Below, piece after piece: positions 1-33,494 of a stretch of DNA of 33,494 bases (position 1 is its first letter; every line of letters starts with the position of its first letter). The notes beneath the pieces were generated by a model. That model was given only the letters and a program-made list of their open reading frames with translations, did not search any database and was not told the origin of the DNA. The stretch is from Gammaproteobacteria bacterium. Lineage in GTDB: Bacteria; Pseudomonadota; Gammaproteobacteria; Poriferisulfidales; GCA-002705445. The stretch lies in NCBI GenBank assembly GCA_002705445.1, contig PAGR01000009.1, positions 14,926 to 48,419 of the forward strand, read 5' to 3'. Made by a program: the position numbers and the translations under genes.

Positions 1-21
1 TACTTAAATACACATAAACAC

Positions 22-49
22 TTGACGGAACGTAGATTTCAAGTAAATT
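22..49 (+). promoter_or_regulatory. possible sigma-70 promoter of the substrate-binding protein gene
   Basis: TTGACG at 22-27 matches a -35 element in 5 of 6 positions. TAAATT at 44-49, 16 bp further on, is a weaker -10. If it is used, the transcript has a leader of roughly 165-170 nt containing the two hairpins listed below. In DNA this AT-rich, -10-like hexamers are common, so this is tentative. Confidence 0.3.
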
Positions 50-90
50 AGATAGTCCATTAATAGGATTTCTTTAAATTATATTAGTGG

Positions 91-141
91 CTCAGGCGTC
101 AGGAGGATCAGAGAAATACTGCGTTTTGAAATAGGCCTGAG
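91..141 (+). promoter_or_regulatory. leader hairpin with a 7-bp GC-rich stem
   Basis: CTCAGGC at 91-97 and GCCTGAG at 135-141 are perfect inverted repeats enclosing a 37-nt loop. The stem can be lengthened by two G-U pairs on the outside. The segment is clearly richer in G+C than most non-coding DNA here. I compared it by memory with known riboswitch consensuses (ykkC/guanidine, glycine, SAM) and found no match, so it is recorded only as a probable structured leader. Confidence 0.35.
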
Positions 142-175
142 TTTAGTAAGTGGGATGAAAACAATAATAAAAATT

Positions 176-205
176 GTTCATTCTGCAGTTAACTGCAACA
201 TGAAC
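176..205 (+). promoter_or_regulatory. 30-bp interrupted palindrome just upstream of the ribosome-binding site
   Basis: GTTCAT at 176-181 pairs with ATGAAC at 200-205. Between them, after 2-nt mismatched spacers, lies the perfect 14-bp palindrome TGCAGTTAACTGCA at 184-197. The element ends six bases before the strong Shine-Dalgarno AAGGAGG (212-218). It could be a dimeric repressor operator or an mRNA hairpin that stabilises the transcript or controls access to the ribosome-binding site. The symmetry is seen directly; the function is inferred. Confidence 0.5.
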
Positions 206-224
206 CTCTTAAGGAGGAGTACAA

Positions 225-1574
225 ATGAAAATAAAAGCAATAATTACTAGTATAGCGCTTTTAGCTTCAATGTCTTTTACAGCACCTGTAGTTCAAGCTG
301 CTGACGAACTTTATGTTCCAATTCCTAGTTACCGTGTAGGCCCATACGCTGTGGGTGGTACTGGTTACTTTGGTGGAATTTTAGATTACTACAATCTATT
401 AAACATGCGTGATGGTGGTGTTAATGGAATGAAGTTAGTTTGGTCAGAGTGTGAAACAGAGTATTCTGTAGAACGTGGCGTTGAATGTTATAAACGTTTA
501 AAAGATAATAAAGGTGGAGCTGTTTTCTTTGATCCATTAAGTGTGGGTATCTCTACTGCTTTGATTGAAACTGGTCGTAAAGACAAAATGCCAATCATCG
601 CTGTAAACCACGGAAAAACAGCTGGACAACGTGGTGACGTTTTCCCTTATTACTTTATGCCTGGAATCAACACATATGATGAGCACTCTATTATGATGCA
701 CTTCATTGGTGATGTTTTAGAAGGTGATAGAAGTAAATTAAAAGGTAAAAAAATCGCTATGTTATTCCATGGTTCACCTTATGGCCGTGAAGCTATTATG
801 TTCATGGACATGATGTGTAAAAAACATGGTTGTGAGCATACAGCTATCGAAGTACCACATCCTGGTAACGAGCAACAATCACAATGGTTAAAAATTCGTA
901 AGATGAAACCTGATTATGTTCTATTACGTGGGTGGGGTGTAATGAACCCTGTTGCTATGCAAACAGCTGTTAGAACTGGTTTCTCAGTTGGAAGATTAAT
1001 TGGTAACATCTGGAGTAATTCAGATGGTGACGTTATTCCTGCTGGTGACGCTGCTGAAGGATATTATGCGATTACAACTCATCCAGCTGGAAGAGTTGCA
1101 AAAGTTATCGATGATATCGTAGACACAGTTTATAAAGCTGGTAAAGGTGACTTAGCTGATAAAAGCCGTATTGGTTCTGTATATTGGAACCTAGGTGTTT
1201 TAGCTGGTGTATTCCACACAGAAGCTTTAAAAACAGCACAAGATCGTTTTGGACCAAAAGTTAACAGTGCGCAAGTACGTTGGGGTTTTGAAAACTTACG
1301 TTTAGATAAATCTGCTCTAGATGCACTTGGTGCAACTGGCTTAGTACCTGAAATCAATATCACATGTATGGACCACGTTGGTGGACATCTAGCTAAATTC
1401 CAACAATGGGATGCTGGAAAACGTCAGTGGAAAGTTGCTAGTGACTGGATTGAAGGCGATGTAGCTTTATCACAAGCTATTATTGACGAGGGTGCTGAAA
1501 AGTACGCTGCTGATAATGGCATTAAAAAACGTGATTGTAGTAACGAAGATGATAGAGATAACTTCGACTTATAA
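225..1574 (+). CDS. ABC transporter periplasmic substrate-binding protein, branched-chain amino acid/urea type
   Basis: This is a secreted ligand-binding protein of the periplasmic-binding-protein type I fold (LivK/UrtA-like), 449 aa. It would capture a small nitrogenous solute for an ABC importer. Residues 1-25 form a classical Sec signal peptide with a hydrophobic core and a VQA-A type cleavage site. The mature part begins with a two-lobe binding-protein pattern. A CETEY motif near residue 76 precedes VERGVECYKRL, the usual start of the second helix of the N lobe. The start is fixed by the strong Shine-Dalgarno AAGGAGG eight bases or so before ATG. Codon use differs from the neighbours: CGT for arginine, GGT for glycine and frequent AAC, where neighbouring genes use AGA and AAT. 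That is typical of a very highly expressed gene. No permease or ATPase gene follows, because a terminator does. Partners may lie upstream of the window or elsewhere. The substrate cannot be told from sequence. Confidence 0.85.
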   Translation: MKIKAIITSIALLASMSFTAPVVQAADELYVPIPSYRVGPYAVGGTGYFGGILDYYNLLNMRDGGVNGMKLVWSECETEYSVERGVECYKRLKDNKGGAVFFDPLSVGISTALIETGRKDKMPIIAVNHGKTAGQRGDVFPYYFMPGINTYDEHSIMMHFIGDVLEGDRSKLKGKKIAMLFHGSPYGREAIMFMDMMCKKHGCEHTAIEVPHPGNEQQSQWLKIRKMKPDYVLLRGWGVMNPVAMQTAVRTGFSVGRLIGNIWSNSDGDVIPAGDAAEGYYAITTHPAGRVAKVIDDIVDTVYKAGKGDLADKSRIGSVYWNLGVLAGVFHTEALKTAQDRFGPKVNSAQVRWGFENLRLDKSALDALGATGLVPEINITCMDHVGGHLAKFQQWDAGKRQWKVASDWIEGDVALSQAIIDEGAEKYAADNGIKKRDCSNEDDRDNFDL

Positions 1575-1597
1575 TCTGTAAAGTTTTTTGTAATATT

Positions 1598-1628
1598 AAA
1601 GGCGATATGAAAATATCGCCTTTTTTTT
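1598..1628 (+). terminator. rho-independent terminator
   Basis: GGCGATAT (1601-1608), loop GAAA, ATATCGCC (1613-1620) form a perfect 8-bp stem, extended by three A-T pairs, and followed by eight T residues (1621-1628). It lies 24 bp after the stop of the substrate-binding protein gene. The convergent pgeF ends at 1636, so the hairpin could also help stop transcription from the other side, but the T tract on that strand is short. Confidence 0.93.
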
Positions 1629-1635
1629 ATCCTTT

Positions 1636-2358
1636 TTATTCAGACCAAACAAATGTACCAAATCTTTTTTTGTCTGAGTTGATCCTATAAGAGTAATAGT
1701 CATTATTATTTTTCACAGTGCATAATTCTGAAAATGCGATTTTATTTACACCATTAGTTTTTAACTGGTAACTTGCAATACCAATTAAATTCATATTAAA
1801 TAATTTCTTATTTATTTTATTTTTATCAAAGAAAATATTGTAGTCACTGTTGTAATCTAAAAAAAGTTTTCTTATATTTTCATCAACTAAATAATATTCT
1901 TGAGATATTGCAGGTCCTATCCATGCCTCATAGATATAATTATATTTTTTTAAGACTTTAAAAGCATTTTCAACTATATTATATTGTGCACCCTTTCTGC
2001 CTACATGTAGCACGCAAATAATGCTTCCACAAATACTAGATATTACTATTGGCATACAATCAGCTGTAAGAATAGAAATTACGCGATTCTTTTTTTTAGT
2101 TATTAAGCCATCGCAAACATGCGATAGCTTTTCGGAATCATCTAAGTATACAACTTTTTTTCCATGAATCTGTTTCATATAATAAGGTTTGCTTGGTAAA
2201 ATACTATTGATAAGTTGTCTACTTTCTTTAGCACTAACATATTTGTTATTGGTATATGATAAGTCAAAGTTTTCTTGAGAGAGAAAATTCTTTTTTGTTA
2301 CTAAAATTTTCACGTTTTTTGAAACATTCCATTTCGCATCTACAAGATACTTATCCAC
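1636..2358 (-). CDS. pgeF: PgeF/YfiH family protein (multicopper-oxidase-like purine nucleoside phosphorylase, laccase domain)
   Basis: This belongs to the YfiH/LACC1 family, whose members act on purine nucleosides and, in E. coli, correct wrongly built peptidoglycan precursors (PgeF). From the GTG start at 2358 it is 240 aa. The zinc ligands of the family are all present: His in QIHG, Cys in LTADCMP, and His in LHVGRKG. DGLIT and IGPAI are also as expected. The HAGWRG motif is degenerate, reading HVGRKG. An in-frame TTG at 2376 gives six more residues. I prefer GTG because AAGGAG lies seven bases before it, and because the protein then aligns from its first residue with E. coli YfiH. It overlaps the end of rluD by 8 bp and follows it as in E. 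coli, so the two are co-transcribed. The E. coli neighbour clpB is absent. Confidence 0.88.
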   Translation of the reverse strand: MDKYLVDAKWNVSKNVKILVTKKNFLSQENFDLSYTNNKYVSAKESRQLINSILPSKPYYMKQIHGKKVVYLDDSEKLSHVCDGLITKKKNRVISILTADCMPIVISSICGSIICVLHVGRKGAQYNIVENAFKVLKKYNYIYEAWIGPAISQEYYLVDENIRKLFLDYNSDYNIFFDKNKINKKLFNMNLIGIASYQLKTNGVNKIAFSELCTVKNNNDYYSYRINSDKKRFGTFVWSE

Positions 2359-3298
2359 TTTCAAGCTCCTTTTCAAGACATATTAAATCATTTGGTAACT
2401 TAGAATTAATATTAACTTTTTTATTAGTTATTGGATGTGAAAAACTTAAAGACTCAGCATGTAAGGCTTGCCTTGAAAATAATTTTATTTTTTGGCTAAT
2501 ATTATTATTATATTTTATATTTAATCCATAAGTTTGGTCTCCAATAAGTGGAAAACCTAAATATTGCATATGAACTCTTATTTGATGTGTTCTTCCAGTA
2601 TGTAGCTTTAGCCTTAATTTTGTATTTTTCTCATAGTTTTTAATTACCTCGTAATCAGTTACCGCCTCTTTGCCATTTATATTCACTGCCATTTTTTTTC
2701 TATCAACATGATGCCTTGATATTGGTTGCTCTACTCTGCCATTTTTCATCACTAGGCCATGACAAAAGGCAATATAATGCCTTGAAATACTTCTGTTTTG
2801 CATACTTCTAATAAGTTCGGTATAACATTCTATAGTTCTTGCAACTATTAATAGTCCGGAAGTATCTTTATCCAATCGATGAATTAAACCCGATCTTGGT
2901 AGATTTTTTAGTTCCGGAAATAAATAAATTAATCCGTTTGCAATTGTTCCTTTACTATGACCTGCTGCTGGGTGACAAATTATATTAATTTTTTTATTAA
3001 TAATAATTAAATCATTGTCTTTATATACAATATCAATTTTTATATCCTGAGGCTCTAGGTATTCGGAGTTCATACTCTTCTCAGGAATTATGGTAACTCT
3101 ATCATTGATCGCAAGAATATCTTTTGATTTAATATTATTATCATTTATTTTAATATTTCCATTTTTAATCCATTTCTGAATTAAACTTCTAGAAAATTGT
3201 TTATTTTCTTTTGCAATTCCTTGATCTACTCTTAGACCTTTACTTTCTTCTGATATTATATATTCTATAATATCATTGTTTTTAATTTCATCATTCAT
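2351..3298 (-). CDS. rluD: 23S rRNA pseudouridine synthase RluD-like
   Basis: This is a pseudouridine synthase of the RluA family. RluD isomerises uridines 1911, 1915 and 1917 in helix 69 of 23S rRNA. It is 315 aa. Residues about 20-70 form an S4 RNA-binding domain (VDQGIAK, SLIQKWIKNGNIKIN). The catalytic domain carries HRLDKDTSG at 140-148 with the nucleophilic Asp143, and later RTHQIRVHMQYLGFPLIGD, which is typical of the family. Gene order with pgeF downstream and bamD divergent is the same as around E. coli rluD, which supports RluD over RluA or RluC. Only 27 bp separate its start from that of bamD, so promoters must overlap coding sequence. Confidence 0.88.
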   Translation of the reverse strand: MNDEIKNNDIIEYIISEESKGLRVDQGIAKENKQFSRSLIQKWIKNGNIKINDNNIKSKDILAINDRVTIIPEKSMNSEYLEPQDIKIDIVYKDNDLIIINKKINIICHPAAGHSKGTIANGLIYLFPELKNLPRSGLIHRLDKDTSGLLIVARTIECYTELIRSMQNRSISRHYIAFCHGLVMKNGRVEQPISRHHVDRKKMAVNINGKEAVTDYEVIKNYEKNTKLRLKLHTGRTHQIRVHMQYLGFPLIGDQTYGLNIKYNNNISQKIKLFSRQALHAESLSFSHPITNKKVNINSKLPNDLICLEKELESG

Positions 3299-3325
3299 GG
3301 TAAAGAACTGATATTATTAATTGGT

Positions 3326-4567
3326 ATGCATAAGAATATGATAAAAATAAGTATATATACACTATTAATTATGACATTAACCGGCTGTGCTAATTTCAAA
3401 GGCTCAGATGAAAGTGTAGAGATAGATCGACAAGGTCAAATAACGAAGAAAGACTCTGAAATCCTTTCTGCTGAAGAATTATATAATATCGCCAAAGGAG
3501 CTTTAAAAAGAGAGCAATATGAAGTAGCTATAGAAAATTATAGAGAAATAGAAGCTAATTACCCTTTTTCTCAATTTGCTGAACAAAGTCATATTGAGCT
3601 TGCTTATGCAACGTATAAGATGAAAAGATGGGATCCTGCTATAGCTGTAATAGATAGATTTATGTCAATGAATAATACTAGTAAACTTTTACCTTATGCA
3701 TATTATTTACGGGGCTTATCAAATTTTAACAGAGGGAAAACATTTTTTAACTTTGTTTTACCTCATGTTCATGTTGATAAAGATCCTGTAAATATTAAAG
3801 AAGCATATGATGACTTTAATTATATTGTTGAAAATTATAAAAACTCTGAGTATGTAAATGATTCTGTAAAAAGAATGATTTATCTAAGAAATACATTAGC
3901 TGCTTACGAGCTACATGTCGCAAACTATTATTTTAAAAGGAAAGCATATTTAGCAGTCATTAATAGATGTAATTATTTGATAGAAAAATACCCAGAAGCC
4001 CCTGCAAATATCGATGCATTGTTTTTTTTAAAAAAATCTTATGATTTACTCCTTATGACTGATAGTAGTCGAATGATAAATAAAATTATTGAAAAAAATT
4101 ATCCAGATTATAAATCAGTATATTTCAATGATGTTTTAGAGAATAAGGTTAAAAAGAATTTAGTTGCTTTAAGTGAGCTCGCTGATGATATAGCTATATC
4201 TATGGGTTTTGATATCGAAAATCAGTCAGTAGATAATTTTGACGGAATTTATAGTGTTGAATATTTTTCAAATGAAGATTTGATTGAAATACCAAGGAAT
4301 ATTAAGCCAGAGAGATACACAATAATTCATACTGTAAATAATGAAAAATTTTCTTTAAAAGATAATCTTGAGCAACTTAATATGCTTAATTATTTTTTTA
4401 AAGATGATGAATCAGACTTACTCGTTAAAGACATAATTGTTGGAGAAACCATTGATACCAAAGAAGAAGGTCTTACCAAAGACAGTAGTTCGGAATCAAA
4501 TACAAAAATTGAAGAATTAAATGAAAAAATTGATCCTGAAAGTCAAGTAATAGAATTATTGGAATAA
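3326..4567 (+). CDS. bamD: outer-membrane assembly lipoprotein BamD with a long C-terminal extension
   Basis: BamD is the essential lipoprotein of the Bam complex that inserts beta-barrel proteins into the outer membrane. A short lipoprotein signal ends in the lipobox LTGC (Cys21). Residues about 50-245 carry the five TPR-like repeats of the family, including EELYNIAKGALKREQYEVAI, NYPFSQFAEQSHIELAYA and the RNTLAAYELHVANYYFKRKAY segment seen in all BamD proteins. At 413 aa it is far longer than the roughly 245 aa of E. coli. The last 160 or so residues lie beyond the TPR array; they contain a predicted mixed segment and end in an acidic, Ser/Glu-rich tail. ATG at 3338 (Met5) is an alternative start and leaves the signal intact. 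The gene diverges from rluD and converges on nadE with only 3 bp between stops. Confidence 0.85.
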   Translation: MHKNMIKISIYTLLIMTLTGCANFKGSDESVEIDRQGQITKKDSEILSAEELYNIAKGALKREQYEVAIENYREIEANYPFSQFAEQSHIELAYATYKMKRWDPAIAVIDRFMSMNNTSKLLPYAYYLRGLSNFNRGKTFFNFVLPHVHVDKDPVNIKEAYDDFNYIVENYKNSEYVNDSVKRMIYLRNTLAAYELHVANYYFKRKAYLAVINRCNYLIEKYPEAPANIDALFFLKKSYDLLLMTDSSRMINKIIEKNYPDYKSVYFNDVLENKVKKNLVALSELADDIAISMGFDIENQSVDNFDGIYSVEYFSNEDLIEIPRNIKPERYTIIHTVNNEKFSLKDNLEQLNMLNYFFKDDESDLLVKDIIVGETIDTKEEGLTKDSSSESNTKIEELNEKIDPESQVIELLE

Positions 4568-4570
4568 TTT

Positions 4571-6214
4571 TTAGTATTTGAATCTAGATACAATTGGGAA
4601 TCTTCTATCTCTTCCGAATGATTCTGGATTAAGCTTTACTCCAGGCGAATATTGTCTTCTCTTATATTCGTTTTTAATAACCATATTAATTATCTTCGTA
4701 ACCAAATTTTTCTCAAATCCCATATTACATATATCTTCAAGTGATTTTTTATCTTCAATGAATGAATTAAGTATTGCGTCTAAAGTTTCATATGGTGGAA
4801 GAGTATCAATATCATATTGATCATAAGAAAGCTCTGCTGTTGGCATTCTTTCAATAACAGCTTCAGGAATAACTAATGATTTTTGATTTCTCCATTTTGA
4901 TAACCTATAAACTTCTGTTTTGTATAAATCTTTAAGTGGAGCAAAGCTTCCACACATATCTCCATATAAAGTAGAATACCCAACAGCCAGTTCGCTTTTG
5001 TTCCCAGTGGTTAGTAATACTTTTCCTGTTTTATTTGATATAGACATTAAGATTAGACCTCTTGCTCTAGACTGGATATTTTCTTCAGTAACATCGCTTT
5101 GAAGACCATTAAATCTTTTTTCAAGTGTTTTATTTACAGTTTCATTAATATCTTCAATACTAATCAGCGAGTAATTAATATTTAAATTTTTACACTGTTG
5201 TTCTGCAAGCTGAATACTTAAATCAGACGTGTATATAGATGGTAATAGAATCGCTTCAATTTCTTCTTTTTTAAAAATATCATTAGCAATGGCTAATGTA
5301 AGTGCTGAGTCAATTCCTCCTGACAAACCTAAAATTACCCCACTAAGATTACTTTTTGAAATATAATCGTACGTGCCAATTTTTATTGCATTGTAAAGAG
5401 CATTTTCATCGTTTATAATGTTTTTAGAATAATTAAATGAAGGTTTATCTGAAAAATTACCTTCAATTGAAAATAGGTTAAAGATTTCTTCAGAAAATGA
5501 AGTACATATATTTATTATTTTACCTTTTTTGTCAACTATAAATGAAGATCCATCGAAAACAATTTCATCTTGACCACCTACTGTATTAACATAAATAAAA
5601 TTGAAATTATATTTAGATGCAATTTTATTAAAATATCTTCTCCTCTTTTCATCTTTTCCTTTTTCAAAAGGGGAAGCATTTATACTTATCAAAAAATCTA
5701 AATCATTAAAATCATTATTATATAATGACGATAAATTCCAAGAATCTTCGCAAATTAATAACCCAATTTTGTTTCCTTCAATTTCTATAACTTTATTTTT
5801 TTTACCTTTCTCAAAATATCTTTTTTCATCAAATACACCATAATTTGGTAAAAATTGTTTGTCATAGGTTTCAATAACTTTTTTATTATTTATTATGAAC
5901 GCACTATTCCATACTTTTGAATAGTCATCTGAATATCTTGGCCCACCAATAATTAAGTATTCATTACTATTGATCTGTTGACTTAACTCTAAAATTGAAT
6001 TATTGACCTTTTTTGCAAAATCCTTTCTAAAAAGTAAATCCTCTGGGGAATAACCACAAAGGGCTAATTCTGGGAAAATAAATACCTTTGTCGCATTAAG
6101 GTCTCTATTATTATCTATAATATCAATTATTTTTTTTAAATTACCATCAATATCACCAACAATGGCGTTAAATTGGGCGATAATGAATTCTATTTTACCT
6201 TTCATAATGTGCAA
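4571..6214 (-). CDS. nadE: glutamine-dependent NAD+ synthetase
   Basis: This enzyme amidates nicotinic acid adenine dinucleotide to NAD+ in the cytoplasm, with ammonia taken from glutamine. At 547 aa it is the two-domain form. The N-terminal nitrilase/amidase domain has its catalytic triad: Glu49 in FPELALCGYS, Lys119 in KQFLPNYGVFDE and Cys155 in LLICEDSW. The C-terminal synthetase domain has the PP-loop SGGIDS at 298-303 and later TTGNKSELAVGYSTLYGD. The start at 6214 is TTG, with GGAG four bases upstream. An ATG three codons in (6205) is the alternative, but its distance from the GGAG is about 13 bases. It diverges from coaE. Confidence 0.93.
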   Translation of the reverse strand: MHIMKGKIEFIIAQFNAIVGDIDGNLKKIIDIIDNNRDLNATKVFIFPELALCGYSPEDLLFRKDFAKKVNNSILELSQQINSNEYLIIGGPRYSDDYSKVWNSAFIINNKKVIETYDKQFLPNYGVFDEKRYFEKGKKNKVIEIEGNKIGLLICEDSWNLSSLYNNDFNDLDFLISINASPFEKGKDEKRRRYFNKIASKYNFNFIYVNTVGGQDEIVFDGSSFIVDKKGKIINICTSFSEEIFNLFSIEGNFSDKPSFNYSKNIINDENALYNAIKIGTYDYISKSNLSGVILGLSGGIDSALTLAIANDIFKKEEIEAILLPSIYTSDLSIQLAEQQCKNLNINYSLISIEDINETVNKTLEKRFNGLQSDVTEENIQSRARGLILMSISNKTGKVLLTTGNKSELAVGYSTLYGDMCGSFAPLKDLYKTEVYRLSKWRNQKSLVIPEAVIERMPTAELSYDQYDIDTLPPYETLDAILNSFIEDKKSLEDICNMGFEKNLVTKIINMVIKNEYKRRQYSPGVKLNPESFGRDRRFPIVSRFKY

Positions 6215-6276
6215 AAAACTCCGATTAATATATGATATATAACATATATTTGAACAAAAATGTGAAGGTATTTAAC

Positions 6277-6840
6277 TTGAGTATATATATATTAACTGGG
6301 CAAATTGGAGCTGGAAAGTCAGAGGCCCAAAAAATATTTCAAAATTTTAATTACTCATGCTTTTGCGCAGATAATATAGTAAGAGATTTGTATAAAAAAA
6401 ATAATATTATAAAAAATATACAAAAAATAATACCGGAATCAGTAAAAGATGGAGAAATTGATATAAGTCTATTAAGAAAAATAATTTTCACAGATTATAC
6501 GGTATTGAATAAAGTTGAGGATTACATTCAGCCACATGTTTTCAAAGAATTTCAAAAGATAGAACAACTATATAATGATAAAATTATTTTTACAGTACCA
6601 ATTATCAAGAATTTTGAAATTTTTAAAAAATACAAGGTAATATATATTTTTTCTAGAGAAGAAATTAGAAGAAAAAGAGTCGAATCTAGAAATTATTACA
6701 ACAAGAAAATGATAGATAATATTTTTGAATACCAAAAGACAATTGATATATATGAAAAAAATTGTGACTTTAAAATTGATAATAATAGCACTCTAGAAAA
6801 TCTTACAAGAGAAATTTTAACAATAATAAATAAAATATGA
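6277..6840 (+). CDS. coaE: dephospho-CoA kinase
   Basis: CoaE phosphorylates the 3'-OH of dephospho-CoA, the last step of coenzyme A synthesis. The P-loop reads GQIGAGKS at residues 8-15 from the start chosen here, followed by CADNIVRDLY (the usual DAD-type motif) and the later arginine-rich lid RREEIRRKRVESR. Length from this start is 187 aa, close to the usual 190-205. An ATG at 6232 would add 15 residues with no counterpart in the family and has no ribosome-binding site. The TTG at 6277 has GAAGG eight bases upstream and puts the first strand right at the N terminus, as in E. coli CoaE. Its TGA overlaps the ATG of zapD, so the two are translationally coupled. Confidence 0.85.
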   Translation: MSIYILTGQIGAGKSEAQKIFQNFNYSCFCADNIVRDLYKKNNIIKNIQKIIPESVKDGEIDISLLRKIIFTDYTVLNKVEDYIQPHVFKEFQKIEQLYNDKIIFTVPIIKNFEIFKKYKVIYIFSREEIRRKRVESRNYYNKKMIDNIFEYQKTIDIYEKNCDFKIDNNSTLENLTREILTIINKI

Positions 6841-7610
6841 ATAACTATATAATATATGAGCAACCAATCACAGAAAATGTTAGAAATTTTTTAAAATGCG
6901 AGTATTTAGATGAAAAATTTAATTGTGCAGTGAAACAGCATGATATGTGGTCGATTAAGTCATCAATCTCAACGTTAATAGAAATGTCTGACTTTATTTT
7001 TCGTATAAATATTAAGATTGAGCTTTTAAAAGATTTAGAAAAAAATTTACATCTTTTAGAAATTTTAAAAAAAAATAATTCTATTGAACTTAGTGACTAT
7101 GATAAATTTTATACTGAAATGCAATCAAATATAGATAAATTGAACAGTACTGATTGTAGTCCCTCGAGATCAATTACAGATAATGATTTTTTAATGCAAA
7201 TAAAAAGTAAATCGCATATTCCTGCTGGAGATAATTTCTTTGATATGCCATCTTATTTAAATTTTTTATCATCTAATAAAACATTTATTTTAGAAAATAT
7301 AAATAATTGGTATTCTCCCTTCAAGCCGATTTTTATTTCCTCTATACTACTTTTAGATTTTAAAAGAACTATTTCAAAATTTGAGTACTTTTCTAGCAAT
7401 GATTCTTATTTTGAAATGAAACTTGATAAATCCGATAAAACTGATTTAGTAAGAATCAAATTAGAAAAAAATATAAATATTTATCCAGATATTAGTGTAA
7501 ATCCTCAAAACATTAATATTATGTTTAAAACATCCTATGGAGCCAATAGGCAGTCAAAACCCATTGAGGAAAAACTTGATTTTGGCATTTCATTATCAAA
7601 CATCAAATAA
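6837..7610 (+). CDS. zapD: cell division protein ZapD
   Basis: ZapD (YacF, DUF1342) is a cytoplasmic protein that cross-links FtsZ filaments in the Z ring. At 257 aa it is near the E. coli length of 247. The diagnostic N-terminal YEQPITENVRNFLKCEYL corresponds to the family pattern FEHPLNERMRTWLRLEFL. It is followed by an alpha-helical segment with IKIELLKDLEK, equivalent to VRSELLKELER. The coaE-zapD pair is conserved in gammaproteobacteria; the small zinc protein gene yacG that often follows is missing here. The stop overlaps the convergent ThiE-like gene by 15 bp. Confidence 0.85.
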   Translation: MNNYIIYEQPITENVRNFLKCEYLDEKFNCAVKQHDMWSIKSSISTLIEMSDFIFRINIKIELLKDLEKNLHLLEILKKNNSIELSDYDKFYTEMQSNIDKLNSTDCSPSRSITDNDFLMQIKSKSHIPAGDNFFDMPSYLNFLSSNKTFILENINNWYSPFKPIFISSILLLDFKRTISKFEYFSSNDSYFEMKLDKSDKTDLVRIKLEKNINIYPDISVNPQNINIMFKTSYGANRQSKPIEEKLDFGISLSNIK

Positions 7611-8189
7611 GTTGTGAAAGTATGACATCGAAGCTATTCCATGCCCTCCATGCTCTTTTACGAGGCTTATATCCCTTTTATAATTCATACCACCTAATGC
7701 AAAAACTGGTGCACTTGATTTATTAGTAAAATATTGAAACTTGTCCCATCCGAATCCTTCTTTTTTTCCTGTGTCAAATATTGGAGAAACTACAATAAAA
7801 TTAAAACTATTACTGTTACATATATCTATTTCTTTTTCGTTATGACATGATCCAACAACAATATAATCTGAAGGAATATTATAGGAATTATAATACAAAA
7901 GATTATCTGATGTTAAGTGAACACCATCGCAATATGTGTTATTTTTAAAGTTATTAAAATCATTTATAATATAATATGAATCATATTTTATACAAATATC
8001 ATAGATTTTTTTAGAAATGTTATTATATTGGTCCTTAGAAAGATTTTTTGACCTGAACTGAAGTAATTTAACACCATATTCTAATATTTTCTCAATTTTT
8101 TTAAAGTAACTCCGTGAATTATTATTATTATAATCTGGAGTAATAAAATACTTATCATATTTTTTTATATTAAGTTCTATATTCGGCAT
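7596..8189 (-). CDS. stand-alone ThiE-like domain protein (thiamine phosphate synthase/TenI fold)
   Basis: This is a TIM-barrel protein of the thiamine-monophosphate synthase/TenI superfamily, 197 aa. Visible ThiE-like sites are LLQFRSK (QxRxK), IINDF (ND), CDGVHLTSDN, VGSCHN and a diphosphate-loop-like SPIFDTGKKEG. The end, PVFALGGM followed by HGGHGIASM, resembles the C-terminal half of the bifunctional Nudix-ThiE protein that follows argJ in Pseudomonas and relatives. Here the Nudix (MutT) half is absent. The start overlaps the 3' end of argJ by 20 bp, which places it in the secA-argJ transcription unit. It could be a working thiamine phosphate synthase, or a relative with another role, as the fused form has not been tied firmly to thiamine synthesis. 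No other thiamine gene is in the window. Confidence 0.75.
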   Translation of the reverse strand: MPNIELNIKKYDKYFITPDYNNNNSRSYFKKIEKILEYGVKLLQFRSKNLSKDQYNNISKKIYDICIKYDSYYIINDFNNFKNNTYCDGVHLTSDNLLYYNSYNIPSDYIVVGSCHNEKEIDICNSNSFNFIVVSPIFDTGKKEGFGWDKFQYFTNKSSAPVFALGGMNYKRDISLVKEHGGHGIASMSYFHNLFDV

Positions 8190-9381
8190 TAATTTTAATA
8201 TATTGGTATGTTAAATCTGATGTCCAAACAGTAATGTTATACTTCCCGTTATTTAAAAAAATATTCAAGTCAATATTTTTATTTTTCAAATATCTTGCTA
8301 CCAAGCTTTCATTATATTTTTTATATAGTTTATTATTTTTAAAGACTAAATATTTTCCTATATAAATTTCTAAATTTGATATAGAACTTTTATCTATATT
8401 TGAATTTCCAATTGCAGAAAGTATTCTTCCCCAATTTGGATCCTCAGCAAATAATGCTGTTTTAACTAGAGATGAGTTTGCTATAGACATACCAACATTT
8501 TTTCCGATATTTTTATTTTTGGCTTTCTTAATATTAATAGTAATAAACTTTGTTGCTCCTTCAGCATCTTTTATTATTTTCTTTGCTAACTCTTGATATA
8601 TTGATTCAATACAATTATCGAATTTACTTTTTTCTCTAGAATTTAGTTGCTTATAGTTTATTTTAGATTTTCCTGAGGAGATTAAGATACTTGAATCATT
8701 AGTAGAAGTATCTCCGTCAACAGTTATCATGTTATACGACTTTTCTGTAAGCCTGATAAGCATTTTATCTAGTTCTTTTTTAGATATTTTTAAATTTGTA
8801 GCCACGAATGATAGCATTGTTGCCATATTTGGCATTATCATTCCTGATCCTTTTGCTACACCCGTAATCACTACTGGTTCATTTTTTATTTGTATTTTTT
8901 TTGATACAAGTTTAATACATGTATCTGTAGTCAAAATAGATTTGGAAAAATTTAGCCAATTATCTTGTTTTAATTTCTTAAAAAGAATTGGTATCGCTTT
9001 ATTTATATTATCAACTTTAATTCTTTCACCAATAACACCTGTAGAAAAAATAAGGATATTTTCAAATGCACACGACGAAATATCTGATAACTTTTTACAA
9101 TATTTTTTAATATCATTTATACCTTGAACACCAGTTCCTGCATTTGCATTTCCTGCATTTACAATTAAATACTTTAGATTTTTATTTTTAATATGTTTTT
9201 GAGTTATTAAGACAGGTGCGGCTTTGACTTTATTATTAGTGAAGACTCCAGAGATTATTGTATTTTTACAAAGTTCAATAATTGAGAGATCATATCTTCT
9301 CTTTTGGTACATTTTTGAATGCACAGAACCTAATTTAATTCCCTCAACAGGATAAATTTTAATATCTTTTTTTTTTAACAT
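8170..9381 (-). CDS. argJ: glutamate N-acetyltransferase / amino-acid N-acetyltransferase ArgJ
   Basis: ArgJ moves the acetyl group from N-acetylornithine to glutamate and so recycles acetyl groups in arginine synthesis. Some members also make N-acetylglutamate from acetyl-CoA. At 403 aa it has the usual length. The self-cleavage and catalytic site is clear: KGSGMIMPNMATML with the nucleophile Thr188, which becomes the N terminus of the beta chain. The oxyanion-hole motif STGVIGE lies at 113-119, and LFAEDPNWGRIL and the N-terminal GVFTNNKVKAAPV are further markers. It follows secA by 36 bp, as in Pseudomonas. Confidence 0.95.
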   Translation of the reverse strand: MLKKKDIKIYPVEGIKLGSVHSKMYQKRRYDLSIIELCKNTIISGVFTNNKVKAAPVLITQKHIKNKNLKYLIVNAGNANAGTGVQGINDIKKYCKKLSDISSCAFENILIFSTGVIGERIKVDNINKAIPILFKKLKQDNWLNFSKSILTTDTCIKLVSKKIQIKNEPVVITGVAKGSGMIMPNMATMLSFVATNLKISKKELDKMLIRLTEKSYNMITVDGDTSTNDSSILISSGKSKINYKQLNSREKSKFDNCIESIYQELAKKIIKDAEGATKFITINIKKAKNKNIGKNVGMSIANSSLVKTALFAEDPNWGRILSAIGNSNIDKSSISNLEIYIGKYLVFKNNKLYKKYNESLVARYLKNKNIDLNIFLNNGKYNITVWTSDLTYQYIKINAEYRT

Positions 9382-9417
9382 TTCGAGTTTCTTTTATTTT
9401 AGTTTACAAACAAAATA

Positions 9418-11976
9418 TTACTTTTTTCTTTTTTTCTTTAATTTTCTACTTCTTTTTCTAGCATTCTTACTTGCTTGCTTTATTTGTTTTTGATTACCTA
9501 AATTTATTTCTCCATGACTACTAGCTAAGGTCTTTTTCTCTGGGAGATCTTTTTTTATATTTATAGAACTGTAATCTAGTCTAAATAATAAACTGATAAA
9601 AGTATAGTGTACACTACTTTGCATTGCAGAAAACATTTCAAACGCTTCTCTTTTATATTCTTGTTTTGGATTTTTTTGCGCATAGCTTCTCAAACCAATT
9701 CCTTGTCTTAAGTATTCCATTGACTGTATGTGCTCTATCCATGATTTATCTATTATATTTATAAATATATCCTTAATCATTTCAATATAAATATCTTCTG
9801 GTAAATTTAAAATATTTTTTTCGTAAATTAAGATAATTTCATTAATAATTTTTTCTATTGCATCTTCTTTTTTGGAGGAGTTTTTTATTATTTCTTTTGC
9901 ATTAATTTCTAATTGAAAATCTCTTTGCAGAATATCGTCTATCTCGTTACTTTTTTCGCTAATATTAATATAACTATCAATAAGTTCTTCGAATACTTCT
10001 CTTAAAATTATTTCTAAAATTTCTTTTCTATTCTCTTTATATAAAAAAGTATCTCTTTTATCGTATATATATTTTCTTTGTTCATTTGCTACGTCATCAT
10101 AATCTAAAAGATGTTTTCTAATATCAAAATTATGTCCCTCGACTTTTTTTTGAGCATTTCCTATAGCTTTGGTGACCCAATTATGCTCTATAGCCTCTCC
10201 TTTTTCCATTCCAAGCTTTTTCATTAGTGCGCTAACTTTTTCAGAAGCAAAAATTCTCATTAAATTATCTTCTAGTGAAAGATAAAATCGGGAAGACCCG
10301 GGATCTCCTTGTCTTCCAGATCTCCCTCTTAATTGATTGTCTACCCTCCTTGACTCATGTCTTTCTGTCCCAATCACATGTAAACCTCCACTATCTATAA
10401 CGTCTTTATTTGATTTTTCCCATCCATTTAAACTATCTTTTATTTTTCCACCAAGCACTATATCTGTTCCTCTCCCTGCCATATTAGTAGCTATAGTTAC
10501 TCTACCAGGTGTACCTGCATCTTCGATTATTATAGATTCTCTCTCATGTTGTTTTGCGTTTAAAACATTGTGCTCAATTTTTTCTATATTTAAAGCTTTC
10601 GATAAATATTCTGATGATTCAATTGAAGCAGTTCCAATCAAAACAGGCTGATTTTTTTCTCTACAATTTTTAACATCATCTATAATTGCATTATATTTTT
10701 CTTTCATCGTTAAAAAAACAAGGTCACTATAATCTTTTCTAATCATTTTTTTGTGAGGTGGAATTAATAATACTTCCAACTTATATATCTCTTGAAATTC
10801 TTGAGCTTCTGTATCTGCAGTCCCTGTCATTCCAGAAAGTTTCTCATAAATTCTAAAATAGTTTTGGAAAGTTATTGATGCTAAAGTTTGATTTTCGTTT
10901 TCTATAGATAAATTTTCTTTGGCTTCAATTGCTTGATGTAAACCGTCTCCCCATCTCCTTCCTGGCATTTTTCTTCCAGTAAATTCATCGATGATTATAA
11001 CCTTTGAATCCTCTACTATATAATCAATATTTTTTGTAAATAAGTGATGAGCTCTTAATGCGGTTGTAATGTAATGAAGCAAATTTATTAAATTTGGGTC
11101 GTAAAGACTTTCATTTTCTTTAATAACTTTATTTTTAATTAATAGATTTTCATATGTCTCATGTCCTTTCTCGGAAAGATAGGCTTGTTTTGTTTTCTCT
11201 TCTAGAAAAAAATCTCCATTTTCGTCATCTTCTTTTCCGTATTTTAAATTTTTTACGAAACTATTTATTTTTTTATATAACTTAGAGCTTTCATTTGTTG
11301 CGCCAGATATTATAAGTGGGGTTCTAGCTTCATCAATAAGAATTGAATCAACTTCATCAACAATAGCATAATTTAGATTATTTTGTACTTTCTGGTCTAT
11401 TTTATAAACCATATTATCTCTTAAATAATCAAAACCAAATTCATTATTTGTCCCATAAATTATATCAGAAGCATAAGCGTTCTTTTTTTCCTCTAAACTT
11501 TGCTTAGATAATATTACACCTGTTGACAATCCTAAAAAATTATATAATGTTGACATCCATTCACAATCACGCTTAGCTAGGTAATCATTAACTGTTATGA
11601 TATGAACTCCATTTCCAGTTAAGGCATTTAAGTATGCTGGAAGCGTAGCTACTAAAGTTTTACCTTCGCCTGTTTTCATTTCTGCTATCTTACCATTATG
11701 CAAAGCTATGCCGCCGAGAATCTGCTCATCAAAATGTCTCATTTTCATAACTCTTTCAGAGGCTTCACGTACTAATGCATACGCATATGGGAGAATATCG
11801 TCTAAAGCTTTTCCTTCAGAGTAATCTTTCTTAAGTGAATTAGTAATACCCTTAAAATCAGAATCTTCAATTTTTTTTATCTCATCTGATAATGAATTTA
11901 CGTCGTTTAAAATTTTCCTATAATTTTTAAGAATTCTATCATTCCTACTTCCAACAATTTTTTTTAGAATACTCAT
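9418..11976 (-). CDS. secA: protein translocase ATPase SecA, lacking the C-terminal SEC-C zinc motif
   Basis: SecA is the motor ATPase that drives preproteins through SecYEG. All core elements are present: Walker A GEGKT at 103-107, Walker B DEVD at 207-210 within DEVDSILIDEARTPLIISG, the helicase-type NMAGRGTDIVLGG and QLRGRSGRQGDPG motifs, and the helical wing/scaffold region with DYDDVANEQRK. Length is 852 aa, against 901 in E. coli. The missing part is the C-terminal CxCxSGxxxKxCHG zinc-binding motif that contacts SecB and phospholipid. The last 23 residues instead hold 14 Lys/Arg. The 36 bp between its stop and argJ hold no cysteine motif in any frame, so a simple frameshift does not explain the loss. 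It lies between the M23 peptidase gene and argJ. Confidence 0.97.
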   Translation of the reverse strand: MSILKKIVGSRNDRILKNYRKILNDVNSLSDEIKKIEDSDFKGITNSLKKDYSEGKALDDILPYAYALVREASERVMKMRHFDEQILGGIALHNGKIAEMKTGEGKTLVATLPAYLNALTGNGVHIITVNDYLAKRDCEWMSTLYNFLGLSTGVILSKQSLEEKKNAYASDIIYGTNNEFGFDYLRDNMVYKIDQKVQNNLNYAIVDEVDSILIDEARTPLIISGATNESSKLYKKINSFVKNLKYGKEDDENGDFFLEEKTKQAYLSEKGHETYENLLIKNKVIKENESLYDPNLINLLHYITTALRAHHLFTKNIDYIVEDSKVIIIDEFTGRKMPGRRWGDGLHQAIEAKENLSIENENQTLASITFQNYFRIYEKLSGMTGTADTEAQEFQEIYKLEVLLIPPHKKMIRKDYSDLVFLTMKEKYNAIIDDVKNCREKNQPVLIGTASIESSEYLSKALNIEKIEHNVLNAKQHERESIIIEDAGTPGRVTIATNMAGRGTDIVLGGKIKDSLNGWEKSNKDVIDSGGLHVIGTERHESRRVDNQLRGRSGRQGDPGSSRFYLSLEDNLMRIFASEKVSALMKKLGMEKGEAIEHNWVTKAIGNAQKKVEGHNFDIRKHLLDYDDVANEQRKYIYDKRDTFLYKENRKEILEIILREVFEELIDSYINISEKSNEIDDILQRDFQLEINAKEIIKNSSKKEDAIEKIINEIILIYEKNILNLPEDIYIEMIKDIFINIIDKSWIEHIQSMEYLRQGIGLRSYAQKNPKQEYKREAFEMFSAMQSSVHYTFISLLFRLDYSSINIKKDLPEKKTLASSHGEINLGNQKQIKQASKNARKRSRKLKKKRKK

Positions 11977-11996
11977 AAAATTACCTACAAAATTTT

Positions 11997-12926
11997 TTAA
12001 TCTTTAGAAAATTTTTCTTGATAGTGAATAAATTTATTTGGATTTATATTCTTATTATCTTTCAAAACTTCAAGATGTATATGTGGTCCTGTTGAATGTC
12101 CAGTGGAACCCATTTTTGCAATAATATGTCCTTTTTTTATTACATCGCCTTTTTTCACTAAATTTCTATTATTGTGAGCATATTTTGTAGTATATCCATT
12201 TAAGTGATCGATAATAACTAAATTACCATAGCCATATTTTTTTCCAGAAAATATAACTTTGCCCGCGGCAAGAGCAACTATATCTGTTTCTAATTTATAA
12301 GCTATATCAATACCTTTATGAAAGTGTTTTTTCTTTGAAATTGGATTCACCCTATCTCCATATTTTGAAGAAATGTGACCTTTTTCTGAAGGAAAACCCG
12401 CAGGGAAAAATTGTTCTTTCATTTCTAAGTTATTTATTATTCTACTAGTATAATTTAATTCATCTTCTTTTTTTTGAAGTTCAAATAATATATCATCTAG
12501 GTATAGATCAAAATTAGAATCATATTCAAATTCAATACTAACTTTATTTTTTCCTCCAATATATTTTGGCCTAGTAAAATCAAAATCTTTTTTATCTATT
12601 TTTGCTATTTTCGCTATCTTATTTCCCAATGCATTGATATTTTCCATCTGTGCAGAGATGGTAATTAATTTTTTAGAAAAAAAATCCATTTTGTTTTTAT
12701 TTTCTATTTTAATAAGATTTATTTCTTTTTCGTATTTGGCTATATCATTCAATCTATCCTCAGATAATTCTTTATAACCAGTTTTATATCCATAAAAATA
12801 TACTGAAGAGTTCAATAAAAAGGTTGTAAAAGCAACTAATAAAATAAAAAATGATATAAAGAATACACCATTTATCTTATATGAAGAAGATTTAGTTTTA
12901 TTAGATTTGAAAATTATTATTTGCAT
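11997..12926 (-). CDS. membrane-anchored M23 (LytM-type) metallopeptidase
   Basis: This is a zinc endopeptidase likely to cut peptidoglycan cross-bridges in the periplasm, or a regulator of such enzymes. At 309 aa, it has a single N-terminal membrane helix (about 22-46) with a short positive cytoplasmic tail, then a coiled-coil stretch (about 55-105) and a linker. The C-terminal M23 domain has the complete set of ligands: His203 and Asp207 in HKGIDIA, and HIH at 282-284 in GPHIHLEV, with the YAHN histidine at 251. Because the catalytic residues are intact, it should be active, unlike EnvC/NlpD-type activators. The position between lpxC/DUF721 and secA matches Pseudomonas PA4404. A perfect TATAAT (12954-12959, minus) lies 28 bp upstream without a good -35. 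No specific gene name is justified. Confidence 0.9.
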   Translation of the reverse strand: MQIIIFKSNKTKSSSYKINGVFFISFFILLVAFTTFLLNSSVYFYGYKTGYKELSEDRLNDIAKYEKEINLIKIENKNKMDFFSKKLITISAQMENINALGNKIAKIAKIDKKDFDFTRPKYIGGKNKVSIEFEYDSNFDLYLDDILFELQKKEDELNYTSRIINNLEMKEQFFPAGFPSEKGHISSKYGDRVNPISKKKHFHKGIDIAYKLETDIVALAAGKVIFSGKKYGYGNLVIIDHLNGYTTKYAHNNRNLVKKGDVIKKGHIIAKMGSTGHSTGPHIHLEVLKDNKNINPNKFIHYQEKFSKD

Positions 12927-12989
12927 TTTTTTTAAATATTATTAAAGATGGTTATTATACAACTAATTTAGTTCAAAAATATTATATAT

Positions 12990-13277
12990 ATGAAAAATAT
13001 TAGCAGCCAAATAGATATAAGTATATTAGAGAAAGCTAAAATACTGGAAATTATTACGAATTACTTAGTAAAATATACAAATTCAAATAATTCATGCTAT
13101 GCGTGTAATATTATTGATGAGGTTTTAGTTTTAGGAGCAATTGATAGCTCAAATTTGAATTTAGCAAGAAATTACCAACGTGAAATTCTTAAAGACATCA
13201 ATTCGAAATTCTATGATTTATTAACAGTAAAGATTACTAAAATTAAGTTTAAAATTATAAAAAACCCTTTAATTTAA
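12990..13277 (+). CDS. DUF721 / DciA-like protein, short
   Basis: This is a 95-aa basic protein. The pattern [28 protein letters not shown], followed by a strand-rich end ([10 protein letters not shown]), fits the DUF721 domain of DciA, the ancestral bacterial loader of the replicative helicase DnaB. Only the compact N-terminal fold would be present; DciA usually also has a disordered tail. A CxxC pair (SCYAC) precedes the domain core. The identification rests mainly on position: a DUF721 gene sits between lpxC and the M23 peptidase gene in Pseudomonas (PA4405). It converges on lpxC with a 4-bp overlap and diverges from the peptidase gene, with a 63-bp spacer. No ribosome-binding site is evident before the ATG. 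Confidence 0.6.
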
Positions 13278-14200
13278 CTTGTTTCTGGAGTACTGTATGC
13301 ATCCATATAATTTATCGGTAGATCTTCAGAGGACTTATATCCTACCTCTTCCCAAGCATCTTTATTTTCTATTAGTTTTCGAAGTAATTTATTATTGAGA
13401 TCATGTCCAGATTTGTAGCCCTCAAAGGAACCAATTAAGCTTTTGCCTAATAAATATAAGTCTCCAACAGCATCAAGTATTTTATGTTTTACAAATTCAT
13501 CTTCATATCTTAAGCCATCTTCATTTAAAACTCTATGGTCATCAACTACCACAGCATTATCTAAACTTCCGCCTAAAGCTAAATTTTTTGATCTTAATAA
13601 TTCAACGTCCCGCATAAATCCAAACGTTCTTGCTCTACTAACCTCCTTAACAAAGGAAACTGTCGAAAAATCAAGCACAGCACTATGAGTTTTACCGTTA
13701 AATACTGGGTGATCAAATCCTATTGTGAATGCAACTTTAAAACCTTCAAAAGGTGCAAACTTAACCCATTTTCCTGTATCCACATCTTTTACTTGAATTG
13801 GTTTTAGAATTCTAATAAATTTTTTCGATTTCTCTTGCTCTCTTATACCAGCTGACTGAAGTAAAAAAACAAAAGGTCCAGCACTACCATCCATTATTGG
13901 AACTTCAGGGCCGTCTAAATGTACAAAAAGATTATCGATTCCTAAGCCTGCTATGGCAGACAATAAATGTTCGACAGTTGAAACCTTTACTCTTTTTGAA
14001 ATTAAAGTCGTAGATAAAGTCGTATCACCAACATTTTCTGGACAAGCTTTTATTGAAATTTCTGGCTTTACATCTGTTCTGGTAAATATTACTCCAGTAT
14101 TTGATGGTGCAGGTATCAGAGTTAAAGTGATTTTTTTCCCAGTATGTAATCCTATACCTGTAGCTTTTATAGTATTTTTTATTGTTCTTTGATTTATCAT
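13274..14200 (-). CDS. lpxC: UDP-3-O-acyl-N-acetylglucosamine deacetylase
   Basis: LpxC is the zinc enzyme that carries out the committed step of lipid A synthesis, so the organism makes lipopolysaccharide. It is 308 aa, against 305 in E. coli. Zinc ligands are His78 ([13 protein letters not shown]), His239 and Asp243 ([10 protein letters not shown]), and the catalytic acid is His266 ([10 protein letters not shown]). The product-binding [12 protein letters not shown] is also intact. In most gammaproteobacteria lpxC follows ftsZ; here it follows ftsA with a 109-bp spacer that carries two candidate promoters. The N terminus MINQRTIK aligns with the family start, so this ATG is safe. Confidence 0.97.
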
Positions 14201-14220
14201 AAGCTTATTTTTTTTAGTAC

Positions 14221-14249
14221 ATTATATATAAATTTATGTATTTATACAA
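14221..14249 (-). promoter_or_regulatory. candidate sigma-70 promoter of lpxC
   Basis: On the minus strand TTGTAT (14249-14244), a 17-bp spacer and a perfect TATAAT (14226-14221) precede lpxC. Transcription would begin near 14214, leaving a leader of only about 14 nt. The -10 is exact, but the -35 matches in only three positions, and this spacer is very AT-rich. Confidence 0.4.
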
Positions 14250-14264
14250 AGTATTAACAGTCGA

Positions 14265-14280
14265 TGCATATTTCGTGCCA
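14265..14280 (-). promoter_or_regulatory. sigma-54-type (-24/-12) promoter motif upstream of lpxC
   Basis: The minus strand reads TGGCACGAAATATGCA. It matches the RpoN consensus TGGCACG-N4-TTGCA in all but one fixed position, with exact spacing between the -24 GG and the -12 GC. A start near 14255 would give an lpxC leader of about 55 nt. I saw no enhancer-binding site or activator gene in the window, so function is unproven. Confidence 0.45.
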
Positions 14281-14309
14281 AAAAAAAATTTTTGCAAAAT
14301 TTTGATAAA

Positions 14310-15536
14310 TTAATCGTAAAGCCATTTTTTAATGAAACCTTTTACAAAATTTGTAAAGTTTTCATTTACTGGCTCTAATTGAGGATTCGTCTTTTTTTGA
14401 GCAAATAATAATAAACCTACACTAGTTGCATATTCAGGATTTTTAACAATGTCCTCAGATCCGCCATATATACATTGCGGAATTCCTACTCGTACTTGTT
14501 TGTGGAAGATTTCCTCAGCAAGATCAACTAACCCCTCAGCTTTTGAGCTTCCTCCCGTCAGAACAATACCAGCAGGGATTTTTTCTTCAAAACCACTTTG
14601 AAGTATTTTTTCATTTACAAAGTTAAAAATTTCCTGATATCGTGAGCTCATAACTTCTACTAGAGTAAACCTTTGTATAGATCTTGGTGGCCTATCGCCG
14701 ACACCTGGAACTTCAATTATATCTTCATTTGAAATTACATTATCAATAAATCCATGCGTAATTTTTAATTCTTCTGCATTATATGTGGATGTCTTTAATG
14801 CTTGTGCGAGGTCGTTCGTTACTTGATCACCGCCTAAAGGCAGAGATGATGTATACTCTATTGCGCCATTACTAAATATAGCTATATCAGTCGTTCCACC
14901 TCCTATATCAACCAAGCATACCCCAAGATCTTTTTCATCTTCTGTCAAAACTGCCATACTTGATGCTAGCTGCTCTAAAACAACACTTTCAGGCTGAATA
15001 GAACATTTTTTTATACATTTTTCAATATTATCTCTAGCATTTTTTGCTCCTGTGATGAGGTGATATCTCCCATCAAGCGCAATTCCTGACATTCCTAATG
15101 GAACTTTTATACCATCTTGCCCATCGATCTCATAATCTTTAGGAAGAACATGTAAAATTTCTTGATCATTTGATAACGTAATTGCTTTTGCAGATTCTTC
15201 AACGGATTTCAAATCCTGCTCTGATACTTCTTTATTATCCGAAATAGCGGCTCTTCCAGTAGCATTAAAACTTTGTATATGTTTTCCAGATATGCTGACG
15301 AAAGCTGAAGTAATTTTATATCCACTAACCAACTCAGCTTCCTCAACAGACTTTTCTATAGATTGAACAGTGGCACTAATATCTATAACAACACCTCTTT
15401 TCATACCTAATGACTGTGATCTGCCAACACCAAGAAAATCAATCTCATTATCTTCATTAATAATTCCAACTATAGCTTTAATAAAAGATGTACCTATATC
15501 AAGGCCAACTATTAAGTTTTTTTCAGATTTAATCAT
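14310..15536 (-). CDS. ftsA: cell division protein FtsA
   Basis: FtsA is an actin-like ATPase that anchors FtsZ filaments to the inner membrane and helps activate septal synthesis. It is 408 aa. Phosphate-1 motif VGLDIGTSFIKAIVG lies at 10-24, the 1C subdomain at about 85-160, phosphate-2 DIGGGTTD at 210-217, and the adenosine motif GIVLTGGSS further on. The last 12 or so residues (FVKGFIKKWLYD) form the amphipathic membrane-targeting helix. It is the last gene of the dcw operon here, 12 bp after ftsQ. The next gene is lpxC and not ftsZ. Confidence 0.96.
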   Translation of the reverse strand: MIKSEKNLIVGLDIGTSFIKAIVGIINEDNEIDFLGVGRSQSLGMKRGVVIDISATVQSIEKSVEEAELVSGYKITSAFVSISGKHIQSFNATGRAAISDNKEVSEQDLKSVEESAKAITLSNDQEILHVLPKDYEIDGQDGIKVPLGMSGIALDGRYHLITGAKNARDNIEKCIKKCSIQPESVVLEQLASSMAVLTEDEKDLGVCLVDIGGGTTDIAIFSNGAIEYTSSLPLGGDQVTNDLAQALKTSTYNAEELKITHGFIDNVISNEDIIEVPGVGDRPPRSIQRFTLVEVMSSRYQEIFNFVNEKILQSGFEEKIPAGIVLTGGSSKAEGLVDLAEEIFHKQVRVGIPQCIYGGSEDIVKNPEYATSVGLLLFAQKKTNPQLEPVNENFTNFVKGFIKKWLYD

Positions 15537-15548
15537 AGTTTTTTATTA

Positions 15549-16244
15549 TCATTTCCAGCCTATCGCAAAGCCATTTGAATATCTCATATCAATATACCTT
15601 ATTTTTTTTAAATCGCTACTATTTAGTGTTTTATAAGCCTTAAAAAAAATACTAATCTTTTCCTTTATATTCGTTGATCCAAGTGTAATAGTAATATTTG
15701 ACATTAAGGTTATTGATAAAGATCTAATATCATTCTCCTCAATCTTTTTAATTTTTTCATTTATTTTATTCTCTAGTAATCCTTTTGAAAATAAAGAGAA
15801 ATATTCAAAAAGAATATCATTTCTATTGCTGTTTGATATTATTAAAGGGAAATTGACTTTAATTTTATTTGCAAGAAAAATATTTCCATTATCATTTAAA
15901 TAATAATCATTATTCCAAATTGCTACAGGTAAATGCTCAGTGATGAAAATTTTTACTTCACTGGGGTATATTCTCTTTATATTTGCTATGCTTACCCAAT
16001 CAATTTTTTCAATCTCTTCTTTTAAATAATTTATATCCATAGTAAAGAAAGATTTTGTTTTTAGATAATTTTTAGCAGTTTTAAATATACTTTCTTTACT
16101 TGAATTTATTAATTTTGATTCTATTGAAATTATTTTAATAGGAAAATAAATTTTTTTATCATTTATTTTTTCATTAATAATATATATTATTACTAGTGAA
16201 GAGACTATAATCAAAAAAATTAATATTATTTTCTTAATATACAT
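15549..16244 (-). CDS. ftsQ: cell division protein FtsQ
   Basis: FtsQ is the bitopic protein that links FtsL/FtsB to the divisome. It is 231 aa. One membrane helix lies at about 5-24 after a short Lys-containing tail. Residues about 35-110 form the POTRA domain, with IKIISIESKLINSS and DWVSIANIKRIYPSEVKIFITEHLPVAIW, the most conserved stretch of the family. A beta domain follows, ending in DMRYSNGFAIGWK, again typical. The sequence is diverged but the position between ddl and ftsA settles the identity. Spacers are 4 bp to ddl and 12 bp to ftsA. Confidence 0.93.
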   Translation of the reverse strand: MYIKKIILIFLIIVSSLVIIYIINEKINDKKIYFPIKIISIESKLINSSKESIFKTAKNYLKTKSFFTMDINYLKEEIEKIDWVSIANIKRIYPSEVKIFITEHLPVAIWNNDYYLNDNGNIFLANKIKVNFPLIISNSNRNDILFEYFSLFSKGLLENKINEKIKKIEENDIRSLSITLMSNITITLGSTNIKEKISIFFKAYKTLNSSDLKKIRYIDMRYSNGFAIGWK

Positions 16245-16248
16245 TATA

Positions 16249-17160
16249 TTATTTAAAAGACGAGTCTAAAATTTTTAACACTAATTCACTAAAATCTATA
16301 CCAAACTCTTTTGCAGCCATTGGTAGAAGGCTGTGCTTTGTCATTCCTGGTACTGTATTTATTTCAATTATCCATGGGTTATATTTTCTGTCTAATATTA
16401 TATCGACTCTTCCCCATCCTCTGCACTCTAGAGTTTTAAAACAGTTAATTGATATCTCTTTTATTTCTTTTTCTTTTTCTATGTCCAGGCCTGAAGGGCA
16501 AATATATTGCATTTCAGATGATTTATATTTTGCATCATAGTCATAGAATTTTCCTGGTGGCTTTAGTTTGATAGAGGGTAAAGCCAAATCATTAATAATA
16601 CCTACCGTATATTCCTCTCCATCTATATATTGCTCAACAATGAAATCTTCACTAATTTTTCGATTTTCCTCAACGGCATCATAAAATTCATATTTATTAT
16701 CAACTATAAAAACTCCAATACTTGATCCTTCTGAGGATGGTTTTACAACAAAAGGGTATGAAAAGTTTTTCTCTATAAATTTTATTTCTGAGTTATTTTC
16801 AATTTTTAAATATTTAGGTGTTTGAAATTTATTTTCTAAAAGCTTTAATTTTGTCTTTCTTTTATTCATGCATATTTCTGAAGAGCTGCTGCTACTTCCT
16901 GTATATGGAATTGAAAATCTATCTAAATAAGATTGAATTTCTCCATCTTCTCCGCCTTCGCCATGCAAAGCAATGAATACTCTATCAGGAGAAATCTCTT
17001 TTATTAATTCTATATTTTTTTTATCTAATATTAGTTCATGAGCATCAACACCTGAAGAAATCAAGGAATCTAATACGCTCTTACCAGAGATCAAAGATAT
17101 TTCTCTTTCATTTGACCATCCGCCCATTAAAACTAGGACTTTTCCATACTTTCTTACCAT
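16249..17160 (-). CDS. ddl: D-alanine--D-alanine ligase
   Basis: Ddl is an ATP-grasp enzyme that joins two D-Ala for the peptidoglycan stem. It is 303 aa. N-terminal VLMGGWSNEREISLISG carries the first substrate Glu. ALHGEGGEDGEIQSYL and IPYTGSSSSSSEICMNK are the classic Ddl signatures, followed by PFVVKPSSEGSSIGV in the ATP site, a YDYDAKY loop with the Tyr typical of D-Ala-D-Ala ligases, and the metal-binding WIIEINTVPGMT. The start overlaps the stop of murB by one base (TAATG). Confidence 0.96.
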   Translation of the reverse strand: MVRKYGKVLVLMGGWSNEREISLISGKSVLDSLISSGVDAHELILDKKNIELIKEISPDRVFIALHGEGGEDGEIQSYLDRFSIPYTGSSSSSSEICMNKRKTKLKLLENKFQTPKYLKIENNSEIKFIEKNFSYPFVVKPSSEGSSIGVFIVDNKYEFYDAVEENRKISEDFIVEQYIDGEEYTVGIINDLALPSIKLKPPGKFYDYDAKYKSSEMQYICPSGLDIEKEKEIKEISINCFKTLECRGWGRVDIILDRKYNPWIIEINTVPGMTKHSLLPMAAKEFGIDFSELVLKILDSSFK

Positions 17161-18056
17161 TATTTTATACCAATAAATTTAACTTCAGTCTCAAGTAATA
17201 TTTTTTTCTCTTCAAGTACTTTATGTTTTATAAAACTTATTAGTTCTTCTACATCACCAGATTTGGCTGATTTTTCAGTAATAATAAAATTTGCATGTTT
17301 TTTAGAAACATAAGCACCACCTATACGATATCCTTTTAAGCCTAATGAATCCAAAATTTTTCCAGCACTATCATTATCTGGATTTTTGAAAACAGACCCG
17401 CAGCTAGGTAAGCCTGTTGGCTGGCTAATTCTTCTATTCTTAAGAAGCTCTTTTATTTTATCTGATGAATCATTTAATCTATTTTTCTTTAAATTAAACG
17501 AAGCACTAACAAAAAAGTTTCCATCATCTAGATCTACATTTCTATAGTCAATATTAAATTCTTCCTTTCTTTTATTTTTCAAATTACCAGATCTATTTAT
17601 TAAAACTACACTATCAACGCTTTTCCAAATATTTTCTCCATAACAGCCTGCATTCATTCTTAAAGCACCACCTAATGTTCCAGGAATTCCACACAAAAAC
17701 TCTAAACCAGAAAAGCTTTGATTTGCACTAATTTGGGCAATTTTCATACATGATAATCCAGCTTCAAATGTAAAAATTCCATCATTACCTCTATAAAAAT
17801 TATTTAGGGAGTTTTTAAGGCATACAACGAATCCTTTTATACCACTATCCCTAATAAGAACATTGCTTCCATTACCTAAAAATGTTACATGTTGATTTTT
17901 CACTAATTTCAGGAAGATTATAAGATCATCTAAATCATATGGTTCATAAAAGTATTCTGCATTACCACCTACTTTCCAAGTATTGTATTTTTTTAAGGAT
18001 ATATTTTTTCTTAATCTGCCTTTCAAGTTTTTTTCTATGGCATCAATTTTTTTCAT
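17160..18056 (-). CDS. murB: UDP-N-acetylenolpyruvoylglucosamine reductase MurB
   Basis: MurB is the FAD enzyme that reduces UDP-GlcNAc-enolpyruvate to UDP-MurNAc. At 298 aa it is the shorter form (type II-like) and not the roughly 340-aa E. coli type. The FAD-binding part shows YNTWKVGGNAEYFYEP, GNGSNVLIRD and GIPGTLGGALRMNAGCYG. Catalytic residues are Ser221 in SCGSVFKNP, which protonates the intermediate, the YR pair at 171-172, and Glu291 in the C-terminal TEVKFIG. A murB inside the dcw operon between murC and ddl is usual for lineages with this type. Confidence 0.95.
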   Translation of the reverse strand: MKKIDAIEKNLKGRLRKNISLKKYNTWKVGGNAEYFYEPYDLDDLIIFLKLVKNQHVTFLGNGSNVLIRDSGIKGFVVCLKNSLNNFYRGNDGIFTFEAGLSCMKIAQISANQSFSGLEFLCGIPGTLGGALRMNAGCYGENIWKSVDSVVLINRSGNLKNKRKEEFNIDYRNVDLDDGNFFVSASFNLKKNRLNDSSDKIKELLKNRRISQPTGLPSCGSVFKNPDNDSAGKILDSLGLKGYRIGGAYVSKKHANFIITEKSAKSGDVEELISFIKHKVLEEKKILLETEVKFIGIK

Positions 18057-18057
18057 T

Positions 18058-19458
18058 TTATTTTATAGATTCTTTAAAGTAGTTATTAAATTTTGATATA
18101 TCACCTGCACCCATAGTTAATAAAATATCGTTATTTTTTATTGTTTGACTTATAAAATTTTTAAGCTTTTTATGATTGTTAATCAAAACAACATTAACTC
18201 CATATTTTCTTATCTCTTCAACCAGCGCACTTGAACTTATATTTTCAATCTCGCGTTCATTTGCAGCATAAATTTCCATTAAAATTAAATCTTGAACATT
18301 TTTTAAAGTATCTACAAACTGACTAAAATACTCTGCTGTTCTTGAATATCTGTGCGGCTGAAACACCATTACAACTCTTTGTTCTTTCCAAACATTATTT
18401 ATAGTCTCAAGAACTTCTTTAATTTCAGTCGGGTGGTGCCCATAATCATCAACCCAAGTAAACTTCTTATTATTTACTTCAAATTCTCCATGTATTTCAA
18501 ATCTCCTGCTTATACCAGGAAAACTTTCGATTGCTTTTTGGATAGTTTTAATGGGAATACCTAGCTCTCTCGCTAAAGATAATGCTGCTAAAGAGTTCAT
18601 AGCATTATATCGCCCCGGCATATTAGATTTTATTTCATATTCCGTATCATTTTCAGTATATATGAACGTCGAAGGAATTGAATTAATATTTAAAGTTTTA
18701 CCATTATAATCTGCCAATATATCAAGTCCGTAAGTTTTAAAAGGTCTAGAAATTTTATTAATTATAGATTTTGTATTTATATCATTAAGATTTAAAAGAC
18801 ATAAACCGTAAAATGGTAAATTACTTATAAATTTTAAAAAATTCTTCTTTAAAACATCAAAACTATTTTTATGATTTTCTAAATGATCTTTATCTATATT
18901 TGTTATTATTGACATTAAAGGTTGTAAATGTAAAAAAGAAGCATCGCTCTCATCAGCCTCTGCAATTAAATAATCGCTGGAGCCTAATTTAGAGTTTCCT
19001 GCATTATTTATTTTTCCTCCAATAATATAAGTTGGATCATATTTTGCTTCATTTAAAATAAAAGATAAAATTGAAGTTGTTGTAGTTTTTCCATGTGTGC
19101 CTGCAACAGCAATTCCATAACTAAATCTCATTAACTCAGCTAACATTTCTGCTCTTTTTATTATAGGAATATTTAATTTTTTAGCATAAGTAAATTCTAC
19201 ATTATCTTGCTGAACTGCACTTGAAATAACTATTACATCTTTTGATAAGATATTATCTTTATTATGGCCTATTGAAATATCTATACCTTTTTTAATAAGC
19301 TGCTCGGTATTTTTGGAAGAATTTAGGTCTGAACCTGTAACTTCATAACCTAGATCATTGAGTATTGAAGCAATACCTGACATCCCGCTTCCGCCTATAC
19401 CAATAAAGTGAACTTTTTTAACCCTTTTCATTATTTTACTTTTTATGACATTTTGCAT
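18058..19458 (-). CDS. murC: UDP-N-acetylmuramate--L-alanine ligase
   Basis: MurC adds L-Ala to UDP-MurNAc. It is 466 aa. The N-terminal Rossmann motif is HFIGIGGSGMSGIA (17-30), the ATP-binding loop is GTHGKTTTT (120-128), and the central motif NIDKDHLENH and the C-terminal GAGDI are also present. Met10 (19431) is an alternative start. Neither start has a convincing Shine-Dalgarno sequence, and the family usually begins close to the MKRVKKVHFIG that Met10 would give. It lies 5 bp after murG and 1 bp before murB. Confidence 0.96.
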   Translation of the reverse strand: MQNVIKSKIMKRVKKVHFIGIGGSGMSGIASILNDLGYEVTGSDLNSSKNTEQLIKKGIDISIGHNKDNILSKDVIVISSAVQQDNVEFTYAKKLNIPIIKRAEMLAELMRFSYGIAVAGTHGKTTTTSILSFILNEAKYDPTYIIGGKINNAGNSKLGSSDYLIAEADESDASFLHLQPLMSIITNIDKDHLENHKNSFDVLKKNFLKFISNLPFYGLCLLNLNDINTKSIINKISRPFKTYGLDILADYNGKTLNINSIPSTFIYTENDTEYEIKSNMPGRYNAMNSLAALSLARELGIPIKTIQKAIESFPGISRRFEIHGEFEVNNKKFTWVDDYGHHPTEIKEVLETINNVWKEQRVVMVFQPHRYSRTAEYFSQFVDTLKNVQDLILMEIYAANEREIENISSSALVEEIRKYGVNVVLINNHKKLKNFISQTIKNNDILLTMGAGDISKFNNYFKESIK

Positions 19459-19463
19459 ATTTT

Positions 19464-20537
19464 TTAATTGATTTCGTCTAAAATTAAATTACAAATACTC
19501 TTTGTAATATTTTTTTTATTTAAACTAAAAATATTTTCTGAAAGAGTTTTTCTAATTTTGGAATTTTCTATCAATGATTTTAATATTTTAGCTAAATAAG
19601 TCTCCGTGAAATTTTCCTGATCAATCACTATAGCAGCTTCTTTGCTTTCTAAATATCTGCTATTCTTCATTTGATGATCGTCTGTAGCATATGGATAAGG
19701 TACTATAATAGCTGGAACTCCAAACACCATGAGTTCTGAAATTGTGATGGCCCCTCCCCTACATATAATAATATCGCACCACTCGTAGGCTTCTTTCATT
19801 GAATTTACATATTCCTTAACTTCAAATTGCACATCAGTATTATTATATTGATCTTTAGCAATTGTACTGGTTTTACCAGCTTGGTGAATTACATTAAGTT
19901 CAAGATCTAAGGTTTTATTTAATAAATAAATTGCTCGGGGGATAATCTCGTTAAAGACTTTTGCCCCTAAGCTACCACCAACTACTAATAAATTAATTTC
20001 TCTTTTTTCATGGAATTTTTTCTTAGTAATAATTTTTTCATATCTTGTTGGATTTCCAATATATTTATATTTTTTATTATTTATTTTTAAAGGCATTCCT
20101 AAAATTATTTTTTTAGATAAAATTTTAAGGATATTATTAGCTAAGCCGAATATTATATTTTGCTCATGGATAAAAATTGGTTTCCTAAGAATATAAGATG
20201 CAATACAACATGGGACACTAATATATCCACCCATTGAAAGCACTAAATTTGGATTGTATTTTTTTATTATAATAAATGCTTGTATTATTGCTTTAATAAG
20301 TCTAAAAGGTAGTTTTATTATAGGAATAATACCTTTTCCTCTTATTCCAGAAAAATCTATATGTTTAATATCTATATTAGTATCTGAAAGAATTTTATTC
20401 TCCATACCCTTTACAGTTCCGATCCACAAAATCTTTATATTATTTTTAATTAATTCTTTTGCTATAGAGATTCCGGGATATATATGTCCGCCTGTTCCTG
20501 CAGCAAAAATAATTATTTTTTTTTCTTTTGTTTCCAA
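19464..20537 (-). CDS. murG: UDP-GlcNAc transferase MurG
   Basis: MurG is a peripheral inner-membrane GT-B glycosyltransferase that adds GlcNAc to lipid I to make lipid II. It is 357 aa. The first G loop is GTGGHIYPG (14-22), the second LSMGGYISVP, and the third is LLVVGGSLGAKVFNE. The UDP-GlcNAc-binding signature is ICRGGAITISELMVFGVPAIIVPYP, and DDHQMKNSRYL follows. It starts 4 bp after ftsW, which fits coupled expression of lipid II synthesis and polymerisation. Confidence 0.96.
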   Translation of the reverse strand: METKEKKIIIFAAGTGGHIYPGISIAKELIKNNIKILWIGTVKGMENKILSDTNIDIKHIDFSGIRGKGIIPIIKLPFRLIKAIIQAFIIIKKYNPNLVLSMGGYISVPCCIASYILRKPIFIHEQNIIFGLANNILKILSKKIILGMPLKINNKKYKYIGNPTRYEKIITKKKFHEKREINLLVVGGSLGAKVFNEIIPRAIYLLNKTLDLELNVIHQAGKTSTIAKDQYNNTDVQFEVKEYVNSMKEAYEWCDIIICRGGAITISELMVFGVPAIIVPYPYATDDHQMKNSRYLESKEAAIVIDQENFTETYLAKILKSLIENSKIRKTLSENIFSLNKKNITKSICNLILDEIN

Positions 20538-20541
20538 AATA

Positions 20542-21696
20542 TTACCTTAGTGAGCTATTTAAACTTTTTTTATAAACATCTCTATATATTCTTAATATTA
20601 TAGTTATAGATAGTATAGAAACTAAATAATTACTTCCACCATAACTAAAAAATGGAAGAACAAGGCCTTTTGTTGGCACAATTCCAAGATTTACTGACAT
20701 ATTTAAAAATGCTTGTGTACTAATGAATATTCCAATTGCATAAGATAAGTATCCTTGGAAAACCATGCCAACTCTAAAAGATTTATCTCCGATAAAAATA
20801 CACTTTTTTAAAAATAAGTAGAATAAAGTTGTTATAAAAACAACCCCAAATATACCTAATTCTTCAGCAAGAATGGCAAATATAAAATCGGTATGCGGAT
20901 GTGATAAGTATGAGAGCTTAGTTGAGCTTGCCCCTAGACCTTTTCCGAATAACCCTCCGCTTCCAATAGCCATCAATGACCAACAAAGATGATATCCGTC
21001 AGACATATATCTTAAGCAAGGTTCAAAAAAATCTAATCTTGATAATCTCTCAGGACTTACCAAGATTAGTGCAATTGCTCCAAACATTCCACAAAATAAC
21101 ATACCTAATAAATGTAGAATTCTCGCCTTTGCTATGAATAACATTATGAAAGTAATTAAAAATAAAATAGCTGTAGATCCAAAATCAGGTTGTAATAATA
21201 ATACTAAAGCAGATAAAGAAAATATAATTACAGGAATTAGAAAAACTCTTATCTTGAAAAGAACCTTCTTGTTAGTATCGAGATATGCGCATAGCCATAC
21301 TATATAAAATAACTTGAAAAATTCGGACGGCTGAACATTTAAAAAACCATAACTTAACCATCTAGTACTATTATTTACCGTTTTTCCAATCCCGGGAATT
21401 ATTACTAATATCAAAAAAAATAGAAAAAATAAAAAAAATATCTTATTATGTTTTCGTAAATTTTCTGAACTTAAATATAGAAAAAAATAACATATAAGTA
21501 TACCTAAAACTAAATGACCTATTTGTCTTAAAGTGAAATAAAATGGATGATTATAATTTTTAGATGCAAAATCTATTGAAGCTGAAGTGAGAATTAATAA
21601 TCCAAATAAAATTATAGTAATTATTAGAAAAAAAAAGTTCAAATCAAAAAAAGGTTTTATTACATTACTAAGATTATTTTTACTATTTTTTTTCAT
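20542..21696 (-). CDS. ftsW: septal peptidoglycan glycosyltransferase FtsW
   Basis: FtsW is the SEDS-family polymerase that extends glycan strands at the septum together with FtsI. It is 384 aa with about ten hydrophobic segments. Recognisable motifs are NNSTRWLSYGFLNVQPSEF (108-126), QPDFGST (169-175), PHTDFIFAILAEELG (267-281, with the essential Asp270 in the periplasmic loop) and GLVLPFFSYGGSN (344-356). The order murD-ftsW-murG supports FtsW over RodA. Spacer to murD is 15 bp. Confidence 0.96.
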   Translation of the reverse strand: MKKNSKNNLSNVIKPFFDLNFFFLIITIILFGLLILTSASIDFASKNYNHPFYFTLRQIGHLVLGILICYFFLYLSSENLRKHNKIFFLFFLFFLILVIIPGIGKTVNNSTRWLSYGFLNVQPSEFFKLFYIVWLCAYLDTNKKVLFKIRVFLIPVIIFSLSALVLLLQPDFGSTAILFLITFIMLFIAKARILHLLGMLFCGMFGAIALILVSPERLSRLDFFEPCLRYMSDGYHLCWSLMAIGSGGLFGKGLGASSTKLSYLSHPHTDFIFAILAEELGIFGVVFITTLFYLFLKKCIFIGDKSFRVGMVFQGYLSYAIGIFISTQAFLNMSVNLGIVPTKGLVLPFFSYGGSNYLVSILSITIILRIYRDVYKKSLNSSLR

Positions 21697-21711
21697 AAAA
21701 TATAATTTTCT

Positions 21712-23052
21712 CTATTCAAGAACACATTTTTTAAAATATAAACCTCTTTCTTCGTAAGATTCAAACATATCATAGCTTGAACATGCTGGAGAAAGTAAAA
21801 TATAAACAAGACATTTATGATCTTTAATTAACTTTTGTGCGAAATATTTTGCTTTATTGACAGCATCTTCTATATTAATAACTTTACTGACTTTATCTTT
21901 TTCTTTAATGATTTCTTCCAAAGTATCCCTTGATTCTCCGTATATAATTATTTGACGTACTTTATTCGTTATTACATTATTTAATTTGTCATAATTATCT
22001 TTTTTTAATTTCCCACCTAATATTAAAATTATATTTTCTTCTAGTGAATTTATAGCTGAAATAGTTGAATCAATATTAGTAGCTTTTGAATCATTAATCC
22101 ATCGCACTTTTCCGCTGTTGTAGAAATTTTCCATCCTATGTTCTAAAGGTAAAAAAGACTTTATTTGATTTACTATATCCTTGACGTCAAATTTTAAAGA
22201 ACACAGAATACATAAACATGTACATGCGTTAATTAAATTATGCTTTCCAATTAGTTGAATTTGGTCTTCACATAGTAGTTCTTTATCACCATGAAAAATA
22301 TATTTTTTCCCTTTTTTAATTGATATTCCAAATTCATTATTATTTTTCGGTTTATTTCCTCCGAAAGTATACTTATACTTGTAATTTTCTTTTAAAATAT
22401 TCATATCATCTCTATTTATAATGATATTTTTAGTATTATTAAAAATCTTATGCTTAATTTTAATATAATTATTAAATGTATCATGTCTATCAAGATGATC
22501 TGGGGTTATATTTGTGATTGTTGCAGCAATACAATTTATTTTTCTTGTCATTTCTAATTGAAAACTTGAAAGTTCTAAAATATTATATTCGCAATCTTGG
22601 TCTAATAATTCTAAAGCCGGCAAACCAATATTACCACCTGCCTTAACCTTTTTACCTAGTCCAGCTATTATATGTTCTAACATTGATGTTACTGTAGTTT
22701 TACCATTTGAACCTGTTACACATATTGTTTTACAGGAATTCTCTTTATTATATATATCTATGTCAGTTTCAATATTTTTATTTTTTTTTATTATCTCATT
22801 TATAAAGTCTTTTTTTAACTTTAATCCTGGACTGATAATAAAATTTTCATAATTTGCGACAATATTTTTATTAAAATTTCCTAAAAATATATTTTTTTTA
22901 TTTATATATTTCTTTATTTCTTTTGATATAAAAAGATCTTTTCTAGTATCATACACATCAAAGTTTTTACTATTAATTTTTAAATACTTTGCTACAGATA
23001 ATCCTGTTTTCCCAAGACCAATTATTGCGATTCTAGAATTATTTTTTTTCAT
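21712..23052 (-). CDS. murD: UDP-N-acetylmuramoyl-L-alanine--D-glutamate ligase
   Basis: MurD adds D-Glu to UDP-MurNAc-L-Ala in the cytoplasm. It is 446 aa. N-terminal nucleotide fold IAIIGLGKTGLSVAKYL (8-24), ATP loop GSNGKTTVTSML (114-125), central NITPDHLDRHDTF (the DHLDRH motif typical of MurD), and C-terminal RWINDSKATNIDST and LLSPACSSYDMFESYEERG are all present. It is 12 bp downstream of mraY. Confidence 0.96.
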   Translation of the reverse strand: MKKNNSRIAIIGLGKTGLSVAKYLKINSKNFDVYDTRKDLFISKEIKKYINKKNIFLGNFNKNIVANYENFIISPGLKLKKDFINEIIKKNKNIETDIDIYNKENSCKTICVTGSNGKTTVTSMLEHIIAGLGKKVKAGGNIGLPALELLDQDCEYNILELSSFQLEMTRKINCIAATITNITPDHLDRHDTFNNYIKIKHKIFNNTKNIIINRDDMNILKENYKYKYTFGGNKPKNNNEFGISIKKGKKYIFHGDKELLCEDQIQLIGKHNLINACTCLCILCSLKFDVKDIVNQIKSFLPLEHRMENFYNSGKVRWINDSKATNIDSTISAINSLEENIILILGGKLKKDNYDKLNNVITNKVRQIIIYGESRDTLEEIIKEKDKVSKVINIEDAVNKAKYFAQKLIKDHKCLVYILLSPACSSYDMFESYEERGLYFKKCVLE

Positions 23053-23064
23053 TATAATTTATTT

Positions 23065-24144
23065 TTATCTTAGTTTTAAGGTTGCTAATCCTATTAAAAT
23101 AAGGATAAAACTAATAATCCAAAATCTTACAACAATTTTTGGCTCTGCCCACCCTTTTTGCTCGAAATGATGGTGGAAAGGTGCCATTAAGAAGACTCTT
23201 TTTTTTCTATATTTAAATGAAAGAACCTGAATAATTACAGATAGAGCTTCAATTACAAATATTCCTCCCATGATTATAAGAACAATTTCTTGTCTAACAA
23301 TTATTGCAATTAATCCTACAGCTGCTCCTAGGGATAATGCTCCAACATCTCCCATAAATACTTGTGCAGGGTAGGAATTAAACCATAAAAAACCTAAACC
23401 AGAACCTACCAGCGCTCCGATAAAAATTGTAATTTCAGCTGAATCTTTAATATAAGGTATCAATAGATATTCGGAAAAATTTATATTTCCACTTAAGTAT
23501 GCAAATATACCTAAAGCTCCACTTACTAAAACTACTGGCATAATTGCTAAACCATCCAGACCATCGGTCAAATTTACAGCATTACTTGTTGATATTATAA
23601 CTAACATTACAAAAGGAATGAAAAAAATGCCAAGATCTATAATTACATCTTTAAAAAAAGGAATAATTAATTGTCGTTCTTGAGTTGTTTCCATGAAAGC
23701 AAACATTGTGTAAGCAATTATTCCTGCAACAATAAGCTGAAGCATTATTTTATTTCTTGCGGGCATTCCGTTTTTACTTTTAGTTAATTTTTTATAATCG
23801 TCTAAAAATCCTATAAGAGCAAAGGATATAGTCGTAAAGATTAGGTATAAAATATATTTATTTTCAAGATTTGCCCAAAATATAGTTGATATCAATAATG
23901 ATGATAAAATTAATAATCCACCCATAGTTGGTGTGCCAGACTTACTCATGTGTGAACTTGGTCCATCTTTTCTAATAACTTCCGACATATTGTTTATATG
24001 AAATTGATTAATAATATAAGGACCAAGTATTAAAGATATCATTAAAGCGGTAATGATACTTAAAATTGCTCTTAATGTGATATATTCAAATACTTGGAAA
24101 TTTGAATTTATGCTACTCAAATACTCTAAAATATATAAAAACAC
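23065..24144 (-). CDS. mraY: phospho-N-acetylmuramoyl-pentapeptide-transferase MraY
   Basis: MraY is a polytopic inner-membrane enzyme that moves phospho-MurNAc-pentapeptide to undecaprenyl phosphate, giving lipid I. It is 359 aa with about ten membrane helices. Catalytic motifs are FLDDYKKL (Asp115, Asp116), [10 protein letters not shown] (191-200), [11 protein letters not shown] (Asp266) and the HHH loop at 324-326 in [12 protein letters not shown]. The start codon is GTG directly after the murF stop, with no intervening base; the family start [10 protein letters not shown] aligns well, so this start is likely right. Confidence 0.97.
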
Positions 24145-25524
24145 TTAAAATTTCCTCACTTTCAAAAAATCAACATATTCCTCTAATTTAGCTGATCTTG
24201 ATCCTTTTATAAGAATTCTTGTTGAAGATTTTATTGTATCATTTAAATATCTTTTCAAACTTTCAGTGTCATCAAAATGGTGACCATTATCCCCAAATGC
24301 TTTGGAGGCAAATTTACTATATTTTCCAATACTTAAAAATTCATTTATACCCATAGTCTTTGCATATTTGCCAATCTCTGAGTGGAAAAATTCTGTATCT
24401 CTTCCTAACTCTACCATATCACCCATTAAAACCAATTTTTTTTGATCAAGACTTGAAAGAAATTCAATTGCAACTTTAAATGAGTTAGGATTTGCATTAT
24501 AACAATCGTCAATTAAATGAATGTCTTTACTTAATTTATATAATTTCAGTCTCGATATAACTCCCTTAAATGACTCTAGTTTACTTATGATGTCTTTTAA
24601 TTTAAAACCTAAACATAATGCTATTGATGCTGCACATGCAGCATTTTGATAATTATGTTCACCATTAATAGATAGCTTAAATTTTATTTTAGAAAAAGAT
24701 TTTTTAAACTGATATAAATTTTTATTAATTCTCTGAATATAAAAAAATTCTGTCTTATAAAAAAAGTTTTTTAACTTTCTTTTAAATTTATAATAAAAGT
24801 CATTTTTATACCCAAAAAAAACTTTGTTACCTTTTTTAATGAATTTTCTATATTCTTTTTGATCATTTATTACAGAAAACCCATCTTTTTTTACATAATC
24901 AAATATACTATATTTCTCTTGTGCAGTATTATCTAGATTTTTAAATCCCTCTATATGGGCATAGCCAATGTTTGTAACAGCAGCAACATCAGGATTAATA
25001 ATATTTGCTAACGGTCTAATTTCTCCCAAATTATTCGCCCCAACTTCAACAATTACATAATCCTCATCTTGCTTCATGGAAAGAAGAGTTAAAGGAACAC
25101 CTATATGATTATTAAAATTGCCTTTTGTGTAACAAATTTTATGATCTGAAAGAATATGTGCAATCATTTCTTTCACTGTTGTCTTGCCATTAGAGCCTGT
25201 AATTGCAATAAATTTTGCTTTACTTCTACTTCTAACAAATCTACTCAAATCATGAAGAGCTTTTAAAGTATCATTTACAAGTATATATGGTTTTTTATCT
25301 AAATTTTTATCTATAATTTCTTTTGATATTACTAAACATGAGGCTTTATCAGCACAATCAGATATAAAGTTATGACCGTCATATTTTTTTCCAATTATGC
25401 AGATAAATACATCGTCTTTTTTTATTGTTCTAGAATCAATCGAAAAGTTTGAAACTGTGATGTCATTTCCATATAATTCACCGTTAATTGATTTTGCAAT
25501 GTCAGATAACTTATATTTATTCAT
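24145..25524 (-). CDS. murF: UDP-MurNAc-tripeptide--D-Ala-D-Ala ligase
   Basis: MurF adds the D-Ala-D-Ala dipeptide made by Ddl to complete the UDP-MurNAc-pentapeptide. It is 459 aa. The N-terminal domain has VSNFSIDSRTIKKDDVF, the ATP loop is GSNGKTTVKEM (110-120), and the central part has TNIGYAHIEGF. The C-terminal IDDCYNANPNSFKVAI is the most diagnostic MurF signature. ATG overlaps the murE stop by 4 bp (ATGA), so the pair is translationally coupled. Confidence 0.96.
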   Translation of the reverse strand: MNKYKLSDIAKSINGELYGNDITVSNFSIDSRTIKKDDVFICIIGKKYDGHNFISDCADKASCLVISKEIIDKNLDKKPYILVNDTLKALHDLSRFVRSRSKAKFIAITGSNGKTTVKEMIAHILSDHKICYTKGNFNNHIGVPLTLLSMKQDEDYVIVEVGANNLGEIRPLANIINPDVAAVTNIGYAHIEGFKNLDNTAQEKYSIFDYVKKDGFSVINDQKEYRKFIKKGNKVFFGYKNDFYYKFKRKLKNFFYKTEFFYIQRINKNLYQFKKSFSKIKFKLSINGEHNYQNAACAASIALCLGFKLKDIISKLESFKGVISRLKLYKLSKDIHLIDDCYNANPNSFKVAIEFLSSLDQKKLVLMGDMVELGRDTEFFHSEIGKYAKTMGINEFLSIGKYSKFASKAFGDNGHHFDDTESLKRYLNDTIKSSTRILIKGSRSAKLEEYVDFLKVRKF

Positions 25525-26978
25525 AATTTAAATGCTCTTTGCACCTCTTCCTTGTCAGAAAAATAAACTACTTTATTTTTCTGGATTTGTTTTTTCTCAT
25601 GTCCTTTGCCTAAAATTAATACTATTTTATTTTTATTTTTACTAGTAATGCAATATTTAATAGCACTACTTCTGTTAAAAATAACTCGATAGTTGCTATT
25701 TTTATTAATTCCCTCAACGATTTGGTTTACTATTTTATTAGGGTTCTCGTTTCTAGGGTTATCATTTGTAATAATAATTTCATTTGAATATTTATCTGCA
25801 ATACTACCCATAACTTTTCTTTTATCAGAACTTCTTTCTCCACCGCAGCCAAATAAGGTAATAATGTCTTTCTCGGGGTAATGTTTTTTTATTGAAACTA
25901 ATGTTTTCTTAATAGCATCTGGGGTATGGGCAAAATCAACAAAAACTATTGGAAAATTTTTCTTATAATATTTATTTAAACGTCCATCTAATGGTTTCAA
26001 ATTTGAAATTCTGTCGGAAAAAAAATTATATTCTTTTTTATTTTTAGCAATAGTTGCAATTGCTAATAAAATATTTTCAATAGTAAAGTTTCCATATAAT
26101 TTCGTACTAATATTTTTTTTCCCATATATAGAGTTTATACAAAAATTAATGCCACTTTCTAAATAAGTAATATTACTAGCATAAAATGTAGCACTTCTAT
26201 TATATAAAGATACAGTTCTTATATTTTTATCTTTTTTATATATATTAAAAATTTTTTTACCGTAGTAATTATCTATTGATACTACTTTTTTTTTATTATT
26301 GTGCTCATTAAATAGTTTGAGTTTCGTATTAAAATAATTTCTCATATTTTTATGGTAATCTAAGTGGTCTCTAGTTAAATTTGTGAAAATTACAGTATTA
26401 AAATCTAAACCAAATACTCGATTTTGGCTCAACCCGTGAGAAGAAACTTCCATAGCAAAATTTGATACGCCTTTTTTATTATAATTATTTATAATTTTAC
26501 ATGTATCAATTATATTTGGAGTTGTTAAGTTATTGCCTCTTACATCTGGGTAGATACCAGTTCCTAAAGTACCAATAATTCCACACTTTTCATTATTTTT
26601 TTCTAAAAGCTGAGATATATAAGATACCACTGAGCTTTTACCATTAGTGCCTGTAACACCAAAAATTTTAATGGAATTTTTTTTTATGTTAAAAAATCTT
26701 ATAGAAATTTTAGACATAAATTTTGTCAAATCTTTAACTTCGTAAAATAAGCAATTATTTTGAAGGTTTTTTAAATTGAAAGTTTTTGATTTTTCATAAA
26801 TAATTAATTTAGCCCCGTTATCAATTGCATCATTAATATATTTTCTTTTAAAGTTTTTTGTATTTTTGAGAAAAAAAATATAGTTACTTTTGATTTCCGT
26901 ACTATTTTCACTTAATCCTAATATATTTATATTATTTTTTGATAATCTCTTATCATTAATAAGATCATTTAATTTCAT
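25521..26978 (-). CDS. murE: UDP-MurNAc-dipeptide--meso-2,6-diaminopimelate ligase
   Basis: MurE adds the third residue of the stem peptide. It is 485 aa from the start used here. ATP loop GVTGTNGKSS (about 107-116), MEVSSHGL, NLTRDHLDYH and a carbamylated-Lys candidate near 219 are in place. The specificity motif is DNPRNENP (DNPR at 406-409), which in characterised enzymes selects meso-diaminopimelate over L-lysine. An in-frame ATG at 27026 would add 16 residues (MGKWCC...), but these are not family-like and would overlap the small lipoprotein gene in another frame. The MKLNDLI start at 26978 matches family N termini and lies 17 bp after that gene's stop. Confidence 0.94.
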   Translation of the reverse strand: MKLNDLINDKRLSKNNINILGLSENSTEIKSNYIFFLKNTKNFKRKYINDAIDNGAKLIIYEKSKTFNLKNLQNNCLFYEVKDLTKFMSKISIRFFNIKKNSIKIFGVTGTNGKSSVVSYISQLLEKNNEKCGIIGTLGTGIYPDVRGNNLTTPNIIDTCKIINNYNKKGVSNFAMEVSSHGLSQNRVFGLDFNTVIFTNLTRDHLDYHKNMRNYFNTKLKLFNEHNNKKKVVSIDNYYGKKIFNIYKKDKNIRTVSLYNRSATFYASNITYLESGINFCINSIYGKKNISTKLYGNFTIENILLAIATIAKNKKEYNFFSDRISNLKPLDGRLNKYYKKNFPIVFVDFAHTPDAIKKTLVSIKKHYPEKDIITLFGCGGERSSDKRKVMGSIADKYSNEIIITNDNPRNENPNKIVNQIVEGINKNSNYRVIFNRSSAIKYCITSKNKNKIVLILGKGHEKKQIQKNKVVYFSDKEEVQRAFKL

Positions 26979-26995
26979 CAAAATTTCTATTTTTA

Positions 26996-27130
26996 TTATT
27001 CTTCGTTGGCAGCACCACTTACCCATTCAGCGGCAGCAGAAATATCTCTACCAATACCATCTACTGTATTGCAGCCGATCAGTAAAGTAAATCCAATAAT
27101 AATTATTCCATAGTATATTATATTTTTCAT
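26996..27130 (-). CDS. entericidin-like small lipoprotein
   Basis: This is a 44-aa lipoprotein gene too short for routine ORF calling. After two lysine/asparagine residues comes a hydrophobic run (about 4-18) ending in the lipobox LIGC, with lipid-modified Cys20. The 25-residue mature part starts CNTVDGIGRDIS and ends AAEWVSGAANEE. It closely follows the entericidin A/B pattern CNT-x-x-G-x-G-x-DI, then an amphipathic helix. E. coli EcnA and EcnB are antidote and bacteriolytic lipoproteins of the cell envelope. The ribosome-binding site AAGGAG sits six bases before the ATG, among the best in the window. It is 13 bp after the ftsZ stop and 17 bp before murE, so it must be expressed as part of the division operon. 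Whether it is toxic, structural or a stress lipoprotein is unknown. No partner EcnA/EcnB gene is next to it. Confidence 0.85.
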   Translation of the reverse strand: MKNIIYYGIIIIGFTLLIGCNTVDGIGRDISAAAEWVSGAANEE

Positions 27131-27143
27131 TATAATCTCCTTA

Positions 27144-28454
27144 TTAATCTGCTTGTTTTCTCAAGAAAGCTGGAATATCTAAAAAATCTAAATCTAACTC
27201 TCCATTGCTATTTTTCTTGTGCTTAATTTGATTTTCATTATTAACGTTTATTTCTTCTTTAGTTTCTTTAATTTCTTCAAAAGTTTTTTCAATTTTTAAA
27301 TCAGACTCGTACTCGTCCTGTTTATCGTAATTAAAAATGTTTTCTTCTACATTTATTTCGGCTTCATTTGTAATTGCATCTAAATTCTCAATATCATTGA
27401 CATCAGAAAAATTATCTAGTGATTTATCTAAGTTATTACTTACGTTATCTAAAACAATATCTACTTTTTGAGGTATTTTTTCTTCGACTTGAGCATTTCT
27501 CATTCCAGTTGCCACAACGGTAACTTTTATTTTATCTTCTAGCAGTTCATCAATTGTTGTTCCTACAATTACGTCAGCATCTTCCTCATCGACTAAGCTC
27601 CCAATATGATCACCTATAGCCTTAAATTCGCCGTTAGTTAAACTCCCATTAGATGTAATGTTGATTAACAAACCTTTTGCATCTTTAACATCAACATCCT
27701 CTAATAATGGGCTTGCAATTGCTTGTTGAATTGCATCCTCTGCCCTATCTATACCCTCTCCAATACCGCTTCCCATCATTGTGGAGCCAGCATTTGACAT
27801 AACACTTTTTACATCAGCGAAATCTAGATTAATTTCGCCAGGCTTCGTAATTAATTCTGCAATTCCGCCGACAGCCCTCTCAAGCACTGCATTGGACTGA
27901 TTTTTTGCTTCAGATAAAGGCATATCGTCGTCAGTGCAAAGTTTATCATTTGGAATTACAATTAATGAATCAACCTTACTTCTTAATTCTTCAATACCTC
28001 TTTCAGCATTAAACATTCTCTTTTTCTTTTCGTATTCCCAGGGTTTTGTTACTACTGCAACTGTTAATATTCCAAGTTCTTTTGCCAATTCAGCGATCAC
28101 CGGAGATGCTCCAGTTCCCGTTCCGCCTCCCATGCCAGCAGTAATAAACAACATATCGCAATTTTCTATTGATTCCTTTAATTTGTCTCTATCTTCAATT
28201 GCTGCCTGCCTTCCAATATCAGGATCTGCACCAGCACCTAGTCCTCTTGTAATATTATGACCTATATTACATTTTCTATTATCACTAACAGGATTGTTTC
28301 TTAAATCTTGAGCATCTGTATTTACACATATAAAGTCAACACCTGTAACTTTGTTGGTAATCATGTATTCAATTGCATTATTTCCACAACCTCCAACACC
28401 AACAACTTTAATATCAGCTTTTTGCTCTTTTGTATCAATTAGTTCGAAAGACAT
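27144..28454 (-). CDS. ftsZ: cell division GTPase FtsZ (relocated)
   Basis: FtsZ is the tubulin-like GTPase that forms the Z ring. It is 436 aa. GTP-binding motifs VVGVGGCGNN (17-26) and the tubulin signature GGGTGTG (109-115) are intact. The T7 synergy loop NLDFADV (209-215) supplies the catalytic acids. Residues about 320-420 form a variable acidic linker. The C-terminal peptide DIPAFLRKQAD binds FtsA/ZipA. The start is well supported by GGAGG six bases upstream of ATG. It overlaps the 3' end of ftsI by 20 bp. In other gammaproteobacteria I know, ftsZ follows ftsA and precedes lpxC; here it is fifth in the operon, between ftsI and the entericidin-like gene. No ftsZ remnant is visible between ftsA and lpxC. 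Confidence 0.98.
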   Translation of the reverse strand: MSFELIDTKEQKADIKVVGVGGCGNNAIEYMITNKVTGVDFICVNTDAQDLRNNPVSDNRKCNIGHNITRGLGAGADPDIGRQAAIEDRDKLKESIENCDMLFITAGMGGGTGTGASPVIAELAKELGILTVAVVTKPWEYEKKKRMFNAERGIEELRSKVDSLIVIPNDKLCTDDDMPLSEAKNQSNAVLERAVGGIAELITKPGEINLDFADVKSVMSNAGSTMMGSGIGEGIDRAEDAIQQAIASPLLEDVDVKDAKGLLINITSNGSLTNGEFKAIGDHIGSLVDEEDADVIVGTTIDELLEDKIKVTVVATGMRNAQVEEKIPQKVDIVLDNVSNNLDKSLDNFSDVNDIENLDAITNEAEINVEENIFNYDKQDEYESDLKIEKTFEEIKETKEEINVNNENQIKHKKNSNGELDLDFLDIPAFLRKQAD

Positions 28455-30201
28455 TATGTACCTCCAGGTTTTTTAAAGAATATTCATTTTGATTTCTAAA
28501 TTTTTGCGAAACTTTGTTTTGATATTTCAAAGTATTATCTGGTTTTATTTTTAAAATTCTTAAAGAGTCAGTCGCTACTTTTTTAAAAACTGGAGCAGCG
28601 ACATAACCTCCAAAATATTTTTTACTCTGAGGTTGATCAATAACAACAACTATTACTAATTTAGGGTCGTATAAAGGAGTTATACCTGCAAATAATGCTA
28701 TATGATCTTTATCACTATATTTATTTTTTTTACTACCGCCTACATATAATTCTGCAGTCCCTGTTTTACCTCCAACCGTGTAACCGTTTATAGCTGCTTT
28801 TTTAGCACTACCCTGTTGCACAACTTTTTTTATAACATTTTTTATTTGTTTAAACTCTGTTTCATATTTCTTATCTTCAAAAATTTGGGTTTTTTTATTT
28901 TTAATTAATTTTGGATTCACAACAAGCCCGTCATTTGCAATAGCACTATAAGCCTTAGCCAACTGAAGTGGAGTTACTTTACAATTATAACCTTGTGCAA
29001 GTGATCTTATATCAGATTTTCTCCATTCACTATGATGTGATAAATAGCCTTCAACTTCGGATGGAAAATTTAAATTAATTTTTTCACCTATGCCAACATG
29101 TTCCAACATGTCGTAAAATATTTTTTTGTTAATTTTCTCAAGAATCATTATGCTTCCAATATTACTGGATTTTATAATTATTCCCTCCGAAGTAAGTTCG
29201 CCAAAATTTTTAATATCTTGATAAGTCTTATTTCCCCAAACCTTATACCCAGGATTTGTATCAAAATTATCATTTAAATTTACTTTTTTTGAGTGTAATG
29301 CAGCTGCCAAAACAAAAGGTTTTATTGTAGAAGCCGGTTCTATAGAGTCTATTATTACTCTATTTCTTTCCTTCTCAGGACTATATGTTCTTCTATTATT
29401 TGGATCATAAGATGGATAACTAGCAGATGCTAAAATATCTCCGTTTGTAGTATCCATTATTACTATTGAGCCAGATTTTGCTTGAACATGATTAATTTGT
29501 TTTTTTAACTCTCTATATGCAATATATTGTAATCTTGTATCTATCGTTAAAGATAAATTTTTTCCTTCTATGGGTTTTCTTAAAATTGCAATCTCCTTTA
29601 CTATCTTTCCATGTAAATCTCTCATAATTTTTTTTCTACCATCTGTGCCTGATAAAATTTTATTATATGCTTTTTCTAAACCCATCACTCCATTATCATG
29701 AAAATCTGTAAGACCAATTAAATTTGACATTGACTCACCCTCTGGATAATACCTTTTAGGCTCTTTGATAAATTTAACTCCTTTTAGGTTTAGTTTTCTT
29801 ATTTCACTTGCAATACTTGCTTCTGTATATCTATTGATATATGTAAAACTTTTATTTTTTCTTTTTTTAACCTCAGTCAATAATTTATGAAAATCTTTAT
29901 TTAATAGGGCGCATAATTTTTTAATTGCTTCTTCGTCTTCGAGAAAATCTTTAGTATTAGAAACTATTAAGCTGTCTAAAAGAATACTCTCAGCTAAAAC
30001 AACGTTATTTCTGTCAACAATTGAGCCTCTGCTAGTCTTAATAACATACTCTTTTATCTCAAACTGACTTATTAAATTAGAGTACTTTTCTTTTTTTGTA
30101 TGCTGAAGATCAAAACTTCGAAAAATAATAATTAGAATTGATATTAAAATAAAAAATATCAGTGTATTAATTCTTGTAAATTTTTTATAGTTATTAATCA
30201 T
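28435..30201 (-). CDS. ftsI: septal transpeptidase FtsI (PBP3)
   Basis: FtsI is the class B penicillin-binding protein that cross-links septal peptidoglycan together with FtsW. It is 588 aa. One N-terminal membrane helix (about 11-28) is followed by the pedestal/dimerisation domain with RGSIVDRNNVVLA, and the transpeptidase domain. The active-site motifs are STIK with Ser291 (291-294), SSN (345-347) and KTGT (479-482). It starts 8 bp inside the end of ftsL and ends 20 bp inside ftsZ, so translation of the three genes is probably coupled. Confidence 0.97.
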   Translation of the reverse strand: MINNYKKFTRINTLIFFILISILIIIFRSFDLQHTKKEKYSNLISQFEIKEYVIKTSRGSIVDRNNVVLAESILLDSLIVSNTKDFLEDEEAIKKLCALLNKDFHKLLTEVKKRKNKSFTYINRYTEASIASEIRKLNLKGVKFIKEPKRYYPEGESMSNLIGLTDFHDNGVMGLEKAYNKILSGTDGRKKIMRDLHGKIVKEIAILRKPIEGKNLSLTIDTRLQYIAYRELKKQINHVQAKSGSIVIMDTTNGDILASASYPSYDPNNRRTYSPEKERNRVIIDSIEPASTIKPFVLAAALHSKKVNLNDNFDTNPGYKVWGNKTYQDIKNFGELTSEGIIIKSSNIGSIMILEKINKKIFYDMLEHVGIGEKINLNFPSEVEGYLSHHSEWRKSDIRSLAQGYNCKVTPLQLAKAYSAIANDGLVVNPKLIKNKKTQIFEDKKYETEFKQIKNVIKKVVQQGSAKKAAINGYTVGGKTGTAELYVGGSKKNKYSDKDHIALFAGITPLYDPKLVIVVVIDQPQSKKYFGGYVAAPVFKKVATDSLRILKIKPDNTLKYQNKVSQKFRNQNEYSLKNLEVHNVFRTN

Positions 30202-30466
30202 TAATATTTACTAAAATCCTCTCTTTAGGTGTAAACATTTTTAGTTTCGTTTGAGCAGCTTTTTCAATTTTACTCAAAGAATCGTATTTTCTTTTCCCCA
30301 CTCGTGACTTTTTTAATTCTATTTCCAAATCATACTTTTGGTTTGATAGAAACTGTATAGATCTAAACTGGGATCTGGTTATATGCTCAAGCCAAACTAT
30401 TCCAAATGAAAAAGCCACATTTGCAAATATTAAAAATAAGATAATATATATTTTTATATTACTCAT
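30194..30466 (-). CDS. ftsL: cell division protein FtsL
   Basis: FtsL is a small bitopic protein that joins FtsQ and FtsB and activates FtsW/FtsI. It is 90 aa. A single membrane helix (about 5-25) is followed by a periplasmic coiled coil (about 30-65) and the short conserved end KAAQTKLKMFTPKERILVNI, corresponding to the family pattern of a basic Leu-rich segment followed by P-x-x-x-I/V. Sequence alone is weak, as for all FtsL. Position between rsmH and ftsI, with a 4-bp ATGA overlap with rsmH and an 8-bp overlap with ftsI, makes the call firm. Confidence 0.92.
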   Translation of the reverse strand: MSNIKIYIILFLIFANVAFSFGIVWLEHITRSQFRSIQFLSNQKYDLEIELKKSRVGKRKYDSLSKIEKAAQTKLKMFTPKERILVNIND

Positions 30467-31392
30467 ACTCTCTCAGCTACCCTTATCCTTGCGCTTCTTG
30501 CCCGCATATTATTTTTGATCTCTTCCTCGGTGGCTTTTAGCGGCACCTTTATTTTTTTTAAAATGAAATCTTCATTGATGTTAAATATAGGTAATTTACT
30601 TATTAAATTCTTTCTTTGAGAATGTTTTTTGATAAAGTTTTTTACTATTCTATCTTCCAGGGAATGAAAACTTATAACAACGATTCTTCCACCTTTTTCA
30701 ATTAAATCTAAGCAATCATCTAATATTTTCTCAAGTTCTTGAAGTTCTTTATTTATGAATATTCTAATTGCTTGAAAACTTTTCGTCGCTGGATTTTTTT
30801 TTCTTATTTTACTTTTCGGATAACAATTATAGATAGTTCTTGATAAATCCAATGTGGTTTTTAGTTGGTTATTTTCGATTGAGTTTTTTATTTGTATTGC
30901 AATTTTATATGCATACTTCTCTTCACCATATTTTTTTAAAACTTTGCTTATTTCATCAACATCAGCTTTTTTCAACCATAGTAATGCTGTCATCTTATTT
31001 TCTGTATCCATCCTCATATCTATTGGTCCTTCTTTATTAAAACTAAAGCCCCTAGAAGGATTATCAAGTTGGGGTGACGAAACACCAAGATCAAGCAATA
31101 TTCCATTAACTTTATTTTCTCCGTTGTATTTCTTTATAATTGAATCAATATTGCTAAAGTTATCTTTTTCGAAGAAAAACCTATTATCATTTTGAAATTT
31201 TTCGCGCGCGAAGGTTTCTGCCTCTCTATCTTTATCAATAGCAATGAGCTTTCCGTTTTTTCCTATTTTTTTTAGAATATTTATAGAATGACCGCCCCTT
31301 CCAAAAGTACAATCAACATAAGTTCCGTCAGGAATTATATTTAAGCCTTCAATAACTCTATATAATAATACTGGGCTATGTAATAAATTCAT
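30463..31392 (-). CDS. rsmH: 16S rRNA m4C1402 methyltransferase RsmH
   Basis: RsmH (MraW) methylates N4 of C1402 in the decoding centre of 16S rRNA; RsmI, encoded at 32399-33295, methylates the 2'-OH of the same nucleotide. It is 309 aa from this start. The SAM-binding motif is YVDCTFGRGGHS, followed by LLDLGVSSPQLDNPSRGFSF with DMRMD, and the C-terminal VISFHSLEDRIVKNF, all diagnostic. Two ATG codons lie close together. AGGA abuts the first (31398) with no spacing, but is six bases from the second (31392), so I take the second. The gene begins 8 bp after mraZ. Confidence 0.95.
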   Translation of the reverse strand: MNLLHSPVLLYRVIEGLNIIPDGTYVDCTFGRGGHSINILKKIGKNGKLIAIDKDREAETFAREKFQNDNRFFFEKDNFSNIDSIIKKYNGENKVNGILLDLGVSSPQLDNPSRGFSFNKEGPIDMRMDTENKMTALLWLKKADVDEISKVLKKYGEEKYAYKIAIQIKNSIENNQLKTTLDLSRTIYNCYPKSKIRKKNPATKSFQAIRIFINKELQELEKILDDCLDLIEKGGRIVVISFHSLEDRIVKNFIKKHSQRKNLISKLPIFNINEDFILKKIKVPLKATEEEIKNNMRARSARIRVAERV

Positions 31393-31400
31393 TTTCATTC

Positions 31401-31853
31401 CTATAATTTTAGTTCAGTTAGAGCATTATTATTTACTTCATCTATATTTTCACTTTCTAGCCATGACCTCATATTTTTATTCCAAATACTTTCAGACCAA
31501 AGCTCAAATTTACTTCCTTGTCCTAGTAAAATTATTTTTTTTTGGATTCCGGCATATTCTCTTAAAGGAGTCGGTATTAAAAATCTTCCTTGAGAGTCAA
31601 TTTCTGATTCTGAAGCATGTCCTATAACAAGTCTCTGAATAAACCTTGCATCTTTATTATATGATGGGAGATTTGATAATTTCTTTTCTATAATATTCCA
31701 GTTACTTTGTGTATAAATAAGTAGGCATTTATCTTTATCTGCAGTAATGACTAATTTGTATTTATTCTTTGAGCAGAAATCTTTTCTATACCTTTGAGGC
31801 ATAGAAGCTCTACCTTTAATATCTATACTTAAGTTACTAATACCCCTAAACAT
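31401..31853 (-). CDS. mraZ: transcriptional regulator MraZ
   Basis: MraZ is the DNA-binding autorepressor of the dcw operon in E. coli. It is 150 aa from this start, against 152 in E. coli. It has two AbrB-like half-domains: LSIDIKGRASMPQRYR near the N terminus and SEIDSQGRFLIPTPLREYAG in the second half, each with the DxxGR-x3-P-x2-LR/YR signature. The start MFRGISNLSID matches the family start. An in-frame GTG at 31889 would add 12 residues, but it lies within the operator repeats and upstream of the likely transcription start. It is the first gene of the operon and is followed by rsmH. Confidence 0.95.
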   Translation of the reverse strand: MFRGISNLSIDIKGRASMPQRYRKDFCSKNKYKLVITADKDKCLLIYTQSNWNIIEKKLSNLPSYNKDARFIQRLVIGHASESEIDSQGRFLIPTPLREYAGIQKKIILLGQGSKFELWSESIWNKNMRSWLESENIDEVNNNALTELKL

Positions 31854-31864
31854 TACTATTATTT

Positions 31865-31890
31865 CCCACAAAAAACCACAATTAGCCACA
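31865..31890 (-). promoter_or_regulatory. MraZ-type operator: three direct repeats with 10-bp period
   Basis: On the minus strand GTGGC, GTGGT and GTGGG (complement of CCAC at 31886-31889, 31876-31879 and 31866-31869) recur with exactly 10-bp spacing. E. coli MraZ is known to bind TGGG-type direct repeats separated by five bases in front of mraZ. The repeats span the expected transcription start of the promoter at 31891-31918, so bound MraZ would block RNA polymerase. The last repeat is 12 bp from the mraZ start codon. Confidence 0.8.
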
Positions 31891-31918
31891 ATAATGCAAC
31901 AAAATATATTTTTGTCAA
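31891..31918 (-). promoter_or_regulatory. probable promoter of the dcw operon (mraZp)
   Basis: On the minus strand a perfect TTGACA (31918-31913), a 16-bp spacer and CATTAT (31896-31891; 4 of 6) precede the MraZ operator. Transcription would start near 31884, giving a leader of about 30 nt. A second perfect TTGACA lies 20 bp upstream (31938-31933), without an obvious -10 at 17 bp. Confidence 0.6.
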
Positions 31919-32044
31919 GATTTTTCTATATTTGTCAATAACTTAGATAAATATTATTTAATTAAAACTACGGATTAAATCATGAGTATATGTGAATTAC
32001 TTAATAAACAACATTAAGTTTCTAAATCTAATTTTTACAAAAAA

Positions 32045-32376
32045 GTGAGAGTCGACCTATAAGCTGGGTTCTGTTAAATGTAATCATTAATCTTGTACAT
32101 CTGTCACCAAATATATCTAGCGGCCTACCCAAAAGCAGTGCGAGAAACACTATAGCTTTTCTATTTGGCCTTGCTCCGAGTGGGGTTTACCATGCCAACA
32201 GTATTACTACTATTGCGGTGAGCTCTTACCTCACCTTTTCACCCTTACAAATTAATGCGGTTTATTTTCTGTTGCACTTTCCGTAAGTTCACACTTCCCA
32301 GGTGTTACCTGGCACTCTACTCTTTGGAGCCCAGACTTTCCTCTTTATATATAAAGCGATTACACAGTCGACTCTT
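32045..32376 (-). ncRNA. rnpB: RNase P RNA, bacterial class A, reduced
   Basis: This is the catalytic RNA that removes tRNA 5' leaders. Conserved regions appear in order on the minus strand: GAGGAAAGTCTGGGCTCC (CR I), GTGCAACAGAAA and AAACCGC, AGGGTGAAAAGGTG...GGTAAGAGC, TGGCATGGTAAACCCCAC, GGAGCAAGGCCAAATAG, GGGTAGGCCGC, and CAGAACCCAGCTTATAG (CR V). P1 is GAGTCGAC with GTCGACTC (9 bp with a flanking A-U), and P2 is TGTAATC with GATTACA. P3 shrinks to a CTTTATATATAAAG hairpin and P12 is almost absent. The total is about 330 nt, against 377 in E. coli. The ends are set from P1, and a run of six T follows the 3' strand. Location between rsmI and mraZ is as in Pseudomonas. Confidence 0.97.
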
Positions 32377-32380
32377 TCTA

Positions 32381-32409
32381 ATTAGATATTAAAAGCTATT
32401 AATTTGCAA
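32381..32409 (-). promoter_or_regulatory. probable rnpB promoter
   Basis: On the minus strand TTGCAA (32409-32404), a 17-bp spacer and TCTAAT (32386-32381; 5 of 6 to TATAAT) lie at the correct distance, about 6-7 bases, from the predicted 5' end of RNase P RNA (32374-32376). The element overlaps the stop codon of rsmI, so rnpB need not depend on rsmI transcription. Confidence 0.65.
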
Positions 32410-33295
32410 GATGAAGATATTTTTTATAGATAACATTTTTTTTTATAGAAAAATGTTTACATGTAATTTTTATTGCTGAGTTATATAAAACCTTATTCTC
32501 TAATAATAAAATTAAAAAATTTTTAATTTTATCTTCTGAAATATTTAAAATTTGTTTTTCTTCTTTTGGAATTATTATTGTAAATTCCCCTTTAATTTTT
32601 TCATTGTTATTTTTTGAAAAATATTGAATTTGATTAAATAAAGAATCATAAATTATATCCTCATATATTTTTGTCATTTCTTTAGCAACTATAATTTTTT
32701 TTTCAAAATTATAAATACTACATAATTCTTCGAGAGTTTTTAAAATTCGATTTGGCGATTCAAAAAATACTAGAGAAACATTACTATTTTCTTTTAAAAT
32801 ACCAATCTTTTGTATATTTTTTTTGGGTAAAAAGCCAATAAATTTAAAGTCATCCGATGCAAAACCACTTGCGCTAATTGCAGCTATTATAGATGACACT
32901 CCTGGTATGGGGCATACTCGAATATTTTTACTATGTGCTTTTGAAACAATTATATCTCCTGGATCAGAAATCGTAGGAGTTCCTGCATCGGAAATAATTG
33001 ATATATTTTTACCTTCTAGCAAAAGATTAATTAAAAAATCGCATCTTTCCGATTCATTATATTTATGATAACTAATTAGACGGGTTTTTATTCCATAGAA
33101 ATTTAGTAACTTTTTACTATGCCTAGTATTCTCAGTTGCTATAATATGTGAATTAGACAAAACTTCGATAGCCCTATAGGTCATATCATTAATATTACCA
33201 ATTGGCGTAGCAACGACATATAATATACCGTAATTACTTTTTTTATTTTTATTAGTACTATGCAAATTTTTAAACCTGTAATAACTAGCAATCAT
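32399..33295 (-). CDS. rsmI: 16S rRNA 2'-O-ribose C1402 methyltransferase RsmI
   Basis: RsmI (YraL) methylates the 2'-OH of C1402 in 16S rRNA, the same base that RsmH modifies. It is 298 aa. It has the tetrapyrrole-methylase-like fold with LYVVATPIGNINDMTYRAIEVL at the N terminus, ATENTRHSKKLL, ISDAGTPTISDPG, CPIPGVSSIIAAISASGF and SLVFFESPNRILKTLEEL, all strong RsmI markers. The ATG at 33295 gives a longer lead than usual before GILYVV. A TTG at 33265, with AGG nine bases upstream, is an alternative start that would leave room for the divergent gene's control region. Confidence 0.95.
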   Translation of the reverse strand: MIASYYRFKNLHSTNKNKKSNYGILYVVATPIGNINDMTYRAIEVLSNSHIIATENTRHSKKLLNFYGIKTRLISYHKYNESERCDFLINLLLEGKNISIISDAGTPTISDPGDIIVSKAHSKNIRVCPIPGVSSIIAAISASGFASDDFKFIGFLPKKNIQKIGILKENSNVSLVFFESPNRILKTLEELCSIYNFEKKIIVAKEMTKIYEDIIYDSLFNQIQYFSKNNNEKIKGEFTIIIPKEEKQILNISEDKIKNFLILLLENKVLYNSAIKITCKHFSIKKNVIYKKYLHLAN

Positions 33296-33494
33296 TTGAA
33301 ATTTTCATTAATAATTATGTTAAGTATATTGCTTTATGCTTGTAATTCAAATTATATGCAAATTCCAAAAGATTCTTTACCTGAGCAGGATATCTCTGCC
33401 CAAGACGAAATTAGTGAAACACAAATAAATATTGATGAGTTGTTGGTAGAAAAAAAAATTATTCAAATTGTAGACGAATTAGACTTGAAGAAAA
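33296..33494 (+). CDS. lpoA: partial lipoprotein gene, probable LpoA (PBP1A activator), truncated by window end
   Basis: Only the first 66 or so codons are visible. From a TTG at 33296 the protein begins MKFSLIIMLSILLYACNS, a textbook lipoprotein signal with lipobox LLYAC and lipid-modified Cys16. ATG codons at 33260 (12 more residues, overlapping the rsmI start) and 33317 (signal too short) are alternatives. The mature part is acidic and probably helical, as far as seen. A lipoprotein gene divergent from rsmI is the usual place of lpoA (yraM) in gammaproteobacteria. LpoA is the outer-membrane lipoprotein that activates the peptidoglycan synthase PBP1A. No LpoA domain can be checked because the rest is outside the window, so the name rests on position and on the lipobox. 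Confidence 0.55.
   Translation, partial: MKFSLIIMLSILLYACNSNYMQIPKDSLPEQDISAQDEISETQINIDELLVEKKIIQIVDELDLKK

What the first reader, a model, noticed from the sequence alone, without database searches (positions are those of the whole stretch)
26996..27130. Entericidin-like lipoprotein gene embedded in the division/cell-wall operon
A 44-codon gene with an excellent ribosome-binding site sits between ftsZ and murE. Its product has a lipobox and the CNT-x-x-G-x-G-x-DI signature of EcnA/EcnB lipoproteins. Those are envelope lipoproteins with bacteriolytic or antidote roles and are normally found elsewhere, often under stress control. Here the gene can hardly be expressed other than with ftsI, ftsZ and murE, which ties it to division. 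It might be a septal outer-membrane lipoprotein or part of an envelope-integrity switch. I do not know of this arrangement being described.
Basis: partly seen in the sequence, partly recalled or inferred. Interest (0 to 1): 0.72.

Follow-up and report, generated by a model that had tools for sequence, protein, structure and literature searches.

The report
Entericidin-like lipoprotein gene beside ftsZ
A family of tiny-genome marine bacteria has moved its main cell-division gene ftsZ and placed right behind it a 44-residue outer-membrane lipoprotein gene of the entericidin family, which has been kept even more strictly than ftsZ itself; it looks like a housekeeping envelope protein made along with division proteins rather than a toxin, but its job is untested.

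Summary
The gene is real. It lies on the minus strand (26996-27130), between ftsZ and murE, with a strong ribosome-binding site. It is present in all 12 genomes held of its family (two genera), always as ftsI-ftsZ-ecn-murE. Its pN/pS (0.10) is lower than that of ftsZ (0.24) or murE (0.42), so it encodes a constrained protein. A profile built without any of these sequences finds it at E=5e-13, so it is a divergent entericidin, although it scores below the curated Pfam and NCBIfam cut-offs. New beyond the finding: ftsZ was relocated in this family. In sister families ftsZ sits in the canonical ftsA-ftsZ-lpxC place, and they have no detectable entericidin. In all 12 genomes ftsZ and ecn have strong ribosome-binding sites, while murE has none. 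The mature peptide is acidic and single-copy with no EcnA partner, which argues against a lytic toxin. Best reading: a housekeeping outer-membrane lipoprotein made in quantity alongside FtsZ. A septal role is possible but not shown. Entericidins inside another housekeeping operon (leuC-ecn-leuD) were seen in 14 of 83 loci from elsewhere in the phylum, so operon embedding alone does not imply a shared pathway.

The parts
26996..27130 (-). ecn: 44-aa entericidin-like lipoprotein precursor (stop codon at 26996-26998)
   Evidence: Translation; conserved in 12/12 family genomes; profile matches
27074..27130 (-). lipoprotein signal peptide, residues 1-19, lipobox LIG|C
   Evidence: Sequence; L17, G19 and C20 invariant or nearly so
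26999..27073 (-). mature 25-residue peptide CNTVDGIGRDISAAAEWVSGAANEE, net charge -4
   Evidence: most of residues 20-39 invariant in 13 rows; charge; helix predicted
27137..27143 (-). Shine-Dalgarno sequence TAAGGAG of ecn
   Evidence: a motif of at least 4 nt in 12/12 genomes
27144..28454 (-). ftsZ (relocated; overlaps ftsI by 20 nt)
   Evidence: TIGR00065 382 bits; positions in relatives
28435..30201 (-). ftsI
   Evidence: ORF list; synteny
25521..26978 (-). murE (ATG at 26978, no Shine-Dalgarno sequence; the longer ORF runs upstream through the end of ecn in another frame)
   Evidence: NCBIfam NF001126/TIGR01085
14201..14309 (-). ftsA-lpxC junction, where ftsZ sits in sister families

Best explanation
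The gene encodes a divergent entericidin-family lipoprotein. It is exported by Sec, lipidated at C20, cut by LspA and sorted to the outer membrane by Lol as a 25-residue acidic helical peptide. In the ancestor of this bacterial family, ftsZ left its place between ftsA and lpxC and came to lie between ftsI and murE, with ecn directly behind it. Since then ftsZ and ecn have formed a strongly translated pair inside the operon. The peptide most likely serves as an abundant, constitutive envelope lipoprotein (outer-membrane surface or packing), made in step with growth and division, and not as a toxin. Shown: gene, conservation, synteny, relocation, ribosome-binding-site pattern, presence of LspA and LolCE genes. 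Inferred: outer-membrane location, abundance, co-transcription, non-lytic envelope role.
For: 12/12 family genomes carry ftsI-ftsZ-ecn-murE. pN/pS is 0.104 for ecn, 0.240 for ftsZ, 0.386 for ftsI and 0.419 for murE; the mature part (pN 0.051) is tighter than the signal part (0.103). A profile without any family member hits it at 5e-13; hhalign probability 98.4%, E 7e-15. Mean Shine-Dalgarno duplex energy is -10.4 for ftsZ, -8.7 for ecn and +1.1 kcal/mol for murE. Order relatives outside the family lack ecn and keep ftsA-ftsZ-lpxC. LspA in 20/20 and LolCE in 19/20 genomes. Single copy and net charge -4. The entericidin relative Atu8019 is an outer-membrane, vesicle-borne surface lipoprotein without lytic activity (PMC7296081).
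Against: No expression, localisation or phenotype data were available for these uncultured bacteria. Shine-Dalgarno strength is only a proxy for translation. The absence of terminator-like sites on the coding strand and promoter-like matches at chance level fit co-transcription but do not prove it. Atu8019 loss had only a subtle effect, which fits poorly with the extreme conservation here and hints at a more important role.
Confidence: 0.62

Rival explanations
1. A septal lipoprotein: the product acts specifically in outer-membrane constriction or envelope remodelling at the division site, and is tied to FtsZ for dosage or timing.
For: Lasting ftsZ-ecn adjacency in two genera; both genes carry strong ribosome-binding sites; extreme conservation. 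Lpp is absent from the order, and no Pal match was found in 5 of the 12 family genomes, including two estimated 97% and 93% complete.
Against: Location only. Entericidins lie in leuCDB in 14 of 83 outside loci without an obvious leucine link. Pal is present in the other 7 family genomes, which also have ecn, so ecn is not simply a Pal replacement.
Confidence: 0.2
2. Translational role: the short, well-initiated ORF loads ribosomes that re-initiate at murE, which has no Shine-Dalgarno sequence of its own.
For: murE has no Shine-Dalgarno motif in 12/12 genomes and starts within about 20 nt of the ecn stop; murE in family f2 has GGAGG.
Against: Cannot explain the conserved amino acids, since synonymous sites are near saturation (pS 0.71). 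Many other genes in the window also lack the motif. Can coexist with a protein role.
Confidence: 0.12
3. A bacteriolytic toxin or its antidote, as proposed for E. coli EcnB/EcnA.
For: Family resemblance to EcnB and EcnA.
Against: One copy per genome, no tandem partner; acidic mature peptide; position in an essential growth operon; Atu8019 not lytic.
Confidence: 0.05

Closest known systems
E. coli EcnB / EcnA (entericidin B and A; efp-ecnA-ecnB-gdx locus)
   Same: Size, lipobox, CNTxxGxGxDI start of the mature peptide, single helix-prone segment
   Different: Single copy not a pair, acidic, EWVSG motif absent from EcnA/B, in the dcw operon and not a stand-alone locus
Agrobacterium Atu8019 (entericidin A/B family lipoprotein, PMC7296081)
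   Same: Lone EcnB-like lipoprotein without EcnA; described there as outer-membrane and partly surface exposed
   Different: No reported link to division; deletion nearly silent
Entericidin-like genes between leuC and leuD (seen here in 14 loci, e.g. L068, L086, L192)
   Same: Entericidin gene embedded in a housekeeping operon
   Different: Leucine operon, and no relocation of the host genes seen; here ftsZ itself has moved

Membership tests
Entericidin EcnA/B (Pfam PF08085) | Score above the curated gathering cut-off | tested here: not met
   14.3 bits against 23.3; 9 of 13 rows of the family alignment match weakly, best E 0.031
Entericidin EcnA/B superfamily (wider than the Pfam cut-off) | Homology to accepted entericidins by an independent profile | tested here: met
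   Profile A3 (E. coli EcnA/EcnB plus class members, no member of this family) finds it at E 5e-13, 48.8 bits; hhalign 98.4%
Entericidin EcnA/B superfamily (wider than the Pfam cut-off) | Lipobox cysteine followed by NT..G.G.D | tested here: met
   Invariant in all 13 rows
Entericidin B, NCBIfam PRK10081 (equivalog) | Score above equivalog cut-off | tested here: not met
   26.5 bits against 94, E 3.8e-6: not an EcnB equivalog
EcnAB toxin-antidote pair | Two tandem copies | tested here: not met
   Single copy in the genome; no second significant copy in relatives
EcnAB toxin-antidote pair | Bacteriolytic activity | not testable with these tools
   Needs an expression assay
Outer-membrane lipoproteins (Lol-sorted) | Lipidation and sorting machinery present, no Asp at +2 | tested here: met
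   LspA 20/20, LolCE 19/20; residue +2 is Asn. Actual location not testable here
dcw cluster genes | Conserved position inside the cluster on the same strand | tested here: met
   12/12 family genomes

The most novel reading that the evidence does not exclude
A division-linked outer-membrane lipoprotein: relocation of ftsZ created an ftsZ-ecn module in which an entericidin was recruited as an important, septum-associated envelope factor made in fixed proportion to FtsZ, in a lineage without Lpp.
Probability: 0.18. Interest if true: 0.75.

Novelty: new variant of a known kind. Interest (0 to 1): 0.45.

Why it matters
Entericidins are common (125 of 399 phylum genomes sampled), yet apart from a proposed toxin-antidote pair their function is unclear. 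A lineage in which a single copy is kept more strictly than ftsZ, right behind ftsZ, is a natural case for asking what the family does when it is not a toxin. It also documents an ftsZ relocation within the usually stable division cluster.

Tried and rejected
Chance ORF: rejected by conservation. Horizontal arrival of an ftsZ-ecn cassette: the tree of 48 FtsZ sequences groups family f1 with sister family f3 (99/93), and no outside locus examined has ecn beside ftsZ; the tree has long branches and unsettled bootstrap, so this is only an indication. Own promoter for ecn: promoter-like matches are at chance level, 39 found against 42.4 expected. Second ftsZ of the window genome (contig C10): its dcw genes are only 26-46% identical to the window's and lack ecn, so probably a binning contaminant. 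The mraZ pN/pS values, and the murF value for L011, are artefacts of my script (frame slip, partial locus) and were not used. Papers: searches found no description of an entericidin in a dcw cluster or in leuCDB; the library holds open-licence papers only.

Full report
Observation. The gene is on the minus strand, 27130 down to 26996. It has 44 codons, TAAGGAG 6 nt before the ATG, a lipobox LIGC and the entericidin start CNTVDGIGRDI. It lies 13 nt after the ftsZ stop and 17 nt before the murE ATG. The ORF finder's longer murE runs upstream into the end of ecn in another frame; I take the murE start to be the ATG at 26978, from which the family models match almost end to end.

Conservation. Among 94 genomes searched the gene was found in every member of the genus (11 genomes, the window's included) and in the one genome held of a sister genus, always with ftsI, ftsZ and murE in the same order. 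In the alignment, residues C20-T22, D24, G25, G27-D29 and S31-G39 are invariant across both genera, while FtsZ of the sister genus is 49% and MurE 37% identical to the window. Mean pN/pS over genus pairs is 0.104 for ecn, 0.240 for ftsZ, 0.386 for ftsI and 0.419 for murE. Synonymous sites are near saturation, so the constraint is on the protein, tightest in the mature peptide. These are simple Nei-Gojobori counts, not a codon-model test.

Family. The Pfam entericidin model scores 14.3 bits, below its 23.3 cut-off; NCBIfam entericidin B gives E 3.8e-6 but far below its equivalog cut-off. A profile made from E. coli EcnA and EcnB and ten other entericidin-like proteins, with no member of this family, finds the gene at E 5e-13, and the two profiles align end to end at 98.4%. 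The ten were themselves first picked up with the window protein, and 14 of the 17 rows of alignment A2, which holds them, match the Pfam entericidin model at E up to 1, best 2.7e-9. I therefore call it a divergent member of the entericidin superfamily and not an EcnB equivalog.

Relocated ftsZ. In the window ftsA is followed directly by lpxC, and ftsZ sits between ftsI and murE. The sister genus and another genus member read through the whole cluster show the same. In the two other families of the order ftsZ is in its usual place after ftsA, ftsI is followed by murE where both were read, and no entericidin is detectable. FtsZ of this family groups with that of sister family f3 (99/93), so ftsZ probably moved within the genome. 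Relocation of ftsZ and gain of ecn map to the same branch; whether they were one event cannot be told.

Translation signals. In the 12 loci compared, ftsZ and ecn have the strongest mean Shine-Dalgarno duplex energies of the genes scored (-10.4 and -8.7 kcal/mol), while murE has no motif in any (+1.1). Family f2 murE has GGAGG in three of three, while the f3 example has none. This suggests that ftsZ and ecn are both made in quantity, and that murE may depend on ribosomes arriving from ecn.

Envelope context. LspA (20/20) and LolCE (19/20) genes are present, Lpp is absent, and Pal is found in 15 of 20 order genomes. The mature peptide has net charge -4, against -1 for EcnB and +1 for EcnA. AlphaFold predicts a single helix from residue 2 to 37 (mean pLDDT 85, pTM 0.41), signal peptide included, which carries little functional information.

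Comparison. In samples of 369 class and 399 phylum genomes, 65 and 125 carry an entericidin-like match, this family's own included. Of 83 loci examined outside this family (57 from the class sample, 26 from the phylum sample), none has ecn inside a dcw cluster within the 1.5-3 kb read on either side; one has an FtsW-like hit about 2 kb away. Fourteen lie between leuC and leuD, and 11 lie by efp as in E. coli. Embedding in a housekeeping operon is therefore a recurring habit of entericidin genes, and the dcw setting is a new instance confined, in these samples, to one bacterial family. The literature offers a non-lytic outer-membrane precedent, Atu8019 (PMC7296081), and sigma-S-linked induction of ecnB in E. 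coli (PMC5105897).

Verdict.

Noticed in passing
window 14201-14309 and 27144-28454: ftsZ has been relocated from the ftsA-lpxC interval to between ftsI and murE in the whole family (12 genomes), unlike its sister families.
   Followed up: yes
L068, L083, L086, L089, L090, L093, L096, L099, L100, L106, L110, L121, L192, L200: Entericidin-like genes sit between leuC and leuD in many proteobacteria; the searches found no paper on it.
   Followed up: partly
L131 (contig C10 of the window genome): A second, distant dcw cluster with its own ftsZ in the window's assembly, probably a contaminant contig.
   Followed up: partly
genomes G001 and G005 (same genus): No Pal lipoprotein match in two closely related genomes estimated 97% and 93% complete.
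   Followed up: no
L049, L050, L061-L063, L065: FtsZ of sister family f2 lies on a very long branch in the FtsZ tree.
   Followed up: no
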